Source of the DNA: Runella sp. CRIBMP
GTDB lineage: Bacteria; Bacteroidota; Bacteroidia; Cytophagales; Spirosomataceae
Reading direction: 5' to 3'
Length of the DNA: 64,000 nt
Assembly (NCBI RefSeq): GCF_009905605.1
Contig: NZ_JAAAKZ010000009.1
Span: 124,001 to 188,000 of the forward strand
The translations under genes and the position numbers were made by a program. Below, piece by piece: positions 1 through 64,000 of the stretch. A model generated the notes under the pieces. It was given only the letters and a program-made list of their open reading frames with translations, ran no database searches and was not told where the DNA came from. Each line of letters opens with the position of its first letter. Position 1 is the stretch's first letter.

Positions 1-1
1 T

Positions 2-2284
2 TTGGCAACGTTTGTGAAGCTGGTCGTGTCGCGGCAGACCATCGACTACTTTGGTATCAACAAAGTACTGGCGTTGCTGCCCGTGGGTGGTTTGGGGGTG
101 GCGGTCAGCTTGGGCGTTATTTTCTTGATGGGATATGATGAATCGGTTCAATTGGTGGCTTATTGCTTTGTGTATCTGGGTTTTGAAGTTGTACGAAGAG
201 CACTTTTTGACCCCGTTTTCTTGGTGTTGTTTCAGCCGCTTTCTCCCCACCAACGCTTGCGCGGACATACCCTTGCCAAGGGATTTTATGAACCCTTGGG
301 ACTTGGTTTAGGGGGGTTGATGCTTTATTTAAGTCATCATTGGTGGCAAGGAGGACAGTGGTTTTTAGTGGAAGAAATTGTGGTGGGGGCGGTTTTTGCA
401 CTTTGGTTTTTGCGCCGTACCTACCTTCAGTACGTGGCCACGTTGCAGGAAGCACTCAGCAAGCGATTTGTGGCCGCCGAAGATTTGGCAATTCCCGACG
501 AGGCCATAAAAGCGGTGTTGAAGAATCTTCGCAGTGATAAACCCAAAGAAGTCATCAATGCGGTAGAATGGCTGAGTAGCACGCCAGCGCACGGAGTGCC
601 GCATACCAAATTGCACGATTATATCACCGAACTATTTACTCACCGCGACGACCGAGTACGATTGGTGGCCCTCGAAGCCGTCGATAAATTGGGGCTAGAG
701 CTAAAGCCAGCGCAATTAAAGAAGTTGGCTCTGGAAGATTATTCCCCTCTTATCCGGGAAGTTGCCGCGCGGATTGTGAGTAAAAATACCCCGTCAATTG
801 GTAATGAGTTGTTATATACGCCCGACATGGCGGTTAGGAAAGGGGCTATTTTGGGGCTTTTGAATAATGAGCCCAACCATTCTTTTGCCCTGACCGCCCT
901 AGAAGCCATGCGTCAGAATTCCAACGCTAACAGCCAACTAGCTAGTCTGACAATTGTACGTTCTCTGAAACTGACGCGCTACATTGACTTTGTTAAAGCG
1001 TCGTTTGAACATCCTGACGCCGAGGTTGTTCGGGCTGCCATCGAGACCTCTGGGGTATTGCCAAGTGAGGTATTGAGCGCTCAACTGGTAGATTTTCTAT
1101 CGGAAAAGAACTATTGGCGTTTGGCGGCTAAGAGCTTGGCTAGTGTAGAGAAAGAAGCGTTGCCGCTCTTGACCGAACGACTCACAAAAACTACATCACC
1201 TGATTTGGAACGGCGCATTGTGGCGGTGTGTGCCCAAATGCAGTCCAAAGAAGCGTATCGGTTGTTGTTACAATTGCTTCAACGGCCGCATGTTTCGGTA
1301 AGGACAGCGGCTTTGCACGCACTGCGAAATTTTGATACTTCCAAAGAGGCATCATTGTTTGAAAAACTACTTCACGAAGAACTTTTGCTGGCTCAGCGCC
1401 TACTGCACGGACAGGCAGAACCCATTGAGACCGATCTCAAAAATAGCCTTATGTACGAACAAGAGGTGACGATTCAGCGTATTTTTGGCCTTTTGATGCA
1501 GCGCTATGACCCCGATTTGATTGCCAGTACCCAAAACAGCGTGCTGCACAGCTCGCGTGAGCGGCGCGCCAATTCGCTTGAATTACTCGAAAACAGCGTG
1601 CCCCGTCAGGTGTACGGGAGTTTGCACGCGTTGCTCGATGATGTGTCGGATGCCGAGAAAATCAACCGAATTGATGTTCAAATGGGGATGTTTTCAGCAA
1701 AAGACTCCATTAAAGGTTATATTCTTCAACAAGGGGCGCGGCACTTTACGGACTGGACCATTCGTCTTACCTTGCGTGGTGTATCGCCTGCTCAATTATT
1801 CAATTATCCTGATTTACAACTCATGAGTCATTCATCTGCCACCGCCAAAGTTTCAATTACGGAGCGTGTCATGGTCTTAAAAAATACCGATCTTTTTGCT
1901 GAAACTCCAGAAAACGTATTGAGCAGTATTGCGCCAATCATGAAGGAAGTGAACTACCTTGAAGGGCAGACCATTTTTGAAAAAGGCGATTTAGGTACGA
2001 GTATGTTTGTGATTTATGAGGGCGAAGTGGGCATCTACGACGGGCAGGTACAACTAGCTACTTTTGGCCGGGGAGATGTGTTTGGGGAGCTGGCATTGCT
2101 AGATGCCGAACCACGCTCGGCGGCGGTGGTTTCCCTATCTGATGTTCAACTTTTTCGGGTAGACCAAGCTGATTTTTACGATCTTATGGATGAGCGAGGA
2201 GAAGTATTGCGTAACATCATCCGGATTCTGTGTCAGCGTATTCGCAACCAAAATACCAAGCTGAGAATGATGGCGGCAAAGTAA
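2..2284 (+). CDS. MFS/nucleotide-translocase-like membrane protein with HEAT repeats and C-terminal cNMP-binding domain (5' partial)
   Basis: The reading frame is open at the left window edge, so the N-terminus is missing. The first ~145 residues are hydrophobic and look like the last helices of an MFS or ATP/ADP-translocase-type transporter. Residues ~165-480 are short alpha-helical HEAT-like repeats. Residues ~635-745 form a cyclic-nucleotide-binding (CRP-type) domain, with the phosphate-binding cassette visible as FGELALLDAEPRSA. Transporter-HEAT-cNMP fusions are known in Bacteroidota and cyanobacteria, but their substrate is not settled. An adenylate cyclase lies 6 kb away (8644-9693), so cAMP is a possible ligand (inference). 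A perfect hairpin follows the stop codon. The domain call is firm; the transport function is not. Confidence 0.75.
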   Translation: MATFVKLVVSRQTIDYFGINKVLALLPVGGLGVAVSLGVIFLMGYDESVQLVAYCFVYLGFEVVRRALFDPVFLVLFQPLSPHQRLRGHTLAKGFYEPLGLGLGGLMLYLSHHWWQGGQWFLVEEIVVGAVFALWFLRRTYLQYVATLQEALSKRFVAAEDLAIPDEAIKAVLKNLRSDKPKEVINAVEWLSSTPAHGVPHTKLHDYITELFTHRDDRVRLVALEAVDKLGLELKPAQLKKLALEDYSPLIREVAARIVSKNTPSIGNELLYTPDMAVRKGAILGLLNNEPNHSFALTALEAMRQNSNANSQLASLTIVRSLKLTRYIDFVKASFEHPDAEVVRAAIETSGVLPSEVLSAQLVDFLSEKNYWRLAAKSLASVEKEALPLLTERLTKTTSPDLERRIVAVCAQMQSKEAYRLLLQLLQRPHVSVRTAALHALRNFDTSKEASLFEKLLHEELLLAQRLLHGQAEPIETDLKNSLMYEQEVTIQRIFGLLMQRYDPDLIASTQNSVLHSSRERRANSLELLENSVPRQVYGSLHALLDDVSDAEKINRIDVQMGMFSAKDSIKGYILQQGARHFTDWTIRLTLRGVSPAQLFNYPDLQLMSHSSATAKVSITERVMVLKNTDLFAETPENVLSSIAPIMKEVNYLEGQTIFEKGDLGTSMFVIYEGEVGIYDGQVQLATFGRGDVFGELALLDAEPRSAAVVSLSDVQLFRVDQADFYDLMDERGEVLRNIIRILCQRIRNQNTKLRMMAAK

Positions 2285-2287
2285 GTG

Positions 2288-2327
2288 CTATTTTTCACCA
2301 TATAAGACATCATATGGTGAAAAATAG
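2288..2327. terminator. Bidirectional hairpin terminator between convergent genes
   Basis: A perfect 16-bp inverted repeat (2288-2303 and 2312-2327) with an 8-nt loop. The arms carry A/T runs at their outer ends, so it can end transcription from both the HEAT/cNMP gene (+) and the bestrophin gene (-). Confidence 0.85.
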
Positions 2328-2345
2328 GAAGTAGTGCTTCACAGA

Positions 2346-3281
2346 TTAAAAAAGGAAACCTTTAACGGGTTCGAGTTTTACAGGCAAATCGGTCTCACCC
2401 AATTGTTCCTTCAAATCGCGCTCAATGGTATTGCATAGGGCAGTCATCGGAATGTCCTGGATTCCATTCTCGAAGGGTGCTTCATTGATTTCTCCCACAC
2501 GATTCATCACCGAAAACACAAAACAAAGGATAAAACTTACGGGAGCAACCATGTAATCAACCTCCATTTTTTTTAAATCACTCACCAAACAAATGGGAAG
2601 AACAAAAATGAAGGTGTACAAAAAGAGCCGCGTGAAATAGTGATAATTGCGCGGTAAAGGCGTGTTTTTGATGCGTTCGCAAGCGCCTTGCCAGTTGTTG
2701 AAGGTGGCTAAATTGGGCTCCATCGTGAAATTGTCAACAATATCCAGCTCGCCTGTTCTCATACCCTCTCTCAGTCGAATTCCCTGCGTGTTGAGGAGGA
2801 TGTTGGGCTTGTTTTGGGCCTTTAAAAAGGACTCAAATTCTGCTGGATTGAGTAAATGCTGTAACTCACTCCATTGAGTTTGTCGTCTCAAATGAAGGCG
2901 CAAAGCGTGCGCAAAGGCAATCTGGCGATGCACCATTTCTTTTTTGTAGGCTTGGGCGGCTTCTTGGCTTATTTTACCGAGGGCGGCGGCGTTGTCGGCA
3001 TTGGCGATTACCTGCCGGGCAAAAATCCGACTGTTATTGATGATTCCGCCCCATATTGTTCGGCCTTCCCACCAGCGCGCGTACGCACTTTGGTTTCGAA
3101 ACGCGATAAAAATGGCCAGTGCCGAGCCTAGAATAGCCGCTACACTAAATGGGAGAACAACTTCGATGGCGCCGTATTTGTGCAGCAGCCAAATAATAAT
3201 TGAGACAAAAAGGGTAATGCTTGTTTCGTAACGAATGTTCCAGAAGACAATACGGAGGTCAAAGTTTTTCCTGAGAATCAT
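2346..3281 (-). CDS. Bestrophin-family anion channel (311 aa)
   Basis: An inner-membrane protein of the bacterial bestrophin (UPF0187/YneE-like) family, which forms pentameric channels, mostly for chloride or other anions. Hydrophobic segments lie near residues 22-62 and 215-260. The family's conserved blocks are visible: FRNQSAYARWWEGRTIWG near residue 61, CERIKNTPLP near 205, and an acidic Glu-rich stretch with ENGIQDIPM near 270. Length is normal for the family. It lies downstream of the SNF2 helicase gene on the same strand with a 173-nt gap. A second bestrophin (6863-7867) of clearly different sequence is encoded on the other side of the helicase. The family call is firm; ion selectivity cannot be read from the sequence. 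Confidence 0.88.
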   Translation of the reverse strand: MILRKNFDLRIVFWNIRYETSITLFVSIIIWLLHKYGAIEVVLPFSVAAILGSALAIFIAFRNQSAYARWWEGRTIWGGIINNSRIFARQVIANADNAAALGKISQEAAQAYKKEMVHRQIAFAHALRLHLRRQTQWSELQHLLNPAEFESFLKAQNKPNILLNTQGIRLREGMRTGELDIVDNFTMEPNLATFNNWQGACERIKNTPLPRNYHYFTRLFLYTFIFVLPICLVSDLKKMEVDYMVAPVSFILCFVFSVMNRVGEINEAPFENGIQDIPMTALCNTIERDLKEQLGETDLPVKLEPVKGFLF

Positions 3282-3454
3282 GGGGTTTAGCGAGATCGTT
3301 TTGGTGAAGGGTTGTCGGTTTTACTTTTTCAAGTACGTCATTTTTATGAGTGTAAAGGTATTAAAGGTTGGTTGATAATCCTTTCTAAATGGTCAATTCT
3401 ACGCAAAAAATGACTTTTTGGGGATATTTTTGGGAATCGCAAATGGGCGTCAGG

Positions 3455-6400
3455 CTACCTCAATAAACCCAGCAAATCGTCTCTTGAAAACGATTTTAGG
3501 ATAGACTCATCGGATTTCAGTAAGTTTCCCGCCAATTTGGTTTTTGATTCCTGCAATTTCACGACTTTTTCTTCAATCGTATTGGGGCAAATCAGCCGTA
3601 CAGCAATGACATTTTTGGTTTGCCCGATGCGGTAACTGCGGTCAATCGCTTGGTTTTCGACCGAAGGGTTCCACCACGGGTCGATGAGGTATACGTAATC
3701 AGCTTCGGTCAAATTGAGCCCCGTGCCGCCCGCTTTCAAACTGATGAGAAACACGCGCACGGTGTCGTTGTTCTGAAATTCATTTACTTTGGTGGCGCGG
3801 TTTTTAGTTTGTCCTGTGAGGTATTCGAAGGCAATTTCTTTGTCTTCCAGCTCTTTTTTTATCAACTCAAGCATGGATACGAATTGTGAAAATACCAAGA
3901 TTTTGTGCTGAGATGATTTATTCTCAATCTGCTCTACCAGCACCTCGATTTTCGCCGAATGATTGCCCTTAAACTCTTCGTCTTTTAGCAGCGCGGGCGA
4001 ATTGCAAATCTGACGTAATTTGGTCAGGCCCGTTAGCACGTGCATACTGCTGCGGGTGAGGTCGTCTTGGGTTTTGCCCAAAATATACTCCCGCAATTCT
4101 TTCTCGCAAGCATCATAGACCTTGCGTTGCTCTTCGCCCATTTCGCAGTAAATCACCATTTCCGTTTTGTCGGGGAGTTCGGTGGCTACCTGTTTTTTGG
4201 TTCTTCGCAGAATAAAAGGCTCAATTCGTTTTTGTAGTTCGTTGGACCTTTTGCGGTCTTCAAACTTGTCGATGGGCATCGAATAAATGGCCTTAAAATA
4301 TTGTTTGCTGCCCAGCAATCCTGGGCAGGCAAAAGAAAGTTGCCCAAAAATATCAAAGGTGTTGTTTTCAATTGGTGTCCCCGTGAGCACCACCTTATTG
4401 CGGGATTGGAGCATCCGAACGGCTTTATAACGCTGCGATTCGGGGTTTTTGATCGCCTGCGATTCGTCCAAAAAAATGTAATTGAACCGGTATGATTTCA
4501 GAAAATGAATATCGGAAAGCACCATGCCGTAGGTCGTCAAAATCACTTCGTAGCGGTCAAACTCACCGACAGATTTCAGTCGATTGGGACCATAATGCGT
4601 AAACAACCGCATGGACGGTGCAAATTTGGCAATTTCGTCTTGCCAGTTGAAAAGAAGCGATGTAGGTACCACAATTAGGTTGTTGGTGCTGGGTCGCTTG
4701 GTACGTTGTGAAAGAATAAAGGCGATGATTTGGATGGTTTTCCCCAGGCCCATGTCGTCGGCCAGGCACGCGCCAAAATTATGCTCGTCCAGAAAATTTA
4801 ACCAGTTGAGTCCCTGCCGCTGATAGTCGCGTAGGGTGGCGTTAAGCTCAGGTGGTACAGGTACTTCTTTGAGGTTTTTTAGAGAGGAGAATTTTGTCGA
4901 AAAAAAAGCCAGTTCGTCTTTTACTTCTTGGCTTAAGAATTCATCTTCAAAGAGTTGGTCAATCTGTGTAAAATTGTTTTTTGGGATTTTTAGGAGCTCC
5001 TCTTCCACTTCGCCCGCTTGAAAAAAGGCGGCAATTTTCTTCATCCATTCGTCGGGCAAAATGCCCATTGTTCCGTCGTCGAGTTGTACAAATTTACTTT
5101 TATTACGAATGGATTTATGCAGTTGTTTTAACGACGCTTTTTGCTTGCCGTACTTGATTTCTAGCGATGTATCAAACCAATCTGTGCCACTCACAACACT
5201 GATGGAAACCCGCGCTTTGTGCTGATTGAGTCGGTTATTGGTTAATTCATTGAATCCTAAAATGGTAATATTCTCATTTTTCCACACCTGAAAGGCCTCC
5301 AAAAACCAATCCTCGTCCAAGAACCGATTTTTGTGCAGATAGAAATAATCCATCTCTTGAAGCTGCTCCTGAAAATCAGGATGCTGTTGGGCTACTACCG
5401 CCGTAAACTGAATTTCTAGCTCCTCATCTCGCTCAATCTGAAATACGTTGCCGTTTTGGTCCGTATCATAAATTTGTTTGCGTGACGAAACGGGAATCTC
5501 GATGCTGCCGTACTTGACCACGGGCGTTAACAATACGTAATTATTGCGGTCTGATAGATAAATGATTTTTTCAATGGTGGTTTCGGCCTCACGTTCAGTG
5601 AGTTGCTTTTGAGTGGCGGGGCGTAGGTAGGCGTATCGGATGCTGATTTGATGTTCGAGTTCGGCAAGAATAGTCTCCTTAAACTCATCGTATTTGGAAG
5701 CATGAATGAGTAAAATGGGGTTGCTTTTTTTGAAAAACTGAATTACGCGGAGCATATCGGGGTTGCTGACCAAATACAAGGTTTCGCCGATGTGGACAAA
5801 ATAATCGTATTTCAAGGTCAGGTTTTTTAACGGATACGCCTTGTCATTCACGACCAGTTCGCTGGTGATTTCGTAAAACTGTTTGCGCTGGTCGACCGAT
5901 AATTTTACGTCAAGCGCCGTTTTTCGGAGCTGAACTTTCACAATCGAGCTGGCCGTAACGTTGTCAGATTGGCCAATTTCGTGGGAATAAACGTCCAGAT
6001 TGAGCGGATTTTTAACGATTACTTTTAAGGCTTCAAGTACCGATGCCGATTTGTCGGTCGTAAAATGTTGCTGAAATTTTGAAATAGCAGTGTAGAATTT
6101 CGCATCTTCCAGTTTTTCAGTTTTCCAGATCAGATTTAGCGGGTCTACGGGGCTAAAGGGGTTTTTGAGTTTGCCGTCGCGGCTTACTTGCCCTTCAAAA
6201 AGCTCGACCACAAACCGTTCGTAGTATTTGTGTTTCCGAAACACAATGGCCATTTTGGTGTTGGATTTCTCATCTACGATGCCGGGCAGGACAAGGTTTT
6301 TTTGCGGCAATAAATGTTCTCGAAAATAATCGTTTGTGGCTTTGTTGAGTGGCAATAACTCTTTGATTCTTGGCTTGATTTCAAACGATTTATTGACGTA

Positions 6401-6817
6401 TTCAACGTAAAAAAAATCATCTAATTTGGCTTCTTCTTCCAATCCATATTCTTTGGCTACTTGCTGCATTTTGGTTTTTCGCAAGTTGGTATCAAAGAAA
6501 ATACGTAGGTAGAGGCGGTCAATAATGTTGTACAATACCTGCGTTTGGTGCTCGCATAATTTCTTTTTTGGAGCTTGGCAGCCGCAGGAAATAACGACGG
6601 AATCGTTTAATTGTGAGACTGATACAACAGGGAAAGCTAGCCCTGTGGACGGATGCGTAAACACCCCGACGTTGAGGTCGATGCTTTGGGGATGAATGTC
6701 AAAAAAGCCCCTGGCGCCCACGTCAAAGAAGTCGGCGCTGTGTTTTAGTAAATCTGAATAAGTGAGCGTGGCAATGGTGCTGTTTTCAAGAATATATTCG
6801 TGGGGATGTTGTCGCAT
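3455..6817 (-). CDS. SNF2-family DNA-dependent ATPase with N-terminal SWIM zinc finger
   Basis: A 1120-aa bacterial SNF2/Rad54-type translocase. A SWIM-type zinc motif (CGC...CEH) lies near residues 76-90, followed by ~570 residues of poorly conserved sequence. The helicase core follows: motif I DDMGLGKT near residue 687, motif II DESQ near 780 in place of DEAH/DEAQ, the block VLTGTPIENN, and C-terminal motifs with FLISLKAGGTGLNLT and QAIDRSYRIGQ. The family translocates on double-stranded DNA and remodels protein-DNA complexes; bacterial members are linked to transcription recycling or repair. The gene follows the 6863 bestrophin by 45 nt, so it is probably co-transcribed with the channel genes. 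Confidence 0.92.
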   Translation of the reverse strand: MRQHPHEYILENSTIATLTYSDLLKHSADFFDVGARGFFDIHPQSIDLNVGVFTHPSTGLAFPVVSVSQLNDSVVISCGCQAPKKKLCEHQTQVLYNIIDRLYLRIFFDTNLRKTKMQQVAKEYGLEEEAKLDDFFYVEYVNKSFEIKPRIKELLPLNKATNDYFREHLLPQKNLVLPGIVDEKSNTKMAIVFRKHKYYERFVVELFEGQVSRDGKLKNPFSPVDPLNLIWKTEKLEDAKFYTAISKFQQHFTTDKSASVLEALKVIVKNPLNLDVYSHEIGQSDNVTASSIVKVQLRKTALDVKLSVDQRKQFYEITSELVVNDKAYPLKNLTLKYDYFVHIGETLYLVSNPDMLRVIQFFKKSNPILLIHASKYDEFKETILAELEHQISIRYAYLRPATQKQLTEREAETTIEKIIYLSDRNNYVLLTPVVKYGSIEIPVSSRKQIYDTDQNGNVFQIERDEELEIQFTAVVAQQHPDFQEQLQEMDYFYLHKNRFLDEDWFLEAFQVWKNENITILGFNELTNNRLNQHKARVSISVVSGTDWFDTSLEIKYGKQKASLKQLHKSIRNKSKFVQLDDGTMGILPDEWMKKIAAFFQAGEVEEELLKIPKNNFTQIDQLFEDEFLSQEVKDELAFFSTKFSSLKNLKEVPVPPELNATLRDYQRQGLNWLNFLDEHNFGACLADDMGLGKTIQIIAFILSQRTKRPSTNNLIVVPTSLLFNWQDEIAKFAPSMRLFTHYGPNRLKSVGEFDRYEVILTTYGMVLSDIHFLKSYRFNYIFLDESQAIKNPESQRYKAVRMLQSRNKVVLTGTPIENNTFDIFGQLSFACPGLLGSKQYFKAIYSMPIDKFEDRKRSNELQKRIEPFILRRTKKQVATELPDKTEMVIYCEMGEEQRKVYDACEKELREYILGKTQDDLTRSSMHVLTGLTKLRQICNSPALLKDEEFKGNHSAKIEVLVEQIENKSSQHKILVFSQFVSMLELIKKELEDKEIAFEYLTGQTKNRATKVNEFQNNDTVRVFLISLKAGGTGLNLTEADYVYLIDPWWNPSVENQAIDRSYRIGQTKNVIAVRLICPNTIEEKVVKLQESKTKLAGNLLKSDESILKSFSRDDLLGLLR

Positions 6818-6862
6818 GGGGTAATGGTGACGTTGTGAAAAACGACGATGGTATGCCCTGTC

Positions 6863-7867
6863 TTACATTAAAATATTGTTTACTGCCTGAATCGCGGGGG
6901 GCAAATCGGTTTCGTCGAGCATTTCTCGCAGGTCTATTTCAATCGTACGGCTCATAGACGTAATAGGCACGTCATTGGAGCCCCCTTCAAAGGGGTTTTC
7001 GGTGCTTTCTCCTACTTTTTCCATGCTCGAAAACACCCACGACACCAGTACACTGAAAGGAACGGTCATCCAAACCATGTGTTCGCCCAACTTTTCAAAT
7101 TCTTTCAACATTCCAAAAGGAACCATGAAAACGAAAAGGCGCACAAAGAAGAAATTGATAGAGGCGAATTGGCGCGGATAGGGGAAGTTTTTGATGCGCT
7201 CACATTTGCCTTGCTGTTCATAAAGGTTCACCAACAGGTTTTCCATTTCTACGTAATTTAGCGGGTCGATGTAGCCTTGTTGCTTCAATTCGCGTAATTG
7301 CTTTGATTGCAGGCTGATGATGTGCGTGGCGCGGTTCTTCTTGCTGAGTACGTATGTCAAGTCTTGGTCGGAGAGGTACTTTTTGAGTTCCTCGTCGAGT
7401 TTTTGTTCGTGTTCGAGAACCGAAAAAAAACGGCGGTATTCTTTGTTATAACTCTTGTTGGAATTTTCCCACAGCCGGGCTTCTCGCAACTGAAAACGTA
7501 GCGCCGTCAGCCAAGCCACATGACGGTATATCAACTGTTGGTGCAGCGCCTTGGCGTCGTTGTGAGCATCGGGGGCGATGATACAATCCTTCACCATAAT
7601 TCCCCAAGCCCGGCTGGTATTGACGATAGCTCCCCAAATTTGCCGGGCTTCCCAGAGACGATTATAAGTTTGAGTATTTTTAAAACCAACAATAAAAGCC
7701 GCCGCCGTGCCTACTAGCGTAATTGGCACCCAGGGAACCGCCAGCCAATGCCAGTTGAGGTATTGGTACAAAGCGGTCGGTACGATGCCTAAAACCAATA
7801 ACACATAAATCTCACGGCGTGTCCAGAGTAAAAATTCTTTGAGTTTATAATGGCTTCCTGCGTGCAT
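6863..7867 (-). CDS. Bestrophin-family anion channel (334 aa)
   Basis: The second bestrophin of the window. Conserved family blocks include FKNTQTYNRLWEARQIWG near residue 60, CERIKNFPYPRQF near 220, and a C-terminal ENPFEGGSNDVPITSM block. There are about four membrane segments, with the N-terminal pair at ~20-62. The start codon overlaps the stop of the upstream TMEM175-type gene by one base (TAATG), which implies translational coupling. An anion channel coupled to a cation channel suggests a joint role in ion or volume balance (inference). Length is typical. The family call is firm. Confidence 0.88.
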   Translation of the reverse strand: MHAGSHYKLKEFLLWTRREIYVLLVLGIVPTALYQYLNWHWLAVPWVPITLVGTAAAFIVGFKNTQTYNRLWEARQIWGAIVNTSRAWGIMVKDCIIAPDAHNDAKALHQQLIYRHVAWLTALRFQLREARLWENSNKSYNKEYRRFFSVLEHEQKLDEELKKYLSDQDLTYVLSKKNRATHIISLQSKQLRELKQQGYIDPLNYVEMENLLVNLYEQQGKCERIKNFPYPRQFASINFFFVRLFVFMVPFGMLKEFEKLGEHMVWMTVPFSVLVSWVFSSMEKVGESTENPFEGGSNDVPITSMSRTIEIDLREMLDETDLPPAIQAVNNILM

Positions 7868-8499
7868 TACAGTTTGGATATTTTAGGATTGAAGAGGCCG
7901 AGGGCGTAGTTTAACTGAATCAGAATGATAGCAATGATACTTATGTAGGTATCGATAAAACAAAGAGCGGCGGCTATGGTGTATAAACTTTGGGCCGTCA
8001 GGACTCGATTTTGCAGGGCGCTGTTGACAACAGGGCCGTTGTTTTCTGGAAAATTGACGCACTGGTGTTTGTAGGCATAGTGCCAATGCGAATACAGCAG
8101 CGTGCCCAGCGCCAAAATATTCAGCCAGTAAATACCGATTGAAAGTCGGTTTGTGATGTGATTGCTTAAAATCCCCGTCGTAAAAGGTAATATTGAAACA
8201 AACATTAAAAAAAACAGGGAAATCCAGCTGAGGTTTCGGTCGTATTTATGAATGTAATGAAACTGCGTAGATTGGCCAGTCCAAAAAATACCGAGTGTCA
8301 TGAAACTCAAAAAATAGGTGAGTAACGTGGGCAGGGTATCGTAGAGCGCAGCAAGGAGTTTGCCGTCAGAAATCACCATCCCGCTGACGGGGTCTTTCAT
8401 GTTGAAAACCAGAAGGGTCATGGCGATTGAAAAAACGCCGTCGCTCAGGGCTTCAATACGTTGTACTCGTTGGCCGGCAATCGAATTGAAACGGGGCAT
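7867..8499 (-). CDS. TMEM175/DUF1211-family potassium channel-like protein
   Basis: A 210-aa protein with about six hydrophobic helices. The N-terminus carries the family signature as RIEALSDGVFSIAMTLLV (residues 14-31); the usual F-S-D core is here L-S-D. Bacterial TMEM175 proteins form tetrameric K+-permeable leak channels whose pore is lined by helix 1. The change at the residue before Ser-Asp could alter gating or may be ordinary family variation. It is first in a probable operon: TMEM175, bestrophin (1-nt overlap), then the SNF2 gene. It starts 144 nt downstream of the response-regulator/cyclase gene on the same strand. Confidence 0.85.
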   Translation of the reverse strand: MPRFNSIAGQRVQRIEALSDGVFSIAMTLLVFNMKDPVSGMVISDGKLLAALYDTLPTLLTYFLSFMTLGIFWTGQSTQFHYIHKYDRNLSWISLFFLMFVSILPFTTGILSNHITNRLSIGIYWLNILALGTLLYSHWHYAYKHQCVNFPENNGPVVNSALQNRVLTAQSLYTIAAALCFIDTYISIIAIILIQLNYALGLFNPKISKL

Positions 8500-8643
8500 G
8501 TAGGTAACAAATATTAACTTATAACTACTGAATTTGTATTACATATTGTTGACAGGCTCGTCCAAGAGTTGAAAAAAATAATCGGTTATTTCGTCTTTTC
8601 GGGTCAGGATATTTGTTGGGAATGGCTATATCAGTACTTGTTG

Positions 8644-9693
8644 TTATTCCAATACTTCATAAATCATCAGCGGGTTTGCCTTATTTTTCAGGATTACTTC
8701 TCCCACAGGCTGACAGTTGAAAGATTCTTTTACTTTATTGTAAGCCGCTTGTCCAATCACAATTTGGCCTGGCTTGGCTACCGACTGAAAGCGCTGTGCT
8801 ACGTTGACAGTATCGCCAATGACCGTATAGTCGAGCCGCCGCAGCGAAACCGAACCGATATTTCCCGAAATCATTTCGCCAGAGTTGATTCCGATGGCTA
8901 CGCGGGGCATGTAGGTGGTATGGTCGAGTAGGTTTTCTTGAATGGCCGCAATGTGGCTACGCACGGCCAAAGCGGCTTCGATGGCGTGGTCGAGGTGGTA
9001 TTCGCCCCGAAAGACGGCCATGACGGCATCGCCCATAAACTTATCTACGTGGCCCCCCTGCGCAATGATTTCTTTGACCATCACGTCAAAGTATTTGTTG
9101 ATTAAGCGCACGACGGTATCAGGGTCGGCGTTTTCGGTAATGGCGGTGAAGCCGCAAATATCCATAAAAACGACCGTTGCCTCTACCGTTTCGTTGACCA
9201 TGATGGCCGATTCGAATTCTTTTCGGCTCATAAAACTCAACACATTCTCATCCACATACATCCGCAGAATGTTGTTTTCTTTGATGGCCTGGAGGGTATC
9301 GCGCAGTTGCTGAACGTGTACGAGAGTTTTCTGAACGGTCAGTTCTAAATCTTCAAAATTGACGGGTTTACACACAAAATCAAACGCTCCTCGGTTCATG
9401 GCGGTGCGGATATTGTCCATATCGCCATAAGCAGAAACCATAATTACTTTAATAAGTGGGCTCAACTCGCTCACTTTGCTCAGTAGCGTCAACCCATCCA
9501 TGAGAGGCATGTTGATGTCGCTCAGCACTAAATCTATGTCAGGAGTTTCTTGTAGAAGTTTGAAGGCTTCCACGCCGTTGGGTGCAAAGACAAACTGGTA
9601 GAGACCTTCGCGGATTTGTCGTCTAAATTTTTGTTTGATCAGCAATTCCAAATCGCTTTCGTCATCTACGACGAGCATTTTGGCTTTATTCAT
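8644..9693 (-). CDS. Response regulator with class III adenylate cyclase output domain
   Basis: A 349-aa cytosolic protein. Residues 5-120 are a receiver domain with acidic D10/D11, phospho-acceptor D59 and K109. A coiled linker (~121-165) leads to a class III cyclase domain (~170-349). The two metal-binding aspartates are D178 (in FMDICGF) and D222 (in KFMGDA). K218 and T290 occupy the purine-selecting positions and indicate ATP rather than GTP, so the product should be cAMP. Transition-state residues N297 and R301 are present. The start overlaps the stop of the preceding REC-only gene (ATGA), so the two regulators are translationally coupled. No histidine kinase is encoded nearby. Confidence 0.93.
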   Translation of the reverse strand: MNKAKMLVVDDESDLELLIKQKFRRQIREGLYQFVFAPNGVEAFKLLQETPDIDLVLSDINMPLMDGLTLLSKVSELSPLIKVIMVSAYGDMDNIRTAMNRGAFDFVCKPVNFEDLELTVQKTLVHVQQLRDTLQAIKENNILRMYVDENVLSFMSRKEFESAIMVNETVEATVVFMDICGFTAITENADPDTVVRLINKYFDVMVKEIIAQGGHVDKFMGDAVMAVFRGEYHLDHAIEAALAVRSHIAAIQENLLDHTTYMPRVAIGINSGEMISGNIGSVSLRRLDYTVIGDTVNVAQRFQSVAKPGQIVIGQAAYNKVKESFNCQPVGEVILKNKANPLMIYEVLE

Positions 9694-10064
9694 AATGTGA
9701 GGGTAAGTTTCTGTTTGAGGTTGGCGAAGTCAATCGGTTTGGTTAGAAAATCATCGGCTCCGTATTTTTTGGCTTGGTTAAAATTCTCGTCGTCATTGTA
9801 GGCCGTTATCATCATCACCATTGGAGGGGCACTGGGGCGCTCCGTCCGAATCCGTTTCAACAGTTCTATTCCGCTCATGCCGGGCATATTGATATCGGAA
9901 AGAATCAACACAATTTCTGAAAAATGGTCATTCAAATAGCTCAGGGCCTCTTCTCCAGAGTGGGCAAAATCAAAATTTAATTCACCGCTTCTGATTTCAC
10001 GTCGAAAGCGTTGTTCAAAGAGCGTTTTTATGTCCTGTTCGTCGTCAACTACCAAAATTTTCAT
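9690..10064 (-). CDS. Single-domain response regulator (REC only)
   Basis: A 124-aa receiver domain without an output domain. The acidic pair is D7/D8, the phospho-acceptor D57, the switch Thr lies in MITAY (residue ~87) and the conserved Lys is K109. It resembles the receiver of the downstream cyclase protein, and the two overlap by 4 nt (ATGA). It probably works as a phosphate relay or sink for the same, unlinked histidine kinase (inference). Confidence 0.92.
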   Translation of the reverse strand: MKILVVDDEQDIKTLFEQRFRREIRSGELNFDFAHSGEEALSYLNDHFSEIVLILSDINMPGMSGIELLKRIRTERPSAPPMVMMITAYNDDENFNQAKKYGADDFLTKPIDFANLKQKLTLTL

Positions 10065-10182
10065 GAGAAGAAAAGCTAAAAGGGATGTTTTGCGAATGTA
10101 ATAATACGAAAAATGTTGGAAACTAAAGTAGTGATGGATTAGTTAGTCAAACTAAATAGCGAGTTAAAAAATTTCATTTTTT

Positions 10183-11337
10183 ATGATAAACTTTCAGTAT
10201 CACAATCCAGTTCGAATCATTTTCGGAAAAGGCCAAATTGCGCAATTATCAAAGCAAATCCCCACCGATGCCACCATCATGATGACCTATGGTGGTGGGA
10301 GTATTTTCAAAAACGGAGTATACGAGCAAGTAAAATCGGCGCTTGCTGGGCACAAAACCGTTGAGTTTGGGGGCATTGAAGCCAATCCTACCTACGAAAC
10401 CCTGATGAAAGCGGTGGAATTGGGGAGGGCCGAAAAGATTGATTTTTTGTTGGCCGTGGGCGGTGGCTCGGTGCTCGACGGTACAAAATTCATCGCAGCG
10501 GCCATTCCTTTTACGGGCAACGACCCGTGGCAAATTGTGGGAAATCGCGCTAAAATCACTACTGCGCTCCCGCTCGGGGCCGTTTTGACGCTCCCCGCTA
10601 CGGGCTCAGAAATGAACTATTACGCGGTTATTAGCCGTAAAGAAACGCACGAGAAAAAGGGATTAGGGAATCCACTCGTGTATCCGAAATTCTCTATTCT
10701 GGACCCCGAAACAACGTTTTCGTTGCCGCCGCGTCAAATTGCCAACGGCATTGCCGATGCCTTTACGCACGTGATGGAGCAATACATGACCTACTCCGTA
10801 CGGGCCGAAATGCAGGATCGGATGGCCGAAGCCGTGCTGCTGACGCTGATTGATGAAGGCCCGAAAATGATGGCTAACCCGACCAATTATGACGCCGCCG
10901 CCAACGTAATGTGGGCCGCGACAATGGCCCTCAATGGTCTGCTTGCGGCCGGGGTGCCAACCGACTGGGCCACGCACCAGATTGGACATGAGCTGACGGC
11001 CCTGCACGGCATCGACCATGCACGCACGTTGGCGGTGGTGTTGCCGCATTTATTGGAAATTAAAAAAGATACCAAAAGGGACAAACTCGTCCAGTACGGC
11101 AAACGGGTATGGCAACTGACTGGTACCGACGATGAAGTAGTAGCAGGAGCCATCCAAAAAACGGCCGAATTTTATGAATCCTTGGGCATCCCGACCAAAG
11201 CAAGTGCGTATCCAGTTACTGAAGAGACAGTACAAGAAATCGTAAAACGATTTGTGGAGCGGGGGATGAATTTTGGCGAGCGCGCCGATATTACACCCGA
11301 AGTGGTCGGTGAGATTCTGGAACTTAGCCTGAGCTAG
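10183..11337 (+). CDS. yqhD: NADPH-dependent aldehyde reductase / iron-type alcohol dehydrogenase YqhD
   Basis: A 384-aa group III alcohol dehydrogenase, collinear with E. coli YqhD over its whole length. The dinucleotide-binding GGGS motif is seen twice (TYGGGSIFK near residue 37, AVGGGSVLDGTKFIAAA near 93). The metal site is visible as the Asp and His of DAFTHVMEQY near residue 193 and two His in HELTALHGIDHART near 265-280. YqhD reduces short-chain and lipid-derived aldehydes with NADPH, protecting against aldehyde stress. It is a single gene followed by a strong terminator. Confidence 0.93.
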   Translation: MINFQYHNPVRIIFGKGQIAQLSKQIPTDATIMMTYGGGSIFKNGVYEQVKSALAGHKTVEFGGIEANPTYETLMKAVELGRAEKIDFLLAVGGGSVLDGTKFIAAAIPFTGNDPWQIVGNRAKITTALPLGAVLTLPATGSEMNYYAVISRKETHEKKGLGNPLVYPKFSILDPETTFSLPPRQIANGIADAFTHVMEQYMTYSVRAEMQDRMAEAVLLTLIDEGPKMMANPTNYDAAANVMWAATMALNGLLAAGVPTDWATHQIGHELTALHGIDHARTLAVVLPHLLEIKKDTKRDKLVQYGKRVWQLTGTDDEVVAGAIQKTAEFYESLGIPTKASAYPVTEETVQEIVKRFVERGMNFGERADITPEVVGEILELSLS

Positions 11338-11369
11338 AAAAACGGTATTTTGACCGCGGAGGTAGGGGA

Positions 11370-11414
11370 GAGCAAAATCAGGGTCAAATGTTAATTTAGA
11401 CCCTGATTTTGCTC
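11370..11414 (+). terminator. Rho-independent terminator after yqhD
   Basis: A perfect 16-bp stem (11370-11385 and 11399-11414) with a 13-nt loop, followed within a few bases by a six-T run. Confidence 0.9.
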
Positions 11415-11479
11415 AGTGTTTTTTGTTTGAAAAGGAAGTAAACTGAAATTTATAATCTTAACTTTTCAAAACAGAAGCT

Positions 11480-12571
11480 ATGCGCTACTTCTTTGCCTTT
11501 ATACTCCTTGTTCATGGCCTAATTCATTTAATGGGCTTTGTAAAAGCGTTTAAGTTGGCCGAAATCAGTCAGTTAACGCAAGTTGTTTCGAAGCCTAGTG
11601 GGGTGTTTTGGCTACTGACTGCGGTGTTGTTGGCTCTTACTACGACATTGTTGATTCTTCAAAAAGAAATATGGTGGATGGCGGCCGCTCTAGCAGTTAT
11701 TCTATCGCAAGCACTCATTTTTACGAATTGGCAAGAGGCAAAGTTTGGGACAATTGCCAACGTGATTATCCTTGCTGGTCTCGTTGTGGGCTATGCGGAT
11801 TGGAGTTTCAATACAATGGTAAAGAGAGAGTTAAAGAAGTTTCGGTCTACAACTCTGCCTACTCCACAACCTGTACTGCCTGAAAGAGTCAAAATGCTGC
11901 CGCCTGTGGTACAAAAATGGCTGCATCGTTCTAAAGTAGTAGGTAAAGAAGAAGTGCAGGTGGTAAATTTGAAACAAAAAGGCGAGATGAAAACCAAGCC
12001 CGACGGCAATTGGATTCCGTTTGAGGCCGAGCAATACAACACGATCATTCAGCCGGGGTTTATTTGGCAAACTCGCATTCAAATGATGCCCTTGGTAACG
12101 ATTTTGGGCCGCGATAAATACGAAAATGGTCGAGGAAATATGCTCATCAAAGCGCTGGGCTTGTTTGCCATAGCCGATTCCAAAGGCCCATCCACTGACC
12201 AAGGCACGTTGCTGCGAAATTTGGGCGAGATTTGCTGGTTTCCTTCAGCGGCGTTGCAGGATTATATCCAATGGGAGCAGCTAGATTCTCTTTCGGCCAA
12301 AGCAACCATGACCTACGGTCAGGTGACCGCGTCTGGGGTTTTTCGTTTTAATCACGAGGGCGATTTGGTCAGTTTTGAAGCAAAACGCTTCTATGACCGC
12401 AAAGAAGGCGCGACCTTGGAAGACTGGCTCGTGACCATAACCGGCTATAAAGAATTTCATGGGGTGCGCATCGGGTATAAAAGTGAGGTAACGTGGAAAT
12501 TAAAAACGGGCGATTATACGTGGTTGAAGCTGGAAGTGACAGACATCCGATACAACAACCCGCGTAAATAA
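11480..12571 (+). CDS. DUF6544-type membrane protein
   Basis: A 363-aa protein of unknown function. Four hydrophobic helices occupy residues ~1-120, with HGLIHLMGF near residue 11. A soluble domain of ~230 residues follows, rich in beta-strand and aromatic residues, with conserved-looking blocks GRDKYENGRGNMLIKALGL and CWFPSAALQDYIQWE. This layout matches the DUF6544 family as I recall it; there is no assigned activity. It stands alone between the yqhD terminator and the convergent fucP gene. Confidence 0.65.
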   Translation: MRYFFAFILLVHGLIHLMGFVKAFKLAEISQLTQVVSKPSGVFWLLTAVLLALTTTLLILQKEIWWMAAALAVILSQALIFTNWQEAKFGTIANVIILAGLVVGYADWSFNTMVKRELKKFRSTTLPTPQPVLPERVKMLPPVVQKWLHRSKVVGKEEVQVVNLKQKGEMKTKPDGNWIPFEAEQYNTIIQPGFIWQTRIQMMPLVTILGRDKYENGRGNMLIKALGLFAIADSKGPSTDQGTLLRNLGEICWFPSAALQDYIQWEQLDSLSAKATMTYGQVTASGVFRFNHEGDLVSFEAKRFYDRKEGATLEDWLVTITGYKEFHGVRIGYKSEVTWKLKTGDYTWLKLEVTDIRYNNPRK

Positions 12572-12597
12572 TCGCCCGTTTTCAGCAATATGGAAGA

Positions 12598-13815
12598 TCA
12601 ATTTTTTGGCTTAGAGAAAACCAAACCAAACAACAAAATCACCGCGTAACAGATAATCGGAGTGAGGTAAGATTGCGCCACGTCAACGTCGGCGACCATT
12701 CCCATAATAGGAGGAAAAACCGCACCACCCACTACGCCCATCACGATAAACGAAGAGGCGCGCTGCTTGTGCTCGCCCAAATTGCGCAGCCCCAGCCCAA
12801 AGATGGTTGGAAACATGATACTCATAAAGAAATTGAGCATCATCAATGCAATAAAGGAGGCCCATCCCCAGGTTTGAGAGATGATTAAACACATCACAAT
12901 ATTGGCTCCCGCAAAGATGGCCAACAGAATGTTGGGCTTAATAAACCGCATCAAAAACGTACCCACCGCGCGGCCTGCCAACAAAAGTACCATGCTGAAA
13001 GAGAAATAATACCCCGCCTTTTCGTCGGTCATATCAGGGATATATTTGACGGCATAGTTGATGAAGAAAGCCCACGTAGCGCCTTGGGCGGCCACGTTGA
13101 AAAACTGCGCAATGGCTGCCCAAATAAAGTGACGATGTTGGAATAGACCTTTTTTGGGCCCAGCGCTACCGCCTTCGTCTTCTGAACTCTCAGATGTAAG
13201 GGGCGGTACTTTGATGAATGAAAAAGAAACCGCCACTGCGGTTACAACCAAACCAATGGCGATGTAGAGGTATTTAACGGGCGCTAAATCGACTACGACG
13301 TCGCCCGTAGGAACATTGCGTAAGATAATATATGACCCCAATACTGGCCCAATGATGGCGCCTACCCCGTTGAAGGTTTGTGAAAGGTTGATGCGTTGCT
13401 CCGAAGTATCTTCATGGCCAAGAGCGGCCGAAAAAGGGTGAGCGACGGTTTCGAGCGTGGCTAAACCACAGGCCAGAATGAATAAAGCCAATCGAAAGAA
13501 ATCAAAAGATTGGGCTTCGGCAGCGGGATAAAACATAAAAGCACCGATGGCGTACAGCGCCAAGCCTAAAATAACGCCGTTTTTGTAGCCGTATTTTTTC
13601 ATGAACATCCCCGCAGGAATACCCATTACGAAATAAGCTCCGAAGATGGAAAACTGGACCAAACCTGAATCGGCCAACGATACATTCAAAACGGTTTGAA
13701 AACGACGGTTTAACAAATCTCCCATCGTGATGGCAATCCCCCACAGTAAGAAGAGGCTCGTCACGAAAACGTAGGTTGGGACGTACTTGGAGGTTAGTAA
13801 AGGGGCTTTTTTCAT
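12598..13815 (-). CDS. fucP: FucP-family sugar:H+ symporter (MFS)
   Basis: A 405-aa, 12-helix major facilitator protein similar to the L-fucose permease. The first half shows FLLWGIAITMGDLLNRRFQ and IPAGMFMKKYGYKNGVILGL, followed by CGLATLETVAHPF and the QTFNGVGAIIGPVLGS signature near residue 145. The central loop (~205-220) is Ser/Glu-rich. It lies 75 nt downstream of an SDR oxidoreductase on the same strand, so the pair may import and oxidise a deoxy or neutral sugar. L-fucose is the best guess, but FucP relatives in Bacteroidota also carry glucose, galactose or mannose. Confidence 0.82.
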   Translation of the reverse strand: MKKAPLLTSKYVPTYVFVTSLFLLWGIAITMGDLLNRRFQTVLNVSLADSGLVQFSIFGAYFVMGIPAGMFMKKYGYKNGVILGLALYAIGAFMFYPAAEAQSFDFFRLALFILACGLATLETVAHPFSAALGHEDTSEQRINLSQTFNGVGAIIGPVLGSYIILRNVPTGDVVVDLAPVKYLYIAIGLVVTAVAVSFSFIKVPPLTSESSEDEGGSAGPKKGLFQHRHFIWAAIAQFFNVAAQGATWAFFINYAVKYIPDMTDEKAGYYFSFSMVLLLAGRAVGTFLMRFIKPNILLAIFAGANIVMCLIISQTWGWASFIALMMLNFFMSIMFPTIFGLGLRNLGEHKQRASSFIVMGVVGGAVFPPIMGMVADVDVAQSYLTPIICYAVILLFGLVFSKPKN

Positions 13816-13883
13816 TAATACAAGTTAGTAAAGGGTTCAGGAATATTAATTGAGGGATTGATTTTGTTACTCAGCTTGGATCA

Positions 13884-13910
13884 AAACTGCTTACTGCAAA
13901 CTGCTTACTG
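13884..13910. repeat. Direct repeat overlapping the 3' end of the SDR gene
   Basis: Two 13-nt copies of AAACTGCTTACTG (13884-13896 and 13898-13910) with a one-base spacer. They encode the last residues of the SDR (the Ser/Leu/Gln tail) and include its stop codon. The sequence resembles low-complexity repeats dispersed in Bacteroidota genomes. Confidence 0.6.
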
Positions 13911-14682
13911 ACCGGTCGAGATGCACATAGCCACCGTCTACGTGAATCAACTGCCCAGTGGTATGGCTTGATTTATTGGAAAGCAAAAATACTACAGTGT
14001 GCGCAATCTCGTCGGTAGTGGTCATGCGGTTGCCGAGCGGTATCCGGCTGTTGATGTCGTTGAGGGTTTCTTCAGGATTGGGCAGGGTTTGAATCCATTT
14101 TTCGTACAATGGCGTCCACGACTCGGCCACAATCACGGCGTTGACCCGGATGCCGTATTTGAGTAATTCAACGGCCCATTCACGCGTCAGGGCGTTGCGG
14201 GCTCCGTTGGAGGCGGCATAGGCCGAGGTATTTCCCTGTCCGGTCTCGGCTACTTTGGAACTGATATTCACAATCGGGCCTTTGGTTTTGATGAGGTACG
14301 GCAGGGCGTGTTGGGCGAGGAGATAATAATGCACCACATTTTTGTGCAACGATGCCATAAAGGCTTCATAGCTGCCTTTTTCAAGCCCAACGCCGTCGTT
14401 GACGCCCGCGTTGTTGACCAATCCGTCAATGCGCCCAAAGCGCTCTACCGTGAGGCGGATGGCTTTTTCGCACTCAGCGGGGTTGGTGAGTTCGGCTTCG
14501 ATGCCGTATGCGATGCCGCCGAGGGCTTCGATTTTTTCGATTACAGCCTGATTGTCGGCCGCGCTGCGTCCGATAATGACGGGAATGGCTTCTTCAACGG
14601 CTAAGGTGCGGGCAATGGCTTCGCCGATTCCTTTGGCTCCGCCCGTCACAATGATTACTTTTTCTCTAAGGTTCAGATTCAC
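13891..14682 (-). CDS. SDR-family oxidoreductase with YxxxN in place of YxxxK (possible sugar dehydrogenase)
   Basis: A 263-aa classical short-chain dehydrogenase. The TGGAKGIG cofactor motif lies at residues 13-20, NNAG at 90-93, a catalytic Ser at ~142 and Tyr at 155. The residue four after Tyr is Asn159 (YAASN), where nearly all classical SDRs have Lys; the DNA codon is AAC. The fold is otherwise intact, with the C-terminal IHVDGGYVHLDR. It precedes fucP on the same strand, so an L-fucose or related sugar dehydrogenase is a reasonable inference. The last few residues derive from a small direct repeat. The upstream 578 nt are non-coding. Confidence 0.82.
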   Translation of the reverse strand: MNLNLREKVIIVTGGAKGIGEAIARTLAVEEAIPVIIGRSAADNQAVIEKIEALGGIAYGIEAELTNPAECEKAIRLTVERFGRIDGLVNNAGVNDGVGLEKGSYEAFMASLHKNVVHYYLLAQHALPYLIKTKGPIVNISSKVAETGQGNTSAYAASNGARNALTREWAVELLKYGIRVNAVIVAESWTPLYEKWIQTLPNPEETLNDINSRIPLGNRMTTTDEIAHTVVFLLSNKSSHTTGQLIHVDGGYVHLDRSVSSLQ

Positions 14683-15260
14683 TTGATTAAAAAAGATTTA
14701 TTTGAAGAGAATAATAACGGTCATAAGCGGCTTTATAATACAATTCTACTCTTTGATTCAGGGTCAAAACGAACGACTGCCTGTCGACAACACTGCTTCA
14801 TGGGCGGGGTAATCGTTTTTCTTGCATTAAAGTAGAATTGTACCAAAATCCTGCACAATAATACTACTAAAAACTACTTCGGAAACGACTTTTTGTACCT
14901 GTTGTCGTAATAACCTTTTTTTTATTGATAAATCCCTTCGTTTATACAAGGCCGTTCAGGGCTGCCCATGATGAATGAGTATTGACTTCTGGGTCTGAAT
15001 GGAGCGGGAATTTTTTATACTTTGTAGTGAAATTTATTTTTCGGAATAAAAATAGCCTGTTGTGGTTTTATTTTCTTTTAAATATAAAAAATGGCCGTTA
15101 GATAAATTTTATTTAAATTATTGGTATATTTTTTTGTCTAATATAGGGTATTGTATAAATTTATAATACTGTAAAATGTGGGTAATTAGAAAAGATACTC
15201 CCCACCCAAAGGCAGTTATTCAGTAATTGTTCTTAATCCTTAAAACCAACTTTACCTAAA
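14683..15260. other. Divergent intergenic region, AT-rich, no gene seen
   Basis: 578 nt between the divergent SDR and lipoprotein genes. No credible ORF or stable hairpin was found. The right half (~15040-15180) is very AT-rich, as expected for a promoter region, but no TTTG-N19/20-TAnnTTTG pair is convincing. Confidence 0.6.
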
Positions 15261-16100
15261 ATGAAAACAATCCGTTTTGTATGCCTGCTGGCCTTGGTCG
15301 GCAGCATGTTTGTCGCATGTCAAAAAGAGGTATTAGATGCCTCTGCCCCCTCCACAACTCCCTCTCGTAGCGCGTTGAGAGAAGCCGCCGATTGTGATTG
15401 CGTAGAAGATTACGCCGATTCTAAGGTTACTTACAACTATGATAGTGGGGTCATCGTAGAAGTCTGGAACGACGCCACTACCGTTTATTACAAAGTGTAT
15501 CGTAATGAAGAGGGGGCACCCAATCCAGATCAAATTGGGAATCTATTTGTGGATGATGTAGTGCAAGGGGGCGGAGAAGACAATGTCTATGAATTCACAA
15601 AACCCGTGGGTACATTGGAGGCTTGTGATGAAGTAACAACGGCCTTAAGAATTGTTGGTGCAGGTGGAACGCCAGTTGAGGTATCGAATATCTACAAAAT
15701 CGTTACGCTTTGTCCGCCTCCACCAGTTTGTGTTTATACCTACGATACAGGTTTTGGCGGTGAAATCAAAGGAGGAGGCAAAGCCTGGTGGTATTACTAC
15801 CCCGCAGGCTCGGGCGTGAAAACTATTTACGCAGGTCAAACCAAAGTAGCGGGTACGGTGGTTATTGATGCCGCGGGCAACTACACCATCACTTTGGCTC
15901 CAGGCTGGTCATTGAAAACTGGTGAAACCGAATCCGTAAAAATTCAGGGATACGATACTGTTCCAGCCAGCCGACCAGCAGCGGGGCTGTTTTCGGGGCC
16001 TTCGAGCTACAAAGGCACAAGTTTGACGGGTTCGATTGCGCCTAAGTCGGTTTATGTGATTCACTTGGATTTGCAATATTGCACCTTGCAAGCGCCATAG
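15261..16100 (+). CDS. Secreted lipoprotein of unknown function
   Basis: A 279-aa protein with a lipoprotein signal peptide. The hydrophobic stretch ends in FVAC, so Cys20 is the predicted lipidated residue, followed by QKE. The mature part is Cys-, Gly- and Tyr-rich beta sequence with a CDC near residue 46 and a PPPPVCVYTY segment near 152 that probably separates two beta domains. No enzyme motif is visible. The DNA is AT-rich upstream and a strong hairpin follows, so it is monocistronic. Function unknown. Confidence 0.75.
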   Translation: MKTIRFVCLLALVGSMFVACQKEVLDASAPSTTPSRSALREAADCDCVEDYADSKVTYNYDSGVIVEVWNDATTVYYKVYRNEEGAPNPDQIGNLFVDDVVQGGGEDNVYEFTKPVGTLEACDEVTTALRIVGAGGTPVEVSNIYKIVTLCPPPPVCVYTYDTGFGGEIKGGGKAWWYYYPAGSGVKTIYAGQTKVAGTVVIDAAGNYTITLAPGWSLKTGETESVKIQGYDTVPASRPAAGLFSGPSSYKGTSLTGSIAPKSVYVIHLDLQYCTLQAP

Positions 16101-16124
16101 TTTCAGCAATGATATTTTATTAAT

Positions 16125-16164
16125 GCAAGGAGGCTGCTTTACCGAAGTAAAGCAGCCTCCTTGC
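16125..16164. terminator. Bidirectional hairpin terminator
   Basis: A perfect 17-bp inverted repeat (16125-16141 and 16148-16164) with a 6-nt loop, between the convergent lipoprotein and radical SAM genes. Confidence 0.85.
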
Positions 16165-16189
16165 TATTCTGACTTCTCACTTCTGTAAA

Positions 16190-17212
16190 TCACGCCCACA
16201 CCTGCGTGCCTTCGGTGCAGTTTTTGCACATTTCAATCTCCGAGCGTGACCGAATCAGCGTTTGGCGAAACTGATGGTAAGCATCGCTTTGCCAAAGATT
16301 TTTGAATGTCGTTTCCGATACGTCACCTAATCTGTAGTGTGCATCTTTGTCAAAACAGCACGGAACCACCTTGCCGTCCCACGTGATGACGCACGAGTGC
16401 CACATTTTCCAGCAATGTCCGTCCAAACCGTTTTTGATTTGATACGTGCCATCGGGCTTTTGCGAATAACGGGAGTATTTATCAATGGTCGGAATCAGCG
16501 GGTCACCTTGTTCGTAATCGTAAATTTGGGCGGTTTTGAGGCCTAGTTCATCTACGCCCAGCTCGTCGGCCAGTCGTTTTACGTCTTCGATTTGGTGTTC
16601 GTTGGGTTGTACCACCAAAAACTGAAAGACGACGTGCGGTGTTTTTGACTTCAGTTCGCGTTTCCATTTCAGGATGTTGCGGGTTCCGTCCAGTACCTTT
16701 TCTAGTTTCCCGCCTACGCGGTATTGTTCGTACACATCCTGCGTAGTACCATCTATTGACACAATAAGGCGGTCGAGGCCACTTTCCACCGTGCGACGGG
16801 CGGTGGCGTCGTTGAGATAATGGGCGTTGGTGGAGGTGGCGGTGTAGATGCCTTTTTTGGAAGCATATTTGACCAATTCCAAAAATTTGGGGTGCAGATA
16901 AGGTTCTCCCTGAAAATAAAAAATGAGGTACAAAAGCGTATCCGAAAGCTCGTCGATGGTCTTTTTGAATAACCCATCTTCCAACATTCCTGTAGGCCGG
17001 GTAAAAGACCGCAGACCACTGGGGCACTCTGGGCAGCGAAGATTGCAGCTCGTGGTGGGCTCAAAAGAAATGCTCATCGGCAAGCCGCGTTGGGTGGCTT
17101 TACCCGTCCATTTGGATTCGTAAAAACTATAAATCACCTTCAGGGCATTCCAAACCCGCTTACGGGAGAGTTTAGACAAGAAATTGAGCCCATCATTTAG
17201 GTTCTGGTTCAT
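16190..17212 (-). CDS. Radical SAM/SPASM-domain protein
   Basis: A 340-aa iron-sulfur enzyme. The radical SAM cluster motif CNLRCPEC (CxxxCxxC) is near residue 56, and the barrel continues through YFQGEPYLHPKF. The C-terminal SPASM-type region carries further cysteines: HSCVITWDGKVVPCCFDKDA near 265-285 and CKNC close to the end. Such proteins bind auxiliary Fe-S clusters and modify peptides or small molecules; the substrate here is unknown. I chose the Met at 17212; the frame stays open to a Met at 17278, 13 nt after the upstream gene's stop. It is probably co-transcribed with the sugar isomerase gene upstream. Confidence 0.85.
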   Translation of the reverse strand: MNQNLNDGLNFLSKLSRKRVWNALKVIYSFYESKWTGKATQRGLPMSISFEPTTSCNLRCPECPSGLRSFTRPTGMLEDGLFKKTIDELSDTLLYLIFYFQGEPYLHPKFLELVKYASKKGIYTATSTNAHYLNDATARRTVESGLDRLIVSIDGTTQDVYEQYRVGGKLEKVLDGTRNILKWKRELKSKTPHVVFQFLVVQPNEHQIEDVKRLADELGVDELGLKTAQIYDYEQGDPLIPTIDKYSRYSQKPDGTYQIKNGLDGHCWKMWHSCVITWDGKVVPCCFDKDAHYRLGDVSETTFKNLWQSDAYHQFRQTLIRSRSEIEMCKNCTEGTQVWA

Positions 17213-17290
17213 TTGCGAGGAGTGGAAATAAAAAAACTTTCCGAAAGGTAGTACATCTTTCGGAAAGTTGCTTGGCATGGGTGATTTCTG

Positions 17291-18217
17291 TTACCCTAAA
17301 AACTGACGCAAATAGTTTCTACTGGTCAAAATCGCCTCTTTTACGTCGTCAATACTACCTTCATAGGCTTTGTCTTCGACTTCAATACATACGGGGCCTC
17401 GGTAGCGCACGTCGGTCAGGGCCGCGAAGAATTTACGCCAGTTTACATCGCCCAAGCCGGGGAGTTTTGGGCTGTGATACTCAAGCGGATTGGCCATAAT
17501 ACCCACACGGTCGAGCTTTTCTTTGTAGAGCTTGGCGTCTTTGAGGTGGATATGATGCAGGCGGTCTTTGTAATCATAAATGGGTTTTGCTTCGTCCATC
17601 ATCTGCCAAATCATGTGCGACGGGTCGTAATTCAAACCCAAAATAGGGCTTGGTATGATTTCAAACATGCGGTCCCACACGGCGGGTGTGGTGGCTAAGT
17701 TTTTGCCGCCAGGCCACTCGTCGTCCGTAAAAAACATGGGACAGTTTTCGATGCCGATTTTGACATTGTGGGCTTCGGCTACCTGAATAATTTCGGGCCA
17801 TACTTTACCAAACGTTTTCAGGTTTTCGGTGATGCTTTTGGACGGATCGCGGCCGATAAACGTATTGACGTTGTGTAAGCCCAGCTTCGCGGCGGCTTTG
17901 ATTAATTGCTTGATGTGTTCGCGGTAAAAAACGGCTTTTTCGGTATCGGGGTCCAAAGGGTTGGGGTAATAGCCTAATGCTGAAATGGTTACCTGTTTTT
18001 CTTTGGCAAAATGAATGAGATTGTGGGCGTAGATGTTATCGGTGAGTACGCGGTCAGCATCAATGTGTGTGACACCCGCATAGCGTCGAGCGTCGGCGTT
18101 GTTGGTGGGCCAGCACATCATTTCAACGCAAGAGAATCCGTGATTTGCGGCAAAATCAATAACGTGTTCATAGCCAAAATCGGCCAAAATGGCGCTTACA
18201 AATCCAAGTTTTAACAT
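17291..18217 (-). CDS. Sugar phosphate isomerase/epimerase (xylose-isomerase-like TIM barrel)
   Basis: A 308-aa AP endonuclease 2/xylose isomerase-like TIM-barrel protein. Visible metal-site elements include EMMCW near residue 32, IGIENCPMF near 155, LNYDPSHMIWQM near 198, HIHLKDAK near 222, and a late Glu in CIEVEDKAYEG near 280. It may convert keto- or inosose-type sugars. Bacteroidota carry many paralogues, so the substrate is open. It is the first gene of a probable two-gene unit with the radical SAM protein. Confidence 0.85.
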   Translation of the reverse strand: MLKLGFVSAILADFGYEHVIDFAANHGFSCVEMMCWPTNNADARRYAGVTHIDADRVLTDNIYAHNLIHFAKEKQVTISALGYYPNPLDPDTEKAVFYREHIKQLIKAAAKLGLHNVNTFIGRDPSKSITENLKTFGKVWPEIIQVAEAHNVKIGIENCPMFFTDDEWPGGKNLATTPAVWDRMFEIIPSPILGLNYDPSHMIWQMMDEAKPIYDYKDRLHHIHLKDAKLYKEKLDRVGIMANPLEYHSPKLPGLGDVNWRKFFAALTDVRYRGPVCIEVEDKAYEGSIDDVKEAILTSRNYLRQFLG

Positions 18218-18379
18218 GTTTAGGAATGTTTGGTGAATTTGCCTGCAACTTACTAAAAAGCCATTGATGCAAAGGAATTGTGCTTCAAAAAAGGTGTCGT
18301 AATTATTCCATAAGTCCGTAGGGGAGAAGTGCGGTTAAAATGTCTTTTGCCTACTATACAAGCCATTAACACAAATTTT

Positions 18380-19600
18380 ATGAAAACAACAGCCATTGCT
18401 CCCAAGGAGCGCATTCTACTCATTGACGGTCTGCGGGGTTTTGCCCTTTTAGGAATTCTCATTGCCCATATTACGTATTGGTTCAACGCAGGGCCTACCC
18501 CCAACGATATTTTTCAGAAATATACCAACGACATCGGTTTTCAAATCGCGGGGGCCTTCGAAGGGATTTTTGTTTCGGGGAAATTTTACACCTTTTTTTC
18601 CTTTCTGTTTGGTTTAAGTTTTGCGCTGCAAATGGAGAGCAAAAGTTTTACCATCGGGCGGTTTGTGTGGCGTTTGTTTATTTTGGGATTGATTGGTTTG
18701 GCGCACAGCCTGCATTGGCGAGGCGACATCCTAAGCATTTATTTTGTCGTAGGTTTGGTCATGATTTTGTTTCGCAATGCTTCCGACAAGGTGTTGATTA
18801 TCGCATCGTTATTGCTGATTCTTAACCTTCCGATTCGCATCCGTGATGGATACCGGGTTTTCTATCCAACCCCGCCGCCAACGGCTCAGCAACAAAAACA
18901 AAATGAGCAAAAAAACAAGTCGTATTGGGATACCGTAAAAAAGGGGAATTACCGTGAACTCCTCATGGCCAATGTGCCCGCCATTGTCGATAAATTTGAC
19001 TTTCAGTTTGACAGCGGTCGTATTTACATTACGCTCGGTTATTTTTTGTTGGGTTTGTTGGCAGGGCGACGCAAATGGTTTGCCAAATGGGAGGAGCACC
19101 GATTGTTTTTTAAAAAATGGCTTAAAATCAGCGGATTTGCCACTTTGGGTATCATTGCGGTGGCGGTTCCGTTGGGAATTTTCTTTGGCAGTGGCGAACC
19201 AAAACCGTGGTTTAACCTCCTGATGAGCGCGTTATATGATGTCCATTGTATGTTGCTGACGATTTTCTACATCGTGGGCATGACGCTTTTATTGCAAAAG
19301 AAAAGTTGGCAGGGAGCGTTGCAAAATTTTTCGGTTATCGGCAAAATGGCCCTTACTTCGTATCTAAGTCAGACCCTGATTGGGATAATTCTTTTTTACG
19401 GGGTAGGTTTCAACCTGATGGGCGAGGTAAACCCTTGGATTTGCTTGCTCATGACGATTCCAGTCTTTGTCGTGCAGATTATTTTTAGCCGTTGGTGGCT
19501 TTCAAACTACACCTACGGGCCAGTCGAGTGGCTCTGGCGTTCGCTTACGTACTTGCGTTGGCAGCCATTAAAACGCCGTGATTTGGTCGCTGAGTTTTAA
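18380..19600 (+). CDS. DUF418-family membrane protein
   Basis: A 406-aa polytopic inner-membrane protein. The N-terminus is the family hallmark, RILLIDGLRGFALLGI, and the C-terminal ~150 residues match the DUF418 layout, ending in the aromatic NYTYGPVEWLWRSLTY. About ten hydrophobic helices are seen. The family (YeiB and relatives) is related to acyltransferase-like membrane proteins, but its activity is unproven. I chose the Met at 18380 because the 17 residues before it do not resemble the family. Confidence 0.85.
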   Translation: MKTTAIAPKERILLIDGLRGFALLGILIAHITYWFNAGPTPNDIFQKYTNDIGFQIAGAFEGIFVSGKFYTFFSFLFGLSFALQMESKSFTIGRFVWRLFILGLIGLAHSLHWRGDILSIYFVVGLVMILFRNASDKVLIIASLLLILNLPIRIRDGYRVFYPTPPPTAQQQKQNEQKNKSYWDTVKKGNYRELLMANVPAIVDKFDFQFDSGRIYITLGYFLLGLLAGRRKWFAKWEEHRLFFKKWLKISGFATLGIIAVAVPLGIFFGSGEPKPWFNLLMSALYDVHCMLLTIFYIVGMTLLLQKKSWQGALQNFSVIGKMALTSYLSQTLIGIILFYGVGFNLMGEVNPWICLLMTIPVFVVQIIFSRWWLSNYTYGPVEWLWRSLTYLRWQPLKRRDLVAEF

Positions 19601-19603
19601 ACT

Positions 19604-19641
19604 AAACGTGCCGGCGGGTTTTCAAACCCGCCGGCACGTTT
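19604..19641 (+). terminator. Strong GC-rich terminator hairpin
   Basis: Near-perfect inverted repeat 19604-19641 with a GC-rich core (CGTGCCGGCGGG) and a short TC-centred loop, followed by A/T-rich sequence. It ends the DUF418 gene. Confidence 0.88.
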
Positions 19642-19685
19642 GCAAAAATTTAAAGCATGGGTATTTATAAACGAGTGAAAATTTA

Positions 19686-19717
19686 TAGAGCTTCCCGCAC
19701 GGGATGCCCCATCTCTA
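19686..19717. repeat. Degenerate palindromic element
   Basis: A short foldable sequence with outer arms TAGAG/CTCTA and an inner TCCCG/CGGGA, next to the stop codon of the ABC-M1 gene. It resembles interspersed palindromes common in Bacteroidota but is too degenerate for a firm call. Confidence 0.35.
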
Positions 19718-22700
19718 CAACCCCTCCACCGTCGTCACATTATCGTCCGAAATTCGGTCAATGAGTTTGTTGTACGGGTCAATACCTGCTTTTTTGGGTT
19801 CGCCTTTGACGGTAAATTCGAGCGTGTGCTCGCCAGGGGTAAGCCAATGTTTTTTGAGGTACAGCGGCACTTTTTTCTTCATGCCTTTGGCATTTTTACC
19901 TTCTTCGGCAAAGATACCAATGTCAATATAATCGCGCCCTTTGCCCGTACTTATTTCCTTTCCTTGCTTGTCGTAGTAGAGTTTTTTGGCCTGTACGGTG
20001 AGTTTTACCTTGTACTCGTTGCCTTTTCCTTTGGTGGCTTCGGCTTTGGTAATTCGGTTTTCGTACAAGGCTATTTTCTCAAAACTATCTTGGGCAAAAT
20101 ACTGCAACGAATCAGGCACGACTTTCCGTAGTGCCGCAAACCACTTGCCCGAGGTTGGATACGGAGGTTTTTCCAGAAACGCATTTTCATTGGCAAAATC
20201 ACTGAGGGCTTTGTTCATGTTCTTTTCTCCAATCAGGTCTTGCAAAGCGTAGAGTACCAACGAGCCTTTGTCGTACCACACGTAAGAACGGCTGTCGTTT
20301 TCGAGGAGCGTTTCTTCAAACTTGCTTTCGTTAGAACGCCCGCGCAGGTAGGCATCTAAGCAATACTTGAGGCGGTTTTGCATGGCATCTTCGCCGTATT
20401 CTTTCTTCAACACCATGAGCGAAGAGTATTCGGCCATAGATTCTGAAATCTGATTGGCCCCGCGCGTATAACTCGGACAAATCTGGTGCCCCCACCATTG
20501 GTGCGCTACTTCGTGGGCCGTCACGTAGTAGGCGTAGTCGGTGTCGTTGGGGTCAGAGAAATCGGCTACCCAGCCAAAACTTTCGGTGTAAGGCACGGTA
20601 TTAGGAAACGATTGCGCAAAACCTGCGTAGCGCGGAAACTCAATAATCCGCATTTCGCTGTACTGATACGGTCGATAATTGACGTGATTGTACGCCAATG
20701 CATCCTTTACGCCTTTGATGAAATGGCCTAAATTCTTCTCGTGGCCGGGGTGGTGATAAATCGCAATTTTGATTTCCTTGCCGTCGGGGGCTTTCCAAAC
20801 GTCTTTCTTGACCGTGTAGCGAGCCGAACAAACGTTAAAAAACAAGTCCATCAGCCCTTCTTGTTTGTAGTAAAAATACCGCCGTCCCTTGTCGGTCCAC
20901 TCTTTTTGGAGGTAGCCGGGCATAATGGCAATCTGGTCGGGTTCGGTACTGACCGTGCCTTCAAAGGTCACCAAATCGGCATCGTCGTTGAAGAGCAACG
21001 TACTCAACCCAAAAGCATCGGATTGCGTAGGTAACGTATATTTCTTTTCGGGCAAACCGTATTTTTTGCGGTACTTATCCGAGTCAATTTTGTCGCCACC
21101 ATAACCCATTGAAGGAAAGATTTGGAGGTCAAAAAATGTCCCATTTTCAACAATTTCACGGCTCAAACCGCTATTTTCAAAACCCCGGTTTTCGGCGCGT
21201 ACAACCACTTCCATTTTTACGGTATCACCCGGTTGCAGCGTCTGGGGAAGACGATAAATCTGATACTCTAACTCTTTGTCATCCAAAATGATTTTTGGAG
21301 CTATTCCGTTGATGGTCAACTTTTTGATGTCGGTATGAGCGATAGGGCTACCCATGTTCAGGTGCAGAGAATCAATTGGCACTTGGGTTTTGTTGACGAG
21401 CGTAAATACACCTTGGGCATCACACGCCCGCTCATTCGGAAAAAGGTCAATATTCACCTTCACGTCTATCACTTTAGGTTGGGGCGTACGCTCGTACTTT
21501 TTGTATTTCTTCTCATAATTTGCGCCTTGTTGTCGTCCTTCTTCAATTCCGACGTATTTGTTTAGGATGCTCACGTTGTAGTAAATGTACGCACTTGCCC
21601 CCAGCCACAGCACCGTAAAAAGTGTGAGCCATGCGTATGATTTGCCGCTGAGACGCTGCTTCATCAATTGCCAACGGGCTTTGAAAGCATCTTCAGACCC
21701 TCGGTTCCAAAACAAATTGCCCACCACCAGAAGCAAAGCACCCAACGCCAACCAGTTAAAATGAAACCAAAAAAGGGGCTTGGCAAAATGACCAAAGCCA
21801 TTCATGTCCGAAATGCGGTAGTTGGGGAAATAGCTGAAAAAGAACAGGTTGTAGTTGATTTCGGCAAAACTCTGAATGCTACCCAACAAAAACCAAAGCC
21901 CGATGGTAAGAATGTGTCCGAGAAATTTTTGGTTGACCAAAATATGCATAAAAAATGCCAACATCGCCAATTCGACGTATTCGGGAAACTCAATCAAATA
22001 CAAGTCGGTGAAGTACTTATCAAACTCAAAGTTGAAATACCCTTTTATGATTTGATTGGCGACTCCGCTCACAATCACCAAGTTAGCTAGCACAAATCCA
22101 ACCAACACAATGGCCAAAAACTTAGAGCCGTACACCATCCAGTTGGGTACGGGCAACGAGTCAGAGATGAGGTTGTACTTCACCGACTTGTCTCGATGGA
22201 CTACTTCTCCCGTATAAAAAATCAAGATAATATACACGAACAAGCCATAGTTGAAGTCTTTGACCTCAATCATGTAGTAGGTCAAAGGCAATGAGGGGGT
22301 TCCGAACTGTGGGAAACCAAACCATCCATCCGTAAACAGAAAAAACAACGCCCCAACCATGATGGCAATAAAGTACGGGTCACGGATAATCTGCCCGAAC
22401 TCCAACCACGCTTGGCTGAACATTTGGCGAAGAAAGATGCTACTTGAATAGATTTTATCGGCCACGGGCAAATCTGCCAGCGACAAACGGGTGGTTGGAC
22501 GCTCTTCGTCTTTTTGTTTCTTGCCAAGCTTTACCGACAGAAACCGCTGAAAACTAAACCGATACAATACGCCCAAAAATACCACTAATCCTAAGCCTGT
22601 CCATATCAGGCGGTTGTAGAGGAGATTTCCTACGAGTGGGGCGGTGAGGGTGTTTTGTTCAAAAGGAGTCCAGTATTTAGTAGCGTTGTTGAAAGTGGTT

Positions 22701-23344
22701 AGCCCGAAGGGGTCAATCAAATCCACGAGGTTTTTGTTTTCCAAATCACGGGTCAAAACGGTTGAAAGTAGATAAGCAATCAGCAGTAAAATACCTCCCG
22801 AGTAGATAATAAACACCTTGCGTGTGAGTGCTACCAAACTAAAAAACAAACAGCCCGTAAACAGCATGTTGGGTACAACAAATAGCAAATAAGGCTGTAT
22901 GTGATGCCATAGATTGACGGGAGCAAAGCGGCTTGCGTTTTCGGCCAGTCCGAGCAGGGGCCCTAAAATACCTCCCAGCAGGATGCCTAATACCATACCA
23001 AAACATACAAACAAAAGTGTAACAAATGACCCCAAAAAACGCCCCATTAAGTAGCCTTTTTCGGTAATGGGAAAGCTAAAAAAGTAATCTTTGGTGCCAA
23101 ATTCTACATCGCGATAGATGGGTACACCCATGATGGCGGAGCTGATTAAGCTGGCAAAAATGGAGATGATAATCAGCATCTGTGAGATGGCGTAGGGCGA
23201 ATTGAGATTGGCTTTTTCGGAAGCGGGACCGCTGCCGTAAATAATATTCAGGAACATGAACAAAAACAGCAGGCCAAAATACAGATAAGTGGCAGGGCGC
23301 TTGAAGCGATATTTTAACTCGAAAAGGAATATTTCTTTGAACAT
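19715..23344 (-). CDS. ABC transporter permease fused to M1-family aminopeptidase
   Basis: A 1209-aa fusion. The first ~590 residues hold about a dozen membrane helices in two sets, typical of ABC-2 permeases. The C-terminal ~570 residues are a gluzincin aminopeptidase domain: the zinc motif HEVAHQWWGH near residue 941 is followed ~18 residues on by the third ligand Glu in NQISESMAEYS. The peptidase domain is probably outside the membrane. Its ATPase partner is encoded at 23824-24705 on the same strand, with a four-helix-bundle gene inserted between them. The domain calls are firm. Transport of peptides, or their processing after export, is inference. Confidence 0.92.
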   Translation of the reverse strand: MFKEIFLFELKYRFKRPATYLYFGLLFLFMFLNIIYGSGPASEKANLNSPYAISQMLIIISIFASLISSAIMGVPIYRDVEFGTKDYFFSFPITEKGYLMGRFLGSFVTLLFVCFGMVLGILLGGILGPLLGLAENASRFAPVNLWHHIQPYLLFVVPNMLFTGCLFFSLVALTRKVFIIYSGGILLLIAYLLSTVLTRDLENKNLVDLIDPFGLTTFNNATKYWTPFEQNTLTAPLVGNLLYNRLIWTGLGLVVFLGVLYRFSFQRFLSVKLGKKQKDEERPTTRLSLADLPVADKIYSSSIFLRQMFSQAWLEFGQIIRDPYFIAIMVGALFFLFTDGWFGFPQFGTPSLPLTYYMIEVKDFNYGLFVYIILIFYTGEVVHRDKSVKYNLISDSLPVPNWMVYGSKFLAIVLVGFVLANLVIVSGVANQIIKGYFNFEFDKYFTDLYLIEFPEYVELAMLAFFMHILVNQKFLGHILTIGLWFLLGSIQSFAEINYNLFFFSYFPNYRISDMNGFGHFAKPLFWFHFNWLALGALLLVVGNLFWNRGSEDAFKARWQLMKQRLSGKSYAWLTLFTVLWLGASAYIYYNVSILNKYVGIEEGRQQGANYEKKYKKYERTPQPKVIDVKVNIDLFPNERACDAQGVFTLVNKTQVPIDSLHLNMGSPIAHTDIKKLTINGIAPKIILDDKELEYQIYRLPQTLQPGDTVKMEVVVRAENRGFENSGLSREIVENGTFFDLQIFPSMGYGGDKIDSDKYRKKYGLPEKKYTLPTQSDAFGLSTLLFNDDADLVTFEGTVSTEPDQIAIMPGYLQKEWTDKGRRYFYYKQEGLMDLFFNVCSARYTVKKDVWKAPDGKEIKIAIYHHPGHEKNLGHFIKGVKDALAYNHVNYRPYQYSEMRIIEFPRYAGFAQSFPNTVPYTESFGWVADFSDPNDTDYAYYVTAHEVAHQWWGHQICPSYTRGANQISESMAEYSSLMVLKKEYGEDAMQNRLKYCLDAYLRGRSNESKFEETLLENDSRSYVWYDKGSLVLYALQDLIGEKNMNKALSDFANENAFLEKPPYPTSGKWFAALRKVVPDSLQYFAQDSFEKIALYENRITKAEATKGKGNEYKVKLTVQAKKLYYDKQGKEISTGKGRDYIDIGIFAEEGKNAKGMKKKVPLYLKKHWLTPGEHTLEFTVKGEPKKAGIDPYNKLIDRISDDNVTTVEGL

Positions 23345-23367
23345 AATTTTAGGAGTGAGGTATGAGG

Positions 23368-23800
23368 AGTGAGTAGCGAGTAGTTTTTTACTTTGATGCT
23401 TCGATTGCGTGGGTGTACGCGTTCAAAAGTTTTGCTACTTCCTCCGGTTGATTTTGTAAAACCATTGTATCGGCATAAGCCAAATCTTGAGATAAGATTA
23501 GATAGTAGTGCGTTTCGTCCAAAGAACCTTGTGCAATATTCATAAATTTTATTTTATCTGGTTTTGTCCGTTTACGGTAGCCTTCCGTAATATTGGCAGC
23601 TACTGAAATTGAACTACGACGCATTTGTGAGACTAAACCAAACAATTCTTCTTTGGGAAAAGTACGAGTGAGTTGATAAACTGCCAAAACAAGTTGATGG
23701 GCTTTTTGCCATACAATTAACTCTTTAAATCCTTTTGATTTTTCCATTGTATCATTCAATGTTGTCGAGTTAAAACTCTATTTTATTCTCGCTACTCACT
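23368..23800. repeat. Perfect 13-nt inverted repeat flanking a four-helix-bundle gene
   Basis: Left arm AGTGAGTAGCGAG (23368-23380) and right arm CTCGCTACTCACT (23788-23800) are exact reverse complements. They bracket the whole four-helix-bundle CDS. The flanks outside the arms are also purine-rich on the left and pyrimidine-rich on the right, so the stem may be longer with mismatches. Confidence 0.85.
23388..23759 (-). CDS. Four-helix-bundle protein (23S rRNA intervening-sequence / S23 family)
   Basis: A 123-aa, wholly alpha-helical protein of the S23/TIGR02436 four-helix-bundle family. The family signature is visible as WQKAHQLVLAVYQLTR near residue 18, QMRRSSISVAANITEGY near 45, and SLDETHYYLILSQDL near 78. 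Members were first seen as ORFs inside 23S rRNA intervening sequences; the biochemical role is unknown. The gene interrupts an ABC permease/ATPase operon and lies between complementary 13-nt arms. A homologue with the same arrangement is at 60738-61115. Confidence 0.9.
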   Translation of the reverse strand: MNDTMEKSKGFKELIVWQKAHQLVLAVYQLTRTFPKEELFGLVSQMRRSSISVAANITEGYRKRTKPDKIKFMNIAQGSLDETHYYLILSQDLAYADTMVLQNQPEEVAKLLNAYTHAIEASK

Positions 23801-23823
23801 TCTCTCTTCTGGCTTCTAAAAAT

Positions 23824-24705
23824 CTACACTGCCAATCCCACTCGTTTTGTAATTTCGGAGAAATAAACGTCTTCCAAATCGGCAGTGGCGAGTTCAAAAC
23901 TGCTAAGTGGCTCCTCTGAAATGACCCTTATTTGGGTTTTACCCATTTTCAACGACGTAGAAATGACCTCATAATTGGTCTGATAATGCTCTAATTCCGA
24001 CTTATCAATCATTTTTTTCCACACCTTACCGCTGATTTCTTTCACTAAGTCGTTTGGATTGCCTTGTGCAACCACTTCGCCGAGGCATATAATGGCCATG
24101 TCGGAACATAAATTTGTGACATCTTCCACAATATGGGTCGAGAGAATCACAATCGTATTTTCGCCGATTTCTGAAAGAAGGTTATGAAAACGATTTCTTT
24201 CGGCAGGGTCGAGACCCGCGGTCGGTTCATCCACAATGATGAGTTTTGGATTGCCCAACAATGCCTGCGCTATGCCAAAACGTTGTTTCATCCCCCCCGA
24301 AAATGTCCCTAAATTTTTCTTTCTGACTTGAAACAGATTTACTTTTTGCAACAGCCCTTCCACAATTTCTTTGCGCTGTTTGGCATTTTGGATGCCCTTC
24401 AAACTCGCAATGTGGTCGAGCATGGTTTCGGCTGTTACTCGTGGATATACCCCGAATTCTTGGGGTAAATATCCCAGTACTTTGCGAACTCCTTCTTTCT
24501 GACGAAGCACGTCTAAATCGCCCAGCATTACGCTACCACTGTCGGCTTCTTGGAGCGTAGCGATGGTTCGCATGAGCGATGATTTCCCAGCGCCATTGGG
24601 CCCCAGTAGCCCAAACATGCCTTGATTGATGGTCAACGATACGCCTTTGAGCGCTTGTACTCCATTTGAATACGTTTTGGAGAGATTTTGGATGGTTAGT
24701 TTCAT
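23824..24705 (-). CDS. ABC transporter ATP-binding protein
   Basis: A 293-aa ABC ATPase. Walker A is GPNGAGKSS near residue 38, the Q-loop lies in LGYLPQEFGV, the signature is FSGGMKQR near 135, Walker B is LIIVDEPTAGLDP, and the switch His follows in LSTHIVED. A ~70-residue C-terminal extension is typical of ABC-2 exporters. I chose the Met at 24705 (MKLTIQNLSKTY); the 15 upstream codons do not fit the family. It partners with the permease-peptidase fusion at 19715-23344. Confidence 0.93.
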   Translation of the reverse strand: MKLTIQNLSKTYSNGVQALKGVSLTINQGMFGLLGPNGAGKSSLMRTIATLQEADSGSVMLGDLDVLRQKEGVRKVLGYLPQEFGVYPRVTAETMLDHIASLKGIQNAKQRKEIVEGLLQKVNLFQVRKKNLGTFSGGMKQRFGIAQALLGNPKLIIVDEPTAGLDPAERNRFHNLLSEIGENTIVILSTHIVEDVTNLCSDMAIICLGEVVAQGNPNDLVKEISGKVWKKMIDKSELEHYQTNYEVISTSLKMGKTQIRVISEEPLSSFELATADLEDVYFSEITKRVGLAV

Positions 24706-24858
24706 AAAATATCTGTAAGGGTTGTTTTTACGAAAATAGTAAAAAGACATATAGAATCAGGATAAATTTTGGATTAAAGGCAACATAAGCAGATGAACGT
24801 CAAGCGGTAGTGCGGGAATAAGATGTTTTTGTATTTTTGTTAAAAACAAAGTCATAAA

Positions 24859-25407
24859 ATGATGCCTTATCATCTACGCCGTTGGCAAATAGGCGACGAA
24901 CCAGCGCTAGCCAAATATGCCAACAATTACCGAATCTGGCGTAACGTACGTGATTCCTTTCCGCATCCTTATACGCTCGACGATGCTCACCATTGGATTG
25001 AACTTTGTGAAATGGAAAAACGCCCTACCGTATTTGCCATCGACGTGGAGGGAGAAGCCGTAGGTGGGGTGGGAATCATCCTGCAAAAAGATGTTTTTCG
25101 TAAAAATGCTGAGATTGGCTATTGGCTGGCCGAACCCTTTTGGGGCCGGGGAATCATGGCTGAAGCGGTAAAAGAAATGACGGAATATACTTTTAGACAC
25201 TACGAGGTACATCGGCTGTATGCTGGTGTTTTTGAATACAACCGCGCTTCTATGCGCGTGCTAGAAAAGGCTGGTTATCAGTTTGAAGCGGTGTTGCGGC
25301 AATCCGTCTGCAAAGAAGATAAAATATGGGACGAACATGTTTATGTAAAGTTTAGGGAAGAAACAAAGAACCCTGACAAGACTGGAATCTCGTCAGGGCT
25401 ATTGTAA
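24859..25407 (+). CDS. GNAT-family N-acetyltransferase (RimJ/RimL type)
   Basis: A 182-aa acetyltransferase. Acetyl-CoA-binding motif A is visible as IGYWLAEPFWGRGIMAEAV near residues 94-112, followed by HRLYAGVFEYNRASMRVLEKAGY, the usual C-terminal block of RimJ/RimL-like enzymes. The likely reaction is N-acetylation of a protein N-terminus or a small amine; the substrate is not predictable. A small GTCAGGG/CCCTGAC hairpin overlaps the 3' end. Divergent from the ABC genes. Confidence 0.9.
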   Translation: MMPYHLRRWQIGDEPALAKYANNYRIWRNVRDSFPHPYTLDDAHHWIELCEMEKRPTVFAIDVEGEAVGGVGIILQKDVFRKNAEIGYWLAEPFWGRGIMAEAVKEMTEYTFRHYEVHRLYAGVFEYNRASMRVLEKAGYQFEAVLRQSVCKEDKIWDEHVYVKFREETKNPDKTGISSGLL

Positions 25408-25462
25408 AGCATCTATTGCTCGACCCTTTTAGCCGCGCGGCCGGTGCCGATGACTAATACTT

Positions 25463-28444
25463 TTAATCTTCAAAAATGCGGTTTTCCAAGTGCTTTTCTA
25501 AATCCAGACGCGGAATTCCTTTTGACCACCATTCGGGTGCGGGTTTGCCTTTCAGTTGCGCGTCAAAAAATTCCATCATTCTTACCGAATAATCTTTGCG
25601 ATTGGGTTGTTTGGCCAAGCCGTGGTTTTCGCCTTTGTACTGCATCATCACTACGGGCTTTTTTAGGCGGCGCAAGGCCGTATAAAATTCCACACCCTGC
25701 GTAAAGTCTACGGCACCGTCGGCGTCGTTGTGCAACAGCAACAGCGGCGTTTGTACTTTAGTGACGTGATAAATCGGTGAATTGCGGTGGTAGGCATCCC
25801 AGTTTTCCCAAGGAGCCACCAAGCGTCCTTGTGAGCCTTCAAAAATCTGGCCGTTGCTTGTACCGCTGTTTTTGTAAATGAGATTATACATCGAAATCAT
25901 ATCGGTCAGCGGTGCACCAGCGGCGGCGGCTTTAAACATATTGGTTTGGGTAATCAAGAAACTGGTCTGGTAGCCGCCCCACGAGTGTCCGTGAATACCC
26001 ATGCGAGTTTCGTCAATTACGCCCGTTTTGAGTGCCGCTTTTACGCCTGGCAACACACACCACACAGCCGACATACCCGGGTCGTTGAGTTTGTACACTA
26101 TGTCGGGAATAAATACGGCGTAGCCGTTGGAGGTGTAGATGGCTGGGTTCCAGCCTGTTCCTGAGTAGCTTGGGTTAGAGAAGTTGTGCAGTGATTGCGA
26201 AAGTTTTTCGTAGTAATAAATGATGGTTGGGTATTTTTTGCCCTGCTCATAGCCAGCGGGCAAAAACAGTGCTCCCTGCAACGAATCGCCTTTATCACTT
26301 ACATAATCAACCAAACGCGTTCCTGCCGACCAAGCGTATTTGTCAAACAACGGCGCATTCTTGGTGAGTTGCTTTTCAGAAGTTAACTCCACACTGTTGC
26401 TCACAAAATACTGACGCGGTTTGGTGAATGTTTCTTTCGCAAACACGAATACATCGGCTTTTTTGGCTTTGGTGAGGCTTCCGATGGCCGCATCTTCCCA
26501 AATCAAAGGTTTGACAACCAACGTTTTCCCGTTTTCAATGCGCGCCAGACCGCTCTTTTTGGTCCATTCACCGTAGATGCGTACATAAATCGGTTTTTTC
26601 AAATCAATTCCTTTTTCTTCGGGGTCAAGTTGGTAGCGTTGCTCATAGCGGATTTTATCGCGTTTGCCATTTTGGGTTAAGTTGAAGGCTATAAGTGCTT
26701 TCCCTTTGGGGTCCTTCAAGTCGGTGGGCACTTGCCAAATATCCCAGCCATCGCTCAACAATACCGCTTTGCTGTCGTTGCTCCAGCCGATGATGCCGTA
26801 CGGTGGCGTTTTTTGGTTGTGGTCGTCTTCTACGTCAACAAAAGATGTCTTGATGTCTTGGGTAAGATTGCGCGACGTTTTGTTGATCATATCGTACAAG
26901 AAATAATGCGTGCCTTCCCAGTAGAGAAATTTGGTTCCGTCGGGTGAGGGTTGCGGGCTGGCCCAGAAACTAGGCAAATAATGCTTCTCACGGATTTTGT
27001 CACGTTTGCCAGTTTTGAGGTCAACCAAATAAACATCGACATAATTTTGCCCGTCAAGGCTGCTTTCCAGTTCGTAGTTTGAATTGTCGGTTCCCAAGCC
27101 AAAGAGCTGTTTGGGCGCTGCCGATACGTTTTTAACGGTGCTGTCGGCCAATTGAATAAACTTCTTGGCGGCCACGTCGTACATCGACAGGTAATTCTGG
27201 TTTTTATCTTGTGTTTCCTGCACTTGCTGCCGCGATTGGAGGCGTTTGTCCTGCCAATGCCAAACGGTCACTTCGGGTTTTTCGGCATCGTCGGTTTTGG
27301 CGGCAACGGTGGTTTTGGTGGAATCCGTTTTAAGTTTTGCCAATGCTTTTTGTAAATCGTCAAGGGTTTTGAGGGTAGTATCGGCTTTGATTTTGGCTAA
27401 TTTTTCGACGTCAGAAAGTTTTTTAGTGCTGTCCTTCTTGGCTTCGGCGGTTTTTTTATCATCTTTCTTTGCCAGTTCTAGTTTATGAATTCCGAAGAAC
27501 AAACGCGTCAAATCTTCTGACCAATAAGGCGAACGGTTGGGGCTAACGGTCATTCCTTTCGGAAAATTAATGCTGTCGGTTTTGGGTTCATACGCGGTCA
27601 ACTCTGGCATGGTTCCGAAGTTTTTGATGCCCAATACGCCAACGCGTTCATTTTTGTATTTTTCATCCTTCGTACTTTTTAGCAAGGCCAGTGCATCGCC
27701 CTTTTCGGTCCAGTTGAGCGACTGATAACGGGCTTTGTCATTGTCCATCGTAAGGGTTACGCCAGTGGTCATGTTGCGGAGTTGCACGCCATTTCCTGCT
27801 TTTTCGTTGGCATCAATGGTCAGCGCCAGCCAGTTTCCAGATTTGTCAAACGCCATTTCTGATACGTTGCCAATGTTTTGGATTTTGCTCGTGGCAAGGT
27901 CAAACAATAATAAATCGGAGCCTTTGGCGGCATCGCCGCTTGGAGATCCAGCGGGTGCACCTCCGCCTGCTGCCGTAAGTGACAACGCCAAATGCGTCGC
28001 TTTTTCGCCGTTGAAGGCAAAGGATTTTACGCGGTCAAATTCAGTTTTTTTGTTGGATGCCAGTTCTACCAAAAATACTTTGTCTGGAATCGGCTTGCCG
28101 CCGGGCTTAGTGGCGGCTTTCTTGTCTTTGTCTTTTGCAAACACCTTGAACGCAATCCACTTGCTATTTTCCGAAAAACTCATCTGTGCAAATGTCGGCG
28201 CACCGATGGGGTATACGTATTTGGTGGAGTCGGTTGTTTTTTGGATGATGAGTTCGGCGTCGCTTTCATACGTACTCAGCACGTATGCATACCACTGACC
28301 GTCGGGGGATAGCTGGGTGCCGCCAAAACCCGGTATTGCTTTCCACGTCAGTACGTCTTTCCACGTCATCGCTGGCTTGGGTTTAGGTTGGGCAATGGCG
28401 AATGTGCTGAGGAAGAAACCAAGTAGCACAAAGAGTTTTTTCAT
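25463..28444 (-). CDS. Secreted S9-family serine peptidase (prolyl oligopeptidase-like)
   Basis: A 993-aa exported peptidase. The signal peptide ends in FAIAQ near residue 19. A WD40/beta-propeller-like region (~30-700) includes a Lys/Thr/Asp-rich insert at ~325-400. The C-terminal alpha/beta hydrolase has the nucleophile in GHSWGG near residue 838, the Asp in HNDADGAVDF near 925 and the His in KGENHG near 960. It probably cleaves oligopeptides in the periplasm. Length exceeds that of typical POP enzymes (~700-800 aa) because of the insert and propeller. Confidence 0.92.
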   Translation of the reverse strand: MKKLFVLLGFFLSTFAIAQPKPKPAMTWKDVLTWKAIPGFGGTQLSPDGQWYAYVLSTYESDAELIIQKTTDSTKYVYPIGAPTFAQMSFSENSKWIAFKVFAKDKDKKAATKPGGKPIPDKVFLVELASNKKTEFDRVKSFAFNGEKATHLALSLTAAGGGAPAGSPSGDAAKGSDLLLFDLATSKIQNIGNVSEMAFDKSGNWLALTIDANEKAGNGVQLRNMTTGVTLTMDNDKARYQSLNWTEKGDALALLKSTKDEKYKNERVGVLGIKNFGTMPELTAYEPKTDSINFPKGMTVSPNRSPYWSEDLTRLFFGIHKLELAKKDDKKTAEAKKDSTKKLSDVEKLAKIKADTTLKTLDDLQKALAKLKTDSTKTTVAAKTDDAEKPEVTVWHWQDKRLQSRQQVQETQDKNQNYLSMYDVAAKKFIQLADSTVKNVSAAPKQLFGLGTDNSNYELESSLDGQNYVDVYLVDLKTGKRDKIREKHYLPSFWASPQPSPDGTKFLYWEGTHYFLYDMINKTSRNLTQDIKTSFVDVEDDHNQKTPPYGIIGWSNDSKAVLLSDGWDIWQVPTDLKDPKGKALIAFNLTQNGKRDKIRYEQRYQLDPEEKGIDLKKPIYVRIYGEWTKKSGLARIENGKTLVVKPLIWEDAAIGSLTKAKKADVFVFAKETFTKPRQYFVSNSVELTSEKQLTKNAPLFDKYAWSAGTRLVDYVSDKGDSLQGALFLPAGYEQGKKYPTIIYYYEKLSQSLHNFSNPSYSGTGWNPAIYTSNGYAVFIPDIVYKLNDPGMSAVWCVLPGVKAALKTGVIDETRMGIHGHSWGGYQTSFLITQTNMFKAAAAGAPLTDMISMYNLIYKNSGTSNGQIFEGSQGRLVAPWENWDAYHRNSPIYHVTKVQTPLLLLHNDADGAVDFTQGVEFYTALRRLKKPVVMMQYKGENHGLAKQPNRKDYSVRMMEFFDAQLKGKPAPEWWSKGIPRLDLEKHLENRIFED

Positions 28445-28595
28445 AAAAATTTGGAGTTTAGAAGGGATGAATTAAGAATTTTGAACAAATGTAAGCAAGA
28501 GCAGCGTTACTTGGTAAAGCAATTATTTCGCAACTTTTGCGGATGAAGATAAAAGAAAGGAAATTGTTATCTTCGCACCCTTAAAAAATTAAAAT

Positions 28596-28658
28596 AGAAG
28601 CAAGAAGTGAGGCTCGAGAAGCGAAAATTATGGACTTCTTTCCTGCTTTCTTCTGGCT
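28596..28658. repeat. Imperfect inverted repeat upstream of smpB
   Basis: Purine-rich arm 28596-28612 and pyrimidine-rich arm 28642-28658 are reverse complements at 11 of 17 positions. They resemble the arms around the four-helix-bundle genes but enclose no ORF. The element lies in the smpB leader, just before the start codon. Confidence 0.5.
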
Positions 28659-28671
28659 CTTTATCGTAGAA

Positions 28672-29109
28672 ATGAGCAGAACTATCAATATAAACAACCG
28701 CCGTGCTTCGTTTGAGTACTTCTTTTTGGAGACGTATACGGCTGGAGTGGTGCTGACTGGCACCGAAATAAAATCTATCCGAGAAGGGAAAGTCAACCTG
28801 ACCGACGCCTACTGTATTTTTCAGGATGGCGAATTGCTCGTGCATCATTTACACATTTCGCCCTACGAAAAAGGCACTTACGCCAACCACAATCCCACGC
28901 GCGACCGCAAGCTGTTGTTGAAAAAACGGGAGCTGAAAAAATTGCAGTTGAAGCTAAAAGACCAAGGATTGACGGTGGTACCGACGCGTATTTTTATCAA
29001 TGAAAAAGGCTTAGCCAAAGTAGACGTTGCCCTCGCCAAAGGGAAGAAACTCTACGACAAACGCGAAACCATCAAAGATCGCGACCTCAAACGCGGTAAT
29101 GACGAGTAG
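28672..29109 (+). CDS. smpB: SsrA-binding protein SmpB
   Basis: A 145-aa tmRNA-binding protein needed for trans-translation of stalled ribosomes. The OB-fold blocks are clear: [15 protein letters not shown] at the start, [19 protein letters not shown] near residue 31, HISPYEKG near 62 and [12 protein letters not shown] near 74. The C-terminal tail is short and ends KRGNDE. I chose the Met at 28672 ([11 protein letters not shown]): the Met at 28630 would add 14 residues encoded by a repeat element. The smpB tail is followed directly by an ATPase remnant on the other strand. Confidence 0.93.
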
Positions 29110-29199
29110 GGGTAGACCTTGCTTCTGCCCAAAAGTCAAGGTGAGATGCTTGATGGACTTGAAATTCTTGATTTCGAGGTTTTTGATGAAATTATCCAT
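29110..29199 (-). pseudogene. Remnant of an AAA/SMC-like ATPase gene (N-terminal codons only)
   Basis: On the minus strand, 29199 begins an ATG followed by MDNFIKNLEIKNFKSIKHLT, which closely matches the N-terminal beta-strand of AAA-type ATP-binding proteins (xxIKNFKSIKxL). The similarity fades after about 25 residues, before the expected Walker A, and the frame then runs antisense into smpB. It looks like the leftover 5' end of a deleted gene. Confidence 0.5.
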
Positions 29200-29310
29200 A
29201 CGTAAATAAGAAATAACGACAGGCTCAAAGTTAAACAATTCTCCTTTCCCGTACTATTTTACGCTTGTGTTGGGTGGAAATCTACAAATAAGGCCCACGC
29301 CCTTAAAAAC

Positions 29311-29348
29311 AAAAAAGTGCAGCCCTAAAAAAAAGGCTACACTTTTTT
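29311..29348 (-). terminator. Terminator downstream of the rhodopsin gene
   Basis: Stem 29311-29324 with 29335-29348 (one mismatch in 14 bp). On the minus strand it reads hairpin then a T-rich tail, which fits termination of the rhodopsin transcript. Confidence 0.8.
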
Positions 29349-29383
29349 ACCTTAAACCCTAACTCTAACTTCAAAAACAACAA

Positions 29384-30148
29384 CTAAGCTACAGCCCCCT
29401 TCACTTTAGCAGATTCGGTCGCATTTTTAGCGATGCTGTATACAACCAAACCAAAGCCGATTTTATTGACGGCGTCGGCAATGTTGTACGCTAAATCGAC
29501 GGGGGAGCTTTGGGTCAAATCTACTCCAGCTACAAGGCCGCTAAGGAGATTGCCCGGAAGCAACATGTAACCGATTGGATAGATGGCCCAACCTACGAAG
29601 GTAAACCAACGCAGTACATTATAACCATCTTTTACCGCTTGACTGTCGGATGCGGCGGCTACTTTGGAAGCCTCACCCATGTAGATTTCATAGATGATAG
29701 CGGCCCATCCAAGGGTAGAAATGACGCCCCACAGCACATTTGACTCAGGGCTGACGGCCTCACCAATGTAGCCCGCAACCAGCATGAGAATTGAACCTAA
29801 CAAAAGTCTGACGAGCATACCGCTTTTGGCACCAGCAGGGCGCAAAATCAGGTAATACTCAATACACATCAACGGCACCGTCAAAGTCCAGTCGATGTAT
29901 CTAAATTGAGTAGGCGAGGTGTGGGTTTCGAGCCATACGCCCCTCATGTAAAAATAATGTACTGCGGCAATGAACGTAATCAAAGCAGATACCAGCAGCG
30001 AGGTTTTCCACTTATCGGCCACAGTGCCGCGCTCAACGATAAAGAAAATAGATGCGGCCAACATTGACATGTAGCCCGTAAAAAAAGTAAAACCGATGTA
30101 GTCACCTGCGGCGAGTGCACCGTCTAAGAGAATGTTTAACATTTGCAT
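29384..30148 (-). CDS. Green-absorbing proteorhodopsin-type proton pump with fenestration Gly
   Basis: A 254-aa seven-helix microbial rhodopsin. Helix C carries D86, T90 and E97 (DTE), the proton acceptor/donor pattern of outward H+ pumps. M94 occupies the spectral-tuning site (position 105 in proteorhodopsin), where Leu or Met means green absorption. K229 in helix G (ADAVNKIGFG) is the retinal Schiff-base Lys, and H64 matches His75 of proteorhodopsin. Gly141 sits seven residues before W148 in helix E, aligned with Phe152 of green proteorhodopsin and Gly156 of xanthorhodopsin, so a carotenoid antenna could fit. The retinal-producing genes crtY-blh lie 3 kb away. Confidence 0.96.
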   Translation of the reverse strand: MQMLNILLDGALAAGDYIGFTFFTGYMSMLAASIFFIVERGTVADKWKTSLLVSALITFIAAVHYFYMRGVWLETHTSPTQFRYIDWTLTVPLMCIEYYLILRPAGAKSGMLVRLLLGSILMLVAGYIGEAVSPESNVLWGVISTLGWAAIIYEIYMGEASKVAAASDSQAVKDGYNVLRWFTFVGWAIYPIGYMLLPGNLLSGLVAGVDLTQSSPVDLAYNIADAVNKIGFGLVVYSIAKNATESAKVKGAVA

Positions 30149-30531
30149 TTTAATAAAAAGGTTTAGAGATGATACTGTTTGAGAATGATTGTTTCTCGTA
30201 GCATTAAAGAAAATGTTGAGTTATTTTGTTTATTATTTTTTAAAAAAAATTAAACAAAAAGTTGAAAACTTTCTAACGTATATTCTCTTCATGAGCCTCC
30301 ATGGGTCATGTCAAAAAAATAGTTTGTTAGAAACTGAAAATTTGCCGTCTCATTTTTGTTCTGTTAAACGTTTTGGCATATAAATACTCTATATGAAGAA
30401 AATAAATAGGCCAATTTTTCTTCAATATTTATAGTGTATCATTTGTTCTTTTCGTTTTGAGACGTAAGGTTTTTTTGGGTAGAATAGGTAGTTAGTTCCT
30501 GATTTATATTAAGTTGTCTTGTTGGAGGTGA
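30149..30531. other. AT-rich region upstream of the rhodopsin gene
   Basis: 383 nt of very AT-rich sequence between the rhodopsin start and a small membrane-protein gene on the same strand. It must hold the rhodopsin promoter, but I see no clear TTTG/TAnnTTTG pair on the minus strand. No credible ORF or stable hairpin was found. Confidence 0.55.
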
Positions 30532-30723
30532 TTATGAATGGTCGGTGTCGGTCGAATGTTGGATGACCGAACGAATGACAAAAAAGCTTACTAATGCTAA
30601 AACAATGTACAAGACATAGGGGACTTGAATCATGCGCTCAATCTGATAGCCAGTGTTATGGAAAACCACAAATACTACCATTGAAACGTATAGGTATGGC
30701 GACGCTATTTTTAGAAATTTCAT
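30532..30723 (-). CDS. Small two-helix membrane protein (63 aa)
   Basis: A 63-aa ORF starting at MKFLKIASPYL, with two hydrophobic segments (~8-22 and ~34-52) and a polar tail ending in HSTDTDHS. No family is recognised. Nine codons upstream there is another Met (30750), but the shorter start follows an A/G-rich stretch better. It lies 383 nt upstream of the rhodopsin on the same strand and diverges from metG. The codon pattern and hydrophobicity look real, but the size makes this uncertain. Confidence 0.55.
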   Translation of the reverse strand: MKFLKIASPYLYVSMVVFVVFHNTGYQIERMIQVPYVLYIVLALVSFFVIRSVIQHSTDTDHS

Positions 30724-31006
30724 ATTTTTTCTTTTTTTTATAATGCACAAGATAAACTGAGTGTTTTTGATATTTGTTTAATAAATAAATGAAATAATTA
30801 AACAAAATAATCAATTTTTAACGATTGGCGTTTACCAATTTAGCATTCGATCTTGAACGTATACAGTCAGGGTACTTTATATATATGTTTTGTGGGGGAA
30901 AAGGGGCATAAGTATTACACCAAGGATTCGGTGGTTTGCCGCAAAAACGCGAACCATCAAACTAATTTTACTAATTTTGCCCTCTCAAATTTGACATTTT
31001 ATCATT

Positions 31007-33070
31007 ATGAGTAAAAGATACACCGTTACGGCCGCCCTCATATATGCCAATGGCCCCATCCATATCGGGCATTTGGCGGGCTGTTATGTACCCGCCGATA
31101 TTTATGTGCGCTATTTGCGGGCCACAGGGGCCGAAGTAGCGTTTGTGAGTGGCACCGATGAGCACGGCGTGCCCATTACAATCCGCGCCAAAAAAGAAGG
31201 CCTAACACCCCAGGCCGTCGTCGACAAATATTATACCCAAATCAAGCAGTCGTTTGCGGATTTTGGGATTTCGTTCGATGTGTATTCACGGACAAGCCTG
31301 CCCATTCACCACGAAACGTCGCAGGAGTTTTTTAAAACCATTTACGACAAAGACGGCTTCATTGAAGAAACCAGCGAGCAATATTACGACGAAGTAGCAG
31401 AGCAGTTTTTGGCCGACCGCTACATCGTGGGTACTTGTCCTGTATGTGCCAATCCTAACGCCTACGGCGACCAGTGCGAGCGTTGCGGAACGGCGTTGAG
31501 TCCGTTGGAGTTAAAGAATCCGCATTCTACGTTGTCAGGTTCAAAACCAGTATTGCGAGCCACTAAAAACTGGTTTTTGCCGCTAGATAAAATGCAGCCT
31601 GACATTGAAAAATACGTCAGCAGCCATACCGAATGGAAGACCAACGTGGCCGGTCAGTGCCAGTCTTGGCTGAAAGAAGGGCTGCGTCCGCGCGCCATGA
31701 CCCGCGACTTGGATTGGGGTATCAAAGTGCCGCTGCCCGATACCGACGGCAAAGTGCTTTATGTTTGGTTTGAAGCGCCAATCGGGTATATTTCGGCCAC
31801 CAAAGATTGGTTGATTCAGAAAAATGGCACCGATGCAGGTTGGGAAACTTGGTGGCGGCGGTCGTCACCAGAAGACCAAGATACCAAATTGATTCACTTT
31901 ATCGGCAAAGACAACATCGTGTTTCATTGCATCATCTTCCCAGCTACTTTGATGGCAATGGGCGATGATTATATTTTGCCCGACAATGTGCCCGCCAATG
32001 AATTCATGAATCTGGAAGGGGATAAGATTTCGACATCCCGCAATTGGGCCGTGTGGTTGCATGAGTTTTTGGAAGAAATGCCCGACAAACAGGATGTGCT
32101 GCGGTACGTGTTGACGGCCAATGCCCCCGAAACCAAAGACAGTGAGTTTACTTGGAAAGACTTTCAGACCCGCAATAACAGCGAATTGGTGGCTATTTAC
32201 GGCAATTTCGTGAATCGTGCGGTGGTGTTAACGCACAAATATTGCGATGGTAAAGTGCCAATACGCGGTGAATTGACCGATTTTGATAAAGAAACCTTGG
32301 CAACGCTGGCGGCTTTCCCGCCCCGAATCGCCGAGGCCATCGAAACCTACCGTTTCCGCGAAGGCTTATCGTTTTTGATGGATTTGGCGCGTTTGGGGAA
32401 TAAATACCTGGCAGAAACGCAGCCTTGGCAGGTCATCAAGACTGATGCCGATCGGGTGAATACCATCATGAACATCGCCTTGCAAATTGCGGCCAACTTG
32501 GCCATTGTAAGTGAGCCCTTTTTGCCTTTTACGGGAAACAAACTTCGCCAACAGTTAGGAGAAGGGCAGTGGAAATGGGAAGAAGCGGGAAGTGCAGATT
32601 TATTGGCTGAGGGACAGGTGATTGGCGACGCATTTTTGTTATTTGAAAAAATTGAAGACGCCGTCATTGAAAAACAAATTCAAAAATTACACGACGCAAA
32701 GAGAATGAATGAATTAGAAACCAAATCAGTGCCTGAGTTGAAACCAACGGTACAATTTGATGACTTTGCCAAATTAGACCTCCGCATCGGTACCATTCTG
32801 GAAGCTGAGCGGGTGCCGAAAAGCGATAAATTGTTGAAGTTTTTGGTCGACGACGGTTTTGAAAAACGTACCATTTTAAGCGGGATTGCAAAGCATTTTA
32901 CACCCGAAGAAATGGTGGGTCGTCAAGTGACCTTCATTGCCAACCTCGCGCCACGCAAAATCATGGGGCAAGAATCCAACGGCATGATTCTCATGGCCGA
33001 AGACCGGGACGGTAGTCTTTCGCTAATTCAACCACACAAAGAAGTGTGGGCGGGTGCGTCGATTTCATAA
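31007..33070 (+). CDS. metG: Methionyl-tRNA synthetase
   Basis: A 687-aa class I synthetase that charges tRNA-Met. The HIGH motif is exact (PIHIGH, residues 17-22). A zinc knuckle CPVC...CERC lies near residues 145-165. The second catalytic loop reads GDKISTSR near 343 rather than the E. coli KMSKS, a variant common in this lineage as I recall. The C-terminal ~110 residues are an EMAP-II/Trbp111-like tRNA-binding domain ([14 protein letters not shown]). Length and domain order match bacterial MetRS with the appended domain. Single gene, ended by a shared terminator. Confidence 0.96.
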
Positions 33071-33098
33071 CGAGGGCTTGAAGTGTCATTGTAAAATC

Positions 33099-33154
33099 AT
33101 TTCACCAAAAAGGGTAAATAGGTTCAAAACTTATTTGCCCTTTTTTAGTGAAAT
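33099..33154. terminator. Bidirectional terminator between metG and blh
   Basis: Imperfect long inverted repeat (33099-33120 and 33131-33154) with A/T runs on both outer sides. The right arm overlaps the last codons of blh. Confidence 0.8.
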
Positions 33155-34005
33155 GCACCGTAGAGGCGGTGCATGACCACGATATGAGGCAACGTGATGA
33201 GCGATAAAAGAATGAAGGCTTCCCCAACGGCAAAACCTCGAAAGTAAACGTACACCCCAAAACCGACCAAAGCCAAGAGACCAAAGGGAAGCAATGCGAA
33301 AGCGAATTGTCTGAATGTGCCTTTTTTCGTTGCTTTATAATAAATCAATTGGTGTTGGAGCGATTGGAGCGAATGCCAAAGACAGAATACCACAATAAAG
33401 CCAAACAGTAAGGGCGTGAGCCAATACCACGCCGTCACTACGGCCCATTGCAAAGTGTATCGTGGCCAATTTTGGCTTTCGTAACGAAGCAAAACGCCGA
33501 AATAAATGAGAGAAAATGCGGCACCAATCCCCCACCGCGCTGTTTGGGTAATGGGGAGATTGATACTTGTGTTGCCAACCATCGTCCCAAAAATACCAAG
33601 CGCTTCTTCCCAGTGCAATAATACGGGAAAGGTCAACAGCCATATACCCCAAAGTAAAGAGGGTAAATACCACACTGAAGGGTTTTCAAAGTTTGATTGT
33701 CCGAAATGATGGAGTGAGATTGCAAAGAAAATGACAAGGGCTGCCGCAGGAGCTACCCACCAAACTGCCAAATAAGCGCCCATTGAGCCTAAATAAATGC
33801 CGATAAACGCCAATAAACCCATCAACGTGGTACTTTGACGGTACAAATGGTCGTTGGCCCCGTGAGGAATCCCCACGCTGCACAGCAACACCCCGCAGAG
33901 GACTCCCTGCTCGGTAGTGTTCCAATCCAACCATGCAAACAAACCGATAAGCAAGCCCTGCAATAGGCATTGGAACATGAACAAAGGGGAATGTACGTAT
34001 TTCAT
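33145..34005 (-). CDS. blh: Beta-carotene 15,15'-dioxygenase, Brp/Blh family (makes retinal)
   Basis: A 286-aa, all-helical membrane enzyme that splits beta-carotene into two retinals. Iron-ligand histidines are seen in GIPHGANDHLY, SLHHFGQSNF, CLWHSLQSLQHQ and LPHIVVMHRLY. The family hallmark GIPHGANDH is intact. The start at 34005 overlaps the crtY stop as ATGA, so the two are translationally coupled; a longer frame to 34083 would run back into crtY and is not needed. It supplies the chromophore for the rhodopsin at 29384-30148. Confidence 0.94.
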   Translation of the reverse strand: MKYVHSPLFMFQCLLQGLLIGLFAWLDWNTTEQGVLCGVLLCSVGIPHGANDHLYRQSTTLMGLLAFIGIYLGSMGAYLAVWWVAPAAALVIFFAISLHHFGQSNFENPSVWYLPSLLWGIWLLTFPVLLHWEEALGIFGTMVGNTSINLPITQTARWGIGAAFSLIYFGVLLRYESQNWPRYTLQWAVVTAWYWLTPLLFGFIVVFCLWHSLQSLQHQLIYYKATKKGTFRQFAFALLPFGLLALVGFGVYVYFRGFAVGEAFILLSLITLPHIVVMHRLYGAFH

Positions 34006-35234
34006 GAGTTGAAATAATAAGAGGTTAAACTGCGAAGAAATAACCGGATAGGCAGGCGAATAAAAATCAGCATTTCTTCCCAAAGGTTGGTCTCTTCATC
34101 CAAAAATCGCAGAATACGGGGTACGGGCTGGGTTTCAAAAAGGCGTTGAAACACGGCTTTACCTCGGTTAGGGTAGCGGTATAAAATTTGTAAAAGTAGG
34201 TGGTCATAAAATCGAAATCGCCGCGACCGCCGCATCGTGGGTAGTGGTTTCTGTTGTTTGAGGGCTGTAGCAAGGGCTTTGGCGTAGGCTTGCATCCGCC
34301 GAAATCCATAACCTGTGGTGGGCTTGATGGCTCCGCCCAAAGTACCGAGGTAGATGAGGCGGGTTTGGGCACTCAGGTACTTTCGTTGCATATCAAATTG
34401 GGGTGTCATTGGAATTGCGCCTTCTTCTTCCTCCAAAATTTGATAATTAATGTTTTTTTTGAGCATATAATCACTCAATGCCGCATCGGCTTCATCTCTC
34501 GTGAGCCTAAACTCCCCAAATCGGGTTATTTCGACCAGAGCCTCGGTACTCGAAAAAGGCAACTCGTACATGAATTGAGTACTGCCGTTTTGGGCTATAT
34601 CAAATCGCATGAGGGTGGCGCAGGTCTCATCAAATACAGGTTCAGCGGTTCGGACGCGCCAGCCGACAAAGGTTTGCCACAAAAAGAGTCTGTTTTTATT
34701 TCTTTCTTGATTGCCCAAAAATACAGAGAGTGGATTGGAAGAACCAAGTTCGCCATTTGGCTGACCGGGTATGGCCGACATAAATACTTGACTGCTCCAC
34801 CAAGTATCATCGGTGGTTTTTATCCTAACTTTTGCTCCAGTGTCGTCAATTTCTACAACGGTCATTGTGCGCCAGACAATGTTGGCGCAACCCGCAAGTT
34901 GTTGTCTGATAGATGCGTAAAAATCGGCACTGCGTACGTGATGATAGGAATAAGGGGATAAATCATTGCGTTGGGAGAGGTCGTGGGGATTGAAAATAGA
35001 AGACCACGATTGGCTAATCATTTGGTTGGGAGTTAATGGTGAGGTTGACCAATAACACCATGTACGGTCGTTATGCTTTGTTGAATCACTTTCTACAATG
35101 CATAAATGCTTGGTATTCAGTAGTCCCTGCTCAAAAAGTGATAGAGCCAGCCAAAGACCAGACGCCCCCGCACCCACGATTGTATAATCAAAAAAAGCTA
35201 AAGTGTCTGTTGAAATGAGGGAGGGGGATGTCAT
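34002..35234 (-). CDS. crtY: Lycopene beta-cyclase CrtY
   Basis: A 410-aa flavoprotein of the CrtY/CrtL family that closes both ends of lycopene to beta-carotene. The FAD-binding GxGxxG motif is in YTIVGAGASGLWLAL near residues 17-31, and the family block DDRTWCYWS-like sequence follows as NDRTWCYWS near 55. A second block near residue 290-310 (GTLGGAIKPTTGYGF) matches the conserved C-terminal substrate region. It is the first gene of a crtY-blh unit; earlier carotenoid genes (crtE, crtB, crtI) are not in the window. Confidence 0.93.
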   Translation of the reverse strand: MTSPSLISTDTLAFFDYTIVGAGASGLWLALSLFEQGLLNTKHLCIVESDSTKHNDRTWCYWSTSPLTPNQMISQSWSSIFNPHDLSQRNDLSPYSYHHVRSADFYASIRQQLAGCANIVWRTMTVVEIDDTGAKVRIKTTDDTWWSSQVFMSAIPGQPNGELGSSNPLSVFLGNQERNKNRLFLWQTFVGWRVRTAEPVFDETCATLMRFDIAQNGSTQFMYELPFSSTEALVEITRFGEFRLTRDEADAALSDYMLKKNINYQILEEEEGAIPMTPQFDMQRKYLSAQTRLIYLGTLGGAIKPTTGYGFRRMQAYAKALATALKQQKPLPTMRRSRRFRFYDHLLLQILYRYPNRGKAVFQRLFETQPVPRILRFLDEETNLWEEMLIFIRLPIRLFLRSLTSYYFNS

Positions 35235-35560
35235 TATTTAATCTCGGTAGGTGGGTGTGAGGCCAACAATAGACATGCTGGTAGAAGCATTTTTAGAAAG
35301 TTTTTGCTTTTGAGCTTACAACATTTTGTTATTTAAGATTGTTTTGCCGCACGTCAAAGCCACGGAATACCTTCTTATCCCCTTAAATCCTATCCACTCG
35401 TATTTCGTTTTTTAAATTATTTTATTAATTTGCTTCCCAATTGTATTATAACTATTTCTGATTTTATTATTAAATTAACGATATGTATTGCATCGCAGAA
35501 ATAGACAATAAAACTCCCTAATCGACACTATTTAATTAACCTTCAAACCCCTCCCATTTC
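35235..35560. other. AT-rich divergent intergenic region
   Basis: 326 nt between the divergent crtY and GH109 genes. It probably contains both promoters. The stretch 35400-35520 is strongly AT-rich; I found no ORF, hairpin or clear consensus promoter. Confidence 0.55.
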
Positions 35561-36964
35561 ATGAAAAATTTCTTGGAACGCCGTTCGTTTTTGAAAGCAT
35601 CGGCGGCGATAGGTTCCGCTTTAGGATTACCTTTTATTTCCAAAGCCAATAACAATTCTGTTGAGGCGCAAATCGAACGGGCCAATTTTGCACCCAAGCC
35701 CGTGGGTAAGTCAGTCATTGGTCTCAAGATGCCACCCATTGCCCAAGTCCGTGTCGCCTTTATTGGGGTAGGAAACCGTGGTTCGGGTCACGTGAAGCTC
35801 GTTCACGCTTGCGGAGCAAAGGCTAAAATTGTGGCGGTTTGTGATATTCAAGAGCGTTACACCAATCGTACAAAGCAATGGTTGGAAAAACAGGGCGTAA
35901 ATGATGTTGCTTACTACCACACCAAAGTGGATGCTTGGAAAGAAATGTGTCGCCGCGATGATATTGACCTTGTCATCATCGCTACGCCTTGGGAAGACCA
36001 CGTACCCATGTGCGTTTATGCCATGCAACAGGGCAAACACGCAGCTACCGAAGTGCCCGCAGCGTATACTTTGGAAGATTGCTGGAAGTTGGTCAATACC
36101 GCCGAGCAAACCCAGCGTAACTGTATGATGTTAGAAAATGTCTGCTACGGTGACGAAGAATTATGGCTGCTCAACATGGCTAATGAAGGTCTTTTTGGCA
36201 CCCTTACCTACGCGGAATGCGGGTATATCCACGACCTACGCGAAATGCTTTTCTCCAAAACAGATTACTACAATATGTGGCGTATTCGTCACAACTATGC
36301 CCGCGACGGAAACCTGTATCCGATGCATGGTTTGGGGCCAGTTGCTCAATATATGAATATCGACCGTGGCGACCGCTTCAATCATTTGGTTTCGATGAGC
36401 AGTTTGGAAGCAAGCCTAAGTGAAGATTCGACCGTAATGACCGACCCTACGAATGAATTTCACGGTCGCAAAGGATTTAAGAAAGGTGATATGAACAACA
36501 CCTTGATTAAGACACATTTAGGTCGCTCGATTTTGGTACAGCATGATATTGTTACGGCGCGTCCTTACAGTCGTATCAACATGTTGGCGGGCACAAAAGC
36601 GTTTCACATGGGCTATCCAAGTCATTTCTCGAAAAAAGGACAGGGCCACGGATTTTTGAAAGAAGAAGAATACAAGGCGCTCAGAGAGCAATACAAACAC
36701 CCGATTTGGGCCAAAATGAAAGACGAAATCGAGAAAAACGGCGGGCATGGCGGGATGGATTTTGTGCTGATTTACCGTTTGATTGATTGCTTCAATCGGG
36801 GTACGTCGCTAGATATGGATGTGTACGATGCGGCTTCATGGTCGTCGGTTACGCCACTTTCGGCGCTTTCGATTCAGGGGGGCAATGCGCCAGTTAAATT
36901 CCCTGATTTTACCCGGGGACGTTGGAAAGAAGCGCGGAAGCTAGGAATGCTGGTGAATGTGTAG
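35561..36964 (+). CDS. GH109-type (Gfo/Idh/MocA) glycosidase, probable alpha-N-acetylgalactosaminidase
   Basis: A 467-aa NAD-dependent glycosidase of family GH109. A Tat-type signal is present (ERRSFLKAS, with R7-R8). The Rossmann motif is VAFIGVGNRGSGH near residue 66, then VAVCDIQERY, the ATPWEDHVPM block near 145 and EVPAAYTLEDCW near 165. The C-terminal domain carries YPMHGLGPVAQY near 250, which includes the conserved His. GH109 enzymes remove alpha-GalNAc by an oxidation-elimination-reduction mechanism. It stands alone with its own terminator and is probably exported folded with cofactor. Confidence 0.9.
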   Translation: MKNFLERRSFLKASAAIGSALGLPFISKANNNSVEAQIERANFAPKPVGKSVIGLKMPPIAQVRVAFIGVGNRGSGHVKLVHACGAKAKIVAVCDIQERYTNRTKQWLEKQGVNDVAYYHTKVDAWKEMCRRDDIDLVIIATPWEDHVPMCVYAMQQGKHAATEVPAAYTLEDCWKLVNTAEQTQRNCMMLENVCYGDEELWLLNMANEGLFGTLTYAECGYIHDLREMLFSKTDYYNMWRIRHNYARDGNLYPMHGLGPVAQYMNIDRGDRFNHLVSMSSLEASLSEDSTVMTDPTNEFHGRKGFKKGDMNNTLIKTHLGRSILVQHDIVTARPYSRINMLAGTKAFHMGYPSHFSKKGQGHGFLKEEEYKALREQYKHPIWAKMKDEIEKNGGHGGMDFVLIYRLIDCFNRGTSLDMDVYDAASWSSVTPLSALSIQGGNAPVKFPDFTRGRWKEARKLGMLVNV

Positions 36965-36984
36965 AACTTGATGGGCATAAAAAG

Positions 36985-37016
36985 ATAAAGCCCCGCTATC
37001 GAGAGCGGGGCTTTAT
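36985..37016 (+). terminator. Terminator after the GH109 gene
   Basis: Perfect 13-bp stem (36985-36997 and 37004-37016) with a 6-nt loop and GC-rich core. Confidence 0.88.
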
Positions 37017-37093
37017 ACTGACTATTCCTAAACCCTTAACCTTTTCTACATGAAAAAACTAACTTTAAATTCTTTGCAGCTTTTCAAGAGTTA

Positions 37094-37558
37094 TTAAAAA
37101 CCGTTGAGCATGCTGATTGGTTCCCCAATGATTCTTTCTGTGTCGTGGGCGGGAGTCAATGTTTCCCAATCTACAGTCCAGAGAAAATTTATATTGTGTG
37201 CCGTTTTGCGAACATTCTCGAGCCAAATTTTTGCATTTTCGTCATTGCTGCTCTTCATGGCATGATTCAACAACTTCACTGCACTTTTAAACTCTTGCTG
37301 CTTTTCGGCGTTTACATTCACTAACTTGGACGGGCTTTGGTTGTATAAAGTCACAACTTCTGTAAAAACTTTCCACTCGTCCTGCTCAATAAAAGGCGTA
37401 AAATGATCGGTAATGTACTGTTCAAATGCCTTTTCTCTTCCTTTTGATAAACCCGCGGTATTTACGGTAATTTTATCATCTTTTGCGTTTGATTCGATTG
37501 AAATTAAACCCAAACAGAATCCTATTACAAATATAATTAACTTAACTGGGTATTTCAT
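37094..37558 (-). CDS. Secreted protein of unknown function (154 aa)
   Basis: A 154-aa protein with an N-terminal signal peptide (YPVKLIIFVIGFCLGLIS, cleavage after SNA near residue 25). The mature part is mostly alpha-helical and charged, with no recognised motif. I chose the Met at 37558; 13 extra codons upstream do not add a better signal. It has an excellent Bacteroidota promoter just upstream (37595-37625) and two copies of a palindromic operator-like site beyond that, so it is probably a regulated single gene. Confidence 0.7.
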   Translation of the reverse strand: MKYPVKLIIFVIGFCLGLISIESNAKDDKITVNTAGLSKGREKAFEQYITDHFTPFIEQDEWKVFTEVVTLYNQSPSKLVNVNAEKQQEFKSAVKLLNHAMKSSNDENAKIWLENVRKTAHNINFLWTVDWETLTPAHDTERIIGEPISMLNGF

Positions 37559-37594
37559 AATATAGTTCAATTCTCTTCTACTGATTGAACGATA

Positions 37595-37625
37595 CAAAGG
37601 TACGGCAAGATTTTATAAGTCCAAA
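37595..37625 (-). promoter_or_regulatory. Bacteroidota-type promoter for the 37094-37558 gene
   Basis: On the minus strand: -33 TTTG (37622-37625), a 19-nt spacer, and -7 TACCTTTG (37595-37602), an exact TAnnTTTG match. The start codon is 36 nt downstream. Confidence 0.8.
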
Positions 37626-37643
37626 TTTTTGTTTTTCGTTATT

Positions 37644-37658
37644 CGGAATAATATTCTG
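37644..37658. promoter_or_regulatory. Palindromic operator-like site, copy 1
   Basis: CGGAATAATATTCTG, with the 11-bp palindrome GAATA-n-TATTC. It lies 18 nt upstream of the -33 element of the 37094-37558 promoter. Confidence 0.6.
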
Positions 37659-37717
37659 TTTATTCTTTCATAAAACGCTGATTTTTAATAAAAAACAAAA
37701 TGTTTGTTTGAATATTT

Positions 37718-37732
37718 CGGAATATTATTCTG
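37718..37732. promoter_or_regulatory. Palindromic operator-like site, copy 2
   Basis: CGGAATATTATTCTG, the same palindrome with only the central base changed. Spacing from copy 1 is 74 nt, about seven helical turns. Confidence 0.6.
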
Positions 37733-37798
37733 ATTAAAATAGTACAACTTTAATAAAATTTTTATTTACAAAAAAGCAAAATTCTTTAAAAAGTACAA

Positions 37799-38359
37799 TC
37801 ATTGATTGAAATTATTCATAGCATTCTGGAGTCCTAAAGTACAAAAACTAAGTATTGCTTCTCCTGCACGGTCCAAATCAATGAGTAATTCTTCGAAACT
37901 ATTTTCGGGAAAATTACTTAAAACATATTTTACTTGTTGTCCACGGGGAAAATCATCGCCAACCCCAAACCGTAACCGGGTGTATTCCTGAGTGCCCAGC
38001 AATTCTTCAATATTTCGTAAGCCGTTATGACCACCGCTGGAGCCTTTGGGTTTGATTCGAATCTTGCCCTGTGGAAGTTGAATCTCATCCGTAACGACCA
38101 ACACATTCTCAACGGGGATTTTCCACGCGTCCATGTAGTAGCGCACGGCTTTGCCGCTGAGGTTCATATAGGTAGTCGGTTTGATAAAGTAAATTTGCCG
38201 CCCTTTGTATTTAAACTCGGCGGTATAGGCTAGTTTTTGCATCGAAAACTTAAAGTCATGTTGGGCGGCCAGTCGGTCAAGTACCATAAAGCCTACATTG
38301 TGGCGTGTAAATGCGTATTCAGGTCCAATGTTGCCGAGACCTACGACGAGGTATTTCAT
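37799..38359 (-). CDS. pth: Peptidyl-tRNA hydrolase
   Basis: A 186-aa cytosolic esterase that frees peptides from prematurely released peptidyl-tRNA. N10 and the catalytic His20 are in place (GLGNIGPEY...RHNVGF). The family blocks KPTTYMNLSGKAV near residue 60 and GSSGGHNGLRNI near 106 are intact. Length is normal. It is the last gene of a minus-strand run with hslV 43 nt upstream. Confidence 0.95.
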   Translation of the reverse strand: MKYLVVGLGNIGPEYAFTRHNVGFMVLDRLAAQHDFKFSMQKLAYTAEFKYKGRQIYFIKPTTYMNLSGKAVRYYMDAWKIPVENVLVVTDEIQLPQGKIRIKPKGSSGGHNGLRNIEELLGTQEYTRLRFGVGDDFPRGQQVKYVLSNFPENSFEELLIDLDRAGEAILSFCTLGLQNAMNNFNQ

Positions 38360-38402
38360 AGAAAGTGTAATTGATTATAAAACAAAAAAGTGAATCCAGT
38401 CT

Positions 38403-38945
38403 TTATTCTTTGACTTTCTCCACTACCAGATTGTGGTTGGTATAGATACAAATATCAGCGGCAATGTGGAGACTTTCGCGGACCATATCTTCGGCAGAAA
38501 GGTGCTGTGCGTGTTTTTTGAGCGCCAAGGCTGCACTTTGGGCAAACATCGCTCCTGAGCCGATAGCGGCTACCTGATTGTCGGGTTCGAGTACATCGCC
38601 GGTGCCTGAGATAACGAGCAGCTCTTCTTTTCCCGCCACAATCATCATGGCTTCCAATTTTCGAAGGTATCGGTCGGTGCGCCAGTCTTTGGCGAGTTCG
38701 ATGGCGGCGCGTTTGAGGTTGCCGCCGTAGGCATTGAGTTTTTCTTCAAAACGCTCGATGAGCGTAAACGCGTCGGCGGTGGAGCCCGCAAATCCCGCAA
38801 TTACTTTTCCGCCAGCTAAGCTTCTTACTTTACGAACGTTGCTTTTGGCCACGGTATTTCCCATGGTGGCCTGCCCGTCGGCGCCTACTACTACTTCTCC
38901 GTTATGAATGATACCTACTACGGTTGTGGCATGAATTGGTTGCAT
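38403..38945 (-). CDS. hslV: ATP-dependent protease peptidase subunit HslV
   Basis: A 180-aa threonine peptidase, the proteolytic half of HslUV. The start at 38945 gives [12 protein letters not shown]; the pro-peptide is removed before TT so that Thr7 becomes the nucleophile. The following [12 protein letters not shown] and [17 protein letters not shown] blocks are typical. A longer frame reaches back into aceF but its extra residues are not HslV-like. The ATPase subunit HslU is not encoded in this window. The gene lies between aceF and pth. Confidence 0.94.
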
Positions 38946-38994
38946 GATATAAATGAGTCTGATGATTGAAAACAATTGAAAAACAATAAAAAAT

Positions 38995-39025
38995 CCCTCT
39001 CCTAAAAAATGAAAGTAGGAGAGGG
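38995..39025 (-). terminator. Terminator after the pyruvate dehydrogenase E2 gene
   Basis: A 10-bp stem CCCTCTCCTA/TAGGAGAGGG (38995-39004 and 39016-39025). On the minus strand it is followed by a T-rich tail, so it ends aceF just before hslV. Confidence 0.75.
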
Positions 39026-39054
39026 ACTGAGGTCGGCCGCTGCCGTGAGGTTGA

Positions 39055-40677
39055 TTATACCAACATTCCGAGCGGGTTCTCCAACAGTTTTTTAAACGTT
39101 TGGAGGAAGGCCGAGCCAGTAGCGCCATCTACCACGCGGTGGTCGCAAGAGAGCGTTACTTTCATGATATTTGTGGGATAAATCGTGCCGTCTTCTTTGA
39201 ACGCGGCTACTTTCTTGATGCCACCCACGGCCATGATACACGAATCTGGCGGATTGATAATGGCCGTAAATTCGTCGATTCCAAACATTCCAAGGTTTGA
39301 AATTGAGAATGTATTGCCTTCCCAATCTTTAGGTTGAAGTTTTTTGTCCTTGGCTTTGGCGGCCATTTCTTTCACTTCTCCGGCAATAATGGAAAGTACT
39401 TTCTTGTCGGCGTCACGCACTACGGGAACCAACAGACCTTCGTCAACGGCTACCGCTACCCCAATATTTACATAGTGGTATTTGCGAATCTTATCACCTA
39501 ACCACGCAGAGTTAACGGCAGGATGTTGTTTCAATGCCAAAGCTGCGGCTTTGATGACCATGTCGTTAAATGATATTTTGACTGGGCTAACTTCGTTGAT
39601 TTTGCCGCGCAATTCCATGGCTTTGTCCATAGTAATTTCCATGGTCAGGTAAAAATGCGGAGCTGTAAACAAACTTTCGCTCAAACGACGGGCAATGGTT
39701 TTGCGCATTTGCGATACCGGCACGTCCTCGTATTCGCCCACGGGCGCTGGAGCGGCGGCGGGTGCAGGAGCAGCGGCTTGTGGTACTGGAGCTGGAGTGG
39801 CTACGGGCTTTGCAGGTGCTGATTGCGCGGCATCAATGTCTTTCTTAACAATGCGTCCGCCTTCGCCCGAACCCGTGATTTTGGTTAAATCAACGTTTTT
39901 GTCTTTTGCCAACGCTTTTGCCAATGGCGACGCCTTAATGCGAGCGTCGGCACCGTTGTCGGAGACTTGCGGGGCCTGAGCTGCAGCAGGCGTTGCGGCG
40001 GGAGCAGGTGCAGCGACTGCTGCGGGGGCTGGTTGACCATCGCTGTTCAATAAAGCTTGGTAATCAGCGCCGTCTTCGCCAATGATAGCAATGACACCAT
40101 CTACGGCGACGGCTTCTCCTTCTTTGGCTCCAACGTAGAGCAAGGTGCCGTCTTCGTAGTTTTCAAGTTCCATGGTGGCTTTGTCGGTTTCGACTTCGGC
40201 CAGAATATCGCCTGATTTTACTTTGTCTCCTACTTTTTTTAGCCACGCTACCAGTACCCCTTCGGTCATGGTATCGCTCATTTTTGGCATTCTTACAATC
40301 GTCGCGTTGACATTTGCGGCGGGCGCAGGGGCTGATACTGCGGGAGCAGGTGCCGCCGCTGGTTGCTCAGCGGGAGCTGCGGCAGGTGCTGGTTGAGCTG
40401 GAGCAGCGCCGCCATCAAGAAGCGCCTTGTAATCTTCGCCGGGCGCACCCACGATTGCCATGATGCCATCTACGGGTACGGCTGCGCCTTTTTCTACGCC
40501 AATGTACAAAAGTGTACCTTCTTGGTACGACTCCAAGTCCATGGTCGCTTTATCGGTTTCTACTTCGGCAATGATATCGCCTGATTTAATTACATCTCCT
40601 ACTTTCTTGTTCCAAGCTGCTATGACGCCTTCGGTCATGGTATCGGACATCTTGGGCATTCGGATTACTTCTGCCAT
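39055..40677 (-). CDS. aceF: Pyruvate dehydrogenase E2 (dihydrolipoamide acetyltransferase)
   Basis: A 540-aa E2 core protein with two lipoyl domains, each with the lipoylated Lys in an ETDKATM motif (K43 and ~K171). Ala/Pro-rich linkers separate them, then an E3/E1-binding domain ([17 protein letters not shown] near 250) and a C-terminal acetyltransferase domain ending in the active-site [11 protein letters not shown]. It passes acetyl groups from E1 to CoA. Neither E1 nor E3 is nearby. The Ala/Pro linkers make the DNA locally repetitive. Confidence 0.95.
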
Positions 40678-40767
40678 ATGAGTGAGAATGAATAGGGAAT
40701 AGTTCCTTTAAGTTTCGAGTGTCAAAATTAGTAGAAACACTCAAAAGTCGTTTATTTCTTTCAGAAA

Positions 40768-41357
40768 TTAGTTCGATGTTTGTTCATTAAAAATCACTCC
40801 GCTGTATAATTCGGCAAGCGGAATTTCAGCTTCGATAGAATCTAACTGCACCATTTGGTCCAATTGCTCATACACCAGTATTGCCAAGTCTTTTCGTCTA
40901 TTTTAAAAAATACTTCTACCAACGGAAAGCGTTGCTCAATTAATACATATTCCCTGAAAGTTGGAATTTGACGGTATTTTTTAAATTTCTCACCTCGGTC
41001 GTACGATTCTGAACTTTCGGAAAGCACTTCTACAATCAGCACGGGATTTTTGGCGGCTTCGGGATTCTCAGCAAAGTATTCGACTGGGCCACAAATCACC
41101 GATGCATCAGCGTAGCGATATTTTTCCTCGTTGATGGCGATTTTTAGGTCGCTGTTGTAGGCATTGCACGGACGATTTTTGAGAACACGACGGAGTTCTC
41201 CACCTATATTGTTTCCAATAAGACTGTGTTTAACCGTTTCTCCAGCCATCGCAAATACTTCACCGCCTTCATACTCGTATTTAATGCCAGTTTGGCGTTC
41301 GAGTTCGAGGTATTCAGCAATGGTGTAAAATTGATGATTGTGTGCTGGCAAACCCAT
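40768..41357 (-). pseudogene. Uma2/DUF820 endonuclease-like gene with a 3' frameshift
   Basis: The protein begins as a normal Uma2 (DUF820) family member: FYTIAEYLELE, IKYEYEGGEVFAMAGET, and a PD-(D/E)xK core with NPVLIVEVLSESSESYDRGEKF. Near residue 158 the frame ends early (WCMSNWTKWCS). In the next frame the same DNA reads VYEQLDQMVQLDSIEAEIPL then AELYSG, exactly the family's C-terminus, and runs to a stop at 40768. One base appears lost near 40872-40880. The first 158 residues still cover the putative nuclease core, so a truncated product is possible. It follows lepA by 9 nt. Confidence 0.85.
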
Positions 41358-41366
41358 ATTTATGCA

Positions 41367-43154
41367 TTAATTAATCTTCAATACCGCCATAAATGCCTCT
41401 TGCGGGATTTCTACGCTACCGACCTGACGCATCCGTTTCTTTCCTTTTTTCTGTTTTTCCAATAGCTTACGTTTACGGGAAATATCCCCTCCGTAACACT
41501 TGGCCAACACGTCTTTACGCATAGCTTTGACGGTTTCGCGGGCAATGATTTTTTGCCCGATAGCGGCCTGAATGGCAATCTCAAACATCTGACGAGGAAT
41601 GAGTTCGCGTAATTTTTCGCAGAGTTTTTTTCCCCATTCGTAGGCTTTGGTACGGTGTACGATGGCCGAAAGGGCATCTATGCCGTCGCCGTTGAGCATC
41701 ACGTCGAGTTTAATCATGTCTGATTCGCGGTAATCCAACAGCTCATAGTCGAGCGAAGCATATCCGCGTGAGATGGTTTTTAACTTATCGAAAAAGTCAA
41801 ATACTACTTCGGCCAACGGCATTTCAAACACCAACTCCACACGCTCGGCGGTGAGGTAATTTTGGTTTTTGAGCAGGCCGCGCTTGTCCATACAAAGCTT
41901 CAAAATGGGCCCGATGTATTCAGACTTCGTGATGATTTGTGCTTTGATAAAAGGCTCCTCAATCCACTCAATATAGTTGGGTTCGGGCATTTCAGAAGGT
42001 GCACTTACTTCGAGCATGTTTCCTTTGGTGGTCACCACGTTGAATTTTACCGAAGGAACGGTCGTAATCACGGTCATGTCAAACTCCCGCTCTAGGCGTT
42101 CCTGCACGATTTCCATGTGCAACATTCCTAAGAAGCCGCAACGAAAACCGAAGCCCAACGCCGCCGACGTTTCGGGTTCCCACACGAGGGCAGCATCGTT
42201 GAGTTGAAGCTTTTCCATGGCTTCTCGCATTTCTTCAAACTCGCTGGTTTCGACGGGGTAAAGTCCTGCAAAAACCATTGGTTTTACTTCTTCAAAACCT
42301 TTGATAGGCTCCTTGGAAGGTTTATCTACGTGCGTGATTGTATCCCCAACTTTTACTTCACGAGCTACTTTGATACCCGAAATCAAGTACCCTACATCGC
42401 CGCATTCAATCACATCTTTGGGCTCTTTTTCCAGACGTAGTGTCCCGATTTCATCGGCGTTGTATTCTTTGCCCGTGGCCACAAATTTTACCTTGTCGCC
42501 TTTGCGAATGCTACCGTTCTGAACGCGGAAAATTACTTCAATACCGCGATAAGAATTAAAAACGGAGTCAAAAATCAGGGCTTGGAGTTCAATATCAGGA
42601 TTGCCTTTTGGGGCAGGAACACGCTCAATAATTGCCGATAAAATTTCTTCAATTCCAATACCTGCTTTGCCTGAGGCAGGAATAATATCGTCGCGGTCGC
42701 AGCCGAGGAGGTCTTCCATTTCGTCTTTGACTTCTTCGGGCATGGCACCTGGAAGGTCAATTTTGTTCAAAACGGGGATGATGACCAACCCCTGATTCAT
42801 CGCCAAATACAGGTTGGAAATCGTTTGTGCCTCTACGCCCTGCGAAGCATCTACGAGCAACAGCGCGCCTTCGCAGGCAGCAATCGAGCGTGATACCTCG
42901 TAGCTAAAATCCACGTGGCCGGGCGTATCAATCAAATTAAGGGTGTACTTTTCGCCTTTATATAAATAGTCCATTTGGATGGCGTGGCTCTTAATAGTGA
43001 TACCGCGCTCACGCTCCAAATCCATGTCATCAAGTAGCTGGGCTTGCATTTGACGGTTAGTAACCGTCTTGGTAAACTCCAATAAGCGGTCGGCCAGCGT
43101 GCTTTTGCCGTGGTCAATGTGGGCAATAATGCAGAAATTACGAATGTGTTTCAT
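41367..43154 (-). CDS. lepA: Elongation factor 4 (LepA), ribosome-associated GTPase
   Basis: A 595-aa translational GTPase. G1 is AHIDHGKST near residue 9, followed by DTPGHVDF and NKIDLPGA. The EF-4-specific C-terminal domain with [24 protein letters not shown] is intact. It is thought to act on stalled or mis-translocated ribosomes. I chose the Met at 43154 ([12 protein letters not shown]); the upstream 17 codons come from an inverted-repeat element and are not conserved. Confidence 0.96.
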
Positions 43155-43166
43155 TAAAAATTTAGT

Positions 43167-43233
43167 ATTGAGTGCAGCGTATTGAGTAGTAAGAGCTTGG
43201 TACAAAAACTGTACTCAATACTTAATACTCAAT
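43167..43233. repeat. Inverted repeat in the lepA leader
   Basis: Arms 43167-43188 and 43212-43233 are complementary at about 17 of 22 positions, with a 23-nt loop. The element sits immediately upstream of lepA and has no ORF in the loop. Confidence 0.65.
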
Positions 43234-43441
43234 GTGGTTTGCAAAATTACGTCAGATTAGCCGAATAACAGCGGCTTTGGTAGGATTGTTTGCCCAACAA
43301 TCGGTTGAAGTTGCATTTTAAGGTTATATGCCACCGTAGGGGTAAGTGCAATTATGAAACATAGTTTAACCGCTAAGTTTCAGATTGTGGGTAACCAATA
43401 TGTTACTTAAAGGTGACCTAAGGTTGCGTACCATTTATTTA

Positions 43442-43476
43442 CGATACTGGCTCCTGTTTTTCAGGAGCCAGTATCG
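43442..43476. terminator. Strong hairpin in the lepA upstream intergenic region
   Basis: A perfect 15-bp stem (43442-43456 and 43462-43476) with a T5 loop. On + it is followed by CTTTTCC. The nearest gene it could end is 43630-44019 on the minus strand, 150 nt away; otherwise it may end a short unannotated + transcript. The rest of 43234-43629 holds no clear ORF. Confidence 0.6.
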
Positions 43477-43629
43477 CTTTTCCTCACGTTATACTACCTT
43501 ATGTTTCAGTAAGGTATCCATTATGGTTACATTACATTAGAGATTATTTATTGGAGTGATGCTTTCACGTCCTACTTCATCTATTCTTCAGGACAATGTC
43601 GGATATTAATTGGAATTTTAAATTCTGAC

Positions 43630-44019
43630 CTAGTGGCTGGTTTTAGAAAAATGGTCTTTAACGAAGCCATGAAGTTGGTTCTCGGTCATTTTTTCAGTCG
43701 ACATAACTTCAATCTTTATATTATCAAAATGGTGGTCGGTTTTTAATAGATTAACAAGTTCGGCCTTGGCGTTGGTAGGACCAAAAAGGAGTACTTCATC
43801 ATAGTTTTTGATAACCTCACCCAACCGTTTGTAATAATCGGCCTGTTGATGTTGCTCTTTATTGTGCATTATATTTTCATTCTTTCCTAAACTGATTTCC
43901 TTCGCTTCGTGCGTAAATGTTGACTCAATTTCGGCATCTTGTTTGGGTTCATCCGTAAATTCCATAAAGTGAGCGCTTTCGGAATCCATCCAAATGCCGA
44001 TTTTCTTTGATGTTGTCAT
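43630..44019 (-). CDS. Small cytosolic protein, possibly baeRF/eRF1-like
   Basis: A 129-aa soluble protein. The N-terminus KKIGIWMDSESAHFMEF and the block EVLLFGPTNAKAELVNLLK near residue 75 resemble the bacterial relatives of archaeo-eukaryotic release factor domains (baeRF), some of which act on stalled ribosomes. It is only the size of a single subdomain, so the match is a suggestion. No catalytic motif is visible. It stands alone. Confidence 0.6.
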   Translation of the reverse strand: MTTSKKIGIWMDSESAHFMEFTDEPKQDAEIESTFTHEAKEISLGKNENIMHNKEQHQQADYYKRLGEVIKNYDEVLLFGPTNAKAELVNLLKTDHHFDNIKIEVMSTEKMTENQLHGFVKDHFSKTSH

Positions 44020-44272
44020 GGTGTGTGTTAGTTTTGGATTGTGTAATTAATATCAATTTGTGTAAAGAAGTGATATTAGTCTCCTCCTTCTTTTATTGAT
44101 CTACAAAAACATTGCTTCTGTTTTTGGTTTTTGAACATTTTTTGCACCGCAAAAATCCGTTTTTTTAGGCCGAAAATCATTACACTTTTACCTTGAAGAA
44201 TTACATCTTTCACACATCAACTCTCCCATCCTTGGTACCCAATATACAACTTAGAATCTACCTGTTTGATGA
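44020..44272. other. Intergenic stretch without a gene
   Basis: 253 nt upstream of the 43630 gene, AT-rich, containing its promoter region. No ORF or stable hairpin seen. Confidence 0.5.
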
Positions 44273-44434
44273 ATTTCAATAAAACTACCTACCGAAGAAG
44301 AAGTACTAAACATAGCCGCGGCTCATGCCCTAAACGTGCACGGATTGGCTATTACGCCCGAAATGGCAGAACAGGTAAAAGTTTTCATTAAAGAGGAGAA
44401 TTTAAGGGGTGTCCGCGCACCGAAGAACACTCAG
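44273..44434 (+). pseudogene. Possible decayed ORF without a start codon
   Basis: From 44273 the frame reads ISIKLPTEEEVLNIAAAHAL followed by NVHGLAITPEMAEQVKVFIK, which looks like genuine helical protein sequence. It has an in-frame stop just upstream, no ATG/GTG at a plausible place, and loses protein character near 44420. It may be the remnant of an antitoxin-like or other small gene; no family is recognised. Confidence 0.35.
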
Positions 44435-44477
44435 TATTCACCGCAGATAACATTCAAAAGGTCATCTGCGGTGAATA
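44435..44477. terminator. Hairpin between a decayed ORF and the DUF5916 gene
   Basis: A perfect 14-bp inverted repeat (44435-44448 and 44464-44477) with a 15-nt loop, just after the DUF5916 stop codon. There is no long T-run, so efficiency is uncertain. Confidence 0.65.
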
Positions 44478-44482
44478 GAATA

Positions 44483-46717
44483 CTACAAATTAAACCAATA
44501 CGTCAGCTTGGCTTGGATAGAGCGGTTGCGAGATTGGCCGTTGGCGGTGTTGTAGTTGTCGATGTAGACCAAAAAGAAATCTGACACGGGCGCAAAACGC
44601 CACTGAAAACGCGTATTGATATTCATGTTCTCAAATTGACTGTTGTATTGCATATAGGTTGTCAAAAAAACCTTTTTAGAGAACGTCCAGTCTAAGCGCG
44701 GGCCAATCAAAAAAACGTTGTTTTTGCCGATGGGCAAATCAATGTGGTTGTAGGTGAAGTTCATCGCCAACGCAATGTAGGGCTGATAACGATAGTTGAT
44801 CGAGCCCGCCAGACTCACGATGTTTCCGTCGTAATACTGCCCGATGAGGGGCTGGGCAAAAAGCCACCATTTTTTGCGTTGGTCTGAGAAATAATTGAGC
44901 GAAGCGTTGTAGTAAGTATACTCCGAACCTCTTTTTAAAGGAGCCAGTTTGTTGTTGCTTCGCAACGCGTCAAAGTCAGAAAAAAGATAGGTATAGTTTT
45001 GATTGATTGAAAACAGCATCCGTGCCGAGCTATTGAAAAACATTGACAAAAACGGCCCCGCTATGCGGTCGGTGGTACCGATGTTGGGCATGGTGTATTG
45101 CTCCAAGGCCACCCCAACACTGTACCGGTTGACGAGCTTGTTGCGCGGATAAAACGAAAACCCGAGCGTAGGGTTGATGCGCAGGTAATCTTTGCGCGGT
45201 ACAAAACCCACTTCGGCGTCGTAGCCCTTGCCGACCCAATCGTGCGCCCAGCGGAAAGTATATTTCAATACACTGTACATGATGGAGAATCCATTGGCAA
45301 AAGCATCTTTTTGCTTGGTTTCACTGAAAGATTGATGGTAATAGGCTTTGCCCGTCCAGCGGCTATCTTTTGAGGTGAAATTGTATTCAAGACCACCCAC
45401 TCGGTTGAAATTCGTCAGTTTGGGGCTCATGTCGGGGTGTAAGGTCTGTTTGTTGACAAAAATAGCCGCGATGTTTGACCGGTTAAATATCTTCCGTTGC
45501 ACGGCCAGTACTCCATAATTTGCCCCCGAGATTCCCTTAAATTCATCATCGGCCGTTTGAGCGTTGAGTAGGCCAAGACGCCAGTTATCGTCCAACTTAC
45601 CGCTCAAACGGGCGCCGTACAGAATACGATTAGGAACGCCTAAGCCCGTCGTAGAATCTTTGGCGATCCCGATTTGACGCGAGAAAAAAGGACTGATGAT
45701 TTGATTGCCTGCCCCCCCGAGGTTGCTTTGCGGGGGCAAAAAAGGGTTGATGACGTAACTACCGAAACCCGAAAACAAATCGGAATTTTCTAAGAAAAAT
45801 TGCCGCTGTTCGGGAAAGTTGATGTCAAATCGGGAGAGGTTGATGATTTGTCGGTCGGCTTCTACATTAGAAAAATCAGGATTGATGGTCAAATCCAAAT
45901 TAAGCCCCGACGTAACGGCGATTTTGGCATCTCCGCCGAAGTTGAGCCGGCTTCCATTATTGGGGTTTTTAGGATTTACGAAGTCCTGCGCGTTGCCCGC
46001 CGCAATGTACGGAATCAGTGAGATGTTGGCACCTGACTTTTTTAAAGGTTTTTCGAATTCAATCGGAACGGCATAGCCCAAATTCATAATAATTTGATTT
46101 TGGGGAATTTGCACAAGCGTGCTTTGCTCGTTTATTTGCGTATCAAAACGATAACTTTTAAACAACCATTGAGGCGTGTTTTCTTTAAAACGCAAGGTCG
46201 TAAAGGGAATCGCGATTTCGGTGGTCCAATAGTTATCATAAATCTTTGATTCGCCCGTCCATTTATTGTCCCAAAATTCGCTAAAAAACGAGTTGTCGGT
46301 CGCACCGTTGTAGAGTAATGCCTCCCGCATTACGCCCAAGGGGTTCATCCCAAACAAAAACGCGTTGGTCTTATCGTTGAACGTATCAATGACAAACGTG
46401 ACGTTGTCGTTGCCGCCCGCCCGATAATCCCGCCGGTAGGAAAGAATGACAAACTTGTTGCTTTTGGTATAGCATTTGGCGCTGATGTAAACGAACTTAT
46501 CGTCATACGCGATTTTTACATCCGTTTTGTACACGGCTTTTAGGGTGTCCGTGGGGAAGTATTGCCAAAAATCCCCTAATGTGGTACTTTTTTCCCAGAT
46601 GGGTTCGTCCAAAATACCGTCAATTTTGATTTTCTCCGTCGTAAAATTGACTTTATAAGGGGTTGTGTTTTGGGATAAGACTGGGATTGAAAATAGGAGT
46701 AAAAGTAGAATTCTCAT
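44483..46717 (-). CDS. DUF5916 outer-membrane/secreted protein with carbohydrate-binding-like N-terminal domain
   Basis: A 744-aa exported protein. The signal peptide is RILLLLLFSIPVLSQ at the start. Residues ~20-200 resemble a CBM9-like domain (KIDGILDEPIWEKST, ETAIPFTTLRF-like WTTEIAIPFTTLRF). The remainder (~220-744) is DUF5916, rich in alternating aromatic beta-strands that probably form an outer-membrane barrel; INFPEQRQFFLEN is a typical block. Known members have no proven substrate. I chose Met 46717 to give a clean signal peptide. Confidence 0.85.
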   Translation of the reverse strand: MRILLLLLFSIPVLSQNTTPYKVNFTTEKIKIDGILDEPIWEKSTTLGDFWQYFPTDTLKAVYKTDVKIAYDDKFVYISAKCYTKSNKFVILSYRRDYRAGGNDNVTFVIDTFNDKTNAFLFGMNPLGVMREALLYNGATDNSFFSEFWDNKWTGESKIYDNYWTTEIAIPFTTLRFKENTPQWLFKSYRFDTQINEQSTLVQIPQNQIIMNLGYAVPIEFEKPLKKSGANISLIPYIAAGNAQDFVNPKNPNNGSRLNFGGDAKIAVTSGLNLDLTINPDFSNVEADRQIINLSRFDINFPEQRQFFLENSDLFSGFGSYVINPFLPPQSNLGGAGNQIISPFFSRQIGIAKDSTTGLGVPNRILYGARLSGKLDDNWRLGLLNAQTADDEFKGISGANYGVLAVQRKIFNRSNIAAIFVNKQTLHPDMSPKLTNFNRVGGLEYNFTSKDSRWTGKAYYHQSFSETKQKDAFANGFSIMYSVLKYTFRWAHDWVGKGYDAEVGFVPRKDYLRINPTLGFSFYPRNKLVNRYSVGVALEQYTMPNIGTTDRIAGPFLSMFFNSSARMLFSINQNYTYLFSDFDALRSNNKLAPLKRGSEYTYYNASLNYFSDQRKKWWLFAQPLIGQYYDGNIVSLAGSINYRYQPYIALAMNFTYNHIDLPIGKNNVFLIGPRLDWTFSKKVFLTTYMQYNSQFENMNINTRFQWRFAPVSDFFLVYIDNYNTANGQSRNRSIQAKLTYWFNL

Positions 46718-46807
46718 CAAATGCGGTGGGTTGTTTACGAGAGATAGATTAGGAAAGAACAAATTTAAGGGTTTTGTGTACCAACAACCATCTCATAGCT
46801 CAATAAC

Positions 46808-47143
46808 TCACAAATATTTCCAAAAAGCCCAAGTTTTTCGGGTCTTTAGGTATATTAAATCCTTGTCATTTGTGTAGGCTTCGCGCTCAAAACTAATATT
46901 TCTATATGCTAAATAGCGACGACGGTACTGAATCAGCCGCACGAGGAACTCTACCAAATACCAAGCGTAAAAAAGAAATATTCCCAGCTCAAGTTGTTGA
47001 CGAAGATGAATGCGCTCGTGATTCAGCAGCCATTTCGGCGGGTTGGCGTCACGGCAAAACACCCACGGAAAAAACGTCAGCCCTTCCACCCACAAAAAAG
47101 GAGTGTGTACTAAAATCATGGGCAGACGAAATTGTTTTGGCAT
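46808..47143 (-). CDS. Small protein with HExxH-like motif (111 aa)
   Basis: A 111-aa protein. Residues 41-46 read NHERIH, an HExxH pattern on a probable helix, next to a hydrophobic stretch (~52-68). The N-terminal half is aromatic-rich; the C-terminal half carries KTRKTWAFWKYL. The context of HExxH in a small membrane-associated protein suggests a metallopeptidase-like fold, but no third ligand is obvious. Function unknown. Confidence 0.6.
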   Translation of the reverse strand: MPKQFRLPMILVHTPFLWVEGLTFFPWVFCRDANPPKWLLNHERIHLRQQLELGIFLFYAWYLVEFLVRLIQYRRRYLAYRNISFEREAYTNDKDLIYLKTRKTWAFWKYL

Positions 47144-47321
47144 GGTTTTCGTAAAAGGTTTGACAACTTTTTACGAAAGAACTAATTTTAGGCAACTTTC
47201 TCAACGGGTTGAGGGCTAAATCTAAAAGTAGCAAGGGGATTATTGCTTCTTTTCTTATTGATTATAAGTATTTATTTGCGTTTAACTCTTTCATTTTAAA
47301 CCCCTAACCCTTTCGGGACTT

Positions 47322-48965
47322 ATGTTATTTACAGCCAATTTACTTAATCTTTTTGACCACACCATTGGAAAGGCCGAAATTGAAGTAGCCGAAAAAAGAA
47401 TCATAAGTATCAAAATAATTGGAGCCGAGGAGCCAGAACTGCCGTACATCATGCCCGGTTTTGTGGATGCCCACGTCCACATTGAAAGTTCGATGTTGAC
47501 CCCAGCGCAATTTGCCCGGCTAGCGGTTGTCCACGGAACCGTCGCCACGGTCTCCGACCCGCACGAAATCGGGAATGTATTGGGTGTGGCGGGTGTAGAA
47601 TATATGATTGAAGATAGCAAACGCGTACCGTTTAAGTTTTGCTTTGGTGCGCCTTCGTGCGTACCCGCTACTACCTTTGAAACCGCCGGGGCCGTGATTT
47701 CGGTCAAAGATGTTCGTCGGTTGTTGGCCATGAAAGAAATTGGCTATTTGGCCGAGATGATGAATTTTCCGGGTGTTTTGCACGAAGACCCCGATGTGAT
47801 GATGAAAATCCGTTTGGCGCAGGCATTCAATAAGCCCGTAGACGGACATGCGCCGGGGCTGCGCGGTGCTGATGCCCAAAAATACATTGAAGCGGGCATC
47901 ACGACCGACCACGAGTGCTTCACGTACGACGAAGCACTTGACAAACTTCAACTTGGGTTAGATTATATTTTGATAAGGGAAGGAAGCGCCGCCAAAAATT
48001 TTGAGGCGCTTATCCCGCTCATCGCCGACTTCCCCAACCGATTGATGTTTTGTTCGGACGACAAGCATCCCGATAATTTGGTGGAAGGCCATATCAATCA
48101 GTTAGTGAAGCGGGCGCTGGCCAAAGGCTACCCGCTTTTCAGCGTGTTGCGGGCGGCCTGCCTGAATCCCGTATTGCATTATCGTCTCAACGTCGGTTTG
48201 TTGCGGGAGGGAGACCCCGCCGATTTTATTTTGGTCAACAATCTTCAGGATTTTGACATTTTGGAGACCTACATTGAAGGAGAGAAGGTATCCCAAAACG
48301 GGAGTTCAAATATCCCTGACCTGCGAAGCCCGCTGGTCAATCAATTTGACTGTAAATTATTACAGGCGACTGATTTGAGAATTGAAGCGACTTCTTCGTC
48401 TTTGACATTGAACGTCATTGAGGCGTTGGATGGACAACTCATCACCAATCTACTGGAAGTGCCAGCGCTGATACAAGATGGCCTTATTGTGTCGGATACG
48501 GCGCGGGATATTTTGAAAATCGTTGTTGTAAATCGCTATCATCCAGCGCCTATTGCGGTAGGATTTATTAAAAACATTGGATTGCAGGATGGGGCGATTG
48601 CATCGTCGGTGGCGCACGATTCACACAATATCATTGCCGTGGGCTGTGACGATGAGAGTTTGGTACAGGCCATCAATTTGGTGATTGAAGCCCAAGGTGG
48701 CGTGAGTGCGGTCAGCCCAAAAGCGGGTGCCGCGCATCTTCTACCGCTCCCAATTGCGGGTTTGATGTCGGACGTTGATGGATACAAAGTGGCGGAACAG
48801 TATACGCAAATTGATTTTTTTGTTAAATCTCAACTTGGTTCTAAGCTAAATTCGCCATTTATGACGCTATCTTTCATGGGGCTTTTAGTAATTCCTTCGT
48901 TGAAAATGAGTGATTTAGGTTTATTTGATGGGCAAAGCTTCAGTTTTACCAAATTATATTTTTAA
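47322..48965 (+). CDS. ade: Adenine deaminase
   Basis: A 547-aa amidohydrolase-superfamily enzyme that converts adenine to hypoxanthine for purine salvage. The metal motif is in PGFVDAHVHIESSML near residue 47. Other blocks fit Ade: the GHAPGLRG near 168, DHECF near 192, FCSDDKHPDNL near 243 and the C-terminal AVGCDDESLVQAIN near 440. Length is close to E. coli/B. subtilis Ade (~580). Single gene. Confidence 0.94.
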   Translation: MLFTANLLNLFDHTIGKAEIEVAEKRIISIKIIGAEEPELPYIMPGFVDAHVHIESSMLTPAQFARLAVVHGTVATVSDPHEIGNVLGVAGVEYMIEDSKRVPFKFCFGAPSCVPATTFETAGAVISVKDVRRLLAMKEIGYLAEMMNFPGVLHEDPDVMMKIRLAQAFNKPVDGHAPGLRGADAQKYIEAGITTDHECFTYDEALDKLQLGLDYILIREGSAAKNFEALIPLIADFPNRLMFCSDDKHPDNLVEGHINQLVKRALAKGYPLFSVLRAACLNPVLHYRLNVGLLREGDPADFILVNNLQDFDILETYIEGEKVSQNGSSNIPDLRSPLVNQFDCKLLQATDLRIEATSSSLTLNVIEALDGQLITNLLEVPALIQDGLIVSDTARDILKIVVVNRYHPAPIAVGFIKNIGLQDGAIASSVAHDSHNIIAVGCDDESLVQAINLVIEAQGGVSAVSPKAGAAHLLPLPIAGLMSDVDGYKVAEQYTQIDFFVKSQLGSKLNSPFMTLSFMGLLVIPSLKMSDLGLFDGQSFSFTKLYF

Positions 48966-48994
48966 AAATTAATTGTTAAAAAAACACTTTTTAT

Positions 48995-49026
48995 TTTGCA
49001 ACTTATTATAAAGAAAATTACATTTG
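48995..49026 (+). promoter_or_regulatory. Bacteroidota-type promoter for the ECF sigma gene
   Basis: -33 TTTG (48995-48998), a 20-nt spacer, and -7 TACATTTG (49019-49026), an exact consensus. The start codon is 39 nt downstream. Confidence 0.85.
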
Positions 49027-49065
49027 AGGCGTGATTGTTTCTAAACCCCAAACCCCTCCACCCCA

Positions 49066-49647
49066 ATGCCTCGTTTTCACCTTACAACCCAAGAAGAGGT
49101 AACTCTCTGGAATCAGTTCCGCCAAGACGATGAGCCCTCTTTTGCACGTTTGTATCAATGTTATGTTCAATTATTGTACAATTACTGTACACAATTCAGC
49201 GCCGATAAGGCTTTAATCAAGGATTGTATCCACGATTTGTTTGTGGAACTTTGGCAGCACCGCCACACGCTCGGCGATACCACTTCGGTACGCTACTATT
49301 TGATGGCTTCGATTAAACGTAAGTTGGTTCGTCACCTCAATGCCCAGCAAAAAAACACGAGCAGCGAGGAGATTCCGTTGGAGTACCATCATTTGTACAC
49401 CGCTTCGGCAGAGTCTTATGTGATTGCTCAGGAAGATTATCTACAAACCAATCGTAACCTGAATGAAGCACTCGAAAAACTGCCCCGCCGTCAGCGCGAA
49501 GCGATTTTCTTGAAATTCTACGTTAATATGACTAACGAAGAAATTTCTAACTTCATGAAAATCAATATCCAATCGGTGTATAACCTCGTATTTGGCGCGT
49601 TGACGAGCTTGAAAAAACAACTGTCGATGGAGCGCGTAATCGTGTAG
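49066..49647 (+). CDS. ECF-type RNA polymerase sigma factor
   Basis: A 193-aa sigma-70 family protein. Region 2 spans ~25-95 (DCIHDLFVELWQHR, then YLMASIKRKLVRHLN) and region 4 is the helix-turn-helix at ~140-185 (LPRRQREAIFLKFYVNMTNE, SVYNLVFGALTSLKKQL). No anti-sigma gene or TonB-dependent receptor is adjacent, so it is not a typical FecI-FecR-SusC set. A consensus housekeeping promoter lies upstream. Confidence 0.94.
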   Translation: MPRFHLTTQEEVTLWNQFRQDDEPSFARLYQCYVQLLYNYCTQFSADKALIKDCIHDLFVELWQHRHTLGDTTSVRYYLMASIKRKLVRHLNAQQKNTSSEEIPLEYHHLYTASAESYVIAQEDYLQTNRNLNEALEKLPRRQREAIFLKFYVNMTNEEISNFMKINIQSVYNLVFGALTSLKKQLSMERVIV

Positions 49648-49685
49648 CGTTAAGAAGAATTTTGCTTTAATTTGATATTTAGGCC

Positions 49686-49715
49686 AACGCCCGTGGATGA
49701 ATTTCTACGGGCGTT
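49686..49715 (+). terminator. Terminator after the sigma factor gene
   Basis: A 9-bp GC-rich stem AACGCCCGT/ACGGGCGTT (49686-49694 and 49707-49715) followed by TTTGTTT. The remaining sequence to 49905 holds no convincing gene. Confidence 0.85.
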
Positions 49716-49905
49716 TTGTTTGGTGTTTCTGCCTAATTATTGAGGGAAAATAATACTTTCTAAGTTTTAGTTGTAAATTGCTGATAATCAAAGGAATAGT
49801 GGCTTTGTGGCGGGCCGTTTGGAAAGCCTCTCTTAATTCTGCCAACATACTTAATCGCATGGTGGTAATTTCATGCTTCTTGGTAATTTTTAGCACGAAG
49901 AAAAC

Positions 49906-50424
49906 TTAGATAGGCTGAAATTTTTTCCATATGTACCGCCAAACTCGAACATTATTCCCTCCAGGCATCATGTCTGAAAACAGGGCTTGTTTTTCACCAC
50001 CCACTTTTTCGTAAAAAAATCGGGCTGAGTGGTTGTCTTCGAGGACTTTTAAGTAGAGTTTGGGTTGGTTGAAATGTTGAAGACTCCACTCAGACACTTC
50101 TTGCATCAGATCTCTGCCAATTCCCCGTCCTTTAAAAGAAGGTAGTACGTGAAGATTGTCAATAAATGTCCCAAATTCATCGGTTTGGCTTCCGTAAGCG
50201 CAAACAAAGCCAACGACTATATTGTCTATTTCTTTGACAAAAATGATTTGATTAGCAGGCGGCTCATTTATTTTCTGCGTCCAAACCTGAATCCGATCTG
50301 CTAGGACGTGGTTGTCCAGATAATCATCTGAAAGCATCCCTCGATAACTGTTTTGCCAACTTAATGCGTGTAGGTTAGCGATTGTTTCAATGTCGTTAGG
50401 GGTGGCAATTCGGTAATTGTTCAT
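49906..50424 (-). CDS. GNAT-family N-acetyltransferase
   Basis: A 172-aa acetyltransferase. Motif A is seen in LHVLPSFKGRGIGRDLMQ near residues 88-105, and the C-terminal EDNHSARFFYEKVGGE block is typical. The N-terminal YRIATPNDIETIANLHALSW is a common GNAT start. I chose the Met at 50424. Its substrate is unknown. It diverges from rarA. Confidence 0.9.
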   Translation of the reverse strand: MNNYRIATPNDIETIANLHALSWQNSYRGMLSDDYLDNHVLADRIQVWTQKINEPPANQIIFVKEIDNIVVGFVCAYGSQTDEFGTFIDNLHVLPSFKGRGIGRDLMQEVSEWSLQHFNQPKLYLKVLEDNHSARFFYEKVGGEKQALFSDMMPGGNNVRVWRYIWKKFQPI

Positions 50425-50531
50425 TTTTTGTAAGTAAAGAGTATTCAAAAATAATAGGAAGTTTGGAAGACTCCTAGGATAGATTTATACGAGCATTTGT
50501 ATTTTTGTGGCCACCATTAACTGCCGATGCT

Positions 50532-51794
50532 ATGCTTGCTCCCTTGCCCGAACGTATGCGCCCGCGCACGCTCAATGATTTTATCGGCCAACCTAAATTG
50601 TTGGGGGCCCACGGTGCTTTACGTCGGGCTATCCAAAACAATTTGGTGCCGTCCATGATTTTGTGGGGGCCACCAGGCGTAGGAAAAACGACGTTGGCGC
50701 TGCTGATTGCCGAATCGACCAAACGAACCCTCTACAGTTTGAGTGCGGTTAGCTCTGGCGTGAAAGAGTTGCGCGATGTGTTGGCGCGCCCGTCTGGCCT
50801 TTTTTCGCCCGTAGTGTTTATTGATGAGATTCACCGCTACAACAAAAGCCAACAGGATGCGCTGCTAGGCGCGGTCGAGAAGGGACAAATTACCCTCATT
50901 GGAGCAACCACCGAAAATCCTTCCTTTGAAATCAACTCGGCGCTGCTGTCGCGTTGTCAGGTGTATATTTTAGAAGCGCTCGGAAAAGAAGAATTAATAA
51001 AAATGCTGCACCAAGCGGTGGAAAAAGACGAAGACTTGAAGACCAAAACCATTCAGTTTGAGTCGTATGATGCTCTGTTGCGGTTGTCGGGAGGCGATGG
51101 CCGAAAGCTACTGAATCTGCTGGAATTGGTGGTCAATGCCCATAGTCAGGAGTCGCTGATTGCGATTACCGATGAAATGGTGACCGAAGTAGCCCAGCAA
51201 AATATGGCGCGTTATGATAAATCGGGAGAGCAACATTATGACATTATTTCGGCTTTCATCAAATCGCTCCGGGGAAGTGACCCCAACGCGGCTCTTTATT
51301 GGATGGCCCGAATGATAAAAGCGGGGGAGGACCCCGATTTTATTGCCCGACGTATGTTGATTATGGCTTCTGAAGACATTGGAAACGCCAATCCGACGGC
51401 GGTGATTATGGCCAATGCCTGTTTGCAGGCCGTTAAAGTGATTGGCTATCCCGAGTCTCGTATTATCATGTCGCAGGTGGCGGTGTACTTGGCTACCTCT
51501 CCCAAAAGCAATGCAAGTTATTTGGCTATTGATGAGGCATTAGCGTTGGCCGAACAAACCGCGCACTTGCCCGTACCGCTGCACCTACGCAACGCCCCGA
51601 CGAAGTTGATGAAAGAAATCGGTTACGGCAAAAACTACCAATATTCTCATAATCATCCAGGAAATTTTGCAGCTCAAAACTTTATGCCCGACGAGCTGAA
51701 AGGCACTGTTTTGTACCAGCCAGGACAAAATGCCCGGGAAAATGAAATTCGTAAACAATTGCAAAAATGGTGGGGCGAATGGTACGAGTACTGA
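50532..51794 (+). CDS. rarA: Replication-associated recombination protein A (RarA/MgsA)
   Basis: A 420-aa AAA+ ATPase of the clamp-loader/RuvB group that acts at stalled replication forks. The start [14 protein letters not shown] fits the family; the Met at 50505 adds nine unlike residues. Walker A is GPPGVGKT (46-53), Walker B is [11 protein letters not shown], and the sensor region has [10 protein letters not shown]. The C-terminal tetramerisation part includes [12 protein letters not shown]. The downstream gene overlaps its end by up to 28 nt. Confidence 0.95.
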
Positions 51795-52711
51795 AACAAA
51801 CCTTACAATACGCTCCTTGGTTGGTGCTTTTTGCCTCGTTGATTGGATATTTGGGTGAATACAGCCGTTGGTTTGATCATTTTTCCAGCTTCCGGGTTCA
51901 ATACTGCTTTTTAAGTTTGATGTTGGCCATATGGCAACTTTTGCGGAAACAGTGGACACTGACTACGGTAAGTGTAGTGGTATTTTTTGGGAATGCTGGG
52001 TTGGTCAAGGATTGGTTATTCTTGTCAAAATCTGTTTCCCAAAATAAAGCTGATTTTAAGGTTTATCACGCCAACGTTCTTTTCAAAAACCATGATTATT
52101 CGCTCGTTACCCAACAAATTCGGGAAGAAAAACCTGATTTTTTTTCCATCAATGAAGCCACCCCGCCGCTTATTGCGCATTTAAAAAAGACGTTTGCGCA
52201 AGAATATCCGCATTCCTTTGTGGTTTTTGCCAAAAATGACACCGAGGTGTTTGTGGCTAGTCGTACGCCGATTGTGGTTGATTCGGCGGCGACTTTTGCC
52301 GTGAGAGGGTTGATGCGATTGACCACGATTGTCCAAAATAAACCCTTGACCATCATTGCGTGCCATGCGTATAACCCCATCAAGGAAGTTGATTTTATAA
52401 TCCGTAATCAGGAATTGAAGCACATTGCAGCATTGATGACCCAAGAACGAAATCCAACGCTCGTGATTGGCGATTTAAACATCACACCTTGGTCGGTTAT
52501 TTACCAAGATTTCATAATGAAGTCAGGGCTAACCAATTGCCGCGAAGGATTTGGTCTTCATCCAAGTTGGCCGGTTTGGATGCCACTGATGTTGATTCCG
52601 ATTGACCATTGTTTGATCAACAACCGATTAGAAACGGTCGCATTTCAGACTGGAAAGTACACCAAATCTGATCATTATCCATTGGTCATTCAGTTGCGGT
52701 TTCGGCCCTAA
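51767..52711 (+). CDS. Endonuclease/exonuclease/phosphatase-family membrane protein
   Basis: A 314-aa protein (310 aa from the Met at 51779). Residues ~10-75 hold two or three hydrophobic helices, and the remainder is an EEP (DNase I-like) domain: an Asn near the start (YHANVLFKNH), the Glu in FFSINEATPP, GDLNITPWS near 240, and a C-terminal IDHCLIN and SDHYPLV pair giving the catalytic Asp-His residues. The active domain is likely periplasmic. Overlap with rarA means they are probably co-transcribed. Confidence 0.87.
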   Translation: MVGRMVRVLKQTLQYAPWLVLFASLIGYLGEYSRWFDHFSSFRVQYCFLSLMLAIWQLLRKQWTLTTVSVVVFFGNAGLVKDWLFLSKSVSQNKADFKVYHANVLFKNHDYSLVTQQIREEKPDFFSINEATPPLIAHLKKTFAQEYPHSFVVFAKNDTEVFVASRTPIVVDSAATFAVRGLMRLTTIVQNKPLTIIACHAYNPIKEVDFIIRNQELKHIAALMTQERNPTLVIGDLNITPWSVIYQDFIMKSGLTNCREGFGLHPSWPVWMPLMLIPIDHCLINNRLETVAFQTGKYTKSDHYPLVIQLRFRP

Positions 52712-52712
52712 T

Positions 52713-53477
52713 TTATTGATTTTTTGCTTTCATTCGAACAATGGCCGCCCGTGTAAAATCCGACAGGACGAGTCGGCCGCTGATGGCTGCACGCTCGGTC
52801 AAAAGGGTATTCCAATGTTCTGTCCCTTGCCAAAATACTTTCTTCAATTCTTGTAAAGCAGCGGGATGGTAGGCGGTAAGTGAACGGGCAAAGGCGCTGA
52901 GGGCCGTATCCAATTCGGCGGTTGTTGCAAAAACTTCGGTATAAAGACCCTTGTCTTGTGCCCAAGTGGCGGAATAAAAGGTAGAAGCATTGAGCGTAAG
53001 TTGTGAAAAGGCTGATACGCCTATCTTGCGCTCAATGGCAGGACCTACCACAAACGGGCCGATTCCAATCAATAATTCACTCAACCGAATAGCGGCGTGT
53101 TGGGTGGCAAAACAATAGTCGGTTGCGGCGGCTAAACCTACCCCGCCGCCTACGGCTTTGCCCTGTATTCGTCCCAAAATAATCACTGGACTTGTGCGAC
53201 AAGCATTGATGACGTTGGCGAAGCCCGAAAAAAAAGTCAAGCCTTCTTCTTCGGTTTGAATCGTGGCTAGTTCATCAAAACTTGCCCCCGCGCAAAAGGT
53301 ACGCTCACCTCCGCTTTGTAAAATAATGACTTTTATGGCAGGATTTTGACCCGTTTCTTGGATTGTTTCGGCCAACTGCCGCAAAAGAAAACTTGGCATG
53401 GCGTTTTGGGCAGGGTGAAAAAACGTAATCGTAGCGATTCCTTCCGGAGAAAGGTCGACGGTGACATGAGGTTCCAT
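52713..53477 (-). CDS. Enoyl-CoA hydratase/isomerase family protein
   Basis: A 254-aa crotonase-fold protein. The oxyanion-hole block is FCAGASFDEL near residue 62, with a second in GRIQGKAVGGGVGLAAATDY near 100. The typical catalytic Glu of hydratases near residue 115-135 is not obvious (the region reads AIRLSELLIGIGP), and Glu/Leu at those sites is variable in this superfamily. Exact reaction is therefore open. I chose the Met at 53477, eight nt after the upstream gene's stop. Confidence 0.85.
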   Translation of the reverse strand: MEPHVTVDLSPEGIATITFFHPAQNAMPSFLLRQLAETIQETGQNPAIKVIILQSGGERTFCAGASFDELATIQTEEEGLTFFSGFANVINACRTSPVIILGRIQGKAVGGGVGLAAATDYCFATQHAAIRLSELLIGIGPFVVGPAIERKIGVSAFSQLTLNASTFYSATWAQDKGLYTEVFATTAELDTALSAFARSLTAYHPAALQELKKVFWQGTEHWNTLLTERAAISGRLVLSDFTRAAIVRMKAKNQ

Positions 53478-53484
53478 AAGCGGA

Positions 53485-55026
53485 TTATCGTTTACGACGC
53501 GAGGATTTTTCGTAAGGCTGATACCAACACTTGTTTGGGTCGTCAGGTTTGCGATGGAAAAACGGAGCGTACAACCCAAAGTAAAAGTCTAATCCTTGGG
53601 GTTTACCAATGTCCAAAAGCCCTCCTAGATGGTCGGTACCGATGATAACTGGGCCGATTCGGGTGGCTAATCCCATGGTAAATACTCTGTAATTGTCGAC
53701 CATGGCTAAAGGAGTGGATACTTCAAACCATTTGGTTTCGTAACGGGGTGTTATGGCAAAAACCGATTGTGGTTTTATATCCAAATAGTTTTTGCCGCGT
53801 AAGCCCTGCACCCAAAGCGCATTGACGTACAATCGATTTTTGTGATGATAGTCAAAACTTGCATTGAAAGAAGTGGGCAGACCAACGGTCCATCCTCGGG
53901 GAGTATCGGCCGGCCGGACATTGATGCTTCGGTTGACGGCATCAATGGCAGCTCCACTGCTTGGCAGACTGTTGAAATTAATGTAGGAGAATTGGGCCGC
54001 AGGAGGGTCAACGTCGATTTCTCGTACATAATTTAAGTTTTTGTAGCGGATAGCCCCAATATCTGTCAGCGCCGCTGAAATACGGTATTTGTATTTATTT
54101 TTATTGGGGTCGTGGTGTCGACCGCCCCGTGGTCCACCGATTTTGAGTTTTTGTACGTCTGGTCGGTACTCATATACTGCCCCGAGGTCAAAGCCCCAGC
54201 CGCCTCCTGCCGAGCGGTTTCCGAACAGAAATTGGGGGTTAAGTCCTAGATTAGAAAAGGCTTCTTCGGTAGTGTAGCCGTAGGTAGCCTGTAATTTTGA
54301 GGCCAGAATAAATTCACGTTCGGGGTTGAGACTTTCAACGTTGATTCGGTAATCAGCGTCTTGCATGTTGGCATGGACATTATAAACCCCAACCAATCGC
54401 TTCACGGTCACGCCTATCTTTAGAAAGTCTTTATCCCAATCGGCCAGTACGGCACCAAACGTGGCGCCCATTTCTACAAAGCCGTTGGTCGACAACTTAG
54501 CGGTTTGATTGGTGAAATCCTTACTTTGTAATTCAACCAAATTGGTTCCATAACGAATCACACGCGCCGTTTCTTCCGATACATCCGTTAGGTTGAGGGT
54601 ATACCTACCTCGGGTAGTAAGTGCTATGGCAAAGCGGTTGTCTTTGAAAGAAAATAAGGCAGATGGCCCCCGTAAATCTCCGCCAGTATGAAAATGTTTG
54701 GGTTTACCGTTGAGGCGTTCGGCATAATAGGAGTCTTTCCAGATAATTAGACCACGTTCACTGCGGTATTTTTGGGAAACACTGTTGGTGATTAAACTTA
54801 TAAATGAGTAAGGAGCATCGTAACGAAGGTAGTTGTTGATTAGAAAAAAATCGTTGCCAATAAGATTGATGTACAATTTATGTCGAGAGTCGGCGGCATG
54901 TGCAGGGTTTAGAAAAAGCGCGTTTGTACCTGCATAATTGCTCGAAGATAGCCCCAGCCAGTGTTGAGCTTGGACAGATATGCAACTCAGTATTCCAACA
55001 ATAATGACCAAAAGGCGACGTGTCAT
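53485..55026 (-). CDS. DUF5723-family outer-membrane protein
   Basis: A 513-aa protein with a signal peptide (LLVIIVGILSCISVQAQ). The N-terminus YAGTNALFLNPAHAADSRHK fits the family, and the rest is beta-strand rich with Gly/aromatic repeats, as in an outer-membrane barrel. No substrate or partner is known. It ends in a basic tail (SSRRKR) and is immediately followed by the enoyl-CoA hydratase gene, with which it may share a transcript. Confidence 0.82.
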   Translation of the reverse strand: MTRRLLVIIVGILSCISVQAQHWLGLSSSNYAGTNALFLNPAHAADSRHKLYINLIGNDFFLINNYLRYDAPYSFISLITNSVSQKYRSERGLIIWKDSYYAERLNGKPKHFHTGGDLRGPSALFSFKDNRFAIALTTRGRYTLNLTDVSEETARVIRYGTNLVELQSKDFTNQTAKLSTNGFVEMGATFGAVLADWDKDFLKIGVTVKRLVGVYNVHANMQDADYRINVESLNPEREFILASKLQATYGYTTEEAFSNLGLNPQFLFGNRSAGGGWGFDLGAVYEYRPDVQKLKIGGPRGGRHHDPNKNKYKYRISAALTDIGAIRYKNLNYVREIDVDPPAAQFSYINFNSLPSSGAAIDAVNRSINVRPADTPRGWTVGLPTSFNASFDYHHKNRLYVNALWVQGLRGKNYLDIKPQSVFAITPRYETKWFEVSTPLAMVDNYRVFTMGLATRIGPVIIGTDHLGGLLDIGKPQGLDFYFGLYAPFFHRKPDDPNKCWYQPYEKSSRRKR

Positions 55027-55260
55027 CCCAAAAGAGTAAAGTGTTAGTTTGTATTAAAACCAGTGGAAAATAAGATTTGTTGGAAATACTATATCTTCCA
55101 TTTCAAGAAACGTAAAAAGGTGACGCAAAGTACGATATAATCGTACAATTTAAGAAATGTAAAATGAACGGGATAAATTGAGGTAGAAAATTTGGCTAAA
55201 TCGTTATTTTGTACATATCTTGTTCGGCAAAACAAATAACTCACCTACTTTTTCGCCATT

Positions 55261-56691
55261 ATGCATTTCTCTTTTAAAAATTATGACACCGAGAAGTTTT
55301 ACGATGAAATGTTTTCGTCGGACGGCAAGATTCGCCCCGGCTGTGAGGCATTTAAACAACGCGTAGAACAACTGACGCAAACCGAATTGATGAATCGCCA
55401 GCATACCGCCGAAAGGGCGCTGATGTCAATGGGGATCACGTTCAATGTTTATTCTGAAGGAGAAGGAACCGAACGTATTATGCCGCTTGACATTATCCCG
55501 AGGGTAGTAGCAGGCGAGGACTGGAATCGACTGGAAAAAGGACTTATTCAGCGGATTACGGCCCTGAATATGTTTATTGATGATATTTACAACGACCAGA
55601 AAATTCTGGATGATGGAGTGGTGCCGAGAGATTTGATTGAAACCTCAAAATGTTATCTCGAAGCCTGCAAGGGGTTAAAACCCCCGAAAGGAATTTGGTG
55701 TCATATCACAGGTACAGATTTGATTCGGGGCGACGACGGAACATTCATGGTTTTGGAAGATAACCTCCGTTGCCCGTCGGGCGTGTCTTATATGCTGGAA
55801 AATAGAGAGTTGTCAAAGCAGATTTTTCCCGAGGTCTTGGCCCGCACGGGTGTACGGCCAGTATCTGATTATCCAGCGCGTTTGTTTGAAATGCTTAAAT
55901 TTATTGCCGACCGTCCCGATCCAAACATTGTGGTACTGACGCCTGGGATTTATAATTCTGCTTACTTTGAACACTCTTATTTGGCGCAGCAAATGGGCGT
56001 TGAACTCGTTGATGCCCGCGATTTGGTGGTTTCGGGAGGATACGTAAAAATGCGGACAACCCGTGGGTTTGAGATTGTGGATGTAATCTACCGTCGTTTG
56101 GATGATACGTTTTTGGACCCGCAGGCGTTTAATCCGCATTCGCTCATTGGGATTCCAGGAATATTTGATGTGTACAAAAAAGGCCGCGTAGCCCTTGCCA
56201 ATGCGCCTGGAACGGGCGTAGCTGACGATAAAGTGATTTATGCGTACGTGCCGCGCATTATTAAGTATTATCTGGATCAAGAGGCCATGATTCCCAACGT
56301 TCAAACGTACATTTGTCGCGAAGCCGATGACCTGAAATACGTACTTGAAAACGTAGAAAATCTGGTTATTAAAGAAGCCAACGAAGCAGGAGGCTACGGA
56401 ATGTTGATTGGGCCGAAAGCGACCAAAGAAGAACACGAATTGTTCCGTCAGAAAATCAAAGACAACCCCCGTAACTACATTGCCCAGCCCGTGATTTCGC
56501 TCTCACGCGTGCCTTGTATCGTGGACGACCACGCCGAAGGTCGCCACGTAGATTTGCGCCCTTATATTCTTTACGGTGACGGTATCAACGTCATTCCGGG
56601 CGGACTCACGCGCGTTGCTTTGCGCAAAGGTTCGTTGGTCGTAAACTCATCTCAAGGGGGGGGCGGAAAAGATACTTGGGTAACGTACTGA
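55261..56691 (+). CDS. Circularly permuted ATP-grasp protein (CP type 2)
   Basis: A 476-aa protein of the circularly permuted ATP-grasp type 2 family (DUF404/DUF407). Typical blocks: FYDEMFSSDGKIRPGC at the start, RIMPLDIIPRVV near residue 75, GDDGTFMVLEDNLRCPSGVSY near 155, KEANEAGGYGM near 370, and DLRPYILYG near 440. These enzymes are thought to make peptide-like bonds and usually lie next to alpha-E and transglutaminase genes; here neither is adjacent. The product is unknown. Confidence 0.92.
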   Translation: MHFSFKNYDTEKFYDEMFSSDGKIRPGCEAFKQRVEQLTQTELMNRQHTAERALMSMGITFNVYSEGEGTERIMPLDIIPRVVAGEDWNRLEKGLIQRITALNMFIDDIYNDQKILDDGVVPRDLIETSKCYLEACKGLKPPKGIWCHITGTDLIRGDDGTFMVLEDNLRCPSGVSYMLENRELSKQIFPEVLARTGVRPVSDYPARLFEMLKFIADRPDPNIVVLTPGIYNSAYFEHSYLAQQMGVELVDARDLVVSGGYVKMRTTRGFEIVDVIYRRLDDTFLDPQAFNPHSLIGIPGIFDVYKKGRVALANAPGTGVADDKVIYAYVPRIIKYYLDQEAMIPNVQTYICREADDLKYVLENVENLVIKEANEAGGYGMLIGPKATKEEHELFRQKIKDNPRNYIAQPVISLSRVPCIVDDHAEGRHVDLRPYILYGDGINVIPGGLTRVALRKGSLVVNSSQGGGGKDTWVTY

Positions 56692-56782
56692 TAATTAATA
56701 TTTTATAGTAATTTTGCTTTTTCTTTTTGTAGGCCTCTTTTCATAAGGGGCTTATTTTTTTCAAAAATAATTGATAAAAAAC

Positions 56783-56812
56783 TTGACATACTAATTAGTA
56801 TGTTTACCTTTG
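56783..56812 (+). promoter_or_regulatory. TetR promoter with an 18-bp operator inside the spacer
   Basis: -33 TTG (56783-56785), then the perfect 18-bp palindrome ACATACTAATTAGTATGT (56786-56803), then -7 TACCTTTG (56805-56812). The operator fills the 19-nt spacer, so bound TetR would block RNA polymerase. The tetR start codon is 8 nt downstream. Confidence 0.85.
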
Positions 56813-56819
56813 TGGCACA

Positions 56820-57407
56820 ATGACAGATACACGCACCGAAATATTGCACAAAAACTACGAAGCCATTCACCGAAATGGCTTTCAGGGAGTTCGTGCCGAT
56901 AAAGTGGTGGCTGAAATGGGTATTACAAAGGGGGCGTTGTATCATTACTTCCCCAATAAGTTTGATTTAGGGTACGCTATTTTAGACGAGTTGCTGGGGC
57001 CTCACTACCTAAAAATCTGGCAATCGTTTGAACGTGCCGAGAAAAATTTTGGCGTTGTTTTATTGGAGGTACTAGAGTCATATCGAGATTTTGCCAAAAC
57101 TGATGAAGAAATCAAGCTTGGTTGCCCACTTACCAATCTTACGCAGGAAATGCCGCCTTTGGATGAAGGGTTTCGCAAAAGATTGCACCGAATTACCCAC
57201 CAAATGCAGTTACAGATTGAGACAGGCCTAAAAAATGCCCAATTGGCAGGAGAATTTAAGCTTGATTTTAACCCAACTCAGACCGCTTTTTTCTACTTAT
57301 CGGCGATTGAAGGAGGTTTTAGCGTGGCCAAAGCCATGCAAAGTCGGGCCGCTTTTGAAATGGTTATTGCTCAATTAAAACAATTTTCCGAAGGACTTAA
57401 AGCCTGA
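56820..57407 (+). CDS. TetR-family transcriptional regulator
   Basis: A 195-aa repressor. The DNA-binding helix-turn-helix is at ~20-48 (VRADKVVAEMGITKGALYHYFPNK). The ligand domain starts LGYAILDELL and has a Cys-containing GCPLTNLTQEM near residue 100. Two similar 18-bp palindromes flank the gene, one in its own promoter and one before the downstream NmrA gene, so it very probably represses itself and that gene. Ligand unknown. Confidence 0.93.
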   Translation: MTDTRTEILHKNYEAIHRNGFQGVRADKVVAEMGITKGALYHYFPNKFDLGYAILDELLGPHYLKIWQSFERAEKNFGVVLLEVLESYRDFAKTDEEIKLGCPLTNLTQEMPPLDEGFRKRLHRITHQMQLQIETGLKNAQLAGEFKLDFNPTQTAFFYLSAIEGGFSVAKAMQSRAAFEMVIAQLKQFSEGLKA

Positions 57408-57412
57408 TTTTT

Positions 57413-57444
57413 TTTGCACATGTACATACCAACTAGTATGTATG
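57413..57444 (+). promoter_or_regulatory. Promoter and second TetR operator upstream of the NmrA gene
   Basis: -33 TTTG (57413-57416), a 20-nt spacer, and -7-like TATGTATG (57437-57444). The operator ACATACCAACTAGTATGT (57424-57441) matches the first operator at 16 of 18 positions and overlaps the -7 box. It lies ~45 nt before the start codon. Confidence 0.78.
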
Positions 57445-57486
57445 TATAATAAAAAACAAATTTAAATTAATTAAAACCAAAGAAAC

Positions 57487-58377
57487 ATGTACGTTATTAC
57501 GGGAGCCACTGGACACACCGGGCACATCATTGTCGAAGAGCTGATTGCAGCAGGAAAAAAAGTAAAAGCCGTTGTTCGCAACGCTACGAAGGGGGGCCCA
57601 TTGGCCGAAAAAGGAGCCCAATTGGCCGTCGGTGATTTAGAAGATTCCGCATTTCTGAAAGAAACATTCAAAGGTGCCGAAGCCGTTTATTTGATGGTTC
57701 CGCCCAAGTGGAACATTACCGATTGGCGGGCGTATCAGCGTGAAATCATTCAGAATTTTGTGGACGCATTGCAGGGGTCGGGCGTAAAATACGCCGTGGT
57801 CTTGAGTTCAATGGGGGCACACATGCCGACGGGTGCCGGGCCAGTGAGTGGATTGTATGATTTAGAACAGGCACTCAAAACTGTAGCAGGGTTGAACGTG
57901 CTCAATTTGCGCCCAGGTTATTTTATGGAGAATTTTTTAGGCAACATCGGCTTAATCAAGGCCGCAGGGATTCAGGGGTATGCGCTCAACGCGGACTTAA
58001 AGGTTCCGTTGGTGCATACGCACGACATTGCAGAAGTGGCCGTTAAGCATTTTTTAACGCTTGATTTTGAAGGTCATTCACATGTTTTTGTGGCGGGAGC
58101 GGCCGATTATACCATGACGGAAGCAACCGCTATTTTGAGTGATGCTGTTGGAAAGCCTTTTCACTATGTACAGTTTTCGCCCGAAGATGCCCGGGCGGGG
58201 ATGATTGGCGCGGGCCTTCCCGAAACCATCGCCGACGGTTACAACGAGCTTTTTGCGGGCTTAAATTCGGGAGAGTATCTCAATGGTTACGAGCGTGATG
58301 CGTCCAATACCACACCGACAACGTTTGAAGATTTTGCTAAAAAAGAATTTGCCGTGGCATTTAATGCGGTAAGCTAA
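57487..58377 (+). CDS. NmrA-family NAD(P)-dependent oxidoreductase
   Basis: A 296-aa atypical SDR. The dinucleotide motif is YVITGATGHTGHI at residues 2-14, with basic residues afterwards (VVRNATKGG). It aligns with quinone-oxidoreductase-like NmrA proteins (QOR-2/AzoB type): VYLMVPPKWN near residue 68 and LNLRPGYFMENFLGN near 140. It probably reduces quinones or acts as a redox-sensing protein. Under predicted control of the TetR repressor just upstream. Confidence 0.9.
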   Translation: MYVITGATGHTGHIIVEELIAAGKKVKAVVRNATKGGPLAEKGAQLAVGDLEDSAFLKETFKGAEAVYLMVPPKWNITDWRAYQREIIQNFVDALQGSGVKYAVVLSSMGAHMPTGAGPVSGLYDLEQALKTVAGLNVLNLRPGYFMENFLGNIGLIKAAGIQGYALNADLKVPLVHTHDIAEVAVKHFLTLDFEGHSHVFVAGAADYTMTEATAILSDAVGKPFHYVQFSPEDARAGMIGAGLPETIADGYNELFAGLNSGEYLNGYERDASNTTPTTFEDFAKKEFAVAFNAVS

Positions 58378-58582
58378 GACTTTAAGGGCGGTTGTTGAGT
58401 CCTTCACAATCGCCCTTATCCTCATTTATGATTAGGGTTTTTATTGATAATTTTAGAATTGATGGGAAGTGTTGCCTTGGTAGGCGTTTGAGGGCTAATG
58501 GCCCTTTTTTGATTTTAAATAACTTTACCATACAAAATCATAACAACCGACGTTGTATATCTTTCCTATAAAAATCAATACT

Positions 58583-59311
58583 ATGAAACAATTCTTAACC
58601 CTTACTCTTGCGTTGGCGGGAGCAATTTCTGTACAAGCACAACAAGGAACGATTGAATACAGAATGACCATGTCGGGGCAAGGGCAAAGTAATGTATCGA
58701 CCAGCAAAATGCAATTTGCGAGCGGAAAAGTGCGGATGGAAACCAGTCTCAATATGCCGGGAATATCGCACAAGCAAGTGATGCTGATGTTGCCCAATAA
58801 GCCCAATACCATGATTATGCTGAATGAAGGGGCTAAAACTTACACAGAAGTAAATACCAATTCGGCCCCCAAAGACCCCAACGCCGCTAAAGTGACGGTA
58901 AAAGTGGTAGGAAAAGAAAAGCTTCAAAACCTCAATTGCACACACATCGTGGTGACCATGAGCAACCGCCCCATGGATATGTGGACCACCAAAGATATTG
59001 CTGGCTATGAAAGCATGATGGGTTATTGGAAATCAAGCATGAGCGGCGGCAATGACCAAATGTACGGCGAACTGAAAAAAGCGGGTGCTGAAGGTTTTGT
59101 GGTCAAAACGCAAATGAAAAATAAAGAAGGGGGGATGACGATGGAGTTGGTAAAATACGATACTAAGCCCGTGTCGGCCGCTCTGTTCAGCATTCCCGCG
59201 GACTATAAAAAAGGGACGTCCATTGATCCAAACAAAATCCAGAATATGACGCCTGCCGAGCGTAAAAAAATCATGGAAGAAATGATAAAAAAACACGGCA
59301 ATAAGCAATAA
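58583..59311 (+). CDS. DUF4412-domain secreted protein
   Basis: A 242-aa secreted protein. The signal peptide ends AISVQAQQ near residue 19. The mature protein is a beta-rich DUF4412-type domain with many Met residues (IEYRMTMSGQGQSN near residue 23; LMLPNKPNTMIML near 72). Lys/Glu-rich C-terminus ends KKHGNKQ. No catalytic motif is visible. I chose the Met at 58583 to give a clean signal. A hairpin terminator follows. Confidence 0.85.
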   Translation: MKQFLTLTLALAGAISVQAQQGTIEYRMTMSGQGQSNVSTSKMQFASGKVRMETSLNMPGISHKQVMLMLPNKPNTMIMLNEGAKTYTEVNTNSAPKDPNAAKVTVKVVGKEKLQNLNCTHIVVTMSNRPMDMWTTKDIAGYESMMGYWKSSMSGGNDQMYGELKKAGAEGFVVKTQMKNKEGGMTMELVKYDTKPVSAALFSIPADYKKGTSIDPNKIQNMTPAERKKIMEEMIKKHGNKQ

Positions 59312-59316
59312 TGATT

Positions 59317-59364
59317 AATACTTGCCAAGACTCCGCGTCTCCATTTCGAGTCTTGGCAAGTATT
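59317..59364 (+). terminator. Bidirectional hairpin terminator
   Basis: A perfect 16-bp stem (59317-59332 and 59349-59364) with a 16-nt loop, between the DUF4412 gene and the convergent amidohydrolase. Confidence 0.88.
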
Positions 59365-59374
59365 GTATAAGCCT

Positions 59375-60781
59375 TTATTTGTTTCCGATATCGTATTTGT
59401 CGTTGTATTTTTTGTACTGGCGTTTGTGGCGGTCGTCGAGGTCGGTCTTACGACCCCTGATGAAAGCGTGTTCAATGCCGTTGGATCGCATATCCAAAAT
59501 GTCGCCTTTGCAGACCACGAGCGTGGCCAGCTTCCCTTTTTCCAACGTCCCTACCTGTTTGTCAATGCCCAGTATTTTGGCGGGGGTAGACGTAATCATT
59601 TTTAACGCTTCTTCGCGGTCGAGGTTCCCAAATCCCGCGGCGGTTCCAGCTACAAAAGGTAAGTTGCGCGTACGCCAATAGGCTTCGCCATAACTTAACG
59701 CAACCGTGACGCCCGCTTTTTGCAGCAACGAAGGCAGTTGATAGGGCTGATACACGGGTTCATCCTGACGGTTGGGGAGGCGGTGGGTTTCTCCCAAGAC
59801 CACGGGAATATTGTTTTCTTTCAGAAAATCTACCACCCGCAACGCATCTTCTGCTCCTACAATGACTGGTTTCTGAACCCCGTGCGATTTGGCAAATTTG
59901 ACAGCTTCGATAATGTCTTTACTGTTGTCGGCGCGGATGTACAAGTTTTGATTGCCACTAAATAGCCCCCGCAACGCTTCCAATTTGAGATTGGTAATGC
60001 TTGGATTTTTGATTTGGCTGTACGCGCGGGCATCCGAAAACAATTGCGCAAGATTATTGATTACCTCCTGACGGCGGCTGTTTCGTTGGAGGCTTACCGA
60101 AAAATCCTCGAAGTTGAACTCACGGGCAAAAAATGGCGGCCACGTCAGCCACAAGCCATCGTCTTTTTTCAGAACAGCATCTTCCCAGTTCCATCCGTCG
60201 AGTTCCATCACCGACGATGAGCCCGAAATCGTACCACCTTGTGGAGTCGCTTGGGTAAGCAATAATCCATTGTTGCGTAAGGTCGGAATAACTTCAGAAT
60301 CAGTGTTATACGCAACCAATGCCCGAACGTTGGGATTGAGCCCCCCGATTTCCTGGTTGTCGGTAGTGGCCCGAACCGAACTGATTTCGACCAAGCCCGT
60401 TGTGGCGCCCATGGCAATGAGGCCCGGATAAAGGTGTTTGCCAGTTACGTCAATGATTTCGGTGGCGTTGCGGTCAAAAGTCGTACTCGCATCGCCTACG
60501 GCGGTAAGGATTCCTTTGTCAAAGACCACCGTTCCTTTGTCAATCACGGTTCCGTTGCCTACATGAACCGTGCCACCCACCAGTGCAATAGGCTTGGTTT
60601 GGGGCTTGGCAGGGGCGGGGTTTTGTGCCGATACGGGCTGAAATAAGAGGCCAGAAATAAGAAGTAAGAAATAACAAATAGGCCCTAAGAAATAAGATGC
60701 CTGAGCTAAATATAACTTATGGACTTTTATGGGATAGTTAGAAGGTCTTCCAGTTCTCATGTAATTTCGAAAGTTTAGCAC
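59375..60781 (-). CDS. Secreted amidohydrolase (imidazolonepropionase-like)
   Basis: A 468-aa amidohydrolase-superfamily protein. Residues ~25-53 are a hydrophobic signal peptide (YFLLLISGLLFQPVSAQ). The usual metal motif HxH is replaced by GLIAMGATTGL at the expected place (~122-132), so this half may be degenerate; later blocks VVDFLKENNIPVVLGETHRL and AGFGNLDREEALKMITSTPA are typical of the superfamily. The 5' end overlaps the four-helix-bundle gene by 44 nt, and part of the signal peptide is encoded by a repeat arm. The exact start is uncertain (60781 or 60760). Confidence 0.82.
   Translation of the reverse strand: MLNFRNYMRTGRPSNYPIKVHKLYLAQASYFLGPICYFLLLISGLLFQPVSAQNPAPAKPQTKPIALVGGTVHVGNGTVIDKGTVVFDKGILTAVGDASTTFDRNATEIIDVTGKHLYPGLIAMGATTGLVEISSVRATTDNQEIGGLNPNVRALVAYNTDSEVIPTLRNNGLLLTQATPQGGTISGSSSVMELDGWNWEDAVLKKDDGLWLTWPPFFAREFNFEDFSVSLQRNSRRQEVINNLAQLFSDARAYSQIKNPSITNLKLEALRGLFSGNQNLYIRADNSKDIIEAVKFAKSHGVQKPVIVGAEDALRVVDFLKENNIPVVLGETHRLPNRQDEPVYQPYQLPSLLQKAGVTVALSYGEAYWRTRNLPFVAGTAAGFGNLDREEALKMITSTPAKILGIDKQVGTLEKGKLATLVVCKGDILDMRSNGIEHAFIRGRKTDLDDRHKRQYKKYNDKYDIGNK
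60640..60668. repeat. Left arm of an imperfect inverted repeat around a four-helix-bundle gene
   Basis: 29-nt purine-rich arm, complementary at 22 of 29 positions to 61136-61164. It lies inside the signal-peptide codons of the downstream amidohydrolase. Confidence 0.7.
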
Positions 60782-61115
60782 CGAGATATTCAGTATCGGT
60801 AGTTAGTTCTTTGTATGATTCTTGACTAATATACAGACAATCTAAAGCGAATAATAACCAACATTTAGTCTCTTCAAGTGAGCCGAAGGAGTCGATTAAA
60901 TGTCTTTTGAATGTATTTTCAAATCTTCGCTTTCCCCAACCTTCTGCAATATTTGCAGCAACGGAGCGAGAGGAACGTCGTATTTGATCGGTTAAGGAGT
61001 ATTTTTCTTCAGAAGGAAATTTTGTACTGAGCCAAAAAATTTTCATGGCTAATTGATGAGCCAAAGTATAAACTTGTAAATCTCGGAAAGTTTGGATGGG
61101 TGTTTTATTATCCAT
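60738..61115 (-). CDS. Four-helix-bundle protein (S23 family), second copy
   Basis: A 125-aa all-helical protein of the same family as 23388-23759. Shared blocks: FRDLQVYTLAHQLAMKIFWL near residue 10, QIRRSSRSVAANIAEGWGKR near 44 and SLEETKCWLLFALDC near 76. The two copies are clearly divergent, so they are not a recent duplication. It lies between two amidohydrolase genes of one operon and is bracketed by 29-nt complementary arms. Function unknown. Confidence 0.9.
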   Translation of the reverse strand: MDNKTPIQTFRDLQVYTLAHQLAMKIFWLSTKFPSEEKYSLTDQIRRSSRSVAANIAEGWGKRRFENTFKRHLIDSFGSLEETKCWLLFALDCLYISQESYKELTTDTEYLGAKLSKLHENWKTF

Positions 61116-61135
61116 GATGTATAAAATTCTTGGCT

Positions 61136-61164
61136 CCTACTTCTTGTTTCTTTTTTCCTATTTC
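61136..61164. repeat. Right arm of the inverted repeat around the second four-helix-bundle gene
   Basis: 29-nt pyrimidine-rich arm overlapping the stop codon of the upstream amidohydrolase gene (61158-61160). Adjacent low-complexity sequence encodes the Glu-rich tail EEQSEEEKK. Confidence 0.7.
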
Positions 61165-64000
61165 TTTTCCTCCTCGCTTTGCTCTTCGCCCTCTGCCATT
61201 ACGCCCTCTACATCTTCGCAATGCCACATACGCTGACGGCGGAAAGGCGGACGGATGGCGGTAGCGCCGCCCGTTTTGGCCGAAATCATTTTCTGTACCA
61301 AACGAGCGCGTTCTTTTTCTACTTCGTCGCGTCGTTTGTCATCACCTTCGGTGGAGTAGTAAATCGCCCCTTCCACAATGGTATAGTCCGGACGGGCGTA
61401 GATAGAAAGCGGGTGGTTGTTCCACAATACCAAATCGGCATCTTTGCCCGTCTTGATGCTGCCCGTACGCTTATCTAAGTGCATGATTTTGGCGGGATTT
61501 ATGGTCACCATTTTAAGGGCTTCGGTTTCGGCGATGCCGCCGTACTCTACCGCTTTGGCGGCTTCCTGATTGAGGCGGCGGGCCATTTCGGCGTCGTCGG
61601 AGTTGATGCTGGTCAATACGCCCACTTTAGTCAAAATGGCGGCATTGTACGGAATCGCGTCTTTTACTTCCATTTTATACGCCCACCAGTCGGCGAAGGA
61701 TGAACCTGCGGCCCCGTGTTTTTTCATTTTATCGGCTACTTTATAACCTTCCAAAATGTGTGTAAACGTGTTGATTTTGAAGCCTAAAGAATCAGCCACT
61801 TTCAGAAGCATATTGATTTCGGATTGTACATACGAGTGACAAGTAATGAAGCGCTTAGCGTTGAGAATTTCAACCAACGCGTCCAGTTCAATATCACGGC
61901 GAGGCACGGGCATTCCAATTTTGGTCTTCATAGAATTGTACGAATCCCAGGCGCGCTCATACTCGCGGGCGCGGGTGAAATGATCCATAAAAACCTGCTC
62001 AACGCCCATGCGTGTTTGCGGATAACGGCTCGTTGGATTACCGCTGTTGGCCTGTTTTACGTTTTCACCCAAGGCAAATTTAATAAACTGCGCTTCGGGC
62101 AGGAGCATATCCGAAACATTGCCACCCCATTTCAACTTCACCACGGCCGATTGCCCACCGATGGAATTTGCGGAGCCGTGCAACAACTGCGACATGGTGA
62201 CGCCGCCCGCCAATTGACGATAAATATTAATATCGTCGGGGTTGATAACATCGCTCATGCGTACTTCGGCGGAACTGGATTGACCACCCTCATTGATGGA
62301 GAAAAGCGCGATGTGTGAGTGCTCGTCGATGATACCAGGCGTTAGGTGTTTGCCTGTGCCGTCAATCACGCGGGCGTTGGCGGCAGAGAGGTTTTTGCCA
62401 ATGCGGGCAATTTTGCCGTTTTCCACCAATACATCACTGTTGGGCAATATCCCTGCGTCGTCGCTGGTCCAAACGGTGGCATTTTTAATCAACAACGTTT
62501 CTGATTTTGGTTTCTCACTATTTCCAAATCCAACAAATGGAAACAACGGTTTCCCTACATTCGGAGCAGGTTTGCGGGTCGAGTCGCGGCGTGCTTCGGT
62601 CAATTTTATGGGCTCCAGCAAGGTAGCCTCCCACTTGGTAGGCGTGCCTTTGGCGGTTTCGCCGCTTCCTTTAAATCCCGTACCTTCCCGGTAACCCGTC
62701 AGGCGGGTGGTTGCATTGGGAGCTTTTCGGTCGGGTTGAAAATTGAGCGAAATCAGATCGTTGAGGTAAGTTACTTTCGGCGTAATTTTTACGGTGTCGC
62801 TCAGTACAATTTGATATTCAGGCTTCTCGGGTTTTCCACTGATGATTAATTTCCCTTTTTCAGCCTCCATGCTTAAGTTGTACGTTCCCCGAATATCGGC
62901 TTGGTTGAGGTTATTGATGATGTATTTTTTGCCCCTAATCCAGTTTTCGTAGATGACATTATCGGCGTTGAACAAATTGCCCGAAGTAATGATAAAATTG
63001 GCCCAAGCACCTGTTTTGAGACTTCCTACTTTATCGTCGCATTTGAGGAGCTGGGCAGGAGCCGTCGTGAGCGCTTCCAGTGCTTTGGTTTCCGACAAAC
63101 CGTATTCAATGGCTTTGCGCAGGTTGGTCCAAAATTCCGTTTTTGTTTTTAGCAATGCCGAGGTCAGTACAAAACTAACGCCCGCTTTCTCCAAGGCCGC
63201 CGCGTTGGCGGGAGCCATTTCCCAGTGTTTCATTTCGGCAAGGCTCACGTTGTCGGCATCCCAAACATCTTCTACATCGAAGGCCGCTGGAAAGTTGAGC
63301 GGAACAATGAGTGAACCGTCAGCTGCTTTTATTTCGTCAATGCGCTGGTATTCATCGCCATTACCGCGAAAAATATATTGCGTTTTGAATTCGTCACCCA
63401 GTTTATCGGCCCGGAGCAAGCTCCATTTATCGGTTGCTTCAAATACAGTCGGCAATCCACTCAGGGCATTAAAAGCATCAAGTGAGATGTTGTATTCAAC
63501 ATTTTTACCCGCGTTTTTATACCATTCGGCATCGTAATAAGTTTGGCGCAACAACGCCATCGCACCCATGGGTGAGTTGGGGTATTGTTGGCCAGAAGAG
63601 CCTTTGCTGAACGATAAATGGGCCGAAACGGGACTACGAACAATGACGCTGTTTTCGCTATCGGTAGCCAAGGTTACGAGCGCACCGCTACCGCGTACGA
63701 TGCCGTCGTGGTGGTGAGTGAGCACCGTGGCAAAGCCCAACTTACGCATTTCATCGGCTTTGGCGTTGTTAACGGTAAATAATTTCCCTGCTTCCGTTTC
63801 AGGATTAAGGGCTTGATTCCACCCGTAAGCGCCTTTTTTGTTGGATTCAATTTGCTGTGGAGTGCCGCGTCCGCCACCTTGGGTGCGTTTGACTTCGGGC
63901 ATTCCGTAGTCCGATTCCATGTCAATCAGGGCGGGATAGATGCGCTTGCCTTTGAGGTCGGTTACGACGGTTCCGTTGGGAATTTGTAGGTCTTTGCCCA
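61158..64000 (-). CDS. Large secreted two-domain amidohydrolase (5' partial)
   Basis: The frame continues to the right window edge (codons before 63920 read IYPALIDMESDYG), so the N-terminus is missing. At least 946 residues are present. The N-terminal half looks like a degenerate amidohydrolase domain (GFATVLTHHHDGIVRG near 63735), the C-terminal half like an intact one: HSHIALFSINEGG with HxH, ITCHSYVQSE, LTSINSDDAEMA and DADLVLWNNHPLS. A tandem fusion of this kind, with a degenerate first half, is seen in Bacteroidota. It precedes the four-helix-bundle gene and the smaller amidohydrolase on the same strand. The substrate is unknown; secretion is inferred from its relatives. Confidence 0.85.
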   Translation of the reverse strand, partial: GKDLQIPNGTVVTDLKGKRIYPALIDMESDYGMPEVKRTQGGGRGTPQQIESNKKGAYGWNQALNPETEAGKLFTVNNAKADEMRKLGFATVLTHHHDGIVRGSGALVTLATDSENSVIVRSPVSAHLSFSKGSSGQQYPNSPMGAMALLRQTYYDAEWYKNAGKNVEYNISLDAFNALSGLPTVFEATDKWSLLRADKLGDEFKTQYIFRGNGDEYQRIDEIKAADGSLIVPLNFPAAFDVEDVWDADNVSLAEMKHWEMAPANAAALEKAGVSFVLTSALLKTKTEFWTNLRKAIEYGLSETKALEALTTAPAQLLKCDDKVGSLKTGAWANFIITSGNLFNADNVIYENWIRGKKYIINNLNQADIRGTYNLSMEAEKGKLIISGKPEKPEYQIVLSDTVKITPKVTYLNDLISLNFQPDRKAPNATTRLTGYREGTGFKGSGETAKGTPTKWEATLLEPIKLTEARRDSTRKPAPNVGKPLFPFVGFGNSEKPKSETLLIKNATVWTSDDAGILPNSDVLVENGKIARIGKNLSAANARVIDGTGKHLTPGIIDEHSHIALFSINEGGQSSSAEVRMSDVINPDDINIYRQLAGGVTMSQLLHGSANSIGGQSAVVKLKWGGNVSDMLLPEAQFIKFALGENVKQANSGNPTSRYPQTRMGVEQVFMDHFTRAREYERAWDSYNSMKTKIGMPVPRRDIELDALVEILNAKRFITCHSYVQSEINMLLKVADSLGFKINTFTHILEGYKVADKMKKHGAAGSSFADWWAYKMEVKDAIPYNAAILTKVGVLTSINSDDAEMARRLNQEAAKAVEYGGIAETEALKMVTINPAKIMHLDKRTGSIKTGKDADLVLWNNHPLSIYARPDYTIVEGAIYYSTEGDDKRRDEVEKERARLVQKMISAKTGGATAIRPPFRRQRMWHCEDVEGVMAEGEEQSEEEKK

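Follow-up and report, generated by a model that had tools for sequence, protein, structure and literature searches.

An S23 gene between complementary arms in an ABC-transporter operon

The window analyzed here, a 64,000-nucleotide stretch of a Runella sp. CRIBMP contig, carries a gene of the S23 (23S_rRNA_IVP) four-helix-bundle family between the gene for an ABC-transporter ATPase and that for a permease-like protein with an M1 peptidase domain (Table 1). An earlier note on this DNA had proposed this arrangement from the sequence, and profile matches to PF05635, PF00005 and PF01433 confirm it. The S23 open reading frame (ORF) matches PF05635 at E 9.5e-36 and 122.7 bits (cut-off 33.8) and TIGR02436 at 119.5 bits (cut-off 24), which places it in the family; the permease-like protein scored 23.4 bits against ABC2_membrane_4, under the cut-off of 27. 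The mechanically called S23 ORF spans 23388-23759 (-), opening at TTG 23759; judged by alignment, the true start is probably ATG 23747. The spacer that holds the gene is 402-406 nt longer than in three S23-free relatives, G004, G010 and G009.

Table 1. Features of the two S23 loci, in positions of the 64,000-nt window; 5' and 3' are given in operon sense.
Feature	Position	Strand	Remarks
Permease-like protein with M1 peptidase domain, downstream cistron	19715..23344	-	PF01433 E 1e-10
Whole cassette	23345..23823	-	479 nt, ATPase-gene stop to permease-peptidase start
3' arm	23347..23380	-	inverted repeat; heptamer array 23351-23383, lag-7 score 14
S23 / 23S_rRNA_IVP four-helix-bundle gene	23388..23747	-	PF05635, TIGR02436; alignment-based start
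5' arm	23788..23821	-	inverted repeat; purine-rich heptamer array 23788-23817, lag-7 score 13
ABC-transporter ATPase gene, upstream cistron	23824..24750	-	PF00005 E 1.6e-29
3' heptamer array, second cassette	60653..60680	-	lag-7 score 15
Second S23 gene	60738..61115	-	PF05635 110 bits
5' heptamer array, second cassette	61141..61164	-	inverted heptamer pair enclosing S23

The gene is bracketed by inverted repeats with 13 nt of exact complementarity (23368-23380 and 23788-23800), as the earlier note had observed, and these extend to 34 nt at 76% complementarity, with the end of the 3' arm adjoining the permease start codon. An exact match of at least 13 nt arose in none of 1,000 base-shuffled flank pairs and in 2 of 1,000 mispaired flanks of S23 loci from the genus, and is present at 8 of 49 genus S23 loci. 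By Smith-Waterman alignment, the complementarity of the window arms scored 18, against a mispaired 95th percentile of 15. As an RNA duplex, they reach -42.4 kcal/mol, the 9th percentile of mispaired arms; this is above most and not exceptional, probably because other loci share the heptamer style. The same note had expected the arms to pair in the transcript and leave the ORF in a loop. In folding predictions for a 486-nt RNA without ribosomes, the 13-nt arms pair mutually in the centroid (13 of 13 pairs, mean probability 0.99), but the minimum-energy fold (z -2.47) lacks the arm helix.

Complementary arms around an ORF are the layout of rRNA intervening sequences (IVSs), and the window locus has that layout in a protein-coding operon, as had been claimed. 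The S23 gene lies between the two ABC-transporter genes, and positions 23000-24200 contain no rRNA family; the only two matches there to known RNA families were both far under their gathering scores.

The S23 arms are degenerate tandem heptamers, reverse-complemented between the two sides, with units that vary from locus to locus. We scored periodicity as self-match at lags 3-15 in 130-nt flanks and counted an array where the lag-7 score reached at least 12 on at least one side. Lag-7 segments scoring at least 12 number three in the window, and each flanks one of its two S23 genes. The second of these genes lies between genes that we take to be amidohydrolase-like and has its own heptamer, of the GAAATAA/GAAGTAA type; its slot is filled also in G001 and G004, retains a C-terminal remnant in G005 and lacks S23 in G009. 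The earlier note had recognized neither the heptamer arrays in the arms nor the like anatomy of the second gene. The same 64-kb stretch as both S23 genes also contains an ORF at 29384-30148, presumably related to microbial rhodopsins.

The S23 protein is a conserved four-helix bundle

The AlphaFold model of the window S23 is a bundle of four helices (pLDDT 94.4). Its closest structures by Foldseek were 2gsc and 2rld, with TM scores of 0.70-0.87 to the chains of 2gsc (2gsc_D 0.87). The protein thus lies above the family cut-offs and has the family fold, and none of the protein features tested distinguishes it; what is new is the flanking arms. Likely homology between PF05635 and Avd, a protein of diversity-generating retroelements, has been noted (PMC10053308). 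The fold of Avd 4dwl is indeed similar (TM 0.74-0.76) but the match is weaker, with E-values of 0.04-0.4, and the window protein reaches 28 bits against the NF033474 cut-off of 80 and 25.6 bits for bAvd (cut-off 40), which leaves it outside both Avd models. A pattern scan on an alignment of 36 S23 proteins gave no usable pattern, the sequences being too diverse. The gene is under purifying selection: dN/dS was 0.05-0.20 in 13 of 14 hand-chosen S23 pairs, the fourteenth being saturated. Within the window's phylum, 116 of 148 sampled genomes carry S23.

Heptamer arrays flank S23 genes across phyla

We examined three samples of S23 loci. The genus sample comprised 50 loci from 13 genomes, of which two with short or N-rich flanks were left out, leaving 48; the phylum sample comprised 50 loci from 50 other genomes of the phylum, mostly top-scoring matches; and the named sample comprised the best 80 of at least 584 loci, reduced by three with short flanks to 62 outside Bacteroidota and 15 within. 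Because they were selected as top-scoring matches or as the best 80, the phylum and named samples favor the canonical S23 branch. In all the statistics below the loci are phylogenetically non-independent, the gene starts are mechanical, and the gene baseline and the background come from one genome.

A period of seven stands out in every sample. At the genus loci, the mean lag-7 score was 9.0 upstream and 11.5 downstream, compared with 3.4-5.2 at lags 3-6 and 8-13 and 5.3/5.2 at lag 15; lag 14, an echo of lag 7, gave 8.8/9.4. Scores of 12 or more occurred at 24 of the 48 loci for lag 7, at 22 for lag 14 and at 0-5 for the other lags. The phylum sample had a mean lag-7 score of 10.9/8.2, with the threshold reached at 24 of 50 loci for lag 7, 17 for lag 14, eight for lag 8 and none or one elsewhere. 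The signal was strongest at the 62 loci titled outside Bacteroidota (mean 16.7/15.4), with 47 positive at lag 7 and 42 at lag 14; lags 8 and 15 gave five each, and lags 4-6 and 9-13 gave none. Among the named Bacteroidota, 9 of 15 were positive at lag 7. Three of the 62 loci, L161, L200 and L221, presumably count as Bacteroidota under GTDB, and without them the lag-7 count is 46 of 59.

The S23-linked arrays recur across phyla. The titles of the 47 lag-7-positive records include alpha-, beta- and gammaproteobacteria, cyanobacteria, Chloroflexi, Planctomycetes, Acidobacteria, Clostridia, Fibrobacteres, Kiritimatiellaeota, Peregrinibacteria, Nitrospirae and others, together with one archaeal metagenome-assembled genome (MAG), which may be misbinned. 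Records named for a strain and not titled as MAGs were positive in 13 of 15 cases, so that binning errors do not explain the pattern. The lag-7 threshold was missed by half of the Bacteroidota loci and by 15 of the 62 others. Four of these 15 score at least 14 at lag 8, and a minority therefore uses octamers; besides multiples of seven, only periods 8 and 15 appear, as a minority. We also considered whether the heptamers serve to put stop codons in all frames, and rejected this, since left heptamers did not contain a stop clearly more often than shuffled ones: the shares were 0.38 and 0.47 in the genus, 0.50 and 0.49 in the phylum, and 0.59 and 0.50 (s.d. 0.06) at the named loci.

Plasmids carry S23 as well: 37 records have it, of which at least 27 belong to cyanobacteria judging by the genus name, with identities to the window protein of up to 59%. 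Of six plasmid loci inspected, four score 17-23 at lag 7 on the left; among these four, a strong partner arm (inverted score 19) is present only once, the others scoring 9-12. At AVA_RS28115 on plasmid C of Trichormus variabilis ATCC 29413, the left lag-7 score is 23 and the right array is weak. An inverted score of at least 17 was found in only two of the six. On a plasmid of Picosynechococcus sp. PCC 7003 (L293), S23 lies between cmr2/cas10 and cmr3 of a type III-B CRISPR module, with an inverted score of 17 and no lag-7 array; the locus on the Calothrix PCC 7716 plasmid showed neither heptamers nor a partner arm. With the L109 protein as sole query, no phage-borne S23 was found among 50,697 phage records.

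The arrays track the S23 gene

Array density was 12- to 257-fold higher at S23 genes than elsewhere in the same loci. Arrays within 200 nt of S23 numbered 41 in 19.8 kb in the genus sample, against one in 124 kb farther away; the phylum sample had 37 in 20 kb near S23 and 16 in 106 kb beyond, and the corresponding figures for the named loci were 96 in 31.5 kb and 50 in 333.6 kb. Nine arrays were present in 400 kb of G005 sampled away from all its S23 genes. By eye, two of these nine are gene-less inverted hairpins (L114:16948-17011 and L126:14804-15098), possibly non-autonomous or decayed cassettes.

Inverted heptamer pairs separated by 60-900 nt were also sought in 1.28 Mb of sequence, made up of 180 S23 loci, 30 ATPase loci, 20 background stretches and the window. 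Such a pair brackets S23 in 74 of the 180 S23 loci. A further 25 rows were returned, nine enclosing an S23 gene and 16 showing none. The nine are the two cassettes of the window, the window locus and its G001 orthologue seen again as L031 and L032, three query genes with misjudged starts, and L184 and L206, where the gene-sized inverted pairs revealed second S23 genes. Four of the 16 are gene-sized (L156, two at L224, and L126), and four have gaps under 150 nt and were left unscanned.

Six standalone GIY-YIG genes of the genus served as a negative control: their flanks are repeat-rich and not heptameric, and none of the six reached a lag-7 score of 12. In G011, G008 and G012 a standalone GIY-YIG gene lies directly 3' of the window-type ATPase gene (L271, L272 and L273; also L037 and L039); those of L271-L273 are flanked by GTCATTCCGACGGAGGAGGAATCT-type repeats, so that the same spacer holds another small gene with other repeats. 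A further standalone GIY-YIG gene, at L288, adjoins a tRNA-Met gene (near 1741-1815) and has tRNA-like letters upstream too, as if it were inserted in or beside a tRNA gene. L284 resembles it by eye, but a search with ARAGORN gave no tRNA.

The two arms of a locus match each other

The arms of a locus are matched to each other. The earlier note had named complementary flanks in homologues as a check on its reading, and they proved frequent: the complementarity of a locus's own arms equaled or exceeded the mispaired 95th percentile at 24 of 48 genus loci, 29 of 50 phylum loci, 43 of 62 loci outside Bacteroidota and 8 of 15 named Bacteroidota loci. Where both sides carry an array, the dominant heptamers agree with at most one mismatch at 24 of 28 loci outside Bacteroidota, 6 of 14 in the genus, 3 of 10 in the phylum and 2 of 6 named Bacteroidota, compared with 5%, 5%, 2% and 0%, respectively, of mispaired arms. 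Inverted similarity between the arms exceeds direct similarity at 33 loci against 11 (genus), 41 against 7 (phylum), 52 against 7 (outside) and 9 against 6 (named Bacteroidota); in a contrary result, the 15 usable named Bacteroidota loci have a higher mean direct (18.9) than inverted (17.5) similarity. As RNA duplexes, own arms beat all eight GC-nearest mispairings at 17 of 48, 21 of 50 and 32 of 62 loci of the genus, phylum and outside samples, where 5.3, 5.6 and 6.9 were expected.

Evidence that the arms travel with the S23 gene is mixed. The 14 closest S23 pairs without detectable flank homology (69-80% identity; both members cyanobacterial in ten) are all alike in arm sequence on one side or both, with scores above 16, the background 95th percentile for left-arm similarity. 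Across 1,391 S23 pairs of at least 50% identity in apparently different contexts, mean arm similarity was 11.0/10.3 against a background of 10.0, close enough that the arms do not travel unchanged over such distances; homology of the flanks was assessed with blastn alone, a method that overlooks distant homologues. Since arms are mostly unlike between related S23 loci and yet matched within a locus, the heptamers turn over quickly.

Cassettes tend to run from stop to start codon, in operon sense

Placement was measured at loci with an upstream sense gene and an array scoring at least 10. Relative to the upstream stop, the median start of the left array is 5, 1 and -1 nt at 16 genus, 20 phylum and 36 named loci, respectively, and the array starts within 10 nt of this stop at 9 of 16, 17 of 20 and 26 of 36. 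Between the end of the right array and the downstream ORF start the median distance is 2, 5 and 7 nt (19, 13 and 28 loci, with mechanical starts). S23 is co-directional with both neighbors at 126 of 161 classified loci (39 of 49, 38 of 44, 36 of 54 and 13 of 14), a further 19 being unclassifiable, compared with 130 of 277 genes in the G005 baseline (Fisher p 8e-11). It is antisense to both neighbors at ten loci, against 36 baseline genes, and the sense-sense setting is absent from 35 of the 161. The cassette thus tends to span the interval from upstream stop to downstream start, mostly in operon sense.

Orthologous sites with and without the cassette

Empty-site orthologues, a further check named in the earlier note, are present. 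Eight orthologous slots were examined, of which one, L077, was excluded because its flanks are themselves repeat arrays; each of the seven usable slots has at least one filled and at least one S23-free relative. In all three slots that we compared closely, the cassette has replaced the old spacer.

The ABC-transporter slot holds S23 in the window genome, G000, and in G001, and is S23-free in G004, G010 and G009; the spacer of G000 measures 479 nt and that of G004 76 nt. A left part of the spacer seen in the three S23-free genomes is missing from the two filled ones, and right-arm-like heptamers already stand beside the start codon in S23-free G004 and G010; the right arm may therefore be derived from the target, or the cassette may once have been carried there. 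At L019, a 49-nt spacer of G000, much alike in G004 and G010, is replaced by the cassette in G001, and G009 has a different S23 there (39 of 116 residues identical). The third slot, which we take to be that of a UDP-glucose dehydrogenase gene, has a very short spacer in G004 (6 nt), G010 and G005; in G000 and G001 the spacer and the last two codons of the upstream gene are altered and the cassette follows, with the G001 S23 truncated at its start. Elsewhere, G000 retains an apparent 3' remnant at L004, and at L063 gene-less heptamer hairpins occur in G005 (lag-7 score 20) and G009 (10), with a non-heptameric hairpin in G000 and G004. The readable slot alignments show no obvious target duplication, which spacer replacement would mask.

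The earlier note's variant of a gene that inserts beside stem-forming repeats may also hold: matched arms and spacer replacement suggest that the arms come along with the cassette, but two empty relatives already have right-arm-like sequence at the window locus, and the arms of related S23 genes in different contexts have mostly ceased to be similar. The polymorphic presence and wide distribution of the cassette lead us to infer that it is horizontally mobile. The earlier note had offered an mRNA-borne intervening element or a mobile gene; the complementary flanks and the empty-site orthologues favor that class of element, and the proposal as a whole is partly supported.

In G000, neither a reverse transcriptase nor a Y1 transposase emerged as a necessary genomic partner. 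RVT_1 had no match at E 0.001 in G000, nor in four further genomes among the 13 of the genus, and all five carry S23 (drafts, one of them 83% complete). Y1_Tnp gave one match in G000, of 22.7 bits, or 23.4 with its frame neighbors, at a cut-off of 23. With no recognizable reverse transcriptase and a borderline Y1 in G000, neither seems needed to keep the element.

Relation to known elements

REP/RAYT elements are likewise small palindromic repeats linked to a small gene; a Y1 transposase partner would be represented in G000 only by the borderline match of 22.7 bits. The cassette differs from diversity-generating retroelements in the lack of an RVT_1 match in G000.

The likeness to rRNA IVSs is one of layout. 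Those with an S23 ORF are excised by RNase III in Coxiella and replace a small loop of the rRNA, according to PMC4990558, and S23-type ORFs are also described in 16S and 23S rRNA insertions of CPR bacteria (PMC11270868). Like the IVSs of Leptospira, Coxiella and others, the cassette places an S23 ORF between complementary arms within a longer transcript, and where the IVS replaces a loop, the cassette replaced the old spacer in three slots. Unlike them, its host transcript is a protein-coding operon and its arms are heptamer arrays. None of the 20 loci scanned out of the 80 named ones contained rRNA. The window element lies outside rRNA, and for that reason we do not file it as an IVS, though it may work like one.

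For the S23 family itself, a homopentameric ring is reported for a Xanthomonas structure (PMC4990558), the same source and PMC11270868 call the family of no known function or functionally uncharacterized, and a figure legend in PMC10910872 lists 23S rRNA IVP among its domain abbreviations. Tandem heptamers in intergenic spacers, another feature the cassette shares, have been described from Beggiatoaceae, cyanobacteria, Bacteroidetes and Xanthomonas, some of them next to start codons (PMC4679880, PMC4692102). For TAACTGA heptamers just upstream of start codons, MacGregor argued in 2015 for a translational role, and proposed a repeat-binding protein as a possible mobile element (PMC4679880). The main texts of these two papers contain neither 'S23' nor 'four helix'. 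Among the matches listed from the open-access literature, a scope that leaves out preprints and most subscription papers, none links S23 to heptamer arms.

A probably mobile cassette whose protein may act on its own stem

The cassette is well supported as a unit. It comprises some 450 nt: a left heptamer array, a leader, the S23 gene and a right array reverse-complementary to the first. It would spread horizontally, with gains and losses at orthologous sites. That it acts in the operon mRNA is suggested by the sense bias, the placement from stop to start codon and the matching of the arms; the cross-locus statistics bear on association and anatomy, not on mechanism. The reading that we put forward, and to which we give about an even chance, is that the S23-heptamer cassette moves horizontally and that the S23 protein works, in operon mRNA, on the heptamer stem of its own cassette. 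In the polycistronic message, the two arrays would pair and set the S23 ORF in a loop. A ring of S23, a pentamer in the solved family member, might bind the repeated heptamers of this stem, and the bound protein might either protect the operon message from the inserted hairpin or direct cleavage of the hairpin. That S23 must protect, or direct the cutting of, its own stem would explain why the gene is kept in place.

Several other readings share part of this evidence. An element acting at the DNA level, in which a transposase or reverse transcriptase provided in trans would use the arms as ends or as single-stranded hairpins and S23 would be an Avd-like accessory, would fit the fold similarity to Avd, weak as its E-values are, the polymorphic presence at orthologous sites, the occurrence on plasmids and the gene-less hairpins at L063, the weaker in G009, which resemble a non-autonomous copy. 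Against it stand the five S23-bearing genus genomes lacking RVT_1, the borderline Y1_Tnp of G000, the lack of an obvious target duplication, though replacement would hide one, and the strong sense bias, which suggests a constraint at the RNA level; we consider it rather unlikely. Sense bias also agrees with a domesticated post-transcriptional switch, in which S23 on the heptamer stem would tune the downstream cistron and itself. Arrays that abut stop and start codons, the low dN/dS and the translational role argued for start-proximal TAACTGA heptamers (PMC4679880) all agree with such a regulator, but host operons vary and presence is polymorphic between close relatives, which an inserter fits better than a conserved regulator, and we think this reading unlikely.

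It is also conceivable, at a decidedly low probability, that only the stem matters, to be cut by RNase III as in ordinary IVSs, with S23 as a passenger. The layout shared with the IVSs excised in Coxiella (PMC4990558) and the predicted pairing of the window arms are in keeping with this; the purifying selection on S23 and the way in which heptamers track the gene across phyla argue the other way. Least credible, and in our judgment very improbable, is a mutational by-product, with arrays growing by slippage in palindromic spacers where S23 sits by chance. Arrays do occur far from S23 (nine in the 400 kb of G005, 50 far segments at the named loci), but their enrichment at S23 genes speaks against chance, as does the GIY-YIG control, where three of the six genes lie directly downstream of the same ATPase gene and none has heptamers.

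Implications for the S23 family

The mobile cassette acting on its own stem in mRNA leads to a broader proposal, which we regard as possible and put forward tentatively, doubting it more than we trust it. S23 genes would be ancient, cross-phylum minimal selfish elements, each a ring that recognizes a 7-nt repeat together with its own inverted arrays in stop-to-start spacers; rRNA IVSs would be a special niche of such elements, and many bacterial heptamer repeats would be their traces. Because the heptamers drift fast and yet the arms stay matched, the arms would, on this selfish-element account, be copied from each other or from the target.

The matched heptamer arms offer a concrete candidate ligand for the widespread S23 family, and the link between the two joins a pair of loose ends, the family itself and the scattered heptamer repeats of bacterial spacers. 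S23 genes found within operons, such as the one between cmr2 and cmr3 on the Picosynechococcus plasmid, may be inserted cassettes and not parts of the systems in which they lie.
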